Shown here: positions 1 through 64,000 of the stretch, one piece after another
Position numbering within the stretch: position 1 is the stretch's first letter
How the letters are laid out: every line of letters begins with the position of its first letter
DNA from: Rhodanobacter glycinis
GTDB lineage: Bacteria; Pseudomonadota; Gammaproteobacteria; Xanthomonadales; Rhodanobacteraceae
Direction of reading: 5' to 3'
Length of the DNA stretch: 64,000 nucleotides
Assembly (NCBI RefSeq): GCF_900114325.1
Contig: NZ_FOSR01000004.1
Coordinates: 221,550-285,549 of the forward strand
Program-made: the position numbers and the translations under genes
Notes under the pieces: generated by a model
The model's database searches: none
Seen by the model: only the letters and a program-made list of their open reading frames with translations
What the model was told of the DNA's origin: nothing

Positions 1-1393
1 GTACCGCCAGCGCGACCGCGACGGCAGTGAGCTGGCCACGCTGCCGCCGATCTGGCACGGTCTGGTCAAGCACGAGCAGGTGGTGAACCACCGCACGTGG
101 AAGATCGACGAGGACGCCATCACCGGCTTGCCCAACGCGCCGTTCGCACTGGCTGCGCCCGATGGCACGCCGCTGCCGCATGGCGTGGTCACGCGTGATC
201 TGATCCACGCCTTTTACCAGAACCAGCAGCAGATCAACGGCGGCAAGAACGACGGCTTCGTGGCCTGGGGCGACAGCGGCGCACTGGTAATGGGCCACTA
301 CGCCGACAGCGCCAGCAACCTGCGCCTGTGGCGGCTGGCCGAGCAGTACACCTTGTGCGACAACTTCTTCATGGGCGCCTTTGGCGGCTCCTTCCTCAAC
401 CACCAGTACCTGGTCGCCGCCCAACCGCCCTACTACCCGCACGCCGACACCAGCCCGGCGAAGCTGCAGATCGCGCGCATCGAAGGCGACGACCCCACGG
501 GCCTGGTGCTGAAGCTCACGCCCGATTCTCCCGCCAGCGCCATGCAGGGCCGCGCCAAGCCGCTGGGACCCAACGCGCTCACGCCTGACTTCTGGGCGGT
601 GAACACCATGGGCCCACCCTACCAGCCGGCATGGACGAAAGACCCGGCCCATCCGCTGCTGGCCGATCCGAATGACTACGGCACCCTGCCACCGCAAGTA
701 CACGCGAACATCGGCGACCGGCTCAGCGCCGGCGGCGTGGACTGGGCCTGGTATGCCGGCGCATGGCAGATGGCGCTGGACGGCAACGGCGACCACGGCA
801 TCCGCGCCAGCTTCCCGGAAAGTCCCAACTTCCAGAACCACCACCAGCCGCTGAACTACTTCAAGAACCTCGCCCCCGGCACCGCCGCGCGTGGCGAACA
901 CCTGCGCGACGGCGGCACCGGCGAAACACCGAAAACCAACCGCCTGCTCGCTGCCATCGAAGCCGGCGAACTGCCCACGGTCACCTTCTACAAGCCGCAG
1001 GGCAACCTCAACATGCACGCCGGCTATTCCGACGTGGAAGCCGGCGATCGCCACATCACGCAGGTCGTCGCCGCGCTGCAGAAAAGCCCGCTATGGCAGC
1101 ACGCCATGGTGATCATCACCGTCGACGAAAACGGCGGCTGGTGGGATCACGTGGCCCCGCCCAAGGGCGACCGCTGGGGACCGGGCACGCGCATCCCCGC
1201 CCTGGTCGTCTCGCCACACGCGAAGAAGGGCCACGTCGAGCACACCATTTACGACACCGGTTCGATCCAGCGCTTCCTCAACCGCCGCTTCAACCTGGAA
1301 CCGCTGCCCGGCATCGTGATGCGCGACAAGGCGATGATCGCCGCCGGCGGCAAGGCCCCCGGCGACCTGACCGAAACATTGCAGTTCGGCTGA
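1..1393 (+). CDS. Acid phosphatase / phospholipase C-type phosphoesterase, 5'-truncated
   Basis: The reading frame is open from base 2, so the gene starts outside the window; about 463 codons are visible. The product belongs to the phosphoesterase family that includes AcpA-type acid phosphatases and bacterial phospholipases C, which hydrolyse phosphomonoesters or phospholipids, usually outside the cytoplasm. Family landmarks are an FGGSFLNHQY stretch near codon 125 and a C-terminal TVDENGGWWDHV metal-site motif followed by GTRIPALVVSP. The signal peptide and first metal-binding residues would lie upstream and cannot be checked. A GTG in frame at base 80 is a possible internal start, but the open upstream frame encodes plausible protein. 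An inverted GTAG repeat follows 20 bases after the stop. The family is clear; acid phosphatase versus phospholipase C is not settled. Confidence 0.85.
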   Translation, partial: YRQRDRDGSELATLPPIWHGLVKHEQVVNHRTWKIDEDAITGLPNAPFALAAPDGTPLPHGVVTRDLIHAFYQNQQQINGGKNDGFVAWGDSGALVMGHYADSASNLRLWRLAEQYTLCDNFFMGAFGGSFLNHQYLVAAQPPYYPHADTSPAKLQIARIEGDDPTGLVLKLTPDSPASAMQGRAKPLGPNALTPDFWAVNTMGPPYQPAWTKDPAHPLLADPNDYGTLPPQVHANIGDRLSAGGVDWAWYAGAWQMALDGNGDHGIRASFPESPNFQNHHQPLNYFKNLAPGTAARGEHLRDGGTGETPKTNRLLAAIEAGELPTVTFYKPQGNLNMHAGYSDVEAGDRHITQVVAALQKSPLWQHAMVIITVDENGGWWDHVAPPKGDRWGPGTRIPALVVSPHAKKGHVEHTIYDTGSIQRFLNRRFNLEPLPGIVMRDKAMIAAGGKAPGDLTETLQFG

Positions 1394-1413
1394 CCACCCG
1401 TCCATCAAAACCC

Positions 1414-1479
1414 GTAGGAGCGCACCCTGTGCGCGATGGCATCACGCCCAGAGCGTTCGCGCACAGGGTGCGCTCCTAC
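1414..1479. repeat. GTAG-type REP pair (BIME-like), copy A
   Basis: Two copies of GTAGGAGCGCACCCTGTGC face each other and form a long hairpin around a short centre. The same element recurs at 9775-9851 and 28226-28298. The GTAG head is the hallmark of REP elements mobilised by RAYT (REP-associated tyrosine) transposases, known as SMAG elements in Stenotrophomonas. No RAYT gene is present in this window. The element lies between the phosphatase and the iminopeptidase, both on the plus strand. Confidence 0.85.
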
Positions 1480-1498
1480 AAGAATCCGTGGAGTTCCC

Positions 1499-2452
1499 AT
1501 GCGCGAGCTGTACCCCGAGATCGAACCCTTTCGCACCCACCGCCTCGCCGTGAGCGACCGCCACACGCTCTACATCGAGGAATGCGGCAACCCGGCCGGC
1601 GTGCCGGTGGTGTTCCTGCATGGCGGGCCGGGCGCGGGCATATCGCCGAATTACCGGCGCTACTTCGATCCGGCGCGCTACCACATCGTGCTGTTCGACC
1701 AGCGTGGCGCGGGCCAGTCCACGCCCTTCGCCGACCTCACCGACAACACCACCGCGCACCTGGTCGCCGATATCGAGGCCATTCGCGAATTGGTGCAGGT
1801 CGAACGCTGGGTGGTGTTCGGTGGTTCGTGGGGATCGACGCTGGCGCTGGCCTACGCCGAGGCCCATCCCGAGCGCACACTCGGCCTGGTGTTGCGCGGC
1901 ATCTTCCTCGCCCGCGACGAAGAACTGCGCTGGTTCAACGAGATGGACGGCGGCGCGCAGTACATCTTCCCCGAACGCTGGGCACGCTTTCGCGATTTCA
2001 TCCCCGCAGCCGAACGCGACAACATGACCGAGGCGTACTGGCGCCGGCTCGATGGCGATGACGAGGCCACGCGGCTCGCCGCCGCACAGGCCTGGAGCGC
2101 CTACGAAGGCGGCAGCACCACGCTGGTCCACGATCCCGATGCCCCCGGCGACTTCGACGAGCCGCACCGGGCGGTGAGCCTGGCCCGGCTGGAAGCGCAC
2201 TACTTCCGCCACGGCATGTTCCTGCAGCCGGACCAGCTGCTGCGCGATGCGGGCAAGCTGCGCCACATTCCCACCACCATCGTGCACGGTCGCTACGACA
2301 TCATCTGCCCGGTGAAAACCGCGCTCGACCTGCACCGAGCCCTGCCCGAAGCGGAACTGCACATCGTGCTGGCCGGCCACAGCTCCGCCGATCCGGCGAT
2401 CGTCGACGCACTGGTGCAGGCCACCGACAAGCTGGCCGATCGGTACACCTGA
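1499..2452 (+). CDS. pip: Proline iminopeptidase
   Basis: This 317-residue alpha/beta hydrolase of peptidase family S33 removes N-terminal proline from peptides in the cytoplasm. Visible are the oxyanion motif HGGPG (41-45), the nucleophile elbow GGSWGS with Ser110, the acid Asp267 in HGRYD, and His294 in AGHSS. The conserved FDQRGAGQS block follows the first strand. Length and motif order fit the family. I chose the ATG at 1499 because the longer frame runs back through the upstream GTAG repeat and encodes no family sequence. The gene stands alone between two intergenic repeats. Confidence 0.95.
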   Translation: MRELYPEIEPFRTHRLAVSDRHTLYIEECGNPAGVPVVFLHGGPGAGISPNYRRYFDPARYHIVLFDQRGAGQSTPFADLTDNTTAHLVADIEAIRELVQVERWVVFGGSWGSTLALAYAEAHPERTLGLVLRGIFLARDEELRWFNEMDGGAQYIFPERWARFRDFIPAAERDNMTEAYWRRLDGDDEATRLAAAQAWSAYEGGSTTLVHDPDAPGDFDEPHRAVSLARLEAHYFRHGMFLQPDQLLRDAGKLRHIPTTIVHGRYDIICPVKTALDLHRALPEAELHIVLAGHSSADPAIVDALVQATDKLADRYT

Positions 2453-2468
2453 ACGCCCACCGCAGCTC

Positions 2469-2554
2469 GTAGGAACCCGCTCGCGGGCGATGCTTCTGTT
2501 CTGGCGCTCCCGCAAGCGGGAAGCAAAAACATCGCCCGCCAGCGGGCTCCTGCC
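2469..2554. repeat. GTAG-type palindromic repeat, variant
   Basis: This element starts GTAGGAACCCGCTCGCGGGC and ends with the inverted partner GCCCGCCAGCGGGCTCCTGC. It has the same architecture as the GTAG pairs elsewhere in the window but a different body sequence, so it is a second REP subfamily. The centre also holds a small CTCCCGCAAGCGGGAAG hairpin. It sits in the iminopeptidase-GST spacer. Confidence 0.7.
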
Positions 2555-2629
2555 TGTGCCGCGCAAAAAGCGGATGGCGCCCCGGTGAACGCACATCGAC
2601 ACTGCCCGCACCTAGCCGCGGAGTCCGCC

Positions 2630-3271
2630 ATGCTCACCCTGTTCGATTACCTGCCCTCGCAGAACGCATGGAAAGTGCGCCTGCTGCTCAACCATCTCGA
2701 CCGCCCGTACCGCACGGAATACGTAAGCATCTTCGAAGGCGAGGGACAGCACGCGGATTACCTGCGCATCAGCCCCACCGGCACGGTGCCGGCGATCTGT
2801 CTCGACGACGGCCGCACGCTGGCCGAATCGAACGCGATCCTCGCCTATCTCGCCGATGGCACGCCCTACCTGCCCGCCGATCCGTTCGGCCGCGCCAAGG
2901 TGCAGCAATGGCTGCACTTCGAGCAGGAGCGCGTGGAGTCGGTGATCGGTACGCTGCGCCACTGGACGCTTACCGGCAAACTGGCGCGCCGCGCGCCCGC
3001 ATTGGTCGAGATGAAACGCGCCGCCGCCGGGCGCACGCTGGCCATCCTCGAACGCGAGCTGGCTACCCGATCGTTCCTCGCCGGCGACCGCTACAGCATC
3101 GCCGACATGGCGGTGTTCGCCTACGGCAGTCGCGTCGAAGAGGCCGGACTTTCATTGACATCCTCTCCGCATGTCCGCGCATGGATCGCCCGGGTGCAAG
3201 CGCAGCCCGGCTTCCTCGCCGAGATGCATCCGTACAGCGAAGATCCGTTCAGCGGCAACGAGCTGCCCTGA
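2630..3271 (+). CDS. Glutathione S-transferase family protein
   Basis: The product has 213 residues and a GST fold: an N-terminal thioredoxin-like domain (about 1-80) with the cis-proline region TGTVPAICLDDG and the glutathione-binding ESNAILAYL motif, then an all-helical C-terminal domain with SIADMAVFAYGSRVEEAG. Such enzymes conjugate or reduce electrophiles with glutathione in the cytoplasm; the substrate cannot be told from sequence. The ATG at 2630 begins directly at the first beta strand (MLTLFDY); the longer upstream frame adds 15 unrelated residues. No operon partner is visible, since repeats flank it on both sides. Confidence 0.9.
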   Translation: MLTLFDYLPSQNAWKVRLLLNHLDRPYRTEYVSIFEGEGQHADYLRISPTGTVPAICLDDGRTLAESNAILAYLADGTPYLPADPFGRAKVQQWLHFEQERVESVIGTLRHWTLTGKLARRAPALVEMKRAAAGRTLAILERELATRSFLAGDRYSIADMAVFAYGSRVEEAGLSLTSSPHVRAWIARVQAQPGFLAEMHPYSEDPFSGNELP

Positions 3272-3290
3272 GGGAAACTCCGATTTTGCT

Positions 3291-3657
3291 CGTCATCCCG
3301 GCGAAAGCTCACTGCTGTCCGGAATAATTTCGAATACCCGCAGTCGTGCGGTGGCATATGCCGAAATCGGTTTTTGCCCGTCATTCCGGCGAAGGCCGGA
3401 ATCCAGTGACTGTGTGGCTTGAGCAAGCGTGGTCGTCACTGGATCCCGGCCTTCGCCGGGATGACGAGCACGATAGGTCATCGCCAGCCGATGTGGAGTC
3501 ACCTCTTTGCCGCATCCCGGGCAAACATCGCCACGCCTTCGTTTCTCGGAGCCATGCCCGGGTTATTCCGGACAGCAGTGGGCGAAAGCTGGGATCCAGT
3601 GCCTGTATCTCCTCGAAAGCAAAGGCACTGGATTCCGGCTTTCGCCGGAATGACGAG
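3291..3657. repeat. Mosaic of GTCATTCCGGCGAAGGCC-type inverted repeats
   Basis: This covers most of a 440-base gene-free stretch between the GST and the AsmA-like gene. Three overlapping units are seen. One is a clean inverted pair at 3379-3466 whose arms read CGTCATTCCGGCGAAGGCC and its complement. A second is a pair at about 3583-3656 with one eroded arm. The third is an outer inverted repeat, in which ACTGCTGTCCGGAATAA near 3310 is matched by its complement at 3562-3578. The layout suggests one repeat inserted inside another. The core resembles the widespread intergenic repeat of beta- and gammaproteobacteria that runs into AATCCAGTG. No gene or promoter is evident. Confidence 0.8.
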
Positions 3658-3711
3658 CAGAAAGCCGGTTATTCAGACCTTCCTGAGCGTGGATGGCGCC
3701 GCAGCGCGCGA

Positions 3712-5901
3712 TCAAGGCGTGGCCGTGGCCTGCGGCGGAATCAGGTCGGGCTGCGATTGATACCACTCGCGTGCATGCAGCAGGTGGAAATGGCGCTTGC
3801 CGTCGGCCAGTGCCACGCCCAGGCCGAAGATGCCCCAGCGCGCGTAGAGGTCGCCGGCCGGCTGGCCGTCACGAATACGCAGATGCGCGAACAGGTCGAT
3901 GCGCTTGTTGTGGGCCACCAGGTGGTCGAGCACAAAGTCGCCCTTCTGCACTTCCACCTGCGCCGTGGCGGTGGCCTGGCCGGAGTCGATCACGCTGGCG
4001 ATCCATTTCGGGAACGCGCTGCGATCGGCGTACAGCGACAGCAGCAGGCTGGCATCCTTCATGGTCATGCCCACGCTGCCGCGCAGGCGCATCGGTCGCT
4101 TCCAGTCCAGTTGCCCCTGCTTGACGGTGAAGCGCCCCCACCACGGCGGGTCGCTTCGGCCCTCGACGCGCACGCCGTTCAGGCCCAGCGTGAACTCGTC
4201 CAGGTCGTAACTATGCCCATCGCCCCGCTGCGCCAGCGCCAGGTCGGTGTTCATGTCGATCTGGCCGCTCAGGCGCGACACGCCCAGCGCCAACCGCGCG
4301 TCCTGGCTGCGCATCCTGAGCTTGCCGTTGCTGATGTCGCCATGGCCATTCACGTGCAGATCCGCATCCAGCGTGCCGCTGCCGCCGAGGAATTCCAGAC
4401 TCTTGCCGGGCAGGTAATGGTTGTAGGCGCGCAGGTCGGGCACCTTCGCATCGGCAAAGCGCAGGTGCGCATCCAGCGTGTCGCGCTGCCGGGTCAGGTC
4501 GATCGCGGACTGCGTGGTCACCTTCAGCTTGCGGCCGCGCAGATAGACCTGGGCCGCCGACGTCGCCGGCATTACCGTGAAGCGGTCGACGTCCAGCACC
4601 GTCTCGATGTGCGCGGCTTGGCCGTTGCCGGCAACCTCGGCATGCGCATGGGCATCGCCGGCGAACACGTTGTCGAGCACATGGGCGCGCAAGGCCACGT
4701 GTGGTATGTCGAGCGTGCTGCCAGGGGCGACGCGGCCCGCGTCGAGTTTCAGCGCGGCGTCGATATCGCCGGCGCCATCCAGGTGCAGCCACGGCTTCGA
4801 GGCGAGCAACGGGGCCAGCCATTGCAGCGAGGCGAAGTGCCAGCGCGCCTCGACATTCCCGGAAAACCGGCGCAACTGCGCAGCATAGGGAGGGCCGGGA
4901 ATCACTTCACGGCCGGCTACGCGCAAATTCGCCTGGAGCTGGTTCTTCGTCCCGCGGGCATCCGCGCCGACAGGCGGCGGTACCCGCACGTGCACGTTCA
5001 TCCGCTGTGGCTGCACGTCCAGGTCGAACTGCCCGCGTCGGCGCTGCTGGGTGCCGTCGGCGTCGGTGATCGCCACCGGCGCGTTCCATTGCAAGGTTCC
5101 GCCGGGCAGCAGGCTGCCACCGTCGAAACCGAGGTCGGCACTCACATGGCCCGCCAGCGTCGACGTGTCCAGGGCCTTCGTGCCCTTGGGGCTCGCCCCC
5201 AGTGCCAGTGCCATCGTGGCCGACTCGATCGTCAGGTGGCCATGCGCTCGCGCGGCCTTGCGCCAGCCCGGCGGATGTTCATGGGTAAACGCATCGAAGG
5301 CGAAGCGTATCGAGAATTTCGCGTCATGCAGCAACGGCCAGTGGCCATAGTCCAGCCGCGCCGCGGGCATCTCGATGTGCGAAGGAAAGACTTGTGTCGC
5401 GCCCCCGCGCAACTGGTGGGTGAAGCCGGCTTCGCCCGAGCCATCGCCATCGAGCACCAGCCGCCCCCAGCGGATTTGCCGCAAGGACGAGGTATGCACG
5501 CCTTCCGCCGTGATGCGCCAGGCATCGCTGCGAAACGGCGGCGGCTGGTGATCGACCGGGGTCGGTTGCACATCGATGCTGATGTCGGCCACGCGTACCG
5601 AGACAAAGCGCAGCTCGCGCTGCAACAGTGGCCAGACCGCGATGCGCCCGCCGGCCGATGTGCCGTGCGCACTCCACAACAGGCGATGCACGTGGCCGCT
5701 GAGGGTAAGGTCGTGCACATGCAGTTGACCCGGCCATGCCGTCCAGGCCCACGCCCACTGCGCCTTGAATGCTTCCGGCTTGCGATTGACCTGCCCCAGC
5801 GCCGCCGTGTTGAGAAACACGTTGCCGGCGACCAGATACAGCACGTAGAGCACGCCGAACAGCCACAGCAGGCGCCGCAGGCTGGGGGGGAGGTTACGCA
5901 T
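3712..5901 (-). CDS. Large AsmA/DUF748-like membrane-anchored protein
   Basis: The protein has 729 residues from the chosen ATG (743 if translation starts at 5943). It has one N-terminal transmembrane helix (about 11-30, rich in Leu/Val/Tyr) followed by roughly 690 beta-rich residues with no cysteine-rich or catalytic motif. Repeated strand patterns such as LDADLHVNGHGD and LSGQIDMNTDL are typical of AsmA/TamB/YdbH-like proteins, which form periplasmic bridge-like beta structures linked to phospholipid transport. The start at 5901 places the hydrophobic segment at the usual distance. No ribosome site is convincing at either candidate start. It is divergent from the M1 peptidase gene with about 140 bases between. 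The family call is by overall character only. Confidence 0.6.
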   Translation of the reverse strand: MRNLPPSLRRLLWLFGVLYVLYLVAGNVFLNTAALGQVNRKPEAFKAQWAWAWTAWPGQLHVHDLTLSGHVHRLLWSAHGTSAGGRIAVWPLLQRELRFVSVRVADISIDVQPTPVDHQPPPFRSDAWRITAEGVHTSSLRQIRWGRLVLDGDGSGEAGFTHQLRGGATQVFPSHIEMPAARLDYGHWPLLHDAKFSIRFAFDAFTHEHPPGWRKAARAHGHLTIESATMALALGASPKGTKALDTSTLAGHVSADLGFDGGSLLPGGTLQWNAPVAITDADGTQQRRRGQFDLDVQPQRMNVHVRVPPPVGADARGTKNQLQANLRVAGREVIPGPPYAAQLRRFSGNVEARWHFASLQWLAPLLASKPWLHLDGAGDIDAALKLDAGRVAPGSTLDIPHVALRAHVLDNVFAGDAHAHAEVAGNGQAAHIETVLDVDRFTVMPATSAAQVYLRGRKLKVTTQSAIDLTRQRDTLDAHLRFADAKVPDLRAYNHYLPGKSLEFLGGSGTLDADLHVNGHGDISNGKLRMRSQDARLALGVSRLSGQIDMNTDLALAQRGDGHSYDLDEFTLGLNGVRVEGRSDPPWWGRFTVKQGQLDWKRPMRLRGSVGMTMKDASLLLSLYADRSAFPKWIASVIDSGQATATAQVEVQKGDFVLDHLVAHNKRIDLFAHLRIRDGQPAGDLYARWGIFGLGVALADGKRHFHLLHAREWYQSQPDLIPPQATATP

Positions 5902-6044
5902 GCGGGGCCGGTTCACGAGGGTCACGGCCCAGCATGGCGGCATCCGCGTGATAACTCGGTGCAGCCGCCTCCACGGCTTTCGCCACAGGCCGGCGTGGTG
6001 GCGGCGATGGCATACTCGGCGTTTTCCGGTCCGAGAGTGTCTTC

Positions 6045-7910
6045 ATGCGACTCCTTCCTGCCCTCGCCTTCGGTACGCTGATGCTGCCGCTGGCGGCCCA
6101 AGCCAACGAACCGCATTCCTACGCGCAGCCCGATCAGGTGGTGGTGACCCATCTCGACCTGAACCTGAAGGTCGATTTCCCGCACCGCCAGCTCGATGGC
6201 CAAGCCACGCTGACGCTGGACTGGAAGAACCCGAAAGCCACCACGCTGGTGCTGGATACGCGCGACCTGAAGATCGCCAGCATCGAGGCCGTGGATGCGA
6301 AGGGCAAGACCCGCGCACTGACCTACGTATTGGCGCCCGCCGACAAGCAGCTCGGCAGCAAGCTCACCATCCAGACGCCGAAGCGACCGCACGAAGTGCG
6401 CATCGCCTACGTCACCTCGCCCGACGCCTCGGGCCTGCAGTGGCTACCGCCCGCGCAGACGGCGGACAAGAAGCAGCCCTTCATGTTCTCGCAGTCCGAG
6501 TCGATCCACGCGCGCTCGTGGGTGCCGCTGCAGGATTCGCCGGCGATCCGCTTCACCTGGGACGCCCACGTCACCGCACCGAAAAACCTGCGCGTGCTGA
6601 TGAGCGCGCCGAACAACCCGCAGCATCCGCTCGACGGCACGTTCGACTTCAAGCAGACGCATCCGGTGCCGTCCTATCTGCTAGCGATCGCCGCCGGCGA
6701 CATCGACGTGAAGGAAACCGGCCCGCGTTCGGCGGTGTACGCCGAACCGTCGGTGGTCGGCAAGGCCGCGCACGAGTTCGAAGACACCGAGAAGATGATC
6801 GCCACCGCCGAGAAGCTGTACGGCCCGTACCGCTGGGGCCGCTACGACATCCTCGTGCTGCCGCCATCGTTCCCCTACGGCGGCATGGAAAACCCGAACA
6901 TGACCTTCGCCACGCCGACCGTGCTGGTGGGCGACAAGAGCCTGGTCTCGCTGGTGGCGCACGAGCTGGCGCACTCGTGGTCGGGCAACCTGGTGACCGC
7001 CGCCAGCTGGCGCGACATCTGGCTCAACGAAGGCATCACCACCTACGTGCAGGGCCGCATTACCGAAGCGCTGTACGGCAAGCGCCAGGCCGACGAGGAA
7101 ACCCTGCTGTCGATCCACGCACTGCAGAAATCCATCGGCTCGATGTCCGCCAACTCGCAGCGGCTGGCGCCCCAGCCGCGTGACATCAGCGCCGACGATT
7201 CGCTGTCCGACGTGGCCTATGACAAGGGTTCGTGGTTCATGCGCACGCTGGAGCAGAAGTTCGGCCGCAAGGACTTCGACACTTACCTGAAGAGCTACTT
7301 CAACCACTTCGCGTGGCACAGCATCACCACCGAACAGATGCTGGCCTTCCTCAAGCCCAACCTGATCGACAAGTACCCGGGCAAGATGCGCTGGGCCGAA
7401 GTGAAGGACTGGGTCTACGGCACCGGCATTCCGAAGGACGCGCCGATTCCGGACTCGCCGCGCTTCGACGCGATCGACAAGGAACGCACGGCCTTTCTCG
7501 CCGGTACCCTGCCCGCCACCAAACTCGACGCGAAGAGCTGGAACACCCAGGAATGGATGTACTTCCTGGACCGCCTGCCCGACGCGCCGCCGCTGGCGAA
7601 GATGCAGCAGCTTGATGCTGCCTGGCACCTCACCGGCACGCCGAACGCCGAGATCGGCATGCGCTGGTACAGCCATGCCATCGCCGCGGGCGACAAGGCC
7701 GCGTGGCCGGCCGCCGCCGAACACATGACCCGTATCGGCCGGCTCTATCTGACCATGCCGCTGTACGCCGCCTTCGCCAAGACCCCGGACGGCCTGGCCT
7801 ACGCCGAGCAGGTCTACGCCAAGGCCAAGGCCGGTTATCACCCGCTGACCCAGCAGGCGGTGGAAGCACTGTTTGCCAAAGCAAAGGCCAAGCAGTCCGG
7901 CGCAAAATAA
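6045..7910 (+). CDS. M1 family zinc aminopeptidase (leukotriene A4 hydrolase-like), secreted
   Basis: The product has 621 residues with a cleavable signal peptide (charged MRLL, hydrophobic core, cleavage near LAAQANE). It carries the M1 signature: the exopeptidase motif GGMEN at 279-283, the zinc site HELAH at 306-310 and the third ligand Glu329 in WLNEG. The C-terminal helical region ending near 615 resembles the leukotriene A4 hydrolase/aminopeptidase B branch. It would trim N-terminal residues from peptides in the periplasm. A strong terminator hairpin follows its stop at once, so it is transcribed apart from the downstream hydrolase unless read-through occurs. Confidence 0.93.
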   Translation: MRLLPALAFGTLMLPLAAQANEPHSYAQPDQVVVTHLDLNLKVDFPHRQLDGQATLTLDWKNPKATTLVLDTRDLKIASIEAVDAKGKTRALTYVLAPADKQLGSKLTIQTPKRPHEVRIAYVTSPDASGLQWLPPAQTADKKQPFMFSQSESIHARSWVPLQDSPAIRFTWDAHVTAPKNLRVLMSAPNNPQHPLDGTFDFKQTHPVPSYLLAIAAGDIDVKETGPRSAVYAEPSVVGKAAHEFEDTEKMIATAEKLYGPYRWGRYDILVLPPSFPYGGMENPNMTFATPTVLVGDKSLVSLVAHELAHSWSGNLVTAASWRDIWLNEGITTYVQGRITEALYGKRQADEETLLSIHALQKSIGSMSANSQRLAPQPRDISADDSLSDVAYDKGSWFMRTLEQKFGRKDFDTYLKSYFNHFAWHSITTEQMLAFLKPNLIDKYPGKMRWAEVKDWVYGTGIPKDAPIPDSPRFDAIDKERTAFLAGTLPATKLDAKSWNTQEWMYFLDRLPDAPPLAKMQQLDAAWHLTGTPNAEIGMRWYSHAIAAGDKAAWPAAAEHMTRIGRLYLTMPLYAAFAKTPDGLAYAEQVYAKAKAGYHPLTQQAVEALFAKAKAKQSGAK

Positions 7911-7917
7911 CGGTCTT

Positions 7918-7950
7918 CTCCTCCCCCTGCTGGCAGGGGGAGGAGTTTTT
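7918..7950 (+). terminator. Rho-independent terminator after the M1 peptidase
   Basis: A perfect 12-bp stem (CTCCTCCCCCTG paired with CAGGGGGAGGAG) with a 4-base CTGG loop is followed by TTTTT. It begins 8 bases after the peptidase stop codon. Confidence 0.85.
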
Positions 7951-7977
7951 GCCACGCCACTGATCTGGAACACGTTT

Positions 7978-8964
7978 ATGCCCGCCACCAACCCATCCGC
8001 CCCTCCGCTCTGGAAACGCCTGCTGTTCCGGCGCCTGAAATTCCTCGCCGTGGTGGCGGTGCTGCTGGCAGTGGTGCTGGGCGGCAGCTACCTGTTCGCG
8101 CCGCAGTGGCTGATGCGCGCAGACGTGGCGCGCAAGGCGATGGCCGCGCACCTGGAGAAGAAATCGATCCAGGCCGGCGACACGCGCTGGGTGTATTACG
8201 AGGGCGGCGAAGGGCCGACCATCGTGCTGCTGCACGGCTTCGATTCGCGCAAGGAAGTGTGGCTGCCGGTGGCGAAACTGCTGACGCCGCATTTCCACGT
8301 GGTGATTCCCGACCTGCCCGGCTGGGGCGAGTCCTCGCAGGTGGCCGGCGGCAATTACGACATCGATGCGCAGGCCGCGCGGCTGCAGGATTTCATGCAG
8401 GCGCTGGGGCTGGGCAAGGTGCTGCTGGTCGGCCATTCGATGGGCGGCGCGATTGCCGGGGTGTACGCCGCCGAGCACCCCGAGCACGTGGGCGAACTGG
8501 CCCTGCTCGACAGCTTCGGCCTGAAGTTCAAGGAAAATGCCTTCGCCAAGGCCGCGCTGGCCGGCAAGGATCCCTTCCTCTACAACGACCGCGCCGGTTT
8601 CGAGCGCGTGCTGGCGCTGGCGTTCGACAAGCCGCCGCATCTGCCCGGCCGCTTCGTCGACGTGCTGGTGAAGTGGAACGTGGAGCACCGGGCCTTCATC
8701 GAACGCACCTTCGATGCGCTGCGCCAGCCGTCGCAGGTGCTGTCGGTGCAGAACCGGCTGGGGCAGCTGGACATGCCGGTGCTGGGCCTGTGGTGCCATG
8801 ACGACCGCATCATCGACATCTCCGCGATGGATTCCCTGCGCAACGGCCTCACCCATGCCGCGGCAATCAGCGCCACCACGCTGAACGGCTGCGGCCACAT
8901 GCCGATGCTGGAGAAGCCGGAGGCGACCGCGCAGGTGCTTACCGCGTTCGCGCTTTCGCATTGA
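7978..8964 (+). CDS. Membrane-anchored alpha/beta hydrolase (lipase-like)
   Basis: The protein has 328 residues with an N-terminal transmembrane helix (about 21-40) and a periplasmic-type alpha/beta hydrolase domain. The oxyanion HGF lies at 86-88, the nucleophile elbow GHSMGG has Ser154, an acid is likely in WCHDDRII, and the catalytic His is in NGCGHMPMLEKP near the C-terminus. It resembles lipases and esterases of the MhpC-like branch; the substrate is unknown. The start at 7978 follows the terminator of the previous gene; the longer frame reads through that hairpin and was discarded. Confidence 0.85.
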   Translation: MPATNPSAPPLWKRLLFRRLKFLAVVAVLLAVVLGGSYLFAPQWLMRADVARKAMAAHLEKKSIQAGDTRWVYYEGGEGPTIVLLHGFDSRKEVWLPVAKLLTPHFHVVIPDLPGWGESSQVAGGNYDIDAQAARLQDFMQALGLGKVLLVGHSMGGAIAGVYAAEHPEHVGELALLDSFGLKFKENAFAKAALAGKDPFLYNDRAGFERVLALAFDKPPHLPGRFVDVLVKWNVEHRAFIERTFDALRQPSQVLSVQNRLGQLDMPVLGLWCHDDRIIDISAMDSLRNGLTHAAAISATTLNGCGHMPMLEKPEATAQVLTAFALSH

Positions 8965-9136
8965 GTCGACGGAAGCCGTGATATTCTGACCACCGCAGAC
9001 GCGGGCGGTGGAAGCCCGGTCATGCGGGAGTCAGCCACCCGCAGTGCATCATGGCGGTTTCAGGGACGACGGCACCGAGGGCATCCACGCACGATCCCGA
9101 CGGTTGGCGCGCTTCAGAGGCGATAAAGACGGGACT

Positions 9137-9745
9137 ATGCAGCAATCGCAATCGACCAAGCCCCATTTTCTGCGCAGTGGCGTGGACGCCATTGTCCGGA
9201 TGTCCTCGACCCGCACGAACTACTGGTTCGAGGTCGTCCTGGATGTCGCGTTGGGCATCGTCCTGCTGGCCGCTGGCTGGCAACACCGCACCAGTGCGGC
9301 AAGCACCGTGCTGGCCGTTGCGATAGGCCTGTTCGCCTTCAGCTTCATCGAATACTTCTTCCACCGCTGGATGTTCCATACCCGCATCCCGCTGTTCACC
9401 CAGGGTCACGACAAGCACCACCGGGAACCGCTGGGTTACGACTCGCTGCCGTTCTTCCTGCCCGCCGCGACGCTGCTGATGCTGACCGGCCTGTGCATGC
9501 TGGTGCTGCCCGACGGCTTTGCCCTGTTGATGGCCGGTACCGCCACCTTCGGCTACGTGGCCTACGGGCTCAGCCACTTCGTGATCCACCACGTGCGCTT
9601 CAAGCGGCCGCTGCTGCGCCGCTGGGCCGGCGCCCACCACGTGCACCATTACCACCCGGGCACCAACTTCGGCGTCACCACGCCGCTGTGGGACTACATC
9701 CTGGGCACCCGCTACGTGCGCCAGCCGCGCAAGCCCGCCGCCTGA
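9137..9745 (+). CDS. Fatty acid hydroxylase / sterol desaturase family protein
   Basis: The product is a 202-residue integral membrane protein with the di-iron histidine clusters of the fatty-acid hydroxylase superfamily: HRWMFH (about 76-81), HDKHH (about 93-97), a middle HFVIHH pair, and HHVHHYH near residue 173. Three to four hydrophobic segments separate them. These enzymes oxidise lipid chains (2-hydroxylation, carotenoid or sterol modification) at the inner membrane. The ATG at 9137 was chosen because the upstream frame lacks hydrophobic or His-rich sequence. The substrate cannot be named. Confidence 0.88.
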   Translation: MQQSQSTKPHFLRSGVDAIVRMSSTRTNYWFEVVLDVALGIVLLAAGWQHRTSAASTVLAVAIGLFAFSFIEYFFHRWMFHTRIPLFTQGHDKHHREPLGYDSLPFFLPAATLLMLTGLCMLVLPDGFALLMAGTATFGYVAYGLSHFVIHHVRFKRPLLRRWAGAHHVHHYHPGTNFGVTTPLWDYILGTRYVRQPRKPAA

Positions 9746-9774
9746 TTTCCGAGCTTTTGTATTTCTGAGCTTTT

Positions 9775-9851
9775 GTAGGAGCGCACCCTGTGCGCGAATG
9801 CTTTTGGCAGGGTATCGCGAAAAGCCTTTCGCGCACAGGGTGCGCTCCTAC
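9775..9851. repeat. GTAG-type REP pair, copy B
   Basis: Inverted copies of GTAGGAGCGCACCCTGTGC flank a roughly 30-base centre. It lies between the convergent hydroxylase and methyltransferase-like genes and could serve both as a bidirectional terminator. The arms are essentially identical to the copies at 1414 and 28226. Confidence 0.88.
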
Positions 9852-9870
9852 AGCGAAGTCGCGACCGGTT

Positions 9871-10449
9871 TCACAGCACGCCGGGCACCAGCGCCTTCAC
9901 CCGCCGCATGTAATCGACGTAGGCCGTGCCGAACTGTTCGCGCATCCAGCGTTCCTCGTGGCGCAGCTTGTACCAGAAGCCGCCGCCGACCAGCGCCAGC
10001 GCGAGCAACCCCAGCCAGCTGCCCGCGGCCAGAATGGTGCCGAGCATGGCCAGCAGCATGCCGGTGTAGATGGGATGACGCACCCAGCGGTACGGGCCCG
10101 CCATGATCAATTCATGGTCCTGCTTGAGCTGCACGGCACCACTCCAGTTACGTCCCAGCGTGCGCCGCGCCCAGCAGGCGAAGCCCAGACCCGGCAACAC
10201 CAGCAGCCAGCCCAACGGGGGCGCCCACGCTGCGGCCGACGGCACGTGCCGGTACAGCCACGGATGCCCCACGCCCTGCCCCAGCGCGATCAGCAGCGCG
10301 AAACCCAGCATCACCGGGATCCGGTAGGCCAGCAATCGAGTCCAGTCATCCTCGCGTGCGGCGGCCTTGACGCCACGTGCGCCCCACGCCCAGTACAGCG
10401 CCCAGAGCAGCCAGGTGGCTTCGATCAGCAGGCCGAAAGACAGATGCAT
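9871..10449 (-). CDS. Isoprenylcysteine carboxyl methyltransferase (ICMT)-like membrane protein
   Basis: The product has 192 residues, four to five hydrophobic helices, and the ICMT/NnrU-type C-terminal signature: GPYRWVRHPIYTG followed by a helical hairpin and EERWMREQFGTAYVDYMRRV. Bacterial members bind S-adenosylmethionine and methylate mostly unknown lipid or small-molecule substrates. I start at MHLSFGLL (10449), where the first membrane helix begins; the 30 extra upstream residues are Arg/Cys-rich and unlike the family. It is separate from the metalloprotease gene by about 106 bases. Confidence 0.82.
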   Translation of the reverse strand: MHLSFGLLIEATWLLWALYWAWGARGVKAAAREDDWTRLLAYRIPVMLGFALLIALGQGVGHPWLYRHVPSAAAWAPPLGWLLVLPGLGFACWARRTLGRNWSGAVQLKQDHELIMAGPYRWVRHPIYTGMLLAMLGTILAAGSWLGLLALALVGGGFWYKLRHEERWMREQFGTAYVDYMRRVKALVPGVL

Positions 10450-10555
10450 GGCATGGTCACCGCAGCGAAAAGGTGCGCCGAGGATGCGGCAACGCCCCTG
10501 GCTCCGCCCAGTTACAACTGTCAGCCGTCGCACATGCACCCGCGCCGAGGCGACA

Positions 10556-11326
10556 TCAATCCGCCACGTCGGCGACCAGCCGGTCCAGCTCGGCTTTCAG
10601 CGTGGCGCCGTTGACGCGCAGCCAGTCGCGTTGCTCGTGCCAGTCCGGGTAGAGGCTTTCGACCAGCGCCCAGAAACGCGGGGCATGACTGCGTACCTTG
10701 AGGTGACACAACTCGTGCACCAGCACGTAGCGCAGCGCGGCCGGCGGGGCCAGCGCCAGCGCCAGATCGAGGTTGATGCGGTCGCGCGTATCCAGGCTGC
10801 CCCACAGGCTTTTCAGCGGGCGGATCTTCAGCGCGGTAGGCGCCAGACCCAGCTTCGGCACGTAGCCGGCCAGCCAGCGCGAGACGTCGCGGCGCATCTG
10901 CGCCTCGAAGTGCGAGGCAAGCAGGCCGCGCGCCACCGGCACGGCGCGCGAATGCGGGCGCGGGATCACCAGGGTCAGGCCGCCGTCGAATGGTTCGATG
11001 CGCGGGTACGGCCCTTCGGCCCAGTCCAGCGTGGCGGTTTCACCACGCAACGGGAATTCGGCGGTATAGCCCACGCGCAGCGGCGGCAGCGGCTTGACGA
11101 TCAGGTTCAGCTCGTCGAGCTTCTGCTCCAGCCACTCCGCGTGACTGCGCAGGAAGGCGCTGATCTGCGCCGGATGGGTGCCATGCGGGTAGGACACGCG
11201 CGCGCCCTTGGGCGTCACCGTGAGGCGCAGGCGCCGTGCGCGCGGGTGCGCGGCCTTCAACACCCGGATGGTGTTGCCGCCTGCCGTCGCCAGTTCCAGC
11301 CAGTCGCCTTCGAGATGCTGCGCCAT
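10556..11326 (-). CDS. YgjP-like M48-type metallopeptidase (DUF45)
   Basis: This 256-residue protein shows the zinc motif HELCH at 204-208 with a further conserved His at 214 (HLKVRSH), the hallmark of the YgjP/WLM branch of zincins. The region before it (SLWGSLDTRDRINL) matches the family's conserved strand and turn. Predicted cytoplasmic; the substrate of E. coli YgjP is not established. It lies downstream of rdgC on the same strand with 135 bases between. Confidence 0.88.
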   Translation of the reverse strand: MAQHLEGDWLELATAGGNTIRVLKAAHPRARRLRLTVTPKGARVSYPHGTHPAQISAFLRSHAEWLEQKLDELNLIVKPLPPLRVGYTAEFPLRGETATLDWAEGPYPRIEPFDGGLTLVIPRPHSRAVPVARGLLASHFEAQMRRDVSRWLAGYVPKLGLAPTALKIRPLKSLWGSLDTRDRINLDLALALAPPAALRYVLVHELCHLKVRSHAPRFWALVESLYPDWHEQRDWLRVNGATLKAELDRLVADVAD

Positions 11327-11461
11327 GATCCTGCTCTACCCGTCTTTCCGGTGCGCAGCGATGCCGGCGGCGCATCCGGACAGACAGTATGTGGGGAAGC
11401 GACTACCCCTGCGCAAGGGTCGCCGCAGACGGCCCTTGCCAAGCCTTGTCCAGCAACGATC

Positions 11462-12379
11462 TCAGCCGTCGCTGGGACGCGGCAGGCCGAACCATTCCTC
11501 CAGCTTGGCCAGCAGCCGCTCCAGTTCGCCGGTAAGCAGGGCGAAGCTGGCGTCGGCCTCGGCGCTGGCGTCTTCGTGGCTGTCGCCCAGCTCGTCCATC
11601 ACCACGTCGAGGAATTTCAGCTTGCGCACCACCAGGTCCTCGCCCAGCACGAAGCTGAGGCGATCATCGAAGACCAGGCCAAGCTGGAACACCTGCTTGC
11701 CGTTGCGCAAATGCTCCTTCACCTCGTCAGCGTCCAGGTCCTGCCGGCGGCAGCGCGCGATGGCACCGGTGGCGGTGGCCGGATCGCGCAGTTCGCATTC
11801 GTCGCCCAGCGCCAGGCCGCCCGGCAGGTTGCCGTTGGCCAGCCAGTCGGTCATCAGCACGCGCGGACCTTCTTCCGGCGCCAACGGCACCGCAGGGAAA
11901 CTGCCCAGCGCTTCGCGCACCTGGCTCAGGGCGTTCTCGGCCGACTTGCGGCTGGAGGTATCCAGCACCAGCCAGCCATGCCTGGCGTCGACGTAGGCAG
12001 ACATGCGCGAGCTGCGCACGAACGCACGCGGCAGCAGCTCGGTGAGCAGGTCTTCCTTCATCCGCTTGCGCTCGCGACCACCGACCTTGCGGCCTTCCTC
12101 GTCGGCGATCTTGCGCACCTTGCGCTGCAACTCGTCGTTGATCACCGCCGCCGGCAGGATCTTGTCCTCGCCGCCCACGGTGAGCCAGGTGCAGTGCTTC
12201 ACGGCGTGGGTGAGCGGCGCGTCGTCGCCCCGCCCGACCGGCGGCACGAAGCCCTTGGTGAACATTTCCAGCGGCCCGCACGAGCGCAGGCGATGCTCGC
12301 CCAGCGCCTCATCGAGGCGCTTCAGGTCATCGGCAACGGCGGGAGAAAAACGGAACAGCGTGAGATTGCGAAAGAACAT
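11462..12379 (-). CDS. rdgC: Recombination-associated protein RdgC
   Basis: The product has 305 residues and begins MFFRNLTLFRF, the typical RdgC opening, with GFVPP and RSSRMSAYVD blocks in place. RdgC forms a ring-shaped dimer that binds duplex DNA and restrains RecA loading; it is needed when replication restart is impaired. Length is close to the E. coli protein (303). The start follows directly from the conserved N-terminus. Downstream, about 30 bases after the stop, is a modest GCAAGGG/CCCTTGC hairpin. Confidence 0.95.
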   Translation of the reverse strand: MFFRNLTLFRFSPAVADDLKRLDEALGEHRLRSCGPLEMFTKGFVPPVGRGDDAPLTHAVKHCTWLTVGGEDKILPAAVINDELQRKVRKIADEEGRKVGGRERKRMKEDLLTELLPRAFVRSSRMSAYVDARHGWLVLDTSSRKSAENALSQVREALGSFPAVPLAPEEGPRVLMTDWLANGNLPGGLALGDECELRDPATATGAIARCRRQDLDADEVKEHLRNGKQVFQLGLVFDDRLSFVLGEDLVVRKLKFLDVVMDELGDSHEDASAEADASFALLTGELERLLAKLEEWFGLPRPSDG

Positions 12380-12483
12380 GCGTAGCCCGATGCAATAAAC
12401 GAAAAGTCAGGCCAGCACGCTGACCGCGAAGCCATGCCCGGCGTGGCCCGGAATCCCGCGCGGCACACGAACGCCCCGAAAGC

Positions 12484-12571
12484 CGGCATGGCCCCGCGGT
12501 ACGGGGCCATGCCGGGTCAGGGGCATCCAGACCAAAGGCGCTGGATTCCGGCCTGCGCCGGAATGACGAAC
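12484..12571. repeat. Perfect hairpin plus GTCATTCCGG-type repeat fragment
   Basis: Positions 12484-12516 form a 14-bp perfect stem (CCGGCATGGCCCCG and complement) around CGGTA. From 12540 the sequence CTGGATTCCGGCCTGCGCC then GGAATGACG is a single arm of the repeat found at 3.3-3.7 kb. Together they fill the spacer between the aminotransferase stop and the rdgC start. The hairpin could end minus-strand transcription from the aminotransferase, but no T-run follows. Confidence 0.65.
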
Positions 12572-12618
12572 GTGAAGCGTAACGCCGCCGGGGCGGAAAT
12601 GACGAGGGGCACGCCGCT

Positions 12619-13821
12619 TTAGCGACAAACCTCGGCGACAGCGCGTGCCACGTAGTCCAGGTTGCCCGTGGTCAGCGCGGCCACGCAGATGCGCCCGCTG
12701 GACAGCGCGTAGATGGCATGTTCCTCGCGCAGCCGGTCCACCTGTTCCTTGCTCAGGCCCGAATACGAGAACATGCCGGCCTGCTGGTTGATGAAGCCGA
12801 AATCCGGCGCACCCAGCGCGGCCAGCTTGTCCACGAAACCCGCGCGCATCGCGTGGATGCGTTCGCGCATCTCGCGCAGCTCCTGTTCCCACAGCGTGCG
12901 CAACTCCGGGCTGCCGAGCACGCCGGCGACCAGCTTGGCGCCATGCGCGGCCGGGCTGGAATAATTGGCGCGGATGGTCTGCTTGATCTTCGAGCGCAGC
13001 CGCGCGGCTTCGTCGCGATCGGCGCCCACGAAGGACAGCGCGCCCACGCGCTCGCCATACAGCGAGAACGACTTGGAGTACGAGTTAGCCACCACGAAGT
13101 TCTCGATGCCCGAGTCCGCCAGCAGGCGCACCGCAGTGGCATCGGCGTCGATGCCCTTGTCGAAACCCTGGTAGGCCATGTCGACGAACGGCAGCAGGTT
13201 GCGCTCCTTCAGCAACGCCACGACCTGCGCCCACTGCGTGGCATCCAGGTCCACGCCGGTGGGGTTGTGACAGCACGCATGCAGCAGCACCACGGTCCCC
13301 GGCTCCAGCTTGCCGAGGTCTTCCAGCATGCCGGCGAAGTCGAGGCCGCGCGTCGGCGCGTCGTAGTAGCGATAGTCGATCAGCTTGAAACCGGCGGTGC
13401 GGAACACCGCATGATGGTTGCCCCAGCTCGGGTTGCTGATCGCCAGCGTGGCCTTGTCGCCCAGCACCTGCTTGAGCATGTCGGCGCCGACGCGCAGCGC
13501 ACCGCTGCCGCCGATGGTCTGCACGGTAGCCGCGCGACCGGCTTCCAGCACGGCCGAGCCGGCACCGAACAGCAGCTTCTGGGTAGCTGCGGTGTAGGCC
13601 GGCAGGCCATCGATCGGCAAATAGCCACGCGGCGACTGATCGCGCACCAGCGCCTGTTCCACCTGCTGCACGGCCTTGAGCACCGGCAGCCGGCCCTGGT
13701 CGTCGCTGTAGACGCCAACGCCAAGGTTGACCTTGTTCGAACGCGGGTCGGCCAGGTACTTCTCGGTCAGGCCAAGGATCGGGTCACCAGGGGCCATTTC
13801 AACGGATGCAAAAAGGGACAC
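12619..13821 (-). CDS. Aromatic amino acid / aspartate aminotransferase (class I)
   Basis: The protein has 400 residues, PLP-dependent, of the AspC/TyrB type that moves the amino group between aspartate or aromatic amino acids and 2-oxoglutarate in the cytoplasm. Lys250 in SYSKSFSLYGERVG forms the Schiff base; HNPTG (185-189) and Asp214/Tyr217 hold the cofactor; the C-terminal arginine for the alpha-carboxylate lies in SGRICVA. Length is typical. It starts 5 bases after the ttcA stop on the same strand, so the two are probably co-transcribed. TyrB versus AspC cannot be decided from motifs. Confidence 0.92.
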   Translation of the reverse strand: MSLFASVEMAPGDPILGLTEKYLADPRSNKVNLGVGVYSDDQGRLPVLKAVQQVEQALVRDQSPRGYLPIDGLPAYTAATQKLLFGAGSAVLEAGRAATVQTIGGSGALRVGADMLKQVLGDKATLAISNPSWGNHHAVFRTAGFKLIDYRYYDAPTRGLDFAGMLEDLGKLEPGTVVLLHACCHNPTGVDLDATQWAQVVALLKERNLLPFVDMAYQGFDKGIDADATAVRLLADSGIENFVVANSYSKSFSLYGERVGALSFVGADRDEAARLRSKIKQTIRANYSSPAAHGAKLVAGVLGSPELRTLWEQELREMRERIHAMRAGFVDKLAALGAPDFGFINQQAGMFSYSGLSKEQVDRLREEHAIYALSSGRICVAALTTGNLDYVARAVAEVCR

Positions 13822-13826
13822 GGCTT

Positions 13827-14723
13827 CTACTCACTTTCGAATGAATGGATGGATGGACGTATGGACGTCCGATTATCGCCGGGTTCGGCATGCTTGGGCC
13901 ACTCCTTTTCCACGTCTTCCCTGCTGAGCCCGGCAAAGTCGAACAACTTGCGATCCGCCAGGTGCGATGGCGATACATTGCCGAGCGCGCGGAAAATGTT
14001 CTCGCAACGCCCGGGATGCTGATCGTCCCACTCGGCCAGCATGCGCGACACGGCCTTGCGCTGCAGGTTGTCCTGCGAGCCGCACAGGTTGCACGGGATG
14101 ATCGGGAAACCGCGCTGCGCGGCGTATTCGGCGATATCGGCCTCGCGGCAATAGGCCAGCGGGCGGATCACGATGTGCCGACCGTCATCCGAACGCAGTT
14201 TCGGCGGCATCGCCTTCAGATTGGCCTGGTGGAACAGGTTGAGGAAGAAGGTGGCGAGGATGTCGTCGCGGTGGTGGCCCAGCGCAATCTTCGTCACGCC
14301 GTTGTCGGCGGCCCATTCGTACAGCGCGCCACGACGCAGGCGCGAACACAGGCTGCACATCGTGCGTCCTTGCGGAATCACCCGCGTCACCGTGCTGTAG
14401 GTGTCCTGCTCGATCACGTGGAACGGCACGCCGCGCTCGCGCAGGTACTGCGGCAACACGTGCGCCGGGAAACCCGGCTGTTTCTGGTCCAGGTTCACCG
14501 CCACCAGCTCGAAACGCACCGGCGCGCGAGCCTGCAGCGCCAGCAACATGTCCAGCAAGGTGTAGGAATCCTTGCCGCCGGACAGGCATACCATCACCTT
14601 GTCGCCCTCCGCGATCATGCGGAAATCGCCCACCGCCTGCCCCACCTGCCGACGCAGGCGCGCGGCCAGCCGGTCATCGACGGCGCGAATCGGCGCGGAA
14701 GGGGCGAAGGAAGGGGCGGACAT
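13827..14723 (-). CDS. ttcA: tRNA 2-thiocytidine(32) synthetase TtcA
   Basis: The product has 298 residues with the PP-loop ATP motif SGGKDS (48-53) and the paired cysteines CSLC (123, 126) and CNLC (211, 214) that hold the iron-sulfur cluster. TtcA adenylates C32 in certain tRNAs and inserts sulfur. The last residues ([12 protein letters not shown]) are encoded by a locally repetitive ATGGATGGATGGACG stretch and are probably not conserved. The gene is first in a likely two-gene unit with the aminotransferase. Confidence 0.96.
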
Positions 14724-14821
14724 GGTTCACGGCAGCGCTGGGAGGGCCCATTGTAGCCCGCTCGCCCGCCGCGTTCCGGCAGCGCTACACTTGACCGTCT
14801 TCACTGCCGCAGCGATTCGCC

Positions 14822-15028
14822 ATGCAGGTTCAGGATTCCGCCCAACTCGCCCACCTGCTGGCCGACCTGCGCGTGGAACACCGGGACCTGGACCTGGCCA
14901 TCGACCAGCTGGCCACCGCCATCGGCCGCGACGAGCTGGCACTCACCCGGCTGAAGAAACGCCGCCTGCTGCTGAAGGACGCCATCGCGCGGATCGAGAG
15001 CAAGTTGATTCCCGATCTGGATGCCTAA
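14822..15028 (+). CDS. YdcH family small protein (DUF465)
   Basis: This 68-residue, highly charged, all-helical protein has the DUF465 pattern: LLADLRVEHRDLDLAIDQL, then LALTRLKKRRLLLKDAIARI near the C-terminus. It would form a coiled coil. YdcH/SlyX-like proteins are common and cytoplasmic; their role is not established. The gene is divergent from ttcA with 98 bases between and is followed by repeats. Confidence 0.85.
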   Translation: MQVQDSAQLAHLLADLRVEHRDLDLAIDQLATAIGRDELALTRLKKRRLLLKDAIARIESKLIPDLDA

Positions 15029-15370
15029 GCGGCGACCGGCGTTCTCGCGCTCCTTTCAAGGGACGGAGTCTTGTGACCCGTAACCCGCCCGCGCACCCGA
15101 AGGGCGATCGGGGCGGCCTCTCTTTGGGCCACCTTTCTCTGTCCACACAGAGAAAGGTGGCTTGGCTGCCGGCAGGCGGGCGAAACGGCTCTGTCAATTG
15201 CGACAAAAGCAAGTACAAAGCCGAATCCATGAAGTCTATGGCGAGCACCCGCCCCTCACCCCAACCCTCTCTCCGAAGGGGAGAGGGCGCCAAACAGCAC
15301 TCTCGCTCGAATAGACGGGCGAAATCGCTCTGCTCATTACGATCGGAGGGGGAAACTCTGATGCTCCTCG
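15029..15370. repeat. 342-base gene-free stretch holding three repeat elements
   Basis: The stretch between the YdcH gene and the 3' end of pssA holds no gene. It contains a perfect 14-bp hairpin at 15129-15160 (CCACCTTTCTCTGT, CCAC loop, complement), which resembles the widespread repeat built on paired TTTCTTTG-like arms. It also has a GCGAGCACCCGCCCCTCACC unit at 15241 running into CTCTCCGAAGGGGAGAG, the same family as at 35.4 and 45.0 kb. The hairpin could terminate pssA (minus) or ydcH (plus). Confidence 0.7.
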
Positions 15371-16771
15371 TCAGAGCAAACGATTCACCAGCCGGTCCAG
15401 TCGCACCCGGCTCAGCCGGCGCAGCAGCTTGCGCACTTCCGGCGGATAGCTGCGCGGGCTTTCCAGCGCGTGGAAATCGTCCACCTTCTGCGCATGCCGG
15501 CACAGCTCCGCCCATTCGGCATGGCGTTGAGCCAACAATTTCCGGTCGGGGTCGCGCAGCAGCAGGCCGTTTTCCAGGTCCAGTGCCCACGCCCGCGGGT
15601 TGAGGTTGTGCCCGGTGAGCAAGGTCACCTCGTCGTCGACGAACAGGCCCTTCAGGTGATAGCTGTTGCCGTCGTCGCGCCACAACCGCAGGGTGAGCTG
15701 GCCACTGGCCAGTTGCCGGCGATGTGCACGCGCGTAGCGACGCAGGTTGTTTTCGTACAGATACGGCAGCAGGCCGATGGTACGGAACGGCTGCGATGGC
15801 GGAATGTAGAAATCGTTGGCGGTCTTGTCGCCCACCATGATCTCGATGGTGCAACCACGCCGCAGTAACTGGCCCAGCACCACGCGCACCGGCCGCGGCA
15901 GGTTGAAGTATGGCGTCAGCAGCACGACCTTGCGCTTCGCGCCGCGCAGCAACGTCAGCACCGCTTCGTTGAGCTGGTTGTCGGTGCGGCCGAAGCCGAG
16001 CAGCGGCGTGATGGCCACCTCGCCCTTCGCCAGCGTCACCGCCGGCACCGCATAGCGGGCCTGCTGCAATTGCTGCCGAAAGCCGCGGATCGCCGGCAGC
16101 AGGCTGCGCGTGCTCGGCACTTCGGCCGCGTCCAGGCGTTGCACCGCGTCGCTACCCTGGAAATACTGCTGCACGAAGCCAGCCATGCTGTCAGCCAGCG
16201 CGCGATCACGAACCAGGTGATAGCGATCGAGCCGGTAGCGGCCGCCTGTTCCGAGATACACCTCGTTGAGGCTGGCGCCGCTGTACAACACGGTGTCGTC
16301 GAATACGAAACCCTTCAGGTGCAACACGCCGAACAACTCGCGGTTTTGCACCGGCACACCCCACACGCGCACGCCATCGCCGAAACGTTCGGCGTATTCG
16401 CGGTACATCGCCGCGTTGCCCGGGCTCTTGTGCTTGCCGATCAGGCCGCGCTGGGCGCGATGCCAATCCACGTAGACATCGATTTCCAGCTGCGGGCGCT
16501 GCGCCTGCGCTGCGTACAGCGCATCCATCACCGCGCGACCGGCCTCATCGTCCTGCAGATACAGCGCCACGATCACGATGCGCCGCGTGGCCTGCGCAAT
16601 GCCGTCCAGCAACGCCTGCCGGAACGCCGGCGCGCCGTGCAGTGCCTCGATCGCGTCGGCCGGCACGGCAAACCCGGGCTGCGACTCCAGCCAGACTTCG
16701 GCCTGCGGGCGGCGCAATGGCGAAACGAGACGACGCGCGAGGCGGCGCGGGGCTTGGATCAACTTGTTCAT
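15371..16771 (-). CDS. pssA: CDP-diacylglycerol-serine O-phosphatidyltransferase (PLD type)
   Basis: The protein has 466 residues of the E. coli PssA type, a membrane-associated phospholipase D-fold enzyme that makes phosphatidylserine, the precursor of phosphatidylethanolamine. The first HKD site reads HLKGFVFDD (His151, Lys153) and the second HLKGLFVDD (His372, Lys374). The blocks VDWHRAQRG, YSGASLNEVYL, GDKTANDFYIP and NPRAWALDLEN agree with E. coli PssA as I remember it, and the C-terminal RRLSRVRLDRL tail is also alike. Many bacteria use an unrelated integral-membrane synthase, so the type is informative. Single gene. Confidence 0.96.
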   Translation of the reverse strand: MNKLIQAPRRLARRLVSPLRRPQAEVWLESQPGFAVPADAIEALHGAPAFRQALLDGIAQATRRIVIVALYLQDDEAGRAVMDALYAAQAQRPQLEIDVYVDWHRAQRGLIGKHKSPGNAAMYREYAERFGDGVRVWGVPVQNRELFGVLHLKGFVFDDTVLYSGASLNEVYLGTGGRYRLDRYHLVRDRALADSMAGFVQQYFQGSDAVQRLDAAEVPSTRSLLPAIRGFRQQLQQARYAVPAVTLAKGEVAITPLLGFGRTDNQLNEAVLTLLRGAKRKVVLLTPYFNLPRPVRVVLGQLLRRGCTIEIMVGDKTANDFYIPPSQPFRTIGLLPYLYENNLRRYARAHRRQLASGQLTLRLWRDDGNSYHLKGLFVDDEVTLLTGHNLNPRAWALDLENGLLLRDPDRKLLAQRHAEWAELCRHAQKVDDFHALESPRSYPPEVRKLLRRLSRVRLDRLVNRLL

Positions 16772-16864
16772 GGTTTACAGGATACGCAAAGACGGCCTGG
16801 CAAGCCGTCAAGCATGCGGGTTTGACTCCACATCGGCAATCCGTGCCGGTTCATCTTCACCGGA

Positions 16865-17455
16865 TCAATCCGCATACTCCCGCAGCAAGGCCTCCACCTC
16901 GCGCAAACGCCGTCGCTGCCGCCGGATATAGGCAACAAAAAAGACCAGCAAGGCACCGATCACCACGCCATTGATCACCAACTGGAAGAGCAACACGCGC
17001 TGGAGCACGGGATCGTGCCGCCAGCGCGACGGCGCCAGCCAGGGCGCGGCAATCGGCAACGAGATGGCCAGCAGTACCGGCACGCTGAGGATGTTCATCC
17101 ACGCCAGCCGGATGCCGGCGCGCGCACGTTCCGCCGTCAGTCGCAGCAGGCCGGGGATGTCCTCGGTGGCCGAACGCCAGGTACCCCGGCGCGCGCGCAG
17201 CGCGAGGTACACCGTGGCCGCCATCAGCAGAAACGCCAGCCCCGCCCAGATCTTCCAGCGTTCGGTCACACCGGGCATCAGCAGCAGGCGCACGAGCTGG
17301 CCCACGGCAAACAGCGCGAGCGCCATCTCGATGCCGACCATCACCCGCATCTGCCGCCGTTTGCGTTGCACCCGGCGACGCAGGCGCTCCACATCCACCG
17401 TCGGCTGTTGCTGCCAGTCATCGCCCCATCGACCCCAGTCGTCCTGCGGATTCAT
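16865..17455 (-). CDS. Membrane protein encoded with an ECF sigma factor
   Basis: The protein has 196 residues. The N-terminal 35 are polar with many Trp/Gln/Arg; then come four hydrophobic helices (about 48-65, 76-95, 128-148, 160-182) and an Arg-rich cytoplasmic tail. Its ATG overlaps the sigma factor stop codon (ATGA), so translation is coupled. The position directly after a sigma factor gene suggests an anti-sigma or sensor role, but no zinc-binding HxxxCxxC motif is present. Function is unknown. Confidence 0.75.
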   Translation of the reverse strand: MNPQDDWGRWGDDWQQQPTVDVERLRRRVQRKRRQMRVMVGIEMALALFAVGQLVRLLLMPGVTERWKIWAGLAFLLMAATVYLALRARRGTWRSATEDIPGLLRLTAERARAGIRLAWMNILSVPVLLAISLPIAAPWLAPSRWRHDPVLQRVLLFQLVINGVVIGALLVFFVAYIRRQRRRLREVEALLREYAD

Positions 17456-17946
17456 GCGGGTTCTCCCAATACCGTCTTGAGTGCCTTGCGTGCCCGATTC
17501 AGGCGCACCGCCACGTTGTTGGCGCTGATGCCCAGCGCCGCGGCGATGTCCTGCTGACTGAAGCCTTCCAGCGCCAGCGTCACCGTCTGGCGCAGATTCA
17601 GCGGCAAGGCGCGCACCGCATCCTGCAGGCGCAGGCGTTTCTGTTCGAGTTGCGCATGCGATTCCGGACCACGCGTCGGATCCGCCAGCGCCTCGTCCAG
17701 CGCCTGTGCCCGCGGATGCCGCGTGCGGCCAATCACGTGACTGGCGCCACGGTTGTGCGCCACGCGTGCCACGAAGGTCTTCAACGAGGCGTCGCCTCGC
17801 CACGCTGGCAGTGCCTTCCACAAGGCCAGTGCCACATCCTGCAGCAAGTCGTCGCGCAGTGACGGATCGGCCTCGTAACTGGCCGCGATACGCGACAACA
17901 AGCCGGCATGCTCGTGCAGCAACGCGGCGAATTCCCCCTCGCGCAC
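17452..17946 (-). CDS. ECF-type RNA polymerase sigma factor
   Basis: The product has 164 residues from the GTG at 17946, with sigma region 2 (LRDDLLQDVALALWKALPAW, then FVARVAHNRGASHV) and region 4 (LPLNLRQTVTLALEGFSQQD followed by an HTH and RLNRARKAL). Region 3 is absent, as in extracytoplasmic-function sigma factors. A longer GTG start at 17997 would overlap the upstream gene by 44 bases and adds Trp/Cys-rich residues not seen in the family. The stop overlaps the start of the next membrane protein gene, which is the likely partner. Confidence 0.85.
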   Translation of the reverse strand: MREGEFAALLHEHAGLLSRIAASYEADPSLRDDLLQDVALALWKALPAWRGDASLKTFVARVAHNRGASHVIGRTRHPRAQALDEALADPTRGPESHAQLEQKRLRLQDAVRALPLNLRQTVTLALEGFSQQDIAAALGISANNVAVRLNRARKALKTVLGEPA

Positions 17947-17953
17947 GGCCTCG

Positions 17954-18706
17954 TCAGTCCATCGCCATCGGTGCGGGCACCATGGCTCGCACCTCACGCC
18001 ACACCGCGTACGTGCACGCCACCGACCACGGCCCGATCAACAGCACCAGCGCGAACGCCCAGTGCACGGACAGCATCAACGCGAATACCGCCAGATTCAC
18101 CAGCAGGAACACCCCGAATGGCGCAGCGAAGCGCAACACCGTGCGCACGCTGGCGCAAACCGACTGCCATGGCGACAAACCATCCAGCACGAACAGGCAC
18201 GGCGCCAACCACAGCAGCACCGACGGCAGGATGCCCGACATCAGCAGCACGCGTTCGAATGTCATCGTCATCAGCCCGCGATGGGCCATGACATGCCCCA
18301 GCCCTACTGCATCCAGCGCCGGCCAGCCGTACACGGCCCACGCCACGCCCTGCTGCACCGCGAACACGCCCATGCCCCACATCGCCGCCAGTACCAGCAG
18401 CGGCAGGAAGCGCCGCCGATGCAACGCATCCAGCAGGCACGACCAGCGCAACCGTCCGCCCCGGGCCAGCTCATCCAGCCCGAGCAGAATGCCCATCAGC
18501 ACGATCGGCACCACCAGCTTGGACAAGGTCACACCCATCCACGGGATCAGCTGCAACACGCTCTCCACCAGCAATGGCACGAAGCACAGCAGCAACAGCG
18601 TGATCGGCGCGCGCCACCACAAGTGCAGCCCATCGACACACCAGCGCAAGCCGCGACTGGCAGGCAATGACATGGCAACAGGCAGACTTTGGGGTACGGC
18701 GGACAT
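17954..18706 (-). CDS. Multi-pass membrane protein (BPSS1780-like)
   Basis: The protein has 250 residues and six or so hydrophobic helices; the opening GLRWCVDGLHLWWRAPITLLL resembles the BPSS1780/DUF2189-type membrane proteins, in which an amphipathic stretch precedes the first helix. The ATG at 18706 is preceded by GAGG and starts near the conserved part; a longer frame back to 18859 is Cys/Pro-rich. The next gene downstream, the ECF sigma factor, begins within 10 bases of the stop, so these three minus-strand genes form one unit. No function is established. Confidence 0.65.
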   Translation of the reverse strand: MSAVPQSLPVAMSLPASRGLRWCVDGLHLWWRAPITLLLLCFVPLLVESVLQLIPWMGVTLSKLVVPIVLMGILLGLDELARGGRLRWSCLLDALHRRRFLPLLVLAAMWGMGVFAVQQGVAWAVYGWPALDAVGLGHVMAHRGLMTMTFERVLLMSGILPSVLLWLAPCLFVLDGLSPWQSVCASVRTVLRFAAPFGVFLLVNLAVFALMLSVHWAFALVLLIGPWSVACTYAVWREVRAMVPAPMAMD

Positions 18707-18923
18707 GATGGCGACCTCGCGTTTCGATGACGAGCTTCCTCTGGGAGCCCGTCGGGCGTGGCTGATCGAGACAACAACCCGGCATGTGGGAGGCATCTTC
18801 GTCGGTTCGGCGTCCCACGGCGGTTCCACGGGGCAGGAAACAGCGGAAAGATGGATCACACACCGGCATTGCAGCCCGGCCGACCACAGTTCGACTGACT
18901 AGTCCACCCGCTTCGCCAAAACC

Positions 18924-19700
18924 TTACAGTCGTCCCACCTCGCGCCACAGCATCAGCAGCGCCACCGTGGCGATCACCACGGCAAGCAAGCGATTGAGCA
19001 CGCCGCGCCGTCGCGCCAGTCGATGCGCCCCCATCGCGCCCAGCCACCCGCCGACAAGGCCTCCGCCGATGAACTCGACGGCAATGCGCCAATCGATCAG
19101 GCCGGAAGCGGCGTAGTTGATCGCGGTGGTGGCGCCGAACGCGCCCACCGCCAACAGCGCCGAACCAATCGCCTCGACGATATCCAGGCCGCCGGCGAAC
19201 ATCAGTCCCGGCACGACCAGGAAGCCGCCACCGATGCCGAAGAAACCGGCCAGCCCGCCAGTGAGTGCCCCCACGCTGCCGAGGCGCGAGAAGCGACGTG
19301 CCGGCGGCGGCAAGGCGACGACGGGGCGCCGACGCCACATCAGCGCCGCCACCACCAGCATCAACGCCGCAAACAGCACCAGCAGGCGCTGGCCATCCAG
19401 CCATTTGCCGAGGCTGGAACCGGCCAGCGCGCCGAGCACGCCGGCCAGCGCGAATGCCGCCGCCTCGCGCCAACGCACATGCCCCGCCCGCGCATGCGGA
19501 ATCAGGTTGGCGAACGCATTGATCGATACCACCAGCGCGCTGGTGCCAATGGCCAGGTGCGGATCACGCAAGCCGACGACATAAAGCAGCAGGGGCAACG
19601 CCAGAATGGAACCGCCGCCACCGATCAGCGCCAGCGAGGCGCCCACCAGCGAGCCACAGAGGATGGCGAGCAGTTGGTGCGTGGCGTCGAGGGCAAGCAT
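18924..19700 (-). CDS. Sulfite exporter TauE/SafE family permease
   Basis: The protein has 258 residues and about eight transmembrane helices, with the two internally related halves of the TauE/SafE (DUF81) family: GGGGSILALPLLLYVVGL in the first and GFFGIGGGFLVVPGLMFAGG in the second. Members move sulfite, sulfoacetate or other small anions. The start at 19700 sits at the first helix. The same frame is open far upstream through the HlyD gene but in a non-coding register, so that extension was rejected. It is separated from the efflux operon by 92 bases. Confidence 0.9.
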   Translation of the reverse strand: MLALDATHQLLAILCGSLVGASLALIGGGGSILALPLLLYVVGLRDPHLAIGTSALVVSINAFANLIPHARAGHVRWREAAAFALAGVLGALAGSSLGKWLDGQRLLVLFAALMLVVAALMWRRRPVVALPPPARRFSRLGSVGALTGGLAGFFGIGGGFLVVPGLMFAGGLDIVEAIGSALLAVGAFGATTAINYAASGLIDWRIAVEFIGGGLVGGWLGAMGAHRLARRRGVLNRLLAVVIATVALLMLWREVGRL

Positions 19701-19792
19701 GCCGCGTAGCCTACAGGGCGACGCGGAAAGTCTGGAGCGGGGAGCACCACCGGCCGTTGCCTCTCCCCCGGTGCACGGGAAGGGCTCCGCCC

Positions 19793-20809
19793 TCAGTGCG
19801 CCGCGTGCGGCTTCACCTGGATGGTTGCGGTCATGCCGGCGGCGAGCACCATGCCCTTGGGCAGCGAGGAGGCGTCGATGGCGATGCGCACCGGCACGCG
19901 CTGCGCCAAGCGCACCCAGTTGAAGGTGGGATTGACGTTGGCCAGCAGGTTGCTGCCGGCGGGATTGTCGCTGTCGGTGATGCCGCGCGCGATGCCGGTA
20001 ATGGTGCCTTTCAGACGCACGCCACCGGCCATCAGACGGATGTCCACCGGATCGCCCACGCGCAACTGCGGCAGCTTGGTTTCCTCGAAGTAGCCGTAGA
20101 TGTAATAGCTGTGGCTGTCGATCAGCGCCATGCTTGCGGTGCCGGTGTTGGCATAGTCGCCCACGCGCACGTCGAGGTTGGTGATGTAGCCGTCTGCCGG
20201 CGCACGCACCGCGGTGCGCTTGAGGTTGAGCTTGGCCACGTCCACCGAGACCTGCGCCTGCTGCACCGCCGCCAGCGCCTGTTGCGCGGCGGCACTGGCC
20301 TGCTTGCTGGAGGCCTGCGCCGCGCGCAGGTCGGCTTGCGCGTTGCGCGCGGTGGCCACGGCGTTCTGTCGCGCCTCTTCGGAAATCACGCTCTTCTCGG
20401 GCATCTGCAGGCGGCGGCGCGCCTGCGCCTGGTACATCTCGTACTCGGTCTTGCGGCCGGCGATCGCCGCGTTCGCCGCCGCCGTGCCGGCACCTGCCGC
20501 GCGGGCGCTGGCCTCGGCGGCAGCAAGGTTGGCCTCGGCCTGCTGCAACGCGAGGATGTAGCGATCCTGGTCGATCACCATCAGCACGTCGCCCTTGTGC
20601 ACGAACTGGTTGTCCTTGACCGGCACTTCGGTCACCAGGCCGGCCACGTCGGGCGCCACCTGCACCACGTCGGCGCGCACGCGGCCATCGCGCGTCCACG
20701 GCGAATACAGGTAGTGCTTCCACAACGCGTGGCCAAGCACGATGGCGATCACCACCACGATGGCGGTGAGCAGGAAACGCAGCAATGAGGTCTTGTTCAT
20801 GATGGGCAT
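19793..20809 (-). CDS. HlyD/EmrA-type membrane fusion protein of the FUSC efflux operon
   Basis: The product has 338 residues: one N-terminal transmembrane anchor (about 8-28), a lipoyl/barrel-sandwich half (VAPDVAGLVTEVPVKDNQFV), an Ala/Gln-rich coiled-coil hairpin (about 80-190), and the second lipoyl half (VRAPADGYITNLDVRVGDYANTG). This is the periplasmic adaptor of an AaeA-like pump. An internal ATG at 20800 is an alternative start. It begins 22 bases after the DUF1656 stop and is the last gene of the marR-FUSC-DUF1656-HlyD order. Confidence 0.9.
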   Translation of the reverse strand: MPIMNKTSLLRFLLTAIVVVIAIVLGHALWKHYLYSPWTRDGRVRADVVQVAPDVAGLVTEVPVKDNQFVHKGDVLMVIDQDRYILALQQAEANLAAAEASARAAGAGTAAANAAIAGRKTEYEMYQAQARRRLQMPEKSVISEEARQNAVATARNAQADLRAAQASSKQASAAAQQALAAVQQAQVSVDVAKLNLKRTAVRAPADGYITNLDVRVGDYANTGTASMALIDSHSYYIYGYFEETKLPQLRVGDPVDIRLMAGGVRLKGTITGIARGITDSDNPAGSNLLANVNPTFNWVRLAQRVPVRIAIDASSLPKGMVLAAGMTATIQVKPHAAH

Positions 20810-20831
20810 TCGGTGAAGCGAAAGGGGATGT

Positions 20832-21047
20832 TCAGTGGAGCAGCAACAGCCCGGCGAGGCCGAACAGACAAGCAAACAGGGCGAGGCGGAATAGCGGCGG
20901 GTGCCACACGAAGCGGTACAGGCCGTAACGGCCGATCAGGCTGTCAAGCAACCACAGCAACAGCAGGCAGCCGACGAAAATCGGCAGCAGCCCGGGCAAC
21001 AGCACATCGGAAAGGGCGATTTCACGTGGCACGATGTCAAGCAACAT
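20832..21047 (-). CDS. DUF1656 small inner-membrane protein (AaeX-like)
   Basis: The product has 71 residues and two hydrophobic helices; it begins MLLDIVPREIALSDVLLPGL and contains RYGLYRFVWHPPLFRLALF, the standard DUF1656 pattern. Such proteins are almost always encoded between the FUSC pump and the HlyD adaptor, as here. Its start lies inside the last codons of the FUSC gene (11-base overlap), which supports translational coupling. Confidence 0.9.
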   Translation of the reverse strand: MLLDIVPREIALSDVLLPGLLPIFVGCLLLLWLLDSLIGRYGLYRFVWHPPLFRLALFACLFGLAGLLLLH

Positions 21048-23160
21048 GCGCAGGCTCCAGCGGATCGGGCGGCAGGTAGGCGGCCATCGGGGATTCGTCG
21101 TCGTGCAATGCACCGCGCAACTGGTGCAGGTACGGCCTGATCGACACGGCGCCGACACCGGCCTGCGCGCACGCATCGAGCGCCTGCTGCACGGCGTGGT
21201 CCGCGCTTTGCCAGCGCGCCATGTCGGGATGGCGGAAGAGCCGCGCCGTGCGATGCACTGCCGCTTCCACCGCCTGCTGCAGCGCCGGAGAGGCTGCGCT
21301 GTCCAGCAACTCGCGACGCAGTTCGATCAGGGCGCGCCCGCATTCATGCACCGCCAGGGCCCAAGCCAGCAGGCTGCGCGACTCGGCGCTGTCCGGGCCG
21401 GCATGCGCCGCCACCTGCTGGAACAGATCGCGGCTGACGCTTTCGAAGCGCCATGCCAGCCCACGCAACGGGGCGGTGGCGGCCAATACCACCTGTTCGC
21501 GCAGTCGGCGCATCTGCCGCGCGCGCTGCCAGCCGCTGCCGGCCACTGCCGGCACGAAGATGAAGGCCACGCCGGTCAGACCCACGCCAATCATCTGCGC
21601 GATGCTGTCGTTGAGCGCATGCACCGGGTCGTACACCATCGGATTCTTCAGCGCGAGCAGATAGACGAAACCGATCGCAAAGCCCGGCCCCATCCCGGCC
21701 AGGCGCGGACGCGTGCCGAGCCACGGACCAATCATCAGGAACGGGGCGATCACCGCCACCAGCATCACGAATCCATCGCTGCCCGGCAGCAACCAGAACT
21801 CCACCACCAAGGCCATGGCCATGCCTGCGGCGTAACCGATCAGCATGTCGAAAACGATCGCGAACGGTCGCGGCGCGGCCGCGAACAGGCCACTGAAAAT
21901 GGTGGCCAGCAGCATCGCACTGGCGCCGAACGGCCAGCCGCTGACCACCCAGAACGCACTCAGCGTGATCATGGTGAGGAAAGTGCGCAGCACCGCGACT
22001 GCCGCACCGGCATGGTCGTTGCCGCGGCGGAAATGCACGCGTTCCACGCTGCCGTGCAAGGTGCCGGCGCGCAACGCATGCTCCACCGTGGTGAAGTCGC
22101 GCAGCTCGGTGGCAAAGCGCCGCAGCAGCGTGGCACCGGTGTCGAATTCCAGCCGGGACTGCTCATCCACCAGACCGGCGCGCAGCGCTTCGGCCTGCGT
22201 GGGCAACGCGTCGACGCAGGTGCGCAGGCGCGGCATCAATACCACCGGATCATGCTGTTGCGCGGGCGGCGGCGTCAGCGCCACGCCCAGCGGGCGATAC
22301 AGTGCGATCAAGGCATCCGCCACCGCGTCGCGCCCACGTCGCTGCAGCCGGTTGATCAGGTGATGCAGCGACTGGAAGCTGGTGGATGCCGCCATGTAGT
22401 GCTGGTTGAGCAGGCGCATGCGGGTACTGCGGGCGCGCGCTTCCGGATCCTCGAAGATCACCGAGGCACGCAGGTCCTCCAGTTGCACCGCGGCACGCAC
22501 GAATTCCAGATGCGCCTGCTCCATCGCCGCGCGCGGGATCGCGCCGCCGGTGCTGCCGCGTGCGAAGTCGATGAAGCGTGCGAACTGCGCCCGCGCATTC
22601 TTGCGCAGCACCATGCGCAGACGCTCGGGCAGCACCACGTCGCTGACCACGCCGGCCACCACGATGCCCAGCAGCACTTCGCTGACGCGCATCAGGGCCG
22701 AATCGAACACATCCAGTGGATTCCCCACCACCGGCAGTGCCACGATCGCCGCGGTATAGCCGGCCAGCACGAAACCGTAGGACATGAAATTGCGGTACAG
22801 CATGGCGCCGCCGGCACACAGCGCCACCCACAGCGACAGGCTGAGCAGGAACAGTTCGCGTTGCTGCGGGAAGCTGCACATCAGCGCCAGCCCGCACACG
22901 CTGCCGGCCAGCGTGCCGATGCCACGGTAGAAACTCTTGGCCAGCACCATGCCGCTGTGCGGATGCATCACGATGGCTACCGTGATCATGGTGGTCGACG
23001 GCTGCTCCAGTCGCAGCCACATCGCCAGCCACGCGGCCACGCAGGAGGCCAGCACCGACTTGCCGATGAAGATCCACGCGCGGCCCTCGCCGGCAAAGAC
23101 CTCGGCCAGCCGCGGCCAGCGCGGCAACACCTGCGTGTTCTGGTTGAGCGAAGCGGACAT
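21037..23160 (-). CDS. FUSC family aromatic-acid/fusaric-acid efflux pump subunit (AaeB-like)
   Basis: The product has 707 residues with two blocks of five to six membrane helices (about 30-190 and 355-530), each followed by a cytoplasmic helical region, which is the FUSC/AaeB arrangement. Motifs such as AKSFYRGIGTLAGSVCGL and SGLFAAAPRPFAIV are typical. With DUF1656 and HlyD it would export hydroxylated aromatic acids or related toxic organic acids. It starts 1 base after the marR stop, so the repressor and pump share one transcript. The nearby capacity to make hydroxybenzoates (55 kb) is a possible, unproven, link. Confidence 0.92.
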   Translation of the reverse strand: MSASLNQNTQVLPRWPRLAEVFAGEGRAWIFIGKSVLASCVAAWLAMWLRLEQPSTTMITVAIVMHPHSGMVLAKSFYRGIGTLAGSVCGLALMCSFPQQRELFLLSLSLWVALCAGGAMLYRNFMSYGFVLAGYTAAIVALPVVGNPLDVFDSALMRVSEVLLGIVVAGVVSDVVLPERLRMVLRKNARAQFARFIDFARGSTGGAIPRAAMEQAHLEFVRAAVQLEDLRASVIFEDPEARARSTRMRLLNQHYMAASTSFQSLHHLINRLQRRGRDAVADALIALYRPLGVALTPPPAQQHDPVVLMPRLRTCVDALPTQAEALRAGLVDEQSRLEFDTGATLLRRFATELRDFTTVEHALRAGTLHGSVERVHFRRGNDHAGAAVAVLRTFLTMITLSAFWVVSGWPFGASAMLLATIFSGLFAAAPRPFAIVFDMLIGYAAGMAMALVVEFWLLPGSDGFVMLVAVIAPFLMIGPWLGTRPRLAGMGPGFAIGFVYLLALKNPMVYDPVHALNDSIAQMIGVGLTGVAFIFVPAVAGSGWQRARQMRRLREQVVLAATAPLRGLAWRFESVSRDLFQQVAAHAGPDSAESRSLLAWALAVHECGRALIELRRELLDSAASPALQQAVEAAVHRTARLFRHPDMARWQSADHAVQQALDACAQAGVGAVSIRPYLHQLRGALHDDESPMAAYLPPDPLEPAHVA

Positions 23161-23161
23161 C

Positions 23162-23656
23162 TCAGGATTGCTCGAGCTGGTCCAGGAACTTCTTCAACAA
23201 TTTTTCCATCTGCGCCATCTCGGCGACCTTCAACGTCGCGGTCTGCCGTTCCAGCAGCGCGCAGATCGCCGGCAGGAATTCACCGATCATCGCCAGCCCG
23301 GCCTTGCTCAGGGTCAGGGTGACCTTGCGCCGGTCCTCGTCGCTGGCGGTGCGTTCGATCAGGCCCTTGTCGCACAGCTGATTGCTAAGCCGCGTGATGT
23401 TGGCCGACTTCTCGCCCGCCGCGTCGGCCAGCTGCGAGGGGTTCAGCGTGTAACCCTCGGTGCCGTACATCATCATCAGGATGTTGTACTCGGGATGGCT
23501 GATGCCCCACGGCTTGAGCACGGCATTGGCATCGTCATGCACGCGCTTGTAGATGTGCTTGACCAGCCGCACCAGGATCGCCGGCTCGCGCGGAAACGCG
23601 GGATAGTGCCGCAGGGTGACGGCAAGGCGCTGTTCGGTAGGCTGGAAGCTGTTCAT
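23162..23656 (-). CDS. MarR family transcriptional regulator of the efflux operon
   Basis: The product has 164 residues with a winged helix-turn-helix: LNPSQLADAAGEKSANITRLSNQL (recognition part) and the wing DEDRRKVTLTLSKAG. The flanking helices form the dimer interface. MarR repressors release DNA when they bind phenolic or other aromatic ligands. First gene of the marR-FUSC-DUF1656-HlyD unit. A 15-bp palindrome lies about 30 bases upstream of its start and is the likely operator. Confidence 0.92.
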   Translation of the reverse strand: MNSFQPTEQRLAVTLRHYPAFPREPAILVRLVKHIYKRVHDDANAVLKPWGISHPEYNILMMMYGTEGYTLNPSQLADAAGEKSANITRLSNQLCDKGLIERTASDEDRRKVTLTLSKAGLAMIGEFLPAICALLERQTATLKVAEMAQMEKLLKKFLDQLEQS

Positions 23657-23685
23657 GGGCGGATGACCGGGCTTGATTGTCGTGT

Positions 23686-23700
23686 ATTTATTTCATAAAT
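23686..23700. promoter_or_regulatory. Candidate MarR operator (ATTTAT-TTC-ATAAAT)
   Basis: A perfect 6+3+6 palindrome sits in an unusually AT-rich island upstream of marR, in otherwise GC-rich DNA. Reading toward marR, a TTGATA box precedes it by about 8 bases, so a bound dimer would cover the promoter. MarR proteins commonly bind palindromes of 15-20 bp at their own promoter. Inferred from position and symmetry only. Confidence 0.55.
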
Positions 23701-23791
23701 GTAATATCAACATGTGAATTGTATGCCTGTGTGCTGCGGTGCGCAAGAGGATGCCGGATCACATCCTCGGCCACGCCGCGCCACGTCCACG

Positions 23792-23816
23792 AAAAAGGGC
23801 GCCACAAGGGCGCCCT
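23792..23816 (-). terminator. Rho-independent terminator for the DUF4156 lipoprotein gene
   Basis: On the minus strand an AGGGCGCC stem, CTTGT loop and GGCGCCCT are followed by TTTT. It lies 24 bases beyond the stop of the lipoprotein gene. Confidence 0.8.
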
Positions 23817-23839
23817 GTCGATGACTTGCGTGACGGCGA

Positions 23840-24253
23840 TCAGCCGCCGATCGGATACGTTTTCGTTCCGCCGGTTTCCGACGAGGCATCGGGCGGATTG
23901 CCAGCCGGCGCGTGACCGGCCGCCGGCGCCAGTGCGCGCGTTCCGCACTGATAGGCGCCCCAGGCCTGCTCGCCATTGCTGGGCTCGCCGAGCGGCTTGA
24001 TGGTGTCGGCGTGCATGGTGGCGGCCTGGTTGCGCGCCATCACCTGCAATTCGTCGCGCACCTTGATGTCGTTGCGATCCACCGGGCCCACATGGTTCAA
24101 CACCGACACGGTGACCTTGCCCAAGTCGCGGCAGGCGGAAACATCGCTGTTCCATGCGGTGCGCACGTTCTGCGACGCCGGGGTCGGGGTAATGCCCCAG
24201 GTGCAGCCACTCAGCAGCACGGCGGGGACGAGCAGCAACAAGGTCTTGCGCAT
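23840..24253 (-). CDS. DUF4156 domain lipoprotein
   Basis: The product has 137 residues. The signal peptide ends in a lipobox (LLSGC, Cys17), so the mature protein is lipid-anchored. The conserved DUF4156 core is present (VSACRDLGKVTVSV, then VRDELQVMARNQAATMHADTI, and a late Cys in YQCG). The C-terminal tail is Gly/Pro/Thr-rich. The role of the family is unknown. It lies between two minus-strand terminators, so it is probably a single-gene transcript. Confidence 0.85.
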   Translation of the reverse strand: MRKTLLLLVPAVLLSGCTWGITPTPASQNVRTAWNSDVSACRDLGKVTVSVLNHVGPVDRNDIKVRDELQVMARNQAATMHADTIKPLGEPSNGEQAWGAYQCGTRALAPAAGHAPAGNPPDASSETGGTKTYPIGG

Positions 24254-24281
24254 GGAAAAGCTCCGCGATGGAGGGACATGG

Positions 24282-24310
24282 AAAAGGCCGGACCGTCACC
24301 GGCCCGGCCT
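24282..24310 (-). terminator. Terminator for the M16 peptidase gene
   Basis: On the minus strand a GGCCGG/CCGGCC hairpin with a 7-12 base loop (two pairings are possible) is followed by TTTT, about 40 bases after the peptidase stop. Confidence 0.7.
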
Positions 24311-24351
24311 CTATCGTAGCTTGCGAACGCAAACACGTCCTGTACGCGGGC

Positions 24352-27261
24352 TTACTTTTCGTTCGTGGCGCCGCCATCCTTTGCCGCCACCGGCTTGCCG
24401 TCCGTGTCGAGCACCTGCACCGAGCCCAGCTGCAGTGCGCGCACCGACGGTCCGATCTTCTTCAGGTCGCCAACGATCACCCAGGTCAGCTCATCCGGCT
24501 TGATCACCTCATCGGCCGCCGCCTGCACCGCCTTGTCGCTCTGCGATTCGATGCGCGACTTCAGCGTCTGCACGTAGTCATCCGGACGGTGGTAAAGCGC
24601 GATGCCCTGCATTGCGCCGAGTACCGCGCTGACGGTCTGGTATTCGCCGGGCATGGCGCGCACGTCGTTGTCCTTGATCTTCTGGATCTCGGCATCGGTG
24701 AGCGGCTTCGGCCCGACGATGGCTTTCGCCTCTTTCAACGCCTCGCTGATCGACGGCGCGGTCTTGTCGGTCTGCACCGGCGCGTAAATCATGAATGGAC
24801 GTTGTCCCACCGCGTTCTGCAGGAAACTGAAGGCGCCGTAGGCCCAGTGCTTGCCCTCGCGCAGGTTCATGTTGAGGCGTGAGGTGAAGCTGCCGCCGAA
24901 GGCGCCGTTCATGGTGCCGATTTCGAGATTGTTCGGTGCCTCGGTGGACGGCGCCACTTCACCGGCCAGGATCACCGACTGCAACGAACCGGGCCGATCC
25001 ATCAGGAACACGCGCACGTGGCCGGGGTAGTTCACCTTGGCGACGTTCTTCTTCGGCACGGCGTTAGCAGGCGCCTTCCAGTTGCCGAATACGGCGTTGA
25101 GCTCCGGCACCAGCTTGGCCAGCGTGGTGTCACCGGCGACCAGGATCTTCACGTTGTCCGGCCGGATGTAATCGCCCATGAACGTGCGCATGTCGGCGGC
25201 GGTCAGCGACTTGATCGAGGCGGTGGTGCCCGAACCGGTGAACGGGATCGCGTAGGCGTGGCCCTTGCCATATAGCAGCGGCGGCAGCACGCGCAGGGCC
25301 ATCGTGATCGGCCGTGCTTTCTCCTGCTCGATGCCGGCCAGCCACTGGCCGCGCAGGCGCGCAATATCGCTGGCGCGGAAGGCGGGATTGCGCGCGACGT
25401 CGGCCACCAGCTTCAACGACGGCACCACCTTGTCGGTCAGCGCGTTCATGGAGATGTTGCAGTAGTCCAGCCCGCAACCGGTGTTGATGTAGCTGCCCAG
25501 GCGCTGCTTGCGCTTGGCGATCTGGACCGAATCCAGGTCTTCGGTGCCCTCGTTGAGCATGTACATGGTGAAGCTGGAAGTGCCCAGCTTGCGGCCCTGG
25601 TCGGCGGCGTAGCCGGCGTCGAACAGCAGCTCCATCTGCACCAGCGGCACATCGTGGCGCTCGGCCAGGGTCACTTCGATGCCGTTGTCCAGCTTGGCAT
25701 GCTCGAGGGTCGGGAACTTCAGGTCGGGGAACGTGGTGACGCTGGGCACGCCCTTGCTGCGGTCCACATCGCTCTTGACCGTATGCCAGTCGTGCTTCGC
25801 CGCCGGCACCGGCTTGGGCGCGCCCGGCGCCGTGCCAAGGCCACCGGTTTCGGCCACGTCGGCGGTGGAGGCCTGCTGGCCCTTGGCCAGCGGCAACACG
25901 GTGAGCGTGTAATCGCCCTTGCTGATCCACTTGCGCGCCGCCTCGCGCACCTGCGCGGGCGTAGCCGCCATCATTGCGGCCAGATCCTTGCGCCAGGCGC
26001 CGGGATCATCGTGATAAACCTGTCCGGCCGCCAGCAAGGTGGCCTTGCCGGAGAAGCCGCCGACCTTTTCCAGCCGACGCACGTAGCCGGCACGGAAGCC
26101 GGTCTTGGCACGCGCCAGTTCGTCGGCAGTGGGGCCGTCCTTGAGGAAGGTCTTCCACACGTCGGCGACCGCCGCCTCGACCTTGGCCGGGTCGACGCCA
26201 TTCTTCACGTCCACTTCCAGCTCGAACTGCGAAGCCAGCTCGCCGCTGTTCTGGCTCACCGACACGTCGTCGGCCAGCTTGTCCTGGTAGACCAGCCGCT
26301 GGTACAGGCGCGAGGTCTTGCCATCACCCAGCACGGTGGCCGCCAGGCTGAGCAGGTTGTCGGCCTCGGTGCCGCCGTGCGGGGTGTTCCATTCGCGATA
26401 GACGTGCACCTGCGGTACGTCCATGTGCATGGTGCCGCGGGTGGAGGTGCTGCGCGGGAAAGTCCACGGCTGCAGCTTCGCCACCGGCGGGCCGGAGGGA
26501 ATCTCGCCGAAGTACTTCAGCGCCTTGGCCTTCGCTTCGGCCGGGGTGATGTCGCCCACCATCACCAGCGTGGCATTGGCGGCGCCGTAATAGGTGCGGA
26601 ACCAGGTCTTGAAGTCGTCGATCGAGGCGGCGTTCAAGTCCTTCATCGAGCCGATCGTGTCGTGGTGATACGGATGGTTCAGCGGATAGGCGTTGGCCTC
26701 GATGTTCTCCTGCACGCGCAGGCCGTAGGGCTGGTTCTCGTCCTGGCGCTTCTCGTTCTGCACCACGCCGCGCTGCTGGTTCACCTCGTCCTGGCCCAGG
26801 CCGTCGAGCAGCCAGCCCATGCGGTCCGATTCCATCCACAGCGCCATGTCCAGCGCGGTGGTGGGCACGGTCTCGAAATAATTGGTGCGGTCGTTGGCGG
26901 TGGTGCCGTTCATGCCGGTGGCACCCACCTTCTCGAACGGCTGGAAGTAGTTGCCATCGTGATGGCCGGAGCGCTCGAACATCAGGTGCTCGAACAGGTG
27001 CGCGTAACCGCTCTTGCCGTTGGGCTCGCGCGCCGAGCCGACGTGGTACCACATCGCCACCGCCACCACGGGCGCCTTGTGGTCTTCGCTGACCACCACG
27101 GTCAGGCCATTGGGCAGCACGAAGCGGGTGTACGGAATATCGGGGAGCGCCGCCTGGGCAGCATCGCCAGCGGCGGCGGCCGGTGCGGCCATCACGGGCA
27201 GCGCGCCGGCGCCCAGGGTCAGCATGCCTGCAATAAGCAGGGCGAGCGGTTTTCTAGCCAT
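24352..27261 (-). CDS. M16 family zinc peptidase (pitrilysin-like), two-domain, secreted
   Basis: The product has 969 residues with a signal peptide (MARKPLALLIAGML, cleavage near VMAAPAAA). The active N-terminal half carries the inverted zinc motif HLFEH (88-92) and a distal Glu near 170 in VVQNEKR. The second half repeats the fold (LDNGIEVTLAERHDVPLVQM) without an HxxEH, the usual arrangement of a catalytic plus an inactive domain in one chain. It degrades peptides in the periplasm. The ATG at 27261 has an excellent AGGAGG eight bases upstream; the longer frame to 27744 reads non-coding sequence. Confidence 0.93.
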   Translation of the reverse strand: MARKPLALLIAGMLTLGAGALPVMAAPAAAAGDAAQAALPDIPYTRFVLPNGLTVVVSEDHKAPVVAVAMWYHVGSAREPNGKSGYAHLFEHLMFERSGHHDGNYFQPFEKVGATGMNGTTANDRTNYFETVPTTALDMALWMESDRMGWLLDGLGQDEVNQQRGVVQNEKRQDENQPYGLRVQENIEANAYPLNHPYHHDTIGSMKDLNAASIDDFKTWFRTYYGAANATLVMVGDITPAEAKAKALKYFGEIPSGPPVAKLQPWTFPRSTSTRGTMHMDVPQVHVYREWNTPHGGTEADNLLSLAATVLGDGKTSRLYQRLVYQDKLADDVSVSQNSGELASQFELEVDVKNGVDPAKVEAAVADVWKTFLKDGPTADELARAKTGFRAGYVRRLEKVGGFSGKATLLAAGQVYHDDPGAWRKDLAAMMAATPAQVREAARKWISKGDYTLTVLPLAKGQQASTADVAETGGLGTAPGAPKPVPAAKHDWHTVKSDVDRSKGVPSVTTFPDLKFPTLEHAKLDNGIEVTLAERHDVPLVQMELLFDAGYAADQGRKLGTSSFTMYMLNEGTEDLDSVQIAKRKQRLGSYINTGCGLDYCNISMNALTDKVVPSLKLVADVARNPAFRASDIARLRGQWLAGIEQEKARPITMALRVLPPLLYGKGHAYAIPFTGSGTTASIKSLTAADMRTFMGDYIRPDNVKILVAGDTTLAKLVPELNAVFGNWKAPANAVPKKNVAKVNYPGHVRVFLMDRPGSLQSVILAGEVAPSTEAPNNLEIGTMNGAFGGSFTSRLNMNLREGKHWAYGAFSFLQNAVGQRPFMIYAPVQTDKTAPSISEALKEAKAIVGPKPLTDAEIQKIKDNDVRAMPGEYQTVSAVLGAMQGIALYHRPDDYVQTLKSRIESQSDKAVQAAADEVIKPDELTWVIVGDLKKIGPSVRALQLGSVQVLDTDGKPVAAKDGGATNEK

Positions 27262-27520
27262 GGTCAACCTCCTGTTCACGAATGGTCCAGCGAGACTAGT
27301 GGCGCACCGCATTCGTGACAATCTGCCCGCAACGGACACGCCAGGATGTCCGCCGCACTGTCCGATGCCGGGCGGGCACTGTCCGCGGACAAGCCAGTAC
27401 CGGGCGAACGCATTTTTGAAATCACGTACAATCAATGACTTGACTGCCAATTCGCGGTTGGCACGCCCCTTGCCATATCTCTCGTGCAGGCCCTTTCGGC
27501 CCCCTACCGGAGATACGGAC

Positions 27521-27727
27521 ATGAAATTCGAAAACATGATGCTTCGCGGACTGTTCTTCGCCACCGTGCTGGCCAGCGGCCTGGCCTTGCTGGCCATGAT
27601 CCACCCGATGCCGCAGGGCGTGCAGTTGGCCGGGACCACGCCGGTCGGCACCTTGCTGTCGGCAGCCCCGGCGGTCTGCCCGCTGCCGGCCGATGGCGTG
27701 CTGTGCCCGCTGCAGCCGGCAGGTTGA
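27521..27727 (+). CDS. Small hydrophobic exported or membrane protein, hypothetical
   Basis: A 68-residue reading frame starts at an ATG with GGAG about ten bases upstream. It encodes [20 protein letters not shown], a signal-like or single-helix segment, followed by a Pro/Val/Leu-rich tail with two cysteines ([17 protein letters not shown]). I do not recognise it. Its start context and signal-like N-terminus argue for a real gene; the lack of any known homologue argues for caution. It is followed 34 bases later by trmL. Confidence 0.5.
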
Positions 27728-27761
27728 GCGCTTTGCCGCAGCATCAGGCGATAATGGCCGG

Positions 27762-28229
27762 ATGCTGCATGTCATCCTGTTCAATCCCGAAATCCCGCCG
27801 AACACCGGCAACGCGATCCGCCTGTGTGCCAACACCGGCGCGGCGCTGCACCTGATTCGCCCGCTCGGCTTCGAGCTCGACGATGCACGCCTGCGCCGTG
27901 CCGGCCTGGACTATCACGAGTACGCCCGCGTAGCGGTGCACGACAGCCTCGACGAGTGTCTTGCCGCGATCGGCCAGCCACGCGTGTTCGCGTTTTCCAC
28001 CCGCGGCCGCGTGGCGCACGTGGACGTGAGCTACGCCGACGGCGACGCGCTGCTGTTCGGCTGCGAAACCGCCGGCCTGCCCGCGGCGGTATTCGATGCG
28101 ATTCCTCCCGCACAGCGGCTGCGCCTGCCGATGCAGCCGGACAGTCGCAGCCTGAACCTGTCGAACACCGTCGCCGTGGCGGTGTACGAGGCGTGGCGGC
28201 AGCTGGGTTTCGCTGGCGCTGCCTCGTAG
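27762..28229 (+). CDS. trmL: tRNA (cytidine/uridine-34-2'-O)-methyltransferase TrmL
   Basis: This 155-residue SPOUT methyltransferase begins [20 protein letters not shown] and has the knot motifs [11 protein letters not shown] and [22 protein letters not shown]. It methylates the wobble ribose of tRNA-Leu isoacceptors. Length matches E. coli TrmL (157). The stop codon TAG is supplied by the GTAG head of the repeat that follows, so the last residues (GAAS) end exactly at the repeat. Confidence 0.95.
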
Positions 28230-28298
28230 GAGCGCACCCTGTGCGCGAGGCTCCTCGTCACGTGGCGGAAAGGCATCGCGCACAGGGTGCGCTCCTAC
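28226..28298. repeat. GTAG-type REP pair, copy C (supplies the trmL stop)
   Basis: Inverted GTAGGAGCGCACCCTGTGC arms as in copies A and B. The first four bases overlap the end of trmL, and the TAG in GTAG is its stop codon. The second arm ends 30 bases before ubiJ. Confidence 0.88.
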
Positions 28299-28328
28299 AG
28301 GCAAGTGCGGCACCGCTACAATCGACGA

Positions 28329-28994
28329 ATGAACGCTCCCGCCCCCAACGCCTGGCTCCCGCAGCCGCTGCGCAAACTTGCCGGCCACGCGCTCGAAACC
28401 GCGCTGAACCACACGCTGTCGCTGGACCCCGATACGCAACGCGCGCTCGGCGCACTCGACGGCCGCCACATCCAGTTGCATCTGCGCGGACCGGAGATCG
28501 CACTGGCGGTCACGGTGGACGGCGAGCGTCTGCGCGTCGGGCCGCCCGAAGGCGCCGACGCGACGACCGGTCACACCCTGCGCGTGGCGGCCACGCCTGG
28601 CAGCCTGCTGGCGATGGCGTTGCGCCGCGACGATGACGGCGTGGCCCCGGGCAAGGTGGAGATCGCCGGCGATGCCGATCTCGCACGCCGGCTGCAGAAA
28701 CTGGCCAGCCGCTTCGCCCCGGATTTCGAGGAAGCCTTCGCACGCACCTTCGGCGACGTGCTCGGCGTGCCGCTGGCCAAGGCCATGCGCAAGGCGCTGG
28801 TCCACGCCAAGGACAGCGCCGGGCACCTGGTCGACGACGGCGCCGCCTGGCTGCGCGATGAAACCCGCGTGGCGCTGGCGCCCGGTGAAGTGGAAGGATT
28901 CCTCGACGGCGTGGATCATCTGCGCGAACGCAGTGAGCGGCTGGAAGCGCGGCTGGCCCGCCTGGAACGCCGGCTGAAAGGATCCGCCGCATGA
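28329..28994 (+). CDS. ubiJ: Ubiquinone biosynthesis accessory factor UbiJ
   Basis: The product has 221 residues with an N-terminal SCP2 lipid-binding domain (about 20-125, with [19 protein letters not shown] and [11 protein letters not shown]) and a helical, Arg/Glu-rich C-terminus ([19 protein letters not shown]) that forms a coiled coil. UbiJ gathers ubiquinone intermediates in the soluble Ubi complex and pairs with UbiK, encoded at 44.2 kb here. The stop overlaps the ubiB start (ATGA). ubiE, often the first gene of this operon, is not upstream. Confidence 0.92.
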
Positions 28995-30643
28995 CACCGC
29001 TTTCCATCGTGCCGCGCCTGCTGCGGGTTGCCGCCGTGCTGTTGCGGTACCGGCTCGACGAGCTGGTCGACGCCACCCACCTGTTCCGCCCGCTGAAACT
29101 GTTGCGTCCGTTGCTGGGGCGTTCATCGGTGGATGTACGTCCGTTGTCGCGCGGCGCGCGGCTGCGGCTGGCGCTGGTCGAGCTCGGGCCGATCTTCGTC
29201 AAGGCCGGCCAGGTGCTGTCCACCCGCCGCGACCTGGTACCGCAAGACATCGCCGACGAACTGGCCCTGTTGCAGGATCAGGTTCCACCGTTTCCCGGCG
29301 CCGCCGCCAAGGCCATCATCGAAGCCGAACTGAAGGCACCGATCGATCGTCTGTACGCCCAATTCGACGAGACACCGCTGGCCTCCGCCTCGATCGCGCA
29401 AGTCCACGCCGCGACCCTGCACGATGGCCGCGAGGTGGTGGTGAAGGTGCTGCGTCCGCGCATCGACATGCAGATCGCGCGCGACGTGAAGCTGCTGCAC
29501 TCGCTGGGCGAACTGGCCCAGCGCTGGCATCCGAGCGCCGACAAGATCCGCCCGCTCGACGTGGTCGGCGAAGTCGAGAAGATGCTGGAAAACGAGCTGG
29601 ACCTGCAGCGCGAAGGCGCCAGCGCCAGCCTGCTCAAGCGCAATTTCGCCAGCGGCGTCGACCTGTACGTGCCCGAAGTGCACTGGGAACTGACCGGCGC
29701 CCGCGTACTCACGCTGGAACGCGTGCACGGCGTGAGCAGCGACGACATCGCCGCCATCGACGCCGCCGGCATCGACCGCAAGCGGCTCGCGGCGAAGGGC
29801 GTGCGGATCTTCTACGAGCAGGTGTTCCGCGACAATTTCTTCCACGCCGACGCGCACCCCGGCAACATCTGGGTCGACCCGCTGGAGCTGGCCGAACCGC
29901 GCTTCATCGCACTGGATTTCGGCATCATGGGCTCGCTGCCCGAAGCCGACCAGTACTGGCTGGCGCAGAACTTCATCGCCCTGTTCGAACGCGACTACGC
30001 GCGCATCGCCAAGCTGCACGTGGATGCCGGCTGGATGCCGTCAACGGTGCGCCTGGACGAACTGGAAGCGGCGGTGCGCACGGTGTGCGAGCCCTACTTC
30101 ACCCGCCCGTTGTCGCAAATCTCGCTGGCCGAACTGGTGGTGAAACTGTTCCAGACCGCGCGCCGTTTCGAATTGACCCTGCAGCCGCAACTGATCCTGC
30201 TGCAGAAGACCCTGCTCAACATCGAAGGCGTCGGTCGCCTGCTCGATCCGGACATCGACATCTGGGCGGTGGCGCATCCGGTACTCAAACGCATCCTGCG
30301 CGAACGCTACAGCCCGCTGCGCACGCTGGGCGAAGTGCGCAAGCGGCTGCCGGAGTGGTTCCACATGGCGCCGAAGTTGCCCGGCCTGGTGCACGACGCC
30401 CTGCAAAGTGCCGCACGCGGCGAACAGCGCCTGCTGGCCGATGCCGACTCATTGAGCCACCAAACCAAACTCGTACATCGCATGCTGCACATGATGGGCA
30501 GCGGCCTGCTCGGCGCAGCCCTGATCATCAGCGCCACGCTGTTGTGGGCGCTGGCCCCGCAGCACGGCCTGTGGCCACCGCTGTGCATGGGCGTGGCTGG
30601 CCTGCTGGCGTTCGGCTGGGGCTGGTCGCGAGGACGGACATGA
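28991..30643 (+). CDS. ubiB: Ubiquinone biosynthesis kinase-like protein UbiB
   Basis: The product has 550 residues of the ABC1/ADCK atypical kinase family. It has the KxGQ motif (KAGQ, 71-74), the Ala-rich loop [15 protein letters not shown], the VVVKVLRP lysine, [10 protein letters not shown] (catalytic loop) and LDFGIMG (metal loop). Two membrane helices close the C-terminus ([16 protein letters not shown] and [15 protein letters not shown]). UbiB is needed for ubiquinone synthesis, probably using ATP to help extract lipid intermediates. Coupled to ubiJ by a 4-base overlap. A GAGTGAG hairpin begins 3 bases after the stop. Confidence 0.95.
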
Positions 30644-30645
30644 TA

Positions 30646-30735
30646 GGAGTGAGTTGAGAGGAGTGAGAAGTGAGAGAAAGCGGGCTGCGATGGCTTGCCC
30701 TCTCTCACTTCTCACTCCTCTTCACTCACTTCTCG
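30646..30735 (+). repeat. GAGTGAG hairpin element, copy 1
   Basis: A purine-only arm built of GAGTGAG/AAGTGAG units (32 bases) and its pyrimidine complement close over a 23-base loop that starts AAGCG; 21 pairs next to the loop are perfect. It starts 3 bases after the ubiB stop and ends 8 bases before the truC start. Same family as 31439-31528, 56068-56148 and a worn copy at 63138-63218. Confidence 0.85.
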
Positions 30736-30742
30736 CCCCCCC

Positions 30743-31459
30743 ATGCCCATCGATATTCTCTACCAGGACGACGCCCTGATCGCGGTGAACAAGCCCGCGG
30801 ACCTGCCCGTGCACCGCTCGAAAATGGTCAACGACGCCGAGCACTACCTGGTCGACGTCTTGCGCGAACAGGTCGGCGGCAACGTCTACCTGGCGCATCG
30901 GCTGGATCGCGCCACCAGCGGCGTGCTGCTGGTCGCCCGGTCCAGTGAAGTGGCCGCGGCGCTGGGCGAGCAATTCATGGGTCGCGACGTGCACAAGCAG
31001 TACCTCGTCGTGGTGCGTGGTTGGCCCGAGCCGACCGAGGACGTCATCGACTACCCGCTGCCCGGCTCGCGCGAAACCGGCCCGCGGCGCGAGGCGCGCA
31101 CGCGCTACCGCCGACTCGCCACGGTCGAGGTGCCAATCGAACTCGGCCGCTATCCGCAACAGCGTTACGCCCTGCTGCTGGCCGAGCCGGAAAGCGGCCG
31201 CTTCCGCCAGATCCGCAAACATCTGGCACACATCCACCACCCGGTCATCGGCGACTGCCAGCACGGCCGCGGCGACCACAACCGCCTGTACAAGCAGCAC
31301 TTCGGCTGCCACCGCATGCTGCTGCACGCGTGGCGGATCGATTTCAGGCATCCGGTGAGCGGTGAGCCGATGACGCTGGAAGCGCCGTTGGACGAAGCGT
31401 ACGCAAACCTGCTGGAACGCTTCGGCTGGACCGTGTCAGGAGTGAGTGGAGAGAAGTGA
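30743..31459 (+). CDS. truC: tRNA pseudouridine(65) synthase TruC
   Basis: This 238-residue pseudouridine synthase of the RluA family has the catalytic motif HRLDRATSG (Asp in RLD) and the downstream GRFRQIRKHLAHIHHPVIGD and HFGCHRMLLHAWRIDF blocks that match E. coli TruC, which modifies U65 in tRNA. The conserved part ends at ERFGW; the last residues GVSGEK and the TGA stop are encoded by the following GAGTGAG element. The ATG at 30743 starts at the conserved MPIDILYQDD. Confidence 0.93.
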   Translation: MPIDILYQDDALIAVNKPADLPVHRSKMVNDAEHYLVDVLREQVGGNVYLAHRLDRATSGVLLVARSSEVAAALGEQFMGRDVHKQYLVVVRGWPEPTEDVIDYPLPGSRETGPRREARTRYRRLATVEVPIELGRYPQQRYALLLAEPESGRFRQIRKHLAHIHHPVIGDCQHGRGDHNRLYKQHFGCHRMLLHAWRIDFRHPVSGEPMTLEAPLDEAYANLLERFGWTVSGVSGEK

Positions 31460-31528
31460 GGAGTGAGAGAAAGCGAGGGGCAGGCTTGGTTCTCTCTCAC
31501 TCCTCACTCATCTTCACTCACTTCTCGC
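31439..31528 (+). repeat. GAGTGAG hairpin element, copy 2 (overlaps the truC end)
   Basis: The arm starting GGAGTGAGTGGAGAGAAGTG pairs with a CTCACTC-rich arm over an AAGCGAGGGGC... loop. The first 21 bases are the last seven truC codons including the stop. The right arm ends 13 bases before the arfB start. Confidence 0.85.
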
Positions 31529-31541
31529 TTACCATTCCCGC

Positions 31542-31964
31542 ATGCTGACGATCAGCCGCACCCTGTCCCTGCCCGAATCCGAGCTGGTCGAGCGCTTCCT
31601 GCGCGCCGATGGCCCGGGCGGGCAGCATGTGAATCGTACCGAGAGTGCGGTGGAACTGCGCTTCGACGTGGCGCATTCGCCGACGTTGCCGGAGGCGGTG
31701 CGCGAACGACTGCTGGCGCGCCGCGACCGCCGCCTCACCGACGACGGCGTGCTGGTGATCCAGGGCCGCCGCTTCCGCGACCAGGCGCGCAATCGCGATG
31801 ACGTGCGCGAGCGCTTGGCGGAAATCATCCGCGGCGTGCTGGTACCGCCGAAGAAGCGCGTGGCGACCAAGCCCACGCGCGCCTCGAAGGAACGCCGTCT
31901 TGCCGGCAAGCAGCAACGTGGCAAGATCAAGCAGACCCGCTCACGCAAACCGGATTTCGAATGA
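31542..31964 (+). CDS. arfB: Alternative ribosome-rescue factor ArfB
   Basis: The product has 140 residues with the peptidyl-tRNA hydrolysis motif GPGGQHVN (GGQ at 26-28) and the Lys/Arg-rich C-terminal tail (SKERRLAGKQQRGKIKQTRSRK) that enters the empty mRNA channel. ArfB frees ribosomes stalled on truncated mRNA. Length equals E. coli ArfB (YaeJ). The stop overlaps the next gene's start (ATGA). Confidence 0.96.
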   Translation: MLTISRTLSLPESELVERFLRADGPGGQHVNRTESAVELRFDVAHSPTLPEAVRERLLARRDRRLTDDGVLVIQGRRFRDQARNRDDVRERLAEIIRGVLVPPKKRVATKPTRASKERRLAGKQQRGKIKQTRSRKPDFE

Positions 31965-32557
31965 ACGGACGCCTGCCGTCGCCCGACACGCTGCCACCCC
32001 ACATGCCGCATCTGCGTGACGGACTGCGTCGCCGCCTGTGCCGCAGCGTGCTGCATTTGTGCGGCTGGAGCCTGGTGGGTGAATTTCCCGACACCTCGAA
32101 ACTGGTGTTGATCGTGGCACCCCACTCCTCGTGGTGGGATGGCATCTGGGGGCTGCTGATGAAGACTGCCATCGGCGCCGACGTGCATTTCATGGGCAAG
32201 CGCGAGCTGTTCCGCGGCCCGCTTGGGGCACTGCTGCGCAAGCTTGGCGGCATCCCCATCGACCGCAGCGCGGCCATGGGCGTGGTGGAACAGATGACCG
32301 CTCGTTTCGATCAGCCGCAAGCCTTGTGGCTTGGCATCGCGCCGGAAGGCACGCGCCGCCACGTGCCGCAATGGAAAAGCGGCTTCTGGCGTATCGCCCA
32401 TGATGCCGGTGTGCCGATCTTCCCGGCAGCCTTCAACTACCCCGACAAGACCATTCGCCTAGGCCCACTGCTGCACACTACCAACGACATGGCCGCTGAT
32501 ACGGCGCGGCTGCGCGCCTTCTATGCGCCATTTCAGGGCAAGTACCACGGGGTGTGA
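31961..32557 (+). CDS. Lysophospholipid/glycerol-3-phosphate acyltransferase-family protein
   Basis: The product has 198 residues of the PlsC-like superfamily. The catalytic HX4D motif reads HSSWWD (about 55-60), the acceptor-binding motif APEGTRR (about 127-133), and GIPIDRS the third block. It is shorter than PlsC (about 240) and lacks an obvious N-terminal membrane helix. Probably acts at the membrane on a lyso-lipid or related acceptor; the substrate is unknown. Coupled to arfB by a 4-base overlap. Convergent with the LysR gene. Confidence 0.85.
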   Translation: MNGRLPSPDTLPPHMPHLRDGLRRRLCRSVLHLCGWSLVGEFPDTSKLVLIVAPHSSWWDGIWGLLMKTAIGADVHFMGKRELFRGPLGALLRKLGGIPIDRSAAMGVVEQMTARFDQPQALWLGIAPEGTRRHVPQWKSGFWRIAHDAGVPIFPAAFNYPDKTIRLGPLLHTTNDMAADTARLRAFYAPFQGKYHGV

Positions 32558-32666
32558 CCTCACGGCGATGTGGCACACCTCCACATTCAGCGCACGATGG
32601 CTCCATGGTTGGCAGATGGGTCAAAAACCTCATCACCGAGCAAACGGGCAAAACCTGATGTAACCA

Positions 32667-33689
32667 TTACCGCCCCGAGTGCCCCGGTTCGTCGTAATCC
32701 CGGCTCAGCAGCCCGGGCCGGATCAGGTCGATGAAAGCACGCGCCTCGGCGCTGAGAAACTTGCCCTTGCGCATCACCACGCCGTAGCTGCGCTGCGGGA
32801 AGTACTGCTTCATGTTGTGCACGGCCAGCCGCGCGCGATCGACTTCGGTGATGCAGATGCCGGTGACGATGGAAATGCCCATGCCCATCGCCACGTATTC
32901 CTTGATCACGTCCCAGCCGCCCACCTCGATCGCCACGTGGTACGGCACCTGTTGCTGCTGGAACACCAGGTCCACCAGCCGGTAGGTGGACAGGCGCTGC
33001 GGCGGCAGGATCAGGCCGTACGGCGACAGGTCCTGCAAGGTGATCGATGATTTCTGCGCCAGCGGATGGTCCAGCGGTGCGATCAACATCGGGTCGTAGT
33101 GCCGCACCGGCGCCCAGGCGATGTCGTTGGGCACGTCCAGCATCGAGCCGACGGCGAAGTCGGCCTTGTCTTCGCGCAGCATGGCCAGGCCGTCCTTGCC
33201 GGTGACGTTGGCCAGTTGCAACTGCACCGCGGGATAGCGCTGGCGATAACGGCGCACCAGCTCGGGCAGCAGGTACTGGATGGTGGAGGTGCCGGCGGCC
33301 ACCACCAGCCGGCCGGCCTGCAAGCCCTTGGCCTTGGCCTGGAAGTCGCGATCCAGGTTCTCCCAGCCTTCCACCAGCGGGCGCGCCAGTTCGTACAGCG
33401 CCTCGCCCGCGTCGGTGAGGTTGATGCGGCGACGCCGGCGTTCGAGCAGGGTGGCGCCCAGCTCCCGTTCCAGCGCCTGCAACTGCAGGCTAATGGTGGG
33501 CTGGGACAGGTACAGCGACTCGGCGGCGCGGCTCAGCGTGCCCAGTTTCACCGTGGCGACGAAGGCGCGCAGCTGCTTGTGACGGTTGCCCTTGTAGTAG
33601 TAACGGGCCGATTCCGCCGTTGCCGGCTCCTGCCCCGCACGCTTTTTCGACGCTTTTCGGGGTGCCTTTTTGGGCTTGCGTGGCGTCAT
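32667..33689 (-). CDS. LysR family transcriptional regulator, divergent from the glyoxylate genes
   Basis: The product has 340 residues. A basic 35-residue N-terminal extension (MTPRKPKKAPRKASKKRAG) precedes the winged HTH (LRAFVATVKLGTLSRAAESLYLSQPTISLQLQALERELG) and the two-lobed effector domain (about 120-320). The extension is longer than normal for the family and could add DNA contacts. Divergent transcription from aceB across a 140-base spacer carrying symmetric AT-rich sites suggests it controls aceB-aceA and itself. CysB-like features (YYYKGNRHKQLRAF) are suggestive only. Confidence 0.9.
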   Translation of the reverse strand: MTPRKPKKAPRKASKKRAGQEPATAESARYYYKGNRHKQLRAFVATVKLGTLSRAAESLYLSQPTISLQLQALERELGATLLERRRRRINLTDAGEALYELARPLVEGWENLDRDFQAKAKGLQAGRLVVAAGTSTIQYLLPELVRRYRQRYPAVQLQLANVTGKDGLAMLREDKADFAVGSMLDVPNDIAWAPVRHYDPMLIAPLDHPLAQKSSITLQDLSPYGLILPPQRLSTYRLVDLVFQQQQVPYHVAIEVGGWDVIKEYVAMGMGISIVTGICITEVDRARLAVHNMKQYFPQRSYGVVMRKGKFLSAEARAFIDLIRPGLLSRDYDEPGHSGR

Positions 33690-33711
33690 ATTCAGGTTTT
33701 TCCGGGCTATT

Positions 33712-33752
33712 TTTTCAATATGTTGGAGTATGTATTTATATTTTCAATATAA
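33712..33752. promoter_or_regulatory. Candidate LysR box and promoter island between lysR and aceB
   Basis: A perfect 17-bp palindrome, TTATATTTTCAATATAA (33736-33752), contains the T-N11-A core of LysR-type operators. The decamer TTTTCAATAT occurs twice, at 33712-33721 and 33741-33750, 29 bases apart, which would place two sites nearly three helical turns apart on the same face. The island is far richer in AT than its surroundings and includes the likely promoters of both genes. Confidence 0.6.
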
Positions 33753-33829
33753 AAGATTGAAACATTCACTTTGTCAAATAGTCGATTCATGGCCTAGCTT
33801 CGTTCCCACACCGAATCACGGAGAAGCTC

Positions 33830-35422
33830 ATGGCCGTCCCCCAGGAACACCTCGCTGCCGCCACCGCCCGGGTCGAAACCGGCGCGACCGGCTACGAGGC
33901 CATCCTCACCCCGGAAGCACTGGCCTTTCTGGGCCGGCTGCATCGCCTGGCCGAGCCGCGCCGGCAGCAGTTGCTGGCCGCACGCCGGCAGCGCCAGGCC
34001 CGTTATGACGCCGGCGAGCTGCCGGACTTCCGCGCTGATACCGCGGCGATCCGCGAGGGCGACTGGACGGTGGCGCCGATTCCGGCCGCACTGCAGGACC
34101 GCCGCGTCGAGATCACCGGCCCGGTCGAGCGCAAGATGATCATCAACGCGCTCAATTCCGGCGCCAAGGTGTTCATGGCCGACTTCGAGGATTCCTCGAC
34201 GCCGAGCTTCGCCAACCAGCTCGACGGCCAGATCAACCTGCGCGACGCCGTGAATGGCCGCATCGAATTCACTTCGCCGGAGGGCAAGCGTTACCAGGTC
34301 GGCCCGAACCCGGCGGTGCTGGTGGTGCGCCCGCGCGGCTGGCATCTGCCGGAGCGCCATTTCAGCGTGGACGGCGAGCCGATGGCCGGCGCCCTGGTGG
34401 ACTTCGGCCTGTACGTGTTCCACAACGCCCGGACGCTGCAGCAGCGCGACCTCGGCCCCTACTTCTACCTGCCCAAGCTGGAGGCGATGGAAGAGGCCGC
34501 GCTGTGGGACGAGGTGATGGCATTCGCCGAGGATGAGCTGGACCTGCCCAACGGCTGCATGAAGGCCACCGTGCTGATCGAGACGCTGCCTGCGGCGTTC
34601 CAGATGCACGAGATCCTGCATGCGTTGCGCGGCCGCGCCGCCGGCCTCAACTGCGGCCGCTGGGACTACATCTTCTCGTACCTGAAGACCTTGCGCGGCC
34701 ACCGTGACCGCCTGCTGCCCGAACGCGGCCAGGTGCAGATGACGGTGCCGTTCCTGAAGGCCTATTCGGAACTGCTGATCCAGACCTGCCATCGCCGCAA
34801 CGCCTTCGCCATGGGCGGCATGGCGGCGCAGATCCCGATCAAGGGCGACCAGGCCGCCAACGACGCCGCGCTGGCCAAGGTCCGCGCCGACAAACTGCGC
34901 GAAGTGAAGGCCGGCCACGACGGCACCTGGGTGGCGCATCCGGCGCTGGTCGCCGTGGCGCAGGCGGTATTCGACGAACACATGCCCACGCCGAACCAGC
35001 TCGACGTGAAGCGCGAGGATGTGCGTGTCAGTCGTGAGCAACTGCTTGCGCCCTGCCCCGGCACCATCACCCGCGCCGGCTTCGACAACAACGTGGAGGT
35101 GGGCCTGCGCTACACCGCCGCATGGCTGGACGGGCTGGGCTGCGTGCCGATCCATCACCTGATGGAAGACGCCGCCACCGCCGAGATCGCCCGCTCGCAG
35201 ATCTGGCAGTGGCTGCATCACGGTGGCGTGGAATTTCCCGATCACGCGCCGATCGACTTCGCGCTGTTCGACCACGCCCTGGCCGCCCATGCCCACCGCC
35301 TGCGCGACAGCGACGTACCCGGCGCCTCGCGCGTGGACGATGCCGCCGCGCTGCTCGCCACGATGACCCACGCCGACACGCTGGGGGATTTCCTCACTTT
35401 GCCGGCTTACGAACAACTTTGA
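33830..35422 (+). CDS. aceB: Malate synthase A
   Basis: The product has 530 residues. Malate synthase joins glyoxylate and acetyl-CoA to give malate in the glyoxylate shunt. The conserved FMADFEDSSTPSF, LNCGRWDYIFSYLKT, and MGGMAAQIPIK blocks are present, with the C-terminal catalytic-base region YTAAWLDGLGCVPIHHLMEDAATAEI. Length fits isoform A (about 530) rather than G (about 720). GGAG lies ten bases before the ATG. The gene is upstream of aceA with a 142-base repeat-bearing spacer, so co-transcription is likely but not certain. Confidence 0.96.
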   Translation: MAVPQEHLAAATARVETGATGYEAILTPEALAFLGRLHRLAEPRRQQLLAARRQRQARYDAGELPDFRADTAAIREGDWTVAPIPAALQDRRVEITGPVERKMIINALNSGAKVFMADFEDSSTPSFANQLDGQINLRDAVNGRIEFTSPEGKRYQVGPNPAVLVVRPRGWHLPERHFSVDGEPMAGALVDFGLYVFHNARTLQQRDLGPYFYLPKLEAMEEAALWDEVMAFAEDELDLPNGCMKATVLIETLPAAFQMHEILHALRGRAAGLNCGRWDYIFSYLKTLRGHRDRLLPERGQVQMTVPFLKAYSELLIQTCHRRNAFAMGGMAAQIPIKGDQAANDAALAKVRADKLREVKAGHDGTWVAHPALVAVAQAVFDEHMPTPNQLDVKREDVRVSREQLLAPCPGTITRAGFDNNVEVGLRYTAAWLDGLGCVPIHHLMEDAATAEIARSQIWQWLHHGGVEFPDHAPIDFALFDHALAAHAHRLRDSDVPGASRVDDAAALLATMTHADTLGDFLTLPAYEQL

Positions 35423-35426
35423 CGAC

Positions 35427-35545
35427 ACCGATCCTTCTCCCTCCGGGAGAAGGTGCCCGAAGGGCGGATGAGGGTCCGGACGAAGCAACACGCCACGCGA
35501 CCACCGAACCCTCACCCCAACCCCTCTCCCGACGGGAGAGGGGCT
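35427..35545. repeat. CCCTCACCCCAACCCCTCTCC-type repeat between aceB and aceA
   Basis: A small CTTCTCCCTCCGGGAGAAGG hairpin at the left, then AGGGCGGATGAGGGTCCGG, and at the right AACCCTCACCCCAACCCC running into CTCTCCCGACGGGAGAGGGG. Left and right parts are imperfect inverted copies. The same family is at 15.2 kb and 45.0 kb. It could moderate read-through from aceB to aceA. Confidence 0.75.
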
Positions 35546-35564
35546 CATACCACGGAGCCATGCC

Positions 35565-36860
<1,296 letters not shown>

Positions 36861-36904
36861 GCAAATAGCCGTCCATTCCCGCTGGCCTGGATTGCGATCA
36901 ATCG

Positions 36905-36958
36905 ATCCCGCCCTTGTACGGCGTTTCACGAAAGAAGCGTCGTGCAAGGGCGGGATTT
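36905..36958 (+). terminator. Terminator-like hairpin after aceA
   Basis: ATCCCGCCCTTG pairs with CAAGGGCGGGAT across a 28-base loop whose ends can extend the stem, followed by TT. It lies between aceA and the oppositely oriented GGDEF gene and may end both transcripts. Between it and 37076 I see nothing further. Confidence 0.65.
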
Positions 36959-37076
36959 CACGAAGGCTGAAACCCGGTGTCGTTACCGCCACCAAGGCGG
37001 ACACACCGTACCCGAGCTTCATCGTGGTGCTGGCCCCTGCGGGCACGCCATCAGCCCACCCCGTGCTCGACATGCA

Positions 37077-38891
37077 TCACGCATTACACGTGAGCTGCGC
37101 ATCCTCCGGATCTTCCGGCAGCAAGTCAGCCCGCGTATCCACGGCCACCTGGTTGCGCCCCCCGTCCTTGGCGCGATAAAGCGCGGCATCGGCATCGATC
37201 AGCAAATCCCGCAAGCTGCGGCCAGAGTCCGCACTCCAGGCAACACCGAAACTGGCGGACACCGTGATGGTGATGCCGGCCTTCACCACCATCGGCTCCG
37301 CCGCCAATGCGCAGCGGATGCGCGAGGCGATCTCGACACCCTGTTCGCGCGAAGCCACCGGCATCAGGATGCCAAACTCCTCGCCACCCAAGCGCCCGAA
37401 CATGTCCGACTTGCGCAACTCCCGCAGGCATACCGCCACGGTCTGTCGCAGGACCACGTCACCGGCCACGTGTCCGTAGCTGTCATTGACCCGCTTGAAG
37501 TGGTCGAGATCCAGTATCACCAGACAGGCTCCCGCCTTCGCCCGGTGCAACCGTCGCAACGCGTGTCCCGCCTCTTCGAAAAAGTGTTCCCGGTTGAACA
37601 CACCGGTCAGCCCGTCATACCGGGCCATCTTGCGGAAACGCAACTGGGAACGCCGCAGCCAGAACATCGCCATCGCGATGAAAGCAATCACCACCAACAA
37701 CAACGCGATATACAGTCGACTGGCCTTTTGCGACTGAACCGCCAGCGCATGGCGCAATTGAAGAATCCGGTTCTGCTTGTCCAGCGCATCCAGCTTCAGC
37801 TTCTTGGACTGCACTTGCTGCTTGACCATCTGGTAGGCCAGTGCGCGCGCCTTGGCATGATCCACGGCAGCCTTGTCCAGCGCCACATACTTCTCGTAAT
37901 AGGCCAGCGCGGCGGCAGCATGACCACTCATCTTTTCCGCCTTGTAGAGAACTTCATAGGCAGCCTGCAGTATCCACAACGTGCTGTTCGCACCGCTCAT
38001 GGCAGTGGTGGTCAACGCGAATTTCCGCGCATTGGCGGCATCGCCGAGGCTCAGATACGCCTGCGCCAGCGTGACCTGCAACGAGGCAAGATACGGCGGA
38101 TAGCGGTTCTTCCGGATCGCCGGGGCAATGCGATGCAAGAAGGCAATCGCCCGCTTCGCACGGCCCTCGTCGATCATGGCGCTGGCCTGGTTCAGGCGCA
38201 GCGCGTCGGCGCTCAACGGATGCTTGGCGGCAAGGCACGTATCGATCGCCTGCCGAAACCTCGGATTGGTCGAAAGAAGTTTGCCCTCATACAGCAGCGA
38301 GTTCGTCTCCCCCATCTCGGCGATGCACTGTGCTGCCGCCGAAGGAAGCGTGGCCTTCATCTCCCGGGCATATTGCAGCGCCAGCTCATATTGCCCCACC
38401 GCCGCGCCGTTCAACATGATGATGACCCGATCCATGCCCTCCAGCCGTGCCGTCGGATCGGCAACCTTGGGCAGCTCGGCCATCAAGGTGTTGGCCAGCG
38501 TATAAGCGTCCACATAGTGATGACTGTTGAATTTGTTCTGGACCAGTCTCGCCATGGCACGAATCGACAGCGCCTGGTCGCCGGAATGAGCGACGATGTC
38601 GTACAGCAAGGGATCCGCCTTGCCGTAGTTGCCATCAAACGAAAGCTGCTGCGCGTCCAGCAGTCGCAGGTGCCACCGTTGCGCGACGCTCAGGCTGGCG
38701 CTGCGCTCGTGAAGCTGCACCAGGATGCTTCGATAGCGGTCCTGATCGTTCGACTTGGCACCTTCGGCCCGAGCCAGCAACACCGCAACCGATGGCGCTG
38801 CAATCGCCGGAGCAGCCGAGTGCGCACGCACATTCGGCGCAACAGTGGCCAGGATCATTCCGGCCAGGCAAATCAGCGTGCCGTGCTCCAT
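37077..38891 (-). CDS. Diguanylate cyclase with periplasmic TPR-like sensor
   Basis: The product has 604 residues: an N-terminal signal-like helix (MEHGTLICLAGMILAT), a helical-repeat periplasmic region to about 385 (TPR-like, e.g. ALAYYEKYVALDKAAVDHAKARA), one transmembrane helix (393-413), a linker, and a GGDEF domain (about 425-590). The active-site motif is GGEEF at 502-506, and RKSD at 493-496 is the inhibitory I-site at the right spacing. It should make cyclic-di-GMP and be subject to product inhibition. The gene begins 20 bases after the small candidate precursor gene, so it is probably co-transcribed with it. Confidence 0.9.
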   Translation of the reverse strand: MEHGTLICLAGMILATVAPNVRAHSAAPAIAAPSVAVLLARAEGAKSNDQDRYRSILVQLHERSASLSVAQRWHLRLLDAQQLSFDGNYGKADPLLYDIVAHSGDQALSIRAMARLVQNKFNSHHYVDAYTLANTLMAELPKVADPTARLEGMDRVIIMLNGAAVGQYELALQYAREMKATLPSAAAQCIAEMGETNSLLYEGKLLSTNPRFRQAIDTCLAAKHPLSADALRLNQASAMIDEGRAKRAIAFLHRIAPAIRKNRYPPYLASLQVTLAQAYLSLGDAANARKFALTTTAMSGANSTLWILQAAYEVLYKAEKMSGHAAAALAYYEKYVALDKAAVDHAKARALAYQMVKQQVQSKKLKLDALDKQNRILQLRHALAVQSQKASRLYIALLLVVIAFIAMAMFWLRRSQLRFRKMARYDGLTGVFNREHFFEEAGHALRRLHRAKAGACLVILDLDHFKRVNDSYGHVAGDVVLRQTVAVCLRELRKSDMFGRLGGEEFGILMPVASREQGVEIASRIRCALAAEPMVVKAGITITVSASFGVAWSADSGRSLRDLLIDADAALYRAKDGGRNQVAVDTRADLLPEDPEDAQLTCNA

Positions 38892-38911
38892 TGCATGACT
38901 GTCCGGTTGGA

Positions 38912-39202
38912 CTAACGCGCCGGGTTATCCGGAGTATCCATTTCGTCGCCGTCCTGATCCGGCACGTTTTCCGCATCGTCATCGCCGGGGTCACAACCAC
39001 CGTCGTGGCCGTTGTGATTGACCACGTTGTTCTTGTTGCCGAGCTCCTGCGCCAGGTAACTCCTGTCGCCCGTGGCCGCCGCCAACTTGAGGTTATCGAC
39101 GGCACCCATCTCGTCCAATGCCCGGGACAGGCTTTCCGGGGAAGCTCGGCGCAGCGAAGCATTCCGCCCGATGCTTTCCAGCAGTTCGATCGTGTTGGAC
39201 AT
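38912..39202 (-). CDS. Small acidic-tailed protein, candidate split-borosin precursor
   Basis: The product has 96 residues. Residues 1-55 are amphipathic and helical (MSNTIELLESIGRNASLRRA, then SYLAQELG), like a leader or methylase-binding domain. Residues 56-96 form an Asn/Asp/Gly/Pro-rich tail with 12 acidic residues and one Cys (70). The ATG at 39202 has AGGGGA eight bases upstream. It lies between the borosin-like methylase and the GGDEF gene on the same strand. Split borosin systems encode a methylase and a separate precursor with a helical binding domain plus a C-terminal core, and the layout fits. The tail also contains DQDGDEMDTPDN, resembling a thrombospondin type-3 calcium-binding repeat, so a calcium-binding protein is an alternative. 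The function is inferred. Confidence 0.55.
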   Translation of the reverse strand: MSNTIELLESIGRNASLRRASPESLSRALDEMGAVDNLKLAAATGDRSYLAQELGNKNNVVNHNGHDGGCDPGDDDAENVPDQDGDEMDTPDNPAR

Positions 39203-39396
39203 GTTTTCCCCTGTTTCCTTGCGGATGAGTTGCTCACCCAGCCGGGGAGGACGGTGCCTTGCCCGGATGAATGACACCACTTGCCAGCGGGCGCATCCTC
39301 CGTGCCTTCATCACATCGGCGCCCCCAACGCCAATCCGCAGCCTAGCACTCCTCGCGAACGGGTGCGCGTCATGCACGGAGGCCATGGACCGGGAT

Positions 39397-40230
39397 TCAA
39401 GGCATCATCAGCGCCCGGTCCAATGCCGCCAATCGCCGCCTTGCCGAGGCATTGACGCGTAATGGCGACGCCGGCGACAAGACCACGGTTTCATCGGCAC
39501 CGACGTCCGTGGCTGGCAGATCTCGCAAGAGCACACGGCGAATGCGCGGCTGCTCGATCGGCAAAGTCGCGCCGCGATAAATGATCAGCTCGTGGTCCAG
39601 CGGATAATCCTGACTCAGTACATCCACCAGCACCTGGCGATATTCGGGACCGGTGGCAAAGCGTTTCATCGAACGGTCGCCGACCAGGCCGACCTGCCAC
39701 AGCACCAGACAGGCGCCGGTATTGATCGGAGTTTCGTAGAACAACAGTTGGCTGGCTTCGTAGTGCTGGCAACCGTAGCGGCCGGGATCGATACCCAAGT
39801 CGGCATACAGGCAATCCTCGGCAGAGATGCCAGGCTCCATATGCGCATGGAAACCTTCCGCACGCGCCACCTTGATCACTTCGTGCGGCGACCACGCGAA
39901 GATACCGGGATGGCCATAGAACACCGCGCAGACTTTCTTGCCGGCGCGCACCTCGGCCATCATCACCTCGACCCACTCGCGGTAGGTGATCGCCCGGGAT
40001 TTGTCGCCCTTGCCGTAATAAGGCTGCAGGCTGCGCACGTCCGGATGCATCTGTTCCAGCCACAGCTCGACGATGGCGTCGGAAAGCGCGGCGAAAACCA
40101 CATCGGACTGCTCGATGTGGCTGCGCGCCAATGGCGAGAGATGCGAGCCCAGGGTCATGCCCAAGCCCACGCAGGCGATGCAGCCGCGCTGTTCGGAAAT
40201 GGCAGGGGGCGGCATCGACAAGGCGCTCAT
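39397..40230 (-). CDS. TP-methylase of the borosin alpha-N-methyltransferase type (SonM/OphMA-like)
   Basis: The product has 277 residues of the tetrapyrrole (corrin/porphyrin) methylase fold that binds S-adenosylmethionine: CVGLGMTLG near the N-terminus, YGHPGIFAWSPHEVI (105-119) and EPGISAEDCLYADLGIDP (132-149). YYGKG at 71-75, Arg79 and Tyr83 correspond by spacing (R-x3-Y) to residues I remember as catalytic in OphMA. The GISAEDC and YEASQLLF stretches match the backbone N-methyltransferases of borosins, including bacterial SonM, more closely than cobalamin-pathway enzymes. I chose ATG 40230; ATG 40215 is possible. No cob genes are nearby. It is 194 bases upstream of the candidate precursor. 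Comparison is from memory. Confidence 0.8.
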   Translation of the reverse strand: MSALSMPPPAISEQRGCIACVGLGMTLGSHLSPLARSHIEQSDVVFAALSDAIVELWLEQMHPDVRSLQPYYGKGDKSRAITYREWVEVMMAEVRAGKKVCAVFYGHPGIFAWSPHEVIKVARAEGFHAHMEPGISAEDCLYADLGIDPGRYGCQHYEASQLLFYETPINTGACLVLWQVGLVGDRSMKRFATGPEYRQVLVDVLSQDYPLDHELIIYRGATLPIEQPRIRRVLLRDLPATDVGADETVVLSPASPLRVNASARRRLAALDRALMMP

Positions 40231-40365
40231 GAGAAATATCCGATGACCAGGGTGGTGTGATCTGCCGCCACGTGCTGTTGCGATCAGCCGCCGCAAGCCG
40301 ACATCCATCCAATATACCCGGCAAGCCGGTCGGCCGATGGCTTCGCCCCACCACGCCCCAACGGG

Positions 40366-42153
40366 TTACTTGCCCGCCGGCGGCACCAGCACGATCACCG
40401 TCCAACCGGGGCGCGGTTCCAGTTCGCGCTTGGCCGAGGCGACGCGCAACGTGCCTTTCTCCTCCACGCCAAACAGCAACACGCTGTCCGAGCCGTACTG
40501 CTCGATGAAGTTCGGCCAGTCGAAGGTGCTGCTCAGCGTGGTGGACTTGATCCGCCAGCCGCGCGCCAGCAGCTCGGCGAAACGTGCATGGGTCATCTGC
40601 TCGTCGAACAACGGCGGCGCCAGCAGGTTGTCGGCCAGCGCGACGCGCTCGGTATTCTCGTCCGGCGACAGGTTGCGCAGGCGGTAGACCTTCTCGCGGC
40701 CGAACTCCTGCCGGTAGTGCACGCACGCCAGGGTATTGCGTTCGCGATGGGTGGACATCGCCAGCAGACGTCCCAGGCCAGTGAGATCGAGATGACGCTC
40801 GGCATGCGGTGAGGCCGGATTGCCGTAGAAGGTGGGCAGTCCCTCCATGCGCGCACGCCGGATTCCGTCCCAGTCGTCGTCGGCCAGCATCACGCGCACG
40901 TCCTCCTCTTTCAGCGCCTGGCCCACCGCACGCGCCACCGCGTCGGAGCCGAACACCAGCACGCCACGCGGCTCGGGTTCGGCCACCTTCAGCCAGATCG
41001 CCAATGGTCGCGCGGTGGCGCTCTGCAGCACCACGGTGCCGATGATCAGGATGAAGACCAGCGGCACCAGCGCCTCGGCACCTTCCAGGCCCAATTCACC
41101 CAGACGCAGCGCAAACAAGGCCGACACCGAGGCCGCCACGATGCCGCGCGGCGCCACCCAGGCGATCAGCGCCCGTTCGCGCCAGGTCAAGCCGCTGCCC
41201 ATCGTGGCCAGCATCGCCGTGAATGGCCGAATCGCAAACTGCGCCACCAGGAACACGACGATGCCCGCCCACAACATGCCGTGCGGCAACGGCCATGGCA
41301 GCCGTGCCGCCAGCAGGATGAACAAACCCGACACCAGCAGCGTGGTGAGGTTTTCCTTGAAATCGAGAATGTCGTCCATGTGCACGTTGCGCATGTTGCC
41401 CAGCGCGATGCCCATGATGGTTACCGCCAGCAGGCCCGACTCGTGCGTCAGCGTGTTGGACAGGCTGAAGGCGAACAGCACCATCGCCAGGGTGGCGTAA
41501 TTCTGCAGGTATTCCGGCACCAGTTGGCGACGCAGCAGGAAGCCCAGCAGCAGCGCCGCCAGCGTGCCGATCAGCGCGCCGCACAGCACCGTGACCACGA
41601 AGACCCCGATGGTGTGCCCCTCCTGGCGCGACACGATCGCCTCGAAGATCAGCACCGCGAACAGCGCGCCCAGCGGGTCGATGATGATGCCTTCCCAGCG
41701 CAACGTGTTGGCGATGCGCTCGGTGGGCCGAAGCGTGCGCAGCATCGGCGCGATCACCGTGGGCCCGGTCACGCAGGTCAACGCGCCGAACAGCCACGCA
41801 ATCTCCCAGCGCACGCCGGCGATCCAGTGCACGCAAAGCGCCAGCAGCAGCAGCGCGACCACCGCGCCATAGCTGACCAAGCCGCGTACGGCACCGCCGA
41901 TGCCGCGCAATTCGTGGAAACGCAGGGTAAGGCTGCCCTCGAACAGGATCACCGCCACCGCCAGCGACACCAGCGGGAACAGCAGCTCGCCCAGCATCTT
42001 GTCCGGCTGCAGCAATCCGGTCACCGGACCCAGCACGATGCCGGCCAGCAGCAGGAACAGGATCGCGGGCAACTTCACCCGCCACGCCAGCCATTGCGAG
42101 AGGAAACCGACCACCAGCATGCCGGTGAGCATCAGGCCCAGTTCGATGGTCAT
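40366..42153 (-). CDS. Cation/proton antiporter with C-terminal nucleotide-binding domain (CPA family)
   Basis: The product has 595 residues with about 12 transmembrane helices to residue 400, including TCVTGPTVIAPMLR and EGIIIDPLGALFAVL with an acidic residue in the unwound-helix region, as in NhaP/CPA1-type Na+(K+)/H+ exchangers. The C-terminal 190 residues hold a Rossmann-like TrkA-N domain (VLVFGSDAVARAVGQAL) and a further domain. It exchanges cations for protons across the inner membrane. AAGGA lies nine bases before the ATG. The ion preference is not readable. Single gene. Confidence 0.88.
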   Translation of the reverse strand: MTIELGLMLTGMLVVGFLSQWLAWRVKLPAILFLLLAGIVLGPVTGLLQPDKMLGELLFPLVSLAVAVILFEGSLTLRFHELRGIGGAVRGLVSYGAVVALLLLALCVHWIAGVRWEIAWLFGALTCVTGPTVIAPMLRTLRPTERIANTLRWEGIIIDPLGALFAVLIFEAIVSRQEGHTIGVFVVTVLCGALIGTLAALLLGFLLRRQLVPEYLQNYATLAMVLFAFSLSNTLTHESGLLAVTIMGIALGNMRNVHMDDILDFKENLTTLLVSGLFILLAARLPWPLPHGMLWAGIVVFLVAQFAIRPFTAMLATMGSGLTWRERALIAWVAPRGIVAASVSALFALRLGELGLEGAEALVPLVFILIIGTVVLQSATARPLAIWLKVAEPEPRGVLVFGSDAVARAVGQALKEEDVRVMLADDDWDGIRRARMEGLPTFYGNPASPHAERHLDLTGLGRLLAMSTHRERNTLACVHYRQEFGREKVYRLRNLSPDENTERVALADNLLAPPLFDEQMTHARFAELLARGWRIKSTTLSSTFDWPNFIEQYGSDSVLLFGVEEKGTLRVASAKRELEPRPGWTVIVLVPPAGK

Positions 42154-42589
42154 CCGCAATCCTTGTCGAGGTGCCGGGGGAGCGCTTATCGGAGCATGCA
42201 TGCCCCGGCACGTCCAGCCACGCGTACGCAGCCGATGCCACCCGGCGGACCTGGATGGCGCCGTACACGGAACTCCCGCCCACCCCGGACGACCCGACGC
42301 CCGGCGGCAGCAACATCTGCATCAAGGGGAAAAGGCCAGGCCCCGGTATCGGTGCGGGGGGGAGGGGAACCGATACCGGGGCGGCAGGGCGGGTTCAATT
42401 AAATGAACTGGCCGGTGCAAATAATACCCTCGCCCACGGCGAAGTCAATACTCTTCGGTTCAATAATTATCAGACCATGGTCGAAGGCTTCCGCAGGTGC
42501 GCGTTCGGCGTGCGCCACGCCCCACATCGCCGATCGCGTACCCACGCGTGGGCTACGGCGCGAGACATTTGGGCGGTGACCCCCGCAGC
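42154..42589. other. 436-base gene-free stretch with a large perfect hairpin
   Basis: No credible gene is seen between the antiporter start and the comM stop. At 42342-42381 a perfect 13-bp stem (CCCCGGTATCGGT and complement) encloses a 14-base G-rich loop; on the minus strand it is followed by CCTGGCCTTTT, so it could end comM transcription about 210 bases past the stop. To its right, 42393-42475 is AT-rich with two GTTCAAT-containing stretches (one an imperfect palindrome at 42393-42408), which looks like a promoter or protein-binding region. No reading frame there is supported. Confidence 0.55.
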
Positions 42590-44089
42590 TCAGAAGCGAC
42601 GGTATTGCAGCGCTTCGGCCAGGTGCGAGCGCTCCAGCGCGGCGGCGCCACCATCAAGGTCGGCGATCGTGCGTGCAACCCGCAGGACGCGGTGATAAGC
42701 GCGCGCGGACAACCCCAGCCGCTCAAGCGCGGCTTCGAACCACTGCCGCTCGGCGGCCCCGAGCGCGCAATCGCGCTCCAGTTCGCGGGTGCTGATCTCC
42801 CCGTTCGGCCGCCCGGCCCGCATCAAGGCATGGGTGCGCGCCTTGATCACCCGCGCCCGCACCGTGGCCGAGTCCTCGTCATAGATGCTGCGCGGCGCGC
42901 CCAGGTCGGCCAGCGGCACGCGCGGCACCTCCACGCACAGGTCGATGCGGTCCAGCAACGGGCCGGAAATGCGGCTGCGGTAGCGCGCGATCTGGTCCGG
43001 CGTGCAATGGCAACGCGGGCGCGGGTCGCCGGCATAGCCGCAGGGGCACGGATTCATCGCCGCCACCAGCTGGAACTGCGCCGGGAACGTGCACTGCCGC
43101 GCCGCGCGCGAGATCACGATGCTGCCGGACTCCAGCGGTTCGCGCAGCACGTCGAGCACGTGGCGGCTGAACTCGGGCAGTTCGTCGAGGAACAGCACGC
43201 CGTTGTGGGCCAGCGAAATTTCGCCGGGGCGCGGCTGCGAGCCACCACCGACCAGCGCCACCGCCGAGGCAGTGTGGTGCGGCGCGCGAAACGGACGCCG
43301 CCGCCACAGGGCCGGATCGACCGCATGCCCCGCCACCGAACGTACCGCGCAGGTTTCCAGCGCTTCCGATTCGGTCAGGGGCGGCAGGATACCCGGCAGG
43401 CGCTCGGCCAGCATGGTCTTGCCGGTACCGGGCGGCCCGGACATCAACAGGTGATGACCGCCAGTGGCGGCGATCTCCAGTGCCCGTCGCGCCTGCAACT
43501 GGCCACGCACGTCGATCAGGTCGGGACCGAAGGTGCTGTCGCCACCGGCACTGGCCGTTTCCGGAGTGTCCAGGTCCTGGCCGCCGCGCAACCAGCCGCA
43601 GACTTCGGCCAGGGTATCGGCCACGCGCACGTCGGCATCGGAGACCAGCGCCGCCTCGGCCGCATTGGCACGCGGGACCACCACGCGCCGACGGCGAGCT
43701 CGCGCGCGAAGCAGCGCCGGCAGCACGCCGGAGACGCCACGCAGATCGCCCGATAGCGCCAGCTCGCCGAGGAACTCGCATTCGTCCAGCCGCTCGCGCG
43801 GTACCTGGTTGCCGGCGGCGAGGATGCCCAGCGCAATGGCCAGGTCAAAGCGGCCGCCGTCCTTCGGCAGTTCGGCCGGCGCCAGGTTCACGGTGACCTT
43901 GCGGTTGGGGTATTCGAAGGCGGTGTTCTGGATCGCCACGCGCACGCGATCGCGTGCTTCGCGCACGGCCGCTTCGGGCAGGCCAACGATGCTGGTGCCC
44001 GGCAGGCCGCCGGAAAGATGCACCTCCACCATCACCTGCGGCGCGGCCACGCCCTCCTGGGCGCGGCTGAGGGTAACAGCGAGACTCAT
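42590..44089 (-). CDS. comM: Mg-chelatase-like AAA+ ATPase ComM (YifB family)
   Basis: The product has 499 residues: an N-terminal Lon-like domain (about 1-150, SLAVTLSRAQEGV), the Mg-chelatase AAA+ core with Walker A GPPGTGKT (218-225), Walker B VLFLDELPEF, a zinc-like CPCG...CHC cluster (MNPCPCGYAGDPRPRCHC), and a C-terminal domain (LGLSARAYHRVLRVARTIADL). ComM is a hexameric helicase that promotes branch migration during natural transformation. The ATG at 44089 fits the conserved N-terminus. Likely its own transcript. Confidence 0.94.
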   Translation of the reverse strand: MSLAVTLSRAQEGVAAPQVMVEVHLSGGLPGTSIVGLPEAAVREARDRVRVAIQNTAFEYPNRKVTVNLAPAELPKDGGRFDLAIALGILAAGNQVPRERLDECEFLGELALSGDLRGVSGVLPALLRARARRRRVVVPRANAAEAALVSDADVRVADTLAEVCGWLRGGQDLDTPETASAGGDSTFGPDLIDVRGQLQARRALEIAATGGHHLLMSGPPGTGKTMLAERLPGILPPLTESEALETCAVRSVAGHAVDPALWRRRPFRAPHHTASAVALVGGGSQPRPGEISLAHNGVLFLDELPEFSRHVLDVLREPLESGSIVISRAARQCTFPAQFQLVAAMNPCPCGYAGDPRPRCHCTPDQIARYRSRISGPLLDRIDLCVEVPRVPLADLGAPRSIYDEDSATVRARVIKARTHALMRAGRPNGEISTRELERDCALGAAERQWFEAALERLGLSARAYHRVLRVARTIADLDGGAAALERSHLAEALQYRRF

Positions 44090-44162
44090 GCCCGGTGGTG
44101 ACGGGGTCCAAGGGCGTCGCTGATCAATGTATCCATCATGCGACTCCATCGGACTGCTGAGG

Positions 44163-44215
44163 AAAAATGACCGCCCCCGATCGTTCTCGGGGTGAGGGTG
44201 ACGGATCGGGGGCGG
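44163..44215 (-). terminator. Strong terminator after ubiK
   Basis: A 12-bp perfect stem (CCGCCCCCGATC and complement, 44171-44182 with 44204-44215) closes a 21-base loop. On the minus strand it is followed by TCATTTTTCC. It begins 3 bases past the ubiK stop and precedes comM, so the two are probably transcribed separately. Confidence 0.82.
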
Positions 44216-44218
44216 CTG

Positions 44219-44476
44219 CTACGACTCGCGGGAATGCGCGACAGCCTCAAGTTCGGCGACACGCTTTTCGAGTTCGTCGACCTTGGCGCGGGTGCGCGCC
44301 AGCAGCTGGCTCTGAACGTCGAATTCCTCACGGGTAACCAGCTCAAGGCGGCGCAATCCCTGTGCCAGGACATCACGAAAATTGGCGCTCAGATCCTTCT
44401 GGGCGTCTGCCAATCCTGGCGGTACCAACGAAGCAAGTCGCAGGGCAATTTGGTCGATGTCCAGCCGTTCCATCAT
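44219..44476 (-). CDS. ubiK: Ubiquinone biosynthesis accessory factor UbiK
   Basis: The product has 85 residues and is all helical: an N-terminal amphipathic segment (IDQIALRLASLVPPGLADAQKDLSANFRDVLAQGLRRLELVTREEFDVQ) and a C-terminal coiled coil (LLARTRAKVDELEKRVAELEAV). This is the BMFP/YqiC pattern; UbiK trimerises and partners UbiJ in the Ubi complex. Two adjacent ATGs (44476, 44473) are possible starts. It is divergent from glnK. Confidence 0.9.
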   Translation of the reverse strand: MMERLDIDQIALRLASLVPPGLADAQKDLSANFRDVLAQGLRRLELVTREEFDVQSQLLARTRAKVDELEKRVAELEAVAHSRES

Positions 44477-44555
44477 GGAAGGCACCTCGAACTCGTCAGG
44501 GCAAAGTGTAGGGAGGGGGTACGGGCGGTCGCCATCGGCATGCTCCACTGAAGTG

Positions 44556-44573
44556 TGTAGGTATTTTCCTACA
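44556..44573. promoter_or_regulatory. TGTAGG-N6-CCTACA palindrome between ubiK and glnK
   Basis: A perfect 6+6+6 inverted repeat with an AT-rich centre (TATTTT) in the divergent spacer, 90 bases before the glnK ATG. It looks like a dimeric regulator site rather than a terminator because no T-run follows. It does not match the NtrC consensus I know. Confidence 0.45.
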
Positions 44574-44651
44574 TCATGCCCCGCCCATGGCGACAGCCCG
44601 GCGCGCGAAGGGCACAATGGGCCTTACGGCGTCGCCGGGCGCGCGACCTGA

Positions 44652-45002
<351 letters not shown>

Positions 45003-45007
45003 GCATC

Positions 45008-45145
45008 TTCTCCCTCTCCCCTGCGGGGTGAGGGTCGGGGTGAGGGGGCAACCTCGCGACGACCGTACATTCGAAGCGCGCTTTTGATGGGACGTCCCCG
45101 CGAGCACCCGCCCCTCACCTCAATCCTCTCCCCAAAGGGGAGAGG
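45008..45145. repeat. CCCTCACC/CTCTCCCC-type inverted repeat
   Basis: The left half has CTCCCTCTCCCCTGCGGGGTG running into AGGGTCGGGGTGAGGG; the right half has GCGAGCACCCGCCCCTCACC running into CTCTCCCCAAAGGGGAGAGG. The two are imperfect inverted copies. Same family as 15.2 kb and 35.4 kb. It separates glnK from a convergent membrane protein gene and may act as a terminator for both. Just right of it, at 45189-45218, a perfect 13-bp hairpin (GTTTTCAGCGCGC) overlaps the end of that gene. Confidence 0.75.
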
Positions 45146-45192
45146 AAGCGAAAACGGCACTACCGCAAGACTCAGGTCTTGTTCCTTTGTTT

Positions 45193-45738
45193 TCAGCGCG
45201 CCTGCGCGCGCTGAAAACGCCGGTGGTGAACCAGCAGGCCGGCGTAATAGGCGATGTAGTAGCCAATCAGCAAACCGAAAACCAGCAAGGTGAGCGGGCT
45301 GTATTGATAGCCCATCGTCATGCTTGTTCCAGGGGCTTGGGCTGCGGCCAGTGATTCGGCGTGCTGCATCTGCGGCCACAGCACCAGGAAGCGCCACACC
45401 AGCCGTCCCAGCAGCAGGGCCACCAGTACGGCGCCGATCCACGGATTGGGCACGTAGCAGTCGCCGCGCTCCGGGTCGGTCTCGAAGCGGGTCAGGCGCA
45501 GGCCGAGCAGCCCCAGCCCCGCGCCCAGCACGATCCCTCCGGCCAATCCTTCAGCCAGGCGCACGTCACGTAGCCCGCTCAGCAACAGCACGCAGCCGAT
45601 CACGGCGAATATCGCAACTCGCACGATCATCCGCTTGCGCCGGATTGGCTGGCGCCCGAACTGGCGGCTGATCCGACGCCACAGGATCAGCAGCACCAGC
45701 GGGACCATGATGGCGTAGCTCATCAGGTGGGGCGACAT
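45193..45738 (-). CDS. Integral membrane protein, DUF1453/CcdC-like
   Basis: The product has 181 residues and five hydrophobic helices; the helix-loop order with an RRKRM basic loop after the first helix and GAGLGLLGLRLTRFET in the middle resembles the DUF1453/CcdC-like family, whose role is not defined in proteobacteria. The last codons (FQRAQAR) lie in a 13-bp perfect hairpin at 45189-45218 that would also form in the mRNA. About 127 bases separate it from gpmA. Confidence 0.6.
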   Translation of the reverse strand: MSPHLMSYAIMVPLVLLILWRRISRQFGRQPIRRKRMIVRVAIFAVIGCVLLLSGLRDVRLAEGLAGGIVLGAGLGLLGLRLTRFETDPERGDCYVPNPWIGAVLVALLLGRLVWRFLVLWPQMQHAESLAAAQAPGTSMTMGYQYSPLTLLVFGLLIGYYIAYYAGLLVHHRRFQRAQAR

Positions 45739-45865
45739 CGGCGCAGCCTCGCGATGGATATGGGAAGTATCGCCAGCCTAACCGCATGGCACGCGCGCGG
45801 CGACTGACGACACGCAGGCCGTGCACATGACGTCTGTCAGGCCGGGTGACCCGGCCCGTGACGAC

Positions 45866-46609
45866 TTACTTCGCCTTGCCCTGGTTCGCCACCGCCGCCG
45901 CCTTGGCCGCGATTGCCTCGGCATCGCCCAGGTAGTAGTGGCGCAACACCTTCAACTGGTCGTCGAACTCGTAGACCAGCGGCACGCCATTGGGAATGTT
46001 GAGCTCGACGATGGCCTCGTCGGACATGCCGTCGAGGTACTTCACCAGTGCGCGGATGGAGTTGCCGTGCGCCACCGCCAGCACGCGCTGGCCGGCGCTG
46101 ATCGCCGGCGCCAGCACCTCGTTCCAGTACGGCAGCACGCGGGCCACGGTGTCCTTCAGGCATTCCGTGTCAGGAATGTCGCCCGGGTTCAGCGCGGCGT
46201 AGCGCGGGTCGTGCACCGCCTCGTTGGCGCTGCGCTCCAGTGCCGGCGGCGGTACATCGTAGCTGCGACGCCAGACCTTGACCTGCGCGTCGCCGTATTT
46301 CTCGGCGGTCTCGGCCTTGTTGAGCCCGGTCAGCGCGCCGTAGTGACGCTCGTTGAGGCGCCAGTCGGTATGCACCGGCAGCCACATCATCTCCATCGCG
46401 TCGAGGGCACCCCACAGGGTGCGCACCGCACGCTTGAGCACCGAGGTATGCGCCACGTCGAACGCATAGCCCTCGCGCTTGAGCAATTCGCCGGCCTCGC
46501 GAGCCTCGGTCATGCCCTGCTCGGTGATGTCGACGTCGGCCCATCCGCTGAAGCGGTTGTCGAGGTTCCACTGTGACTGGCCGTGGCGGATCAGGACGAG
46601 CTTGTGCAT
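45866..46609 (-). CDS. gpmA: 2,3-bisphosphoglycerate-dependent phosphoglycerate mutase
   Basis: The product has 247 residues. It interconverts 3- and 2-phosphoglycerate in glycolysis. The phospho-acceptor histidine is in [10 protein letters not shown], the second in [11 protein letters not shown], with [19 protein letters not shown] between. It lacks nothing expected of GpmA (about 250 residues). The start at 46609 is set by the conserved [10 protein letters not shown]. Divergent from the VNGD-repeat gene with about 146 bases between. Confidence 0.96.
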
Positions 46610-46755
46610 GGCGATGCGGTTCCGGGTGGGCGAACCCTGAATGGTGAGGCCGGGCCCGGGCCTCGTCAAATACGCCCCTGCCGAAGGTCACGTAAACCCC
46701 GGGCGTCGCTGCCGCATCCCATGAGGGTCATCCCATCCCGAACGGAGATATCTCC

Positions 46756-47406
46756 ATGCGCCGCATCCTGCTCGCTCTCGCACTCCTCCTGCCGCTGGCC
46801 GCCATGGCCTCGGACAACGACACCGACAAGGTCAACGGCGACGTGCATGTCACTGCCGGCCAGCATGTCGGCAAGGCCAGCTCGGTCAACGGCGACGTCG
46901 ACGTCGCCGACCACGCCGTGGTCGAGAAGGCCAGCACCGTCAACGGCGAGGTGAAACTGGGCCAGCAGGCGCAGGCCGGCGAAGTCGACACCGTCAATGG
47001 CGATATCGAGATGGCCGCCGGCGCCCGCGTGCAGGGCAAGGTCGAGGCGGTGAACGGCGCCATCCACCTGGCCCGGGGTGCCGAGGTGGATGGCCACCTG
47101 TCCAACGTCAACGGCACCATCACCCTGGAAGATGCGCATGCCGCTGCCGGTATCGAAACCGTGGCCGGCGACATCACCATCGGCGCCAACTCGCGCGTCG
47201 AAGGCGGCATCCTGGTCGACAAGCCGAACAACGGCTGGTTCCACTCGGGCAGCACGCGCAAGCCGGTGATCGTGATCGGCCCGCACGCCGTGGTGCAGGG
47301 CACGCTGGAGTTCCGCCGCGAGGTGGTGCTGAAGGTCAGCGACAGCGCGCAGATCGGTCCGGTCAAGGGCGCCACGGTGGAGAAGTTCAGCGGCGCCACG
47401 CCGTAA
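46756..47406 (+). CDS. Secreted beta-repeat protein with VNGD motifs
   Basis: The product has 216 residues. The signal peptide MRRILLALALLLPLAAMA is followed by at least six tandem units of about 18 residues, each centred on V(N/A)G(D/E/A/T)(V/I) with alternating hydrophobic residues (VNGDVHV, VNGDVDV, VNGEVKL, VNGDIEM, VNGAIHL, VNGTITL, VAGDITI). This pattern forms a right-handed parallel beta-helix, as in bactofilins and DUF4097-like proteins, but the signal peptide argues for an exported protein. I do not know the function. The last third (after about 145) breaks the repeat. It sits 67 bases upstream of the M28 peptidase gene. Confidence 0.7.
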   Translation: MRRILLALALLLPLAAMASDNDTDKVNGDVHVTAGQHVGKASSVNGDVDVADHAVVEKASTVNGEVKLGQQAQAGEVDTVNGDIEMAAGARVQGKVEAVNGAIHLARGAEVDGHLSNVNGTITLEDAHAAAGIETVAGDITIGANSRVEGGILVDKPNNGWFHSGSTRKPVIVIGPHAVVQGTLEFRREVVLKVSDSAQIGPVKGATVEKFSGATP

Positions 47407-47473
47407 TCGCGGTTTGCCCCGGCACGAGGGACGCGGTCTACACTCGGGCCACCATCGTTGCCGGGGAACCTCT

Positions 47474-49162
47474 ATGCGTCGCTGCCTGCCGACCTGCTCT
47501 GCCACCGTGTTCGCCATCGGCATCGCGCTTGCGATGCCGACCTTCGCGGCCACGCCCGCGCCGACAACCCATCATTTCAGCGCAGCCATCGATGCCGGTG
47601 ACTTCTCGGCCTATCTGAAGGCCGTTTCCTCGGATGCGTTCGAGGGCCGCAAGCCGGGCACCGAAGGGGCCCGGCGCACCGTCGACTATCTGGTGGCGCA
47701 GTTCAAGCGCATGGGCCTGCAACCGGGCAACCACGGCCAGTGGTTCCAGACCGTGCCGGCGGTATCGACCACCTTGCAGCACCCGGAACAGCTGCGCCTG
47801 GACGTCACCGAAAACGGTCGCACCCTGCCGCTCGCCTACGGCAGCGACATGGTCGCCGTGACCCTGCAGGCCAAGCCGAAGGTGACGCTCAAGCGGTCCG
47901 ACATCGTCTTCGTCGGCTACGGCATCGATGCGCCCGAATACCAGTGGAACGACTACGCCGGCATCGACGTGAAGGGCAAGACGGTAATCGTGCTGGTGAA
48001 CGATCCCGGCTATGCCACGCAGGATCCGAAGCTGTTCCGTGGCCGCACGATGACCTACTACGGCCGCTGGACCTACAAGTACGAGCAAGCCGCGCGCGAA
48101 GGTGCCGCTGCCTGCTTCATCGTGCACGCCACCGGACCGGCCGGCTACCCGTGGAGCGTGGTGCACAACAGCTGGTCAGGCCCGCAACTCAGCCTGCCCG
48201 CGGGCGAGCATGCCGCGCCACGGCTGCCCGTGGCCGGCTGGCTCAGCGGCGACGCCGCGCGCCACCTGTTCGCCGCCTCCGGGCTGGACTTCGACACGCT
48301 TGAAGCCGCGGCTGCCCGTCGCGGCTTCAAGCCGGTTTCGCTGAAAGCCCAGGCCTCGATCACGCTGGACAGCACCATCAGGCACACGCATTCGCGCAAC
48401 GTGCTGGCCCTGCTCAAGGGCAGCGAGCATCCGGATCAGGCGGTGATCTACAGCGCGCACTGGGATCACTTCGGCCGCGATCCCAAGCTGAAGGGCGACC
48501 AGATCTACAACGGCGCCATCGACAACGGCACCGGTGTGGCCGCACTGCTGGAAATCGCCGAAGCCTTCGCGCACCAGCAGCCGAGGCCGAAGCGCTCGCT
48601 GCTGTTCGCCGCGGTGACGATGGAAGAGTCCGGCCTGCTCGGCTCGCAGTACTACGTGGAACACCCGGTGTTTCCGCTGAACCGGACCGTGGCCGACATC
48701 AACATGGATGCGCTGGACATCATCGGCCCCACGAAGAACATGATCGTGGTCGGCTACGGCCAGTCGCAGCTGGAAGACAGGCTCAAGGGCGTACTGGCGA
48801 AACAGGGCCGCACGCTCAGCCCCGAGCCCACGCCGGAGAATGGCTTCTACTTCCGCTCGGATCATTTCAGCTTTGCCAAGGCCGGCGTGCCCGCAATGGA
48901 CACGCTGACCGGCGACGACCTGGTCGACGGCGGCACCCGCAAGGGCCGCGCCCTGCTCGCCGACTACACCGCCCACCGCTACCACACGCCGCAGGACAAC
49001 TACGATCCGCACTGGGACTTCCGCGGCGTGATCAGGGACATCCAGGCCCTGCACGACGTCGGCCAGCAACTCGCCGATGGCAGCGACTGGCCGCAGTGGA
49101 ATGCCGGCAGCGAATTCCGCGCGCGGCGGCAGGCGATGATGCAGGCGAACGACCCGCATTGA
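47474..49162 (+). CDS. M28 family zinc aminopeptidase, secreted
   Basis: The product has 562 residues: a signal peptide (MRRCLPTCSATVFAIGIALA), a peptidase M28 fold with a PA insert (about 135-290), and the zinc ligands His329 (SAHWDHFG), Asp350 (GAIDNGTG), Glu384-Glu385 (MEES), Asp near 407 (ADINMDALDI) and a late His (HRYHTPQDNYD). It would remove N-terminal residues from peptides outside the cytoplasm. The ATG at 47474 begins the hydrophobic signal; 20 residues of upstream frame are Arg/His-rich and unlikely. Confidence 0.92.
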   Translation: MRRCLPTCSATVFAIGIALAMPTFAATPAPTTHHFSAAIDAGDFSAYLKAVSSDAFEGRKPGTEGARRTVDYLVAQFKRMGLQPGNHGQWFQTVPAVSTTLQHPEQLRLDVTENGRTLPLAYGSDMVAVTLQAKPKVTLKRSDIVFVGYGIDAPEYQWNDYAGIDVKGKTVIVLVNDPGYATQDPKLFRGRTMTYYGRWTYKYEQAAREGAAACFIVHATGPAGYPWSVVHNSWSGPQLSLPAGEHAAPRLPVAGWLSGDAARHLFAASGLDFDTLEAAAARRGFKPVSLKAQASITLDSTIRHTHSRNVLALLKGSEHPDQAVIYSAHWDHFGRDPKLKGDQIYNGAIDNGTGVAALLEIAEAFAHQQPRPKRSLLFAAVTMEESGLLGSQYYVEHPVFPLNRTVADINMDALDIIGPTKNMIVVGYGQSQLEDRLKGVLAKQGRTLSPEPTPENGFYFRSDHFSFAKAGVPAMDTLTGDDLVDGGTRKGRALLADYTAHRYHTPQDNYDPHWDFRGVIRDIQALHDVGQQLADGSDWPQWNAGSEFRARRQAMMQANDPH

Positions 49163-49181
49163 CGCCGGCAATGCGTGGAAT

Positions 49182-50156
<975 letters not shown>

Positions 50157-50166
50157 TCACGCCGGC

Positions 50167-50180
50167 TTGACGACGATCAA
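50167..50180. promoter_or_regulatory. FNR/Anr-like box TTGACGACGATCAA upstream of hemF
   Basis: TTGAC-N4-ATCAA differs by one base from the FNR/Anr consensus TTGAT-N4-ATCAA. It lies about 59-72 bases upstream of hemF and about 75-88 bases upstream of the ketosynthase start on the other strand. Anr control of hemF is known in Pseudomonas. The match is short and could be chance. Confidence 0.4.
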
Positions 50181-50254
50181 GCCCGCATGAACGCACGTGC
50201 AACTTTCGCGGCGATTGTCTAGGCAATCCGCATGCGGCTGGCTAGGCTCGTGCG

Positions 50255-51460
50255 ATGACCACACCCATGCCCTCCCTCGCGGTCTCTGCCTGCACGGCCA
50301 CCTCGGCGCTTGGCCATGGGCTCGACACCCACCGGCAGGCGCTTGAGCAGGGCCGCAGCGGGCTGCGTCCGAATGACATCAGCCAGGCACCGCTGCCGTG
50401 CTGGATCGGTCGCGTCGACGGCGTGGAAGACGAACCACTGCCCGCCGCGCTGGCCGACTGGGATTGCCGCAACAACCGACTGGCTTGGCTGGGCCTGCGC
50501 CAGGACGGTTTCCTCGACCGCGTGCACGCCGCCCGCACGCGCTACGGCGCCGACCGCATCGCGCTGCTGCTGGGCACCTCCACCGCCAGCATCGGCGCCA
50601 CCGAGGAAGGTTATCGCCGACTCGATGCATCCGGCCATCTGCCCGACGACTTGCGCCGCCGAGCGATCCATTCGCCGCACTCGCTGACCGACTTCGTCGC
50701 TGCTGCGCTGGCGCTGGAAGGGCCCTGCCTCACTGTCTCCACCGCCTGCTCGTCCAGCGCCAAGGTATTCGCCAGCGCGGAGCGGATGATCCGGCTCGGC
50801 CTGGTCGATGCGGCCGTGGTCGGCGGGGTGGATACGTTGTGCGACAGCGTGCTGTTCGGTTTCGGTTCGCTGGAACTGATTTCAGCCGAACCGTGCCGCC
50901 CGTTCGACGAGGCGCGCAATGGCATCTCGATCGGCGAGGCCGCCGGTTTCGCCTTGCTGGAACGCGCCGACGCCGCGCCGCAGGCGCCGCGCCTGCTTGG
51001 CTGGGGCGAATCCAGCGACGCCCACCACATGTCCACGCCACATCCGGAGGGCCTGGGCGCCGAACTGGCGATCCGTGAGGCACTGGCCCGGGCCGGACTG
51101 GAGCCGACGCAGGTCGATTACATCAACCTGCACGGCACCGCCAGCCACAAGAACGACACGATGGAAGCCAACCTGCTTGCGCGGTTGTTCCCGACGACCA
51201 CGCGCGCCAGTTCCACCAAGGGCTTCACCGGCCACACCCTGGGCGCGGCCGGGATTATCGAGGCCGTCATCGCGCTGCTGGCGATCGAGGGCGGGCTGAT
51301 CCCCGGTAATCTCGGTGCCCGCGCCCCGGACCCCGCCTGCAGTGCCTCGTTTGCCTGGCACGCCGCGCATCAGCGCGTCGCGGTGGCGATGAGCAACTCG
51401 TTCGGTTTCGGCGGCAACAATGCCTGCCTGGTGTTCGGCCAGGCGCAGGTTTCCCGATGA
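50255..51460 (+). CDS. Beta-ketoacyl-ACP synthase, aryl polyene/xanthomonadin type
   Basis: The product has 401 residues, an elongating ketosynthase with the full triad Cys165 (STACSSS), His293 (NLHGTAS) and His327 (GFTGHTLG). It would extend an aryl starter with malonyl-ACP, probably as a heterodimer with the next gene product. The stop overlaps the chain-length-factor start (ATGA). Its position with chain-length factor, ACP, dehydratases and a XanB2-like chorismatase indicates an aryl polyene rather than fatty-acid role; FabF-like function cannot be excluded from sequence alone. Confidence 0.9.
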   Translation: MTTPMPSLAVSACTATSALGHGLDTHRQALEQGRSGLRPNDISQAPLPCWIGRVDGVEDEPLPAALADWDCRNNRLAWLGLRQDGFLDRVHAARTRYGADRIALLLGTSTASIGATEEGYRRLDASGHLPDDLRRRAIHSPHSLTDFVAAALALEGPCLTVSTACSSSAKVFASAERMIRLGLVDAAVVGGVDTLCDSVLFGFGSLELISAEPCRPFDEARNGISIGEAAGFALLERADAAPQAPRLLGWGESSDAHHMSTPHPEGLGAELAIREALARAGLEPTQVDYINLHGTASHKNDTMEANLLARLFPTTTRASSTKGFTGHTLGAAGIIEAVIALLAIEGGLIPGNLGARAPDPACSASFAWHAAHQRVAVAMSNSFGFGGNNACLVFGQAQVSR

Positions 51461-52251
51461 ATGCGCTGAGCGTTTATGTCGAAGGTCTCGGCGTGTGGTC
51501 GTCGACGCTGGCCGATATCGACGCATTGCGTGCGCGTCGCGCCGGCGCACCGCCGGCCACGCCCGTCGAGCGTCCACCCGCCTCCCGCCTGTCCGCCGGC
51601 GAACGACGACGCGCCTCGGCCAGCGTGTTGCTGGCAGTGGAAGTGGCCGGGCAAGCCGTCGCGATGAGCGGCCGCGCCGCCGACACGCTGGCCTGCGTTT
51701 TCGCCTCCGCCTACGGCGACCTGGCGATCACGGATTACCTGTGCGCCACTTTGGCACGTACGCCCGACGAGCTGTCGCCGACGCGCTTCCACCATTCCGT
51801 ACACAACGCGCCTGCCGGTTACTGGACCATCGCCACCGACTGTCACGCACCATCGAGCGCCATCTGCGCCGGCCACGCCACGGCAGGCGCAGGACTGCTG
51901 GAAGCGGCCACGCTGGCCTGCGCCGGACAGCAACCAGTGCTGCTGGTGTGCAGCGACATCGCCGGCCACGGCCCGCTGGGCGAGGTCGTCGCCTGCCATC
52001 ACGATTTCGGTGGTGGCCTGGTGTTGTCGCCCATCCTCGGTCCGGGCAGTCGCGCGCGGCTGGCATTGACGCTTGCACGCACGTCCTGCACTCCGTCTTC
52101 ACCCCCGATCGATTGCACTAGTGGCATGTCCGACAACCCTTCCGCCGCCTTGCTCCCCCTGCTCGAGTCGCTGCTTGATGCCACTGGCCATGTCACGCTG
52201 GCGGCCGCGCGCGGGCTCGCGTTGCATGCGCGCGTGGAGCCCATGGCATGA
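51457..52251 (+). CDS. Ketosynthase-like chain-length factor
   Basis: The product has 264 residues and matches the N-terminal half of a ketosynthase (Ketoacyl-synt_2 type): SPTRFHHSVHNAPAGYWTIATD and GQQPVLLVCSDIAGHGPL. There is no TACSS nucleophile, so it cannot condense by itself; such partners shape the cavity and chain length in aryl polyene systems. The C-terminal half of a normal ketosynthase is absent, as in this family. Coupled by 4-base overlaps to the genes on both sides. Confidence 0.85.
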   Translation: MNALSVYVEGLGVWSSTLADIDALRARRAGAPPATPVERPPASRLSAGERRRASASVLLAVEVAGQAVAMSGRAADTLACVFASAYGDLAITDYLCATLARTPDELSPTRFHHSVHNAPAGYWTIATDCHAPSSAICAGHATAGAGLLEAATLACAGQQPVLLVCSDIAGHGPLGEVVACHHDFGGGLVLSPILGPGSRARLALTLARTSCTPSSPPIDCTSGMSDNPSAALLPLLESLLDATGHVTLAAARGLALHARVEPMA

Positions 52252-53018
52252 ACGAGACGCCGCGCTGGTGCGTGCTGATTCCCTGCCTCAACGAGGCGTC
52301 GGCGATCCATGGCGTGGTGCAGTCGGTGCTGGCACTGGGCGTACCCGTGATCGTGGTGGATGACGGCTCGGACGACGACACGCCCCATATCGTCGATGCA
52401 CTGCCGGTGACCCTGGTACGCCACACCGAACGCCGCGGCAAGGGCGAGGCCCTGCGCAGCGGTTTCCGCGAAGCGTTGCGGCAAGGCTATGAGGCGGTGC
52501 TGACGATGGACGGCGATGGCCAGCATCGCGCCGACGACATCCCCCGCATCGTGGCCGCCGCACGCCGCTGGCCCGGCCGGCTGGTGATCGGTGCACGCCT
52601 GCGCGACCGTGACCAGCAGCCCAAGGCGCGACGCTTCGCCAATGCCTTTGCCGACTGGGGCATCTCCTGGGCCTGCGCCCAGCCGGTTGCCGACACCCAG
52701 AGCGGCCAGCGCTGGTATCCACGGGCCGCCTTGAGCCTGGTCGACCTGCCCGCCGAAGGTTTCGTATTCGAGGCCGCGCTGCTGATCACCGCCTCGCGCG
52801 AGCTGGACATGTCGGTGGTCTCGGTGCCGATTGCCTCGCGCTACCAGGGCAACTTCCGGCTCAGCCACTTCCGCCCCGTGCGCGACGTCACGCGCATCAC
52901 GCTCTACACGATAGGCCGGATCATCCATTACGGCGAAGCCCGTGCCAGCTACCGGCGCTCGCGCAGCTCACCGCAGGTGGCCGATTCCGCCGAGCCATCC
53001 GCGGCGCGAATCTGCTGA
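52248..53018 (+). CDS. Family 2 glycosyltransferase of the aryl polyene cluster
   Basis: The product has 256 residues with a GT-A fold: VLIPCLNEASAI (first strand), VIVVDDGSDD (nucleotide), RGKGEALRSGF and TMDGDGQH (DxD-like), then WYPRAALSLVDLPAEGFVFE. No membrane helix. Aryl polyene clusters often encode a GT2 enzyme with unknown sugar or lipid acceptor. It starts in the last codon of the chain-length-factor gene. The tail after about 235 is Arg/Ser-rich. Convergent with the dehydratase-ACP arm. Confidence 0.88.
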   Translation: MNETPRWCVLIPCLNEASAIHGVVQSVLALGVPVIVVDDGSDDDTPHIVDALPVTLVRHTERRGKGEALRSGFREALRQGYEAVLTMDGDGQHRADDIPRIVAAARRWPGRLVIGARLRDRDQQPKARRFANAFADWGISWACAQPVADTQSGQRWYPRAALSLVDLPAEGFVFEAALLITASRELDMSVVSVPIASRYQGNFRLSHFRPVRDVTRITLYTIGRIIHYGEARASYRRSRSSPQVADSAEPSAARIC

Positions 53019-53031
53019 GGCAGTCTCCGGA

Positions 53032-53466
53032 TCAGCCGTATATGGCCGCGGCGCGGCCACTGGCCAGCAGGTGGCCGGCCTGTTGGACGCGAAACGCGTA
53101 CTGAGTCCCCGCCGCATCGGCGTAAAGGCGTTCGGCGTGAACGTCCAGTCGACCACCCTGTGCATCGACGAGGCCCACTTCAAGTCGCACGTCACGCAGG
53201 CTGACCAGCATGCCCGGGCGCACCGCCGCATCGCCCGCGGCACGCGCCAGCAGCGCACCGTGCAAGGCCATCGCCTGCGCCCCGTATTCGGCCAGATGCA
53301 CCGCATGCAATCCGGCATCGCCACGCAATGGATGATCGGGCCGCGCATAGCTGGTACTGCAGGCGTCAATCGTCTTCGCGTCCCAACTATCCACCACATC
53401 GAGCAGGCACATCGCGCCGACGTGGGGCAGCAACTGCGCCCAGTCGTCCCGCTCAAGCCGGTTCAT
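53032..53466 (-). CDS. 3-hydroxyacyl-ACP dehydratase-like hotdog protein
   Basis: The product has 144 residues, single hotdog domain, opening LLPHVGAMCLLDVVDSWD (catalytic-type His-Val-Gly loop) and AVHLAEYGAQAMALHGAL (helix), typical of the dehydratase in aryl polyene/flexirubin clusters (ApeP-like). It would remove water from beta-hydroxyacyl-ACP to give the conjugated chain. It overlaps the end of the acyltransferase gene by 14 bases and is last in the ACP-dehydratase-acyltransferase-dehydratase unit. Confidence 0.8.
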   Translation of the reverse strand: MNRLERDDWAQLLPHVGAMCLLDVVDSWDAKTIDACSTSYARPDHPLRGDAGLHAVHLAEYGAQAMALHGALLARAAGDAAVRPGMLVSLRDVRLEVGLVDAQGGRLDVHAERLYADAAGTQYAFRVQQAGHLLASGRAAAIYG

Positions 53467-54373
53467 GCGCATCCTCCGGCGCCTGCCAGAAATCGTGGAA
53501 ATTGAACCAGTTGTACGGATAGGCCTGCGCGTAGTGCTCCAACCGTTCGGCATAGCGTGCGATCAAGCCTTTCAACGCTGCGGCGCGCGCCTGTCGCGAC
53601 ACTTCGACGCGATCGGCGAAGGGCTCGAACACCAACCGGTAACGGTTGCCGCCCAGATACAGGCCGAAGCAAAGCAGCACCGGCACCTGCAACGCGTTCG
53701 CCAACAGCCATGGCCCGGTCGGCAAGGGCGCCGGCCGGCCGAGGAAATCGACGCGGCAAAGCTGCTCATGCTCGCGCGCACGATCGGCCAGCAGCGCCAC
53801 CATCGCGCCTTGCCGGCACGCCTCGGCCACCGCGAGGGTGATCGCCACGCCGCCCTGGGCGGTATCGATCACGGCAGTGCCCACTTCCGGTGCCAGCGCC
53901 TCCAGCATTTCGGTCATCGCCGGGGTTTTCTGCTTGTCCAGCAACACCCGCAGCGGCACGTCCGGCCGCCGCGCGCTGAGTGCGCGCAGGGCCTCGAAAC
54001 TGCCTTGGTGGGAGCCGACCAGCAGCACGCCACGCCCCTCGGCAATGGCTGCCTCCAGCGCGGGCAGTCCCTCGATGTCGATGTCGAAATCGCGCTCACC
54101 GCTGGTCAGCAGGTAGATGCGGTCGAACGAGGTGACGGCGTAGGCGTGCAGGTGACGGAACACCTGCCACCAGTGCACCCGGCCGCCCAGCACGCGCTGC
54201 AGGTATTGGCGAGAGGCGCGCCGCTCCTCGCCCCGGCGCAGCATGAAGTACAGCGTGGCGGGATACAGGCACAGCCGGCCCAGCCGGCGCCCACCATGCA
54301 ACGCGACGACGCGAATCAGCCCATACGCGACGCGACCGCCGCCTTCGGGACGTTCGCGCCAGTGCCCACTCAC
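53453..54373 (-). CDS. LpxL/HtrB-like lipid acyltransferase of the aryl polyene cluster
   Basis: The product has 306 residues. It contains the LpxL-type motif GSHQGSFEAL (His, then Glu four residues further on) and ADRAREHEQLCRVDFLGRPAPLPTGP, and belongs to the lysophospholipid acyltransferase superfamily. An N-terminal hydrophobic segment (LCLYPATLYFML) anchors it. It probably moves the finished polyene or another acyl group to a lipid acceptor. It overlaps both neighbours (14 bases downstream, 4 upstream), so the arm is one polycistron. Confidence 0.85.
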   Translation of the reverse strand: MSGHWRERPEGGGRVAYGLIRVVALHGGRRLGRLCLYPATLYFMLRRGEERRASRQYLQRVLGGRVHWWQVFRHLHAYAVTSFDRIYLLTSGERDFDIDIEGLPALEAAIAEGRGVLLVGSHQGSFEALRALSARRPDVPLRVLLDKQKTPAMTEMLEALAPEVGTAVIDTAQGGVAITLAVAEACRQGAMVALLADRAREHEQLCRVDFLGRPAPLPTGPWLLANALQVPVLLCFGLYLGGNRYRLVFEPFADRVEVSRQARAAALKGLIARYAERLEHYAQAYPYNWFNFHDFWQAPEDAHEPA

Positions 54374-54669
54374 GGCGCACCCTCGATCACGCCACGTGCC
54401 AGCAGAACGCCATCGCGGCTGATCTCGAAGCGCAGTCGCCCGACGCGTTCGGTCAATGCCAGCTCGGCCGTTTCGGCCGGCCGCAACGGCGCCAGGAATT
54501 TCGCCTCGACGATGCGTGCCAGCCGCTCACCGCGCCATGCCTGCAATGCCTGCGCCACCTGCTCCAGCAGCCACACGCCGGGCACCAACGGGCGCCCGGG
54601 GAAATGACCGGGCAGGCACGGGTGATCTTCAGGCATGCGCAGCGGGGTGCGCCACAACGGCTCGCTCAT
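54370..54669 (-). CDS. FabA/FabZ-like dehydratase, short (ApeI-like)
   Basis: The product has 99 residues, a small hotdog protein with PEDHPCLPGHFPGRPLVPGVWLLEQV, where His and Gly around GHFPGRPLVPG match the FabZ active-site loop, and a second strand AKFLAPLRPAET. It lacks part of the helix that follows in FabZ (about 150 residues), as in the ApeI-type dehydratases of aryl polyene clusters. A second dehydratase is encoded by the last gene of the arm, so the two may differ in chain length. The start at 54669 begins just before the conserved part. Confidence 0.8.
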   Translation of the reverse strand: MSEPLWRTPLRMPEDHPCLPGHFPGRPLVPGVWLLEQVAQALQAWRGERLARIVEAKFLAPLRPAETAELALTERVGRLRFEISRDGVLLARGVIEGAP

Positions 54670-54688
54670 GGCGCGAACAGGCGCGCCA

Positions 54689-54961
54689 TCACGCCGCGCG
54701 CTGCTGCTCGACGTAATCGGACAGGCTGCGCAGGCTGGCGAACACGCGCTGGTTGTCCGGATTGTCCGAACGCAACGCGAAGCCGTAGCGCTTGGAAACC
54801 GCCAACGCGATTTCCAGGGCGTCGATTGAATCCAGCCCCAGTTCGCCACTGCCGAACAACGGCGCATCCGGGTCGATTCCGGCCGGGTCGACGCCTTCCA
54901 GATTGAGACAATCCACGATCAGGGCAGCCAATTCGTGCTGCGCGGCAGTCTGCTCGGCCAT
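54689..54961 (-). CDS. Acyl carrier protein
   Basis: The product has 90 residues with the phosphopantetheine attachment site LGLDSIDALE (Ser45). It carries the growing polyene as a thioester. The gene begins the minus-strand arm and is 92 bases from the divergent chorismatase gene. Start set by MAEQTAAQHE. Confidence 0.92.
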   Translation of the reverse strand: MAEQTAAQHELAALIVDCLNLEGVDPAGIDPDAPLFGSGELGLDSIDALEIALAVSKRYGFALRSDNPDNQRVFASLRSLSDYVEQQRAA

Positions 54962-55053
54962 GCGTATTTCGGGACTCCGGATTCATGCAACCGTCCCGTC
55001 GGGAACGGGCGCGGAGTGTACCATAGAGGCCTTGTCGTTCCCGGTTAGAAGCA

Positions 55054-56046
55054 ATGGTTCAGGGATGTGAAGACCTGCAGGCTGAGCCCGGCCTGCCCCA
55101 CGCGCCGCGCGTGTCCTATCGCATGACAGAGGCTGCCGTCGTGCTGGCCGAACCCGGCACGCTGGCCGTGTTCGGTTTCGGTGCCGGCGCACCCTCGGTC
55201 GACGATCCGCGCTGGCTGCGCGTGGAACAGGAGCCGTTCGACGCGCCCACGCCGCTGGAACTGTGGCAGGTCGAGGCGGACGTGATCCACGGCCGCGACG
55301 GCGACCTGAACTGGTCGTCCGGTGGCGGCTGGCTGTTCGCCGCGATCGAGCCGGACGAGCGCGAACACGGGGGACCGGTGGGTGCCGCACGCTACGCCTA
55401 TGAGCGCCTGCGCCATTTCGTCGGCGGCCGGGCCGAACACCAGGTACTGCGCATCTGGAACTACATCGGCGCGATCAACCACGGCGACGGCGACCAGGAA
55501 CGCTACAAGCAGTTCTGCGAGGGTCGCGCACATGGCCAGGGCGACTTCTTCGCCGAGGGCTATCCTGCCGCCACGGCGATCGGCCACCACGGCGCCGAAC
55601 ATCACCTGCAGGTTTACCTGCTGGCTTGCACCCATGCCGGCGAACGGGTGGAAAATCCCCGCCAGGTCAGCGCATGGCACTACCCGCGCCAGTACGGCCG
55701 CACCTCGCCCGGCTTCGCCCGCGCGATGACGCTGCCGGCGCAGGACGTGCTGGCGATCTCCGGCACCGCAGCCGTGGTCGGGCATGCCTCCGCCCACGTC
55801 GGCGACCTGGAAGCCCAGCTCAATGAAACCCTGACCAACCTCGCCGCCCTGCTCGCCAGCGCCGACATGCCGGCCGGCTTCGACACGCACTCCCCGCTGA
55901 AAGCCTATGTGCGCCACCCTGCCGACGCGCCACGCGTGCGCGAGATCCTGCAACAGCGCCTGCCCGGCGTACCCGTGCTGATGCTGCACGGCGACGTCTG
56001 CCGCAGCGAGCTGCTGGTGGAACTGGACGGCTGGCGTTACGCCTGA
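55054..56046 (+). CDS. xanB2: XanB2-like chorismatase (3-/4-hydroxybenzoate synthase)
   Basis: The product has 330 residues and has the chorismatase/'pteridine-dependent deoxygenase-like' fold: VGAARYAYERLRHFVGGRAEH, VLRIWNYIGAINHGDGD, EGYPAATAIGHH and a RidA-like C-terminal domain (GTAAVVGHASAHVGDLEAQLNETLTNLAALL). XanB2 in Xanthomonas turns chorismate into 3-hydroxybenzoate (pigment starter) and 4-hydroxybenzoate (ubiquinone). It is the only candidate here for both supplies, and there is no separate ubiC. The ATG at 55054 lacks a clear ribosome site, so the first residues are uncertain. Divergent from acpP-like gene. Confidence 0.9.
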   Translation: MVQGCEDLQAEPGLPHAPRVSYRMTEAAVVLAEPGTLAVFGFGAGAPSVDDPRWLRVEQEPFDAPTPLELWQVEADVIHGRDGDLNWSSGGGWLFAAIEPDEREHGGPVGAARYAYERLRHFVGGRAEHQVLRIWNYIGAINHGDGDQERYKQFCEGRAHGQGDFFAEGYPAATAIGHHGAEHHLQVYLLACTHAGERVENPRQVSAWHYPRQYGRTSPGFARAMTLPAQDVLAISGTAAVVGHASAHVGDLEAQLNETLTNLAALLASADMPAGFDTHSPLKAYVRHPADAPRVREILQQRLPGVPVLMLHGDVCRSELLVELDGWRYA

Positions 56047-56067
56047 ACAAGCGACAAGAAGTGCGCC

Positions 56068-56148
56068 GAGAAACGAGGAGTGAGGAGTGAGGAGTGAGAG
56101 AAGGCAGGTCGCCTCTCACTCCTCACTCCTCTGCACTTACTTCTGCCT
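56068..56148 (-). repeat. GAGTGAG hairpin element, copy 3 (overlaps the glmU end)
   Basis: Read in the glmU direction, the element runs GAAGTAAGTGCAGAGGAGTG, then GAGGAGTGAGAGG, a short CGACCTGCC loop and CTCTCACTCCTCACTCCTC. The first part holds the last glmU codons and its TGA. It lies between the convergent chorismatase and glmU genes. It aligns base by base with copies 1 and 2. Confidence 0.85.
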
Positions 56149-57508
56149 TCACCGGCCGATGCCAGCCACGCACGGTGGCCTGGCCGCCGCGCGCCAGGGT
56201 GAGTTCGCCGGCGGGCGCATCCTTGGTGATGACCGAACCGGCACCGATGGTGGCTTGCATACCGATCGTCACCGGCGCCACCAAGGCACTGTTGGAGCCG
56301 ATGAAGGCACCGTCTTCGATGCGGGTGACGAACTTGTTCACGCCGTCGTAGTTGCAGGTGATGGTGCCGGCACCGACGTTGACCCCGCGACCGATCTCGG
56401 CATCGCCCAGGTAGGTGAGGTGGTTGGCCTTGCTGTCGCGACCGATGCGGGTCTTCTTGGTCTCGACGAAGTTGCCCACGTGCACGCCGGCGGCCAGTTC
56501 GGTGCCCGGACGCAAGCGCGAGAACGGACCGATGGTGCACGGACCATGGGTGACCACGCCTTCCAGATCGCAATGCGCCAGCACCCGGGTGCCCGCGGCC
56601 AAGTGCACGTCACACAGGCGGGTGAACGGACCTACGCAAACGTCCTCGCCCAGCACCACGCTGCCTTCCAGGATCACGTCCACGTCCAGCTCCACGTCGC
56701 GCCCGGCCTCGACCGAGCCGCGCACGTCCACGCGCGCCGGATCGGCCAGGCGCACGCCGGCTTCCATCAGCTCGCGGGCGGCGCGCTGACGGTAGGCCGC
56801 TTCCAGCTCGGCCAGTTGCAATGGATTGTTGGCGCCCGCCGCCTCGGTTGCATCGTCGCTCTCGACACACAACGCCGCCCGGTGTTCGGCCGCAGCCATG
56901 CCGAAGACGTCGGTGAGGTAGTACTCGCCCTGCGCGTTGTCGCAACCAAGCCGCTCGATCCAGCGCTTCAGCACCACGGCGTCGGCCGCCAGGATGCCGG
57001 TGTTGACCAGGTTCACCGCGCGCTGGCTGTCATCGGCATCCTTCTCTTCCACCACCGCCCGCACGTGGCCATTGCCATCGCGCAGCACCCGGCCATAGCC
57101 GTGCGGGTTGTCGACGCGCGTGGCCAGCAAGCTCAGCACCGCATCGGCCTGTACCAGTTGCTGCAGGGTCGGTGCGCGAATCAGCGGCACGTCGCCGTAC
57201 AGCACCAGCACGCGCGCATCATCGGGGACGCCGCGCAGCGCCTGGCCTACCGCGTGACCGGTGCCGAGCCGTTCGGCCTGCAGCACCCATTGCAGCCCGG
57301 GCTGACCATCAAACGCCGCCAGCACCTGGTCGCCGCCGTGGCCATAGACCAGATGGATCAGCGCCGGCTGCAGCGCCCGCACTGCATCGAGTACGTGCGC
57401 CAGCAACGGGCGGCCGGCCAACGGCATCAGCACCTTGGCCTTCTTCGATTTCATCCGCTTGCCTTCGCCGGCGGCGAGAACAATGACGTGCAACGGGGCG
57501 TGCTTCAT
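56123..57508 (-). CDS. glmU: Bifunctional UDP-N-acetylglucosamine pyrophosphorylase / glucosamine-1-phosphate acetyltransferase
   Basis: The product has 461 residues. The N-terminal pyrophosphorylase (about 1-225) starts [20 protein letters not shown], and the C-terminal left-handed beta-helix acetyltransferase (about 250-445) shows hexapeptide repeats and [19 protein letters not shown]. The enzyme makes UDP-GlcNAc for peptidoglycan and LPS. The last seven residues (EVSAEE region) and the stop are encoded by the GAGTGAG element, in the same reading frame as in truC. Convergent with the chorismatase. Often next to the ATP synthase operon in proteobacteria, as here. Confidence 0.96.
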
Positions 57509-57583
57509 GGGTGTCTGCCTTGACCAATTTCAGCCGTTGAGCATAGCAGGCCGATCAGCTGCAGCCAGATGCGCAAGAGGCGC

Positions 57584-58099
57584 TCAGGAGGCGCTGGTGC
57601 TGGTTTGCGGCTTGCCGTCGTGGCAGCTGAAGCGGAATTCGTAAGGCAGGCTGAACGGCTTGAGCACGGTTTCAACCCGGTGCGAATGGCCGTTGGCATC
57701 GGCCGCCCAGCGGCTGATGCTCAGCGGCACGAAACGCCATTGCCCGGCTGCGGCGCGCACAGCGGCAGCGAAGGCCGGCGCGACTCCGGCCGCCTTGTCC
57801 ACGCGTACGTCATCGACCTTGCCGTCGGTACCCACGATCAGCAGCGCGCGCAACCGGATCTCCGGAGGACAAGCGGCCAGCTGTGTCGACGGATAGATCG
57901 GGGCCGGATGATCCAGCGGCACGGCTCCGCCGGACACGGCACCCAGCGCCAGCTGGTAGTGCGTCATGTCCGTACCCGGCAGGGCCCGATACGACGATTC
58001 GCCCTCATGCGAGGGAGGCGCTACGACCCGCTGACTGGCACAGCCCGCCAACAAGGCAACCAGCACCCCCAACGAACCCATACGCGCCAACCGGATCAT
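57584..58099 (-). CDS. Lipoprotein with TonB-like C-terminal domain
   Basis: The product has 171 residues: a lipoprotein signal with lipobox LLAGC (Cys20), a Pro/Ser-rich spacer, and a C-terminal domain resembling TonB (PAPIYPSTQLA, IRLRALLIVGTDGKVDDVRV, AVRAAAGQWRFVPLS). It lacks an inner-membrane helix plus long Pro-rich linker, so it is not an ordinary TonB; it may be a periplasmic or outer-membrane TonB-domain lipoprotein. ATG 58081 is an alternative start. A BlaI-like operator lies 40 bases upstream. Confidence 0.7.
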   Translation of the reverse strand: MIRLARMGSLGVLVALLAGCASQRVVAPPSHEGESSYRALPGTDMTHYQLALGAVSGGAVPLDHPAPIYPSTQLAACPPEIRLRALLIVGTDGKVDDVRVDKAAGVAPAFAAAVRAAAGQWRFVPLSISRWAADANGHSHRVETVLKPFSLPYEFRFSCHDGKPQTSTSAS

Positions 58100-58139
58100 G
58101 CCAGCCCCTTCAGCCGTGGTGATGCCGGGAGATTATCAA

Positions 58140-58153
58140 ATTACAAATGTAAT
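58140..58153. promoter_or_regulatory. BlaI/MecI/CopY-type operator (ATTACA-AA-TGTAAT)
   Basis: A perfect 14-bp palindrome containing TACA-N2-TGTA, the core recognised by BlaI/MecI/CopY repressors. It lies 40 bases upstream of the TonB-domain lipoprotein start, within an AT-rich stretch. No blaI or blaR/M56 gene is in the window; the regulator would act in trans. Confidence 0.5.
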
Positions 58154-58428
58154 CTAAAGACCTTTGCGAGACACTCGACCGTCGGACACGAATGGCGCTT
58201 CGCTGGGGGTGGTTCGTTCTGGGTGCAGGCCACGGACCGCACCGGGGGGTCATGGACGACTACAGGTTTGAGGAGCGGGGAAGTCGAAGGGCCGCCTGTC
58301 CACGCCTGGCGGCGCTTCGAGGGCTACGCTCAGTGCGAACGACTGGGAGAGTACGCACCACTTCCGCCAGACACAGGAACGCCGGCATGACGCCGGCGTT
58401 CCGTGGATACCTGACCGCGTGGGAAACC
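58154..58428. repeat. Gene-free stretch with repeat debris and the ATP operon end hairpin
   Basis: The stretch between the lipoprotein gene and atpC. From about 58277 to 58348 the text GAAGTCGAAGGGCCGCCTG and CTTCGAGGGCTACGCTCAGT resembles one arm of a repeat common in xanthomonads (GTCGAAGGGC ... GCTACGCTCAGGGCGAAC). No gene is supported. At 58376-58402 a perfect 11-bp hairpin (GGAACGCCGGC, ATGAC loop) follows atpC by 27 bases and probably terminates or protects the operon transcript, although no T-run is seen. Confidence 0.5.
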
Positions 58429-58854
58429 TCAGTGCTTGAGGTTCCGGCGCATGCGCTCCAGCGCCTGCAACTGGGCCAGTGCCTGGGCCAGCTTGGCCTG
58501 GGCCTCGCTGACATCGACGGCATCGGTGCGGCTGGAAAGCGCCTCTTCGGCTTCCTTCTTGGCCTTCTGCGCCGAGGCTTCATCGAGCTCGGAGGCACGC
58601 GCGGCGGTGTCGGCCAGCACGGTCACCACCTGCGGCTGCACTTCCAGAATGCCGCCGGAAACGTAGAACTGCTGGCGCTCGCCGTTTTCCTGCAGCACGT
58701 CCACGTGGCCGGGCTTCAGGCGGGTGATCAGCGGAGCGTGGCGGGGCGTGATGCCCAGCTCGCCCACCTCGCCGGTGGCGATCACCATCGTCGCGTCGCC
58801 GTGGAAGATCTCGGCTTCGGCGCTGACGATATCGACGCGAATGGTTTGGGTCAT
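58429..58854 (-). CDS. atpC: ATP synthase F1 subunit epsilon
   Basis: The product has 141 residues: an N-terminal beta sandwich ([38 protein letters not shown]) and a two-helix C-terminal domain ([22 protein letters not shown]). It couples rotation and can inhibit ATP hydrolysis. Last gene of the atp operon, 95 bases after atpD with a hairpin in the gap. Confidence 0.96.
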
Positions 58855-58905
58855 GTCATGTCTCGCTTTGCTCGACGGGGTTCGGGACGGGTGCTTCGGG
58901 ATGCG

Positions 58906-58937
58906 CGGGATGACGGCTCTCGCATCCCGTCATCCCG
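58906..58937. repeat. Hairpin in the atpD-atpC spacer
   Basis: CGGGATGACGG (58906-58916) pairs perfectly with CCGTCATCCCG (58927-58937) over a 10-base loop. The arms match the GTCATCCCGG-type repeat at 3.3 kb. Its position 13 bases past the atpD stop may adjust atpC relative to atpD by RNA stability or partial termination. Confidence 0.7.
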
Positions 58938-58949
58938 GTTCCCGCTGGG

Positions 58950-60404
<1,455 letters not shown>

Positions 60405-60462
60405 TTAGTGTCTGTTGCGGCGCCGCTTCGCGTCGCCAAAATTTTTTCAGAAGCTGCTGCGG

Positions 60463-61380
60463 TTACACCGCAGCAGCGCCTCCCACGATCTCACTGATTT
60501 CCTGCGTGATCGCTGCCTGGCGCGCCTTGTTGTAGACCAGCGTCAGTGTGTCGATCACCTTGTTCGCGTTGTCCGACGCGCTCTTCATCGCCACCATGCG
60601 CGCGGCATGCTCGCTGGCGAGATTCTCCAGCACGCCCTGGTACACCACCGATTCGACGTAGCGACCCAGCACGTGTTCCAGCACGGTCTCAGCGTCGGGC
60701 TCGTACAGGTAATCCCACTCGTGCTTCTGTTCCAGCTTCACACCGGCATAAGCGGATTCGCCGGCCGACTCGTGCGCCTCCAGCTCGGCCGCAACCAGCG
60801 GCAGCGGCAGCAGCGCGTCGACGGTGGCCTTCTGCGTCATGGTGTTGACGAAGTCGTTGTAGGCCAGGAACACGCGATCCAGGCCGTTCGCCTGGTACGC
60901 ATCCACCATCACCTTGATCACGCCGACCAGCTGCTCGACCTTCGGTTTCTCACCCAGGTGAGTGACGCTGCCGACCAGGTTGACGCCCTTGATGCGACGG
61001 AAGAACTGCGTGGCCTTCTGGCCCACCGCCACCACGTCGACCTGCACGCCCTGACCCTGCCACTCGCGCACCTGGTTCAGCAGGTTGCGGAACAGGTTGG
61101 AGTTCAGGCCGCCGCACAGGCCGCGATCGGTGGAAACCACGATGTAGCCCACCCGCGCCACGTTCGGGCGCTCGACCAGGAACGGATGGCTGAATTCGGT
61201 GTTGGCCTGCGCCACGTGCGCGATCACCTTGCGCATGTGCCGCGCATAGGGACGCGAAGCCTTCATCAGATCCTGCGCCTTGCGGATCTTCGAGGCCGAG
61301 ACCATTTCGAGCGCGCGCGTCACCTTGCGCATGTTCTGCGTGCTCTTGATCTTGGTTTTGATTTCGCGTCCGCTTGCCAT
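60463..61380 (-). CDS. atpG: ATP synthase F1 subunit gamma
   Basis: The product has 305 residues. It begins [36 protein letters not shown], the central-stalk helix, and ends with [18 protein letters not shown]-type sequence. It is slightly longer than the usual 286-290, with the extra residues around the middle ([20 protein letters not shown]). Rotates inside the alpha-beta ring. Confidence 0.97.
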
Positions 61381-61492
61381 CTGTCTCGCTCGCTTTGCTT
61401 GCTCGGTTCATCGGGAGTCGCCGCGGGATCGTCGTCGATGACGCGCCCTTGGCCGGTCGGCTCCCGAATCCCTGATCCGGGTTACTGGCGAC

Positions 61493-63043
61493 TTACCAGC
61501 TGCCGGTCTTCTTGTACTCGTCCAGCGACGCCTTGAAGGTGGCCTCGATGTCCTTGTCCCAGTTGCCGGTGGCGACGATGGTCTTCATCAGCTCGCCGTG
61601 GTTCTGGTGCATGAACGCATGCAGGCCGGCCTCGAACGCCAGCACCTTGTTCACCGGCAGGTCGTCGAGATAGCCCTTCTCGGCGGCGTACACCGACAGC
61701 GCCAGCTCGGCGATCGACAGCGGCGCGTACTGCTTCTGCTTCATCAGCTCGGTCACGCGCTGGCCACGATCCAGCTGGGCGCGGGTGGCCGGGTCCAGGT
61801 CCGAGGCGAACTGCGCGAACGCAGCCAGCTCGCGGAACTGGGCCAGCGACAGCTTCACGCCGCCGGACAGCTTCTTGACGATCTTGGTCTGCGCCGAGCC
61901 ACCCACGCGCGACACCGAGATACCGGCGTTCACGGCCGGACGGATGCCAGCGTTGAACAGGTCGGTTTCCAGGAAGATCTGGCCGTCCGTGATCGAGATC
62001 ACGTTGGTCGGCACGAAGGCGGACACGTCGCCGGCCTGGGTTTCGATGATCGGCAGCGCGGTCAGCGAGCCGGTCTTGCCCTTCACTTCGCCGTGGGTGA
62101 ACTTCTCGACGTACTCCTCGGACACGCGCGCGGCGCGCTCAAGCAGGCGGGAGTGGAGATAGAAGACGTCGCCCGGGTAGGCTTCGCGACCCGGCGGGCG
62201 CTTCAGCAGCAGCGAGATCTGGCGGTAGGCCACGGCCTGCTTGGAAAGGTCGTCATAGACGATCAGCGCGTCCATGCCGCGGTCGCGGAAGTACTCGCCC
62301 ATGGCGCAACCGGCGTACGGCGCGATGTACTGCAGCGCGGCCGACTCGGACGCCGAAGCCACCACCACGATGGTGTTGGCCAGCGCGCCGTTGTCTTCCA
62401 GCTTGCGCACCACGTTGGCAATCGACGAGCGCTTCTGCCCGATCGCCACGTAGATGCAGAAGATGCCCGAATCCTTCTGGTTGATGATCGCGTCGATCGC
62501 CAGCGCGGTCTTGCCGGTCTGGCGGTCGCCGATGACCAGCTCACGCTGGCCGCGGCCGATCGGGATCATCGAGTCGACCGACTTGTAGCCGGTCTGCACC
62601 GGCTGGTCGACGCTCTTGCGCCAGATCACGCCCGGCGCGACCTTCTCGACCGGCGCGTTGAGCTTCGCGCCCAGCGGACCCTTGCCGTCGATCGGGTTGC
62701 CCAGCGCATCGACCACGCGGCCGAGCAGCTCCGGACCCACCGGCACTTCCAGCACGCGGCCGGTGGTCTTGGCGGTGTCGCCTTCGCGCAGGTGCTGGTA
62801 TTCGCCCAGCACCACGGCGCCGACCGAGTCGCGCTCAAGGTTCAGGGCCAGCGCGAACGCGTTGCCCGGCAGCTCGATCATTTCGCCCTGCATCACGTCG
62901 GCCAGACCGTGGATGCGCACGATGCCGTCGGACACGCTGATGATGGTGCCTTCGTTGCGGGCCTCCGCGCCGAGCTTGAACTGCTCGATGCGGTTCTTGA
63001 TCAGTTCACTGATCTCGGACGGATTCAGGGTGGTGCTGGACAT
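61493..63043 (-). CDS. atpA: ATP synthase F1 subunit alpha
   Basis: The product has 516 residues. P-loop GDRQTGKT at 172-179 and the arginine finger region ([19 protein letters not shown]) are present. Non-catalytic nucleotide subunit of F1. It starts 179 bases after atpH, an unusually long spacer for this operon that holds a worn GAGTGAG element. Confidence 0.98.
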
Positions 63044-63137
63044 GGTGGCTTATCCCGAAAATTTTATTTTCTCAAGAGTCCGACCATGGATGGCCGGTTT
63101 TTGCTCTTCGCGAAATGGACTTCGCGTAATACTAAAC

Positions 63138-63218
63138 AGAGAGGAGCGAGTGGCGAGTTGGAGCGGTGGCGTGGATGCAGGCTTTCCACTCGACTCTCAC
63201 TGCTGCGCACTCTTCATC
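63138..63218 (-). repeat. GAGTGAG-like element, copy 4 (degenerate)
   Basis: On the minus strand, directly after atpH, GAAGAGTGCGCAGCAGTGAG running into AGTCGAGTGG is matched weakly by CCAACTCGCCACTCGCTCC on the other side. It resembles copies 1-3 in units, position and orientation, but its arms pair less well. Confidence 0.45.
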
Positions 63219-63222
63219 TGTC

Positions 63223-63756
63223 TTAATTCATCAATGCGTGGGCCAGGCGTTCCAGACGGCCACGTGCGGAACCATCGATCACTTCGTCGCCGGTATCGAC
63301 CACCACGCCGCCAAGCAGCTCGGGGTCGACTGAGGTTTCCAGCTCGATCTCGCGCTTGAAGCGACGCTTCAGCGAGGCCTTCAGTTGCTCGGCCTGCGCG
63401 GCATCCAGGGCCAGCGCGCTGGTCACCTTGACCAGCAGCTGCGACTCGGATTCGCGCTTGTACTGCTCGAACAACTCCGCCACTTCCGGCAGCAGCGCCA
63501 TGCGCCGATGCTCGGCCAGCTCGCCCAGGAAACAGGCGAACGGCGCATCGGCGGCCTGGCCTTCCGGCAGGTGCAGCGCAACCAGCTGGCTCGGCTGCAC
63601 GCGCGGATCGGTGCACAGCCCGGCCACGCGCGAATCGCCCGCCACCGCCGCGGCGAAGGCCAAGGCCTGCGACCACGACGCCAGCGAAGCGCTGTCGTGC
63701 GCTGCCTCGAAGGCAGCGCGGGCGTACGGACGAGCGAGGGTGATTGCCTGGGCCAT
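63223..63756 (-). CDS. atpH: ATP synthase F1 subunit delta
   Basis: The product has 177 residues: an N-terminal six-helix bundle (ITLARPYARAAFEAAHDSASL) and a C-terminal domain with VKVTSALALDAAQAEQLKASLKRRF and DPELLGGVVVDTGDEVIDGSARGRLERLAHAL. It links F1 to the b-subunit stalk. The start at 63756 is 5 bases after the atpF stop. Confidence 0.96.
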   Translation of the reverse strand: MAQAITLARPYARAAFEAAHDSASLASWSQALAFAAAVAGDSRVAGLCTDPRVQPSQLVALHLPEGQAADAPFACFLGELAEHRRMALLPEVAELFEQYKRESESQLLVKVTSALALDAAQAEQLKASLKRRFKREIELETSVDPELLGGVVVDTGDEVIDGSARGRLERLAHALMN

Positions 63757-63760
63757 CGTC

Positions 63761-64000
63761 TCAGATCTCGGTCGCGAGCTGGTCGAGCAGCGCCTTGTGC
63801 GCCGCCGGGTCGATCTCGCGCTGCACGATCTTGCTGGCACCCTGCATCGCCAGCGCGCCTACGCGCTCACGCAGTTCCGCGCGGGCACGTTGCGCCATCG
63901 AGGCAATCTCGTCCTGCGCCAGCGCTTTCTGGCGATCGACTTCGGCCACCGCGTCGGCACGTGCCTTGTCGATGATCTGATTGGCCTGCTGCTGCGCCTT
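63761..64000 (-). CDS. atpF: ATP synthase F0 subunit b, 3'-part only
   Basis: Only the C-terminal 79 residues are visible; the frame stays open to the window edge. The sequence is a long Ala/Gln/Glu/Arg helix ([20 protein letters not shown], then [22 protein letters not shown]), the dimeric stalk of F0. The membrane helix lies beyond the window. It is 4 bases upstream of atpH. Confidence 0.92.

Follow-up and report, generated by a model that had tools for sequence, protein, structure and literature searches.

A split-borosin methylase and precursor beside a TPR-GGDEF gene in Rhodanobacter glycinis: a probable peptide-signal module coupled to c-di-GMP

The window, the whole 64,000-nucleotide stretch of Rhodanobacter glycinis contig NZ_FOSR01000004.1 that was analysed, carries on its minus strand a row of three genes for a methylase (39397-40230), a 96-aa protein (38912-39202) and a 604-aa protein (37077-38891). 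The methylase and the precursor gene are separated by 194 bases, and the third gene begins 20 bases past the precursor stop codon. The first-pass annotation had placed two ORFs of 277 aa and 96 aa here, and both lie where it put them on the minus strand. The interval it drew, 38912..40230, enclosed a real methylase/precursor pair, but the gene at 37077-38891 on the minus strand was left outside and overlooked; this GGDEF gene is a more telling partner than those named there. The row has the following features.

39397..40230, minus strand: borosin-type peptide backbone (alpha) N-methyltransferase, 277 aa (P0001), assigned from the PDB match to SonM, Pfam TP_methylase, the catalytic residues and dN/dS
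38912..39202, minus strand: split-borosin precursor, 96 aa (P0002), with a borosin binding domain and a C-terminal tail, assigned from the profile match to SonA, the AF2 model and co-occurrence
39038..39202, minus strand: leader or borosin binding domain of the precursor, residues 1-55, from AF2 helices and the gapless SonA alignment
38993..39028, minus strand: putative core, residues 59-70, polar, from its register with the hydrophobic core of relatives and the polar-clade motif
38915..38992, minus strand: acidic tail, residues 71-96, predicted to be disordered, a tail trait of sensor-abutting precursors
37077..38891, minus strand: TPR-like sensor with membrane helix and GGDEF diguanylate cyclase, 604 aa (P0003), predicted from Pfam GGDEF, the AF2 model and co-occurrence
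37737..38804, minus strand: helical-repeat (TPR-like) sensor domain, residues 30-385, probably periplasmic, from AF2 helices and invariant cysteines
37644..37733, minus strand: predicted membrane segment, residues 387-416, from a hydropathy window within the long helix 325-424
37140..37631, minus strand: GGDEF domain, residues 421-584, with GGEEF and an RxxD five residues ahead, from Pfam, the motif and Foldseek

Domain scans of four neighbouring genes revealed a Na/H exchanger 135 bases upstream of the methylase, a Mg_chelatase ATPase, which we take to be of the ComM type, farther out on the same side, and isocitrate lyase and malate synthase on the opposite flank of the three-gene row. Thus no cobalamin or siroheme gene is among these four, and the earlier statement that none lies nearby holds for the genes scanned. 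The source genome has a single methylase, a single precursor and a single match to the sensor domain. A search upstream for a c-di-GMP riboswitch or another RNA gave three sub-threshold matches, none of them credible; the promoter scan returned zero promoter-like sites, and the terminator scan two terminator-like sites against 3.1 expected.

The 277-aa protein is, judged by its sequence, a borosin-type backbone N-methyltransferase. All 25 PDB matches at E<=1e-3 were borosin methylases, with SonM on top (E 1.1e-68) and the fungal OphMA group at E 5e-45 to 3e-41, while Pfam returned the general TP_methylase family alone (E 2.9e-18). The motifs YGHPG and GISAEDCLYADL, pointed out in the first-pass annotation, are present, and the R-x3-Y pair that it took as a borosin signature, Arg79 and Tyr83, aligned to Arg67 and Tyr71 of SonM. 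Tyr72 of the window methylase aligned to Tyr58 of SonM, which together with Arg67 and Tyr71 is reported as catalytic in the consulted part of the SonM study (PMC8429565). This Tyr/Arg/Tyr set was kept in 52 of 52 methylase rows with a hydrophobic core and in 26 of 26 rows of a polar-core clade that reach the positions, one further row being truncated. Comparison to three relatives gave dN/dS ratios of 0.10, 0.11 and 0.20 at dS of 0.7-0.9, the synonymous distances in the dN/dS analyses (0.7-1.5) being near saturation. A grouping with corrinoid or siroheme enzymes, suggested beforehand as a check, was not found: 25 of 25 PDB matches were borosin enzymes, and the NCBIfam models for a corrinoid or siroheme identity stayed below their cut-offs, the best with 26.1 bits against cut-offs of 160-525 (525 for that model).

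The 96-aa precursor as a single sequence had zero matches in Pfam, NCBIfam and the PDB, and a profile from 16 close relatives did not reach SonA in the PDB. A profile of 71 relatives (A2), run against 177,635 PDB sequences, had SonA for its seven best matches (E 4.2e-4 to 6.5e-4), with the first non-SonA match at E 0.066, and aligned residues 6-55 without a gap to residues 6-55 of SonA. The AF2 model, with a mean pLDDT of 67.9, contains helices at 2-13, 15-18, 22-31, 36-44 and 47-54 followed by a disordered tail, in agreement with the earlier description as a helical-plus-tail protein; the SonA leader is likewise described as five helices in the part of PMC8429565 consulted. Foldseek with this model found nothing at E<=0.001, and SonA held ranks 2 and 4 of 10 with an E of 3.7. 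In the precursor family the leader is conserved and the tail variable. On the profile evidence, the 96-aa protein is assigned to the split-borosin precursor family related to SonA. The first-pass annotation had regarded the tail as the core. This stands for a putative core within the tail, residues 59-70, where the window reads VVNHNG in register with the VVCGVH core of relatives; the acidic remainder is instead a trait of precursors abutting a sensor gene. Its remark that the tail is unlike the hydrophobic fungal cores fits the polar core of the window precursor and of its clade-mates. Among 133 precursors, 102 have a sensor gene no more than 200 bases away, with a median gap of 12.5 bases, and their tails have a median of 41 residues, 11 of them acidic, versus 19 residues and 2 acidic ones for the remaining 31; two arrays supply 16 of these 31 uncoupled precursors, and p-values of this comparison are therefore overstated. 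The window precursor falls in the long acidic, sensor-abutting class. Tails rich in histidine and aspartate, e.g., DDHHHHHHDDD, occur at L062:3833-4162, L155:7470-7835 and L035:5451-5750 and look metal-binding.

The 604-aa protein matched the Pfam GGDEF model with an E of 8.8e-40, and the TPR models of Pfam came in under the cut-off (E 0.16 and 0.22). In the AF2 model (pLDDT 88.8), 15 successive helices of antiparallel type at 35-321 are followed by a single helix at 325-424. Foldseek with the sensor model gave GGDEF structures in all 50 of the matches listed, solved GGDEF domains included. The motif GGEEF is intact and the RxxD product-inhibition site is present, and the protein is predicted to make c-di-GMP. 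In 78 full-length sensors GG[DE]EF was found in all 78, RxxD in 73 and a membrane segment ahead of the domain in 77. The N-terminus of P0003 appears signal-like by eye, while the hydropathy scan flagged none there and one membrane segment at 387-416. From the signal-like N-terminus and the one membrane segment, the TPR-like domain is probably periplasmic, a location favoured also by two cysteines of the sensor domain, Cys189 and Cys219, that are invariant in 64 of 64 sequences.

The association of these genes was followed in a set of loci from named genomes, the best 80 of 87 obtained with a single-sequence methylase query. An iterated precursor profile over the 7216 ORFs of these loci identified 95 precursors in 77 of the 80, all 95 on the methylase strand; the three loci without one (L034, L059 and L102) have the methylase at the edge of the contig, at most about 120 bases from where it ends. 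The absence of the small protein next to close homologues, which had been named as a sign against the pairing, was therefore not observed apart from these contig ends. The methylase/precursor pairing is beyond chance. A TPR-GGDEF gene accompanied methylase and precursor in 76 of these 77 loci from the best 80 of 87, the contig ending inside the sensor gene in L037 and L053. The sole locus with the pair and without TPR-GGDEF, L063:6001-7237 of Dyella kyungheensis, has a precursor with a short tail. In 233 genomes of the family, counted from the listed rows, the methylase was present in 162, the precursor in 163 and both in 161; G031 had the methylase alone, G038 and G081 the precursor alone. 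The sensor query (residues 1-373) matched in 158 of the 233, namely in 157 of the 162 methylase-bearing genomes versus one of the 71 without methylase (an 86% complete genome), where sensor and precursor counts denote presence per genome, with the position not checked in every one. In the remaining five methylase genomes the methylase stands at the C-terminal end of a longer polypeptide, whose order, read by eye, is helical repeats, membrane segment, GG[DE]EF and methylase. These fusions (L130-L135) comprise six ORFs in the five genomes with frames of 829-893 residues.

Extra precursors often come with a TPR-GGDEF gene of their own (L055, L065, L085, L090, L091 and L095). In 18 further loci, hand-picked and some of them chosen since a listed methylase seemed absent, the precursor adjoins a TPR-GGDEF gene in 18 of 18, the contig of L143 ending ahead of the GGDEF part. 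Four of these loci (L138, L139, L147 and L150) have precursor and TPR-GGDEF with no methylase in the stretch examined; a methylase elsewhere in the genome may serve these precursors. Between methylase and TPR-GGDEF, arrays of 11 precursors (L153:12590-16180) and 7 precursors (L154:7463-10082) were observed, with short tails, e.g., MYAPQAVQTFLASDPD, in all except the sensor-proximal precursor. Among the listed recurring ORF clusters, many of them shadow ORFs, neither a protease nor an exporter recurred in the cassette that would account for peptide release and export. At the level of the genes, the evidence that the pair is functionally linked with the sensor is strong.

The cores fall into two kinds. 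With a hydropathy cut-off of 1.5, chosen after the values were seen, a hydrophobic stretch (VVCGVH and similar) about four residues past the leader is present in 66 of 96 precursors, and the other 30 are polar. A tree built from 91 methylases groups the polar rows as a single clade (100/100), with the hydrophobic rows on the other side; the window methylase lies in the polar clade, closest to that of Dyella lutea among the named methylases. SonM branches outside the 84 cassette methylases, in a tree that carries a long-branch warning. The polar tails have a loose motif in common, roughly [VPA][PN][QH]x[TSH][QH]x[PG]G[HC][ED]. At the position of SonM Met74, which is Trp86 in the window methylase, all 52 hydrophobic-core rows have Met and 26 of the 27 polar rows have Trp; this Trp86 lies three residues past the catalytic Tyr83 and may influence the form of the core channel. 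Of the 52 hydrophobic-core loci, 44 have a gene for a GNAT acetyltransferase (Pfam Acetyltransf_3, E 6.9e-17), and of the 25 polar ones none has it. It adjoins the methylase, e.g., at L091:6740-7348, and possibly performs a second tailoring step in the hydrophobic-core loci. The polar core would represent a substrate type that is not described in the consulted parts of the borosin texts.

Leader distances were compared to those of the partner proteins by partial rank correlations over 75 pairs, each partner controlled for the other two, with 300 permutations. The leader correlated with the sensor domain given the methylase and GGDEF distances (r 0.29, 0 of 300 permutations as high) and with the methylase (r 0.25, 0 of 300), and the value for GGDEF was 0.10 (16 of 300). 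Within the polar set the partial coefficients were 0.24 for the sensor domain, 0.51 for the methylase and -0.03 for GGDEF, within the hydrophobic set 0.38, 0.35 and -0.05; related sequences are not independent, which makes these correlations weaker as proof.

Split borosins are an accepted RiPP class, and according to the consulted part of PMC8429565 no type IV split borosin pathway is yet tied to a final natural product. The locus shares with this class an enzyme homologous to SonM and OphMA, the catalytic residues, a separate adjoining precursor gene and a five-helix leader; a hydrophobic core directly after the leader as in SonA, a usual and perhaps not defining trait, has no match. The original reading as a split borosin gains support from the SonM homology, the SonA-like leader and the pairing in 77 of the best 80 of 87 loci. 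One of the closest described systems is SonM-SonA of Shewanella oneidensis (type IV; PDB 7LTC and others), which according to the part of PMC8429565 consulted has separate methylase and precursor genes as well. Its methylase is homologous with equal Tyr/Arg/Tyr and its five-helix leader is homologous in gapless register, whereas the window has a polar core, a long acidic tail after it and a TPR-GGDEF gene next. The fungal OphMA and dbOphMA have a homologous methyltransferase domain, matched at E 5e-45 to 8e-43, but unite methylase, leader and a hydrophobic core in one chain. A GGDEF element appears in the Figure 1 legend on borosin types 0-XI of PMC11395268; in the consulted part of this text its type is unspecified and TPR sensors and polar cores are unmentioned. 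The element may be the fusion type of L130-L135, and since a GGDEF label already stands in a borosin type of that legend, the GGDEF link itself is not claimed here as a discovery.

A search through 369 genomes of the class yielded 9 matches, the best at 50%, with SonM itself not among them. Seven distant gammaproteobacterial methylases were found with SonM, two of them with an adjoining TPR signalling gene: L121 has the methylase, a 67-aa SonA-like protein and a TPR hybrid histidine kinase, and L122 a SonA-like protein, a TPR hybrid histidine kinase, the methylase and a TPR-GGDEF. As the SonA-like precursors adjoin TPR hybrid histidine kinases there, the output domain of the sensor varies, and with just two of the seven having such a gene the sensor link is a trait of this branch, not of all borosins. 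An MFS-like transporter, recognized by eye, follows two other distant methylases (L124 and L125), and the other three of the seven had neither. Gram-positive peptide signalling uses TPR receptors of the RRNPP/Rgg group, cytoplasmic transcription regulators encoded beside the peptide gene, some of which act with RiPPs. The three-gene row resembles them, by analogy, in a putative helical-repeat receptor encoded next to its peptide gene; the partner in the window, unlike these cytoplasmic regulators, is a membrane diguanylate cyclase.

We consider it probable that this split borosin is coupled to c-di-GMP signalling as a peptide-signal/c-di-GMP module. From the computed enzyme family, catalytic residues, precursor family, gene order, co-occurrence, fusions and cyclase motif we infer a possible course of events. 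The methyltransferase would bind the 96-aa precursor in the cytoplasm by way of the five-helix leader and, with SAM as the methyl donor, methylate backbone amides immediately past helix 5, around residues 59-70. Either the modified precursor itself or a peptide cleaved from it would then act as ligand or regulator of the sensor, whose gene begins 20 bases downstream; the TPR-like, probably periplasmic domain of this sensor would drive the cytoplasmic GGDEF domain to form c-di-GMP. A rise in c-di-GMP could shift behaviours such as attachment or motility. More specifically, and tentatively, we propose a RiPP-to-second-messenger circuit in which a backbone N-methylated polar-core peptide would serve a membrane diguanylate cyclase as its dedicated signal, and in which precursor and sensor would evolve as a matched pair, sometimes with several pairs per methylase and sometimes with methylase and cyclase in one chain.

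Other readings of the locus share part of this evidence. The uncut, methylated 96-aa protein might act with leader and acidic tail together as a regulator of cyclase or methylase in the cytoplasm, methylation being the switch. The lack of a recurring protease or exporter among the listed ORF clusters, the tie of long acidic tails to sensor-abutting precursors and the union of methylase and cyclase in one chain of five genomes, on the presumed cytoplasmic side, are consistent with such an intracellular role. We regard it as unlikely, as the leader distances track the TPR domain, probably outside the membrane, rather than GGDEF, and as the tandem arrays of short precursors resemble peptide diversification. 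Variable tails and arrays would fit the diversification of a product as well, and an ordinary secreted borosin natural product, merely beside or regulated by a diguanylate cyclase, would accord with the standing of split borosins as a RiPP class in the consulted part of PMC8429565. The association with the sensor, in 76 of 77 loci among the best 80 of 87, with own sensors for extra precursors and with fusions, is too tight and too often repeated for chance, and a transporter or peptidase recurs nowhere among the listed ORF clusters; such a product appears rather improbable.

A decay of the core would explain why the polar clade has neither a hydrophobic core nor the GNAT gene (0 of 25 versus 44 of 52 loci): the methylated core would have been lost, the precursor would serve as an adaptor of enzyme and sensor, and the methylase would act elsewhere or not at all. 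The catalytic residues are kept and the methylase is strongly constrained, however, and the replaced core has a clade-wide motif of its own that is repeated in arrays, which makes the decay very improbable. A methyltransferase of the corrinoid or siroheme kind, with no relation to peptides, has in its favour the TP_methylase fold family held in common; against 25 of 25 PDB matches to borosin enzymes, models far below cut-off and a SonA-like partner its probability is negligible.

For the preferred reading, a borosin peptide signal coupled to c-di-GMP, a partner gene in 76 of 77 pairs (best 80 of 87 loci) and fusions in five genomes make borosin function directly testable. The extent to which the methylase tolerates charged and amide side chains could be tested on the polar-core clade, a natural experiment. 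If true, the RiPP-to-c-di-GMP circuit would be the first biological role for split borosins and, by analogy only, a Gram-negative counterpart of peptide signalling through TPR receptors.
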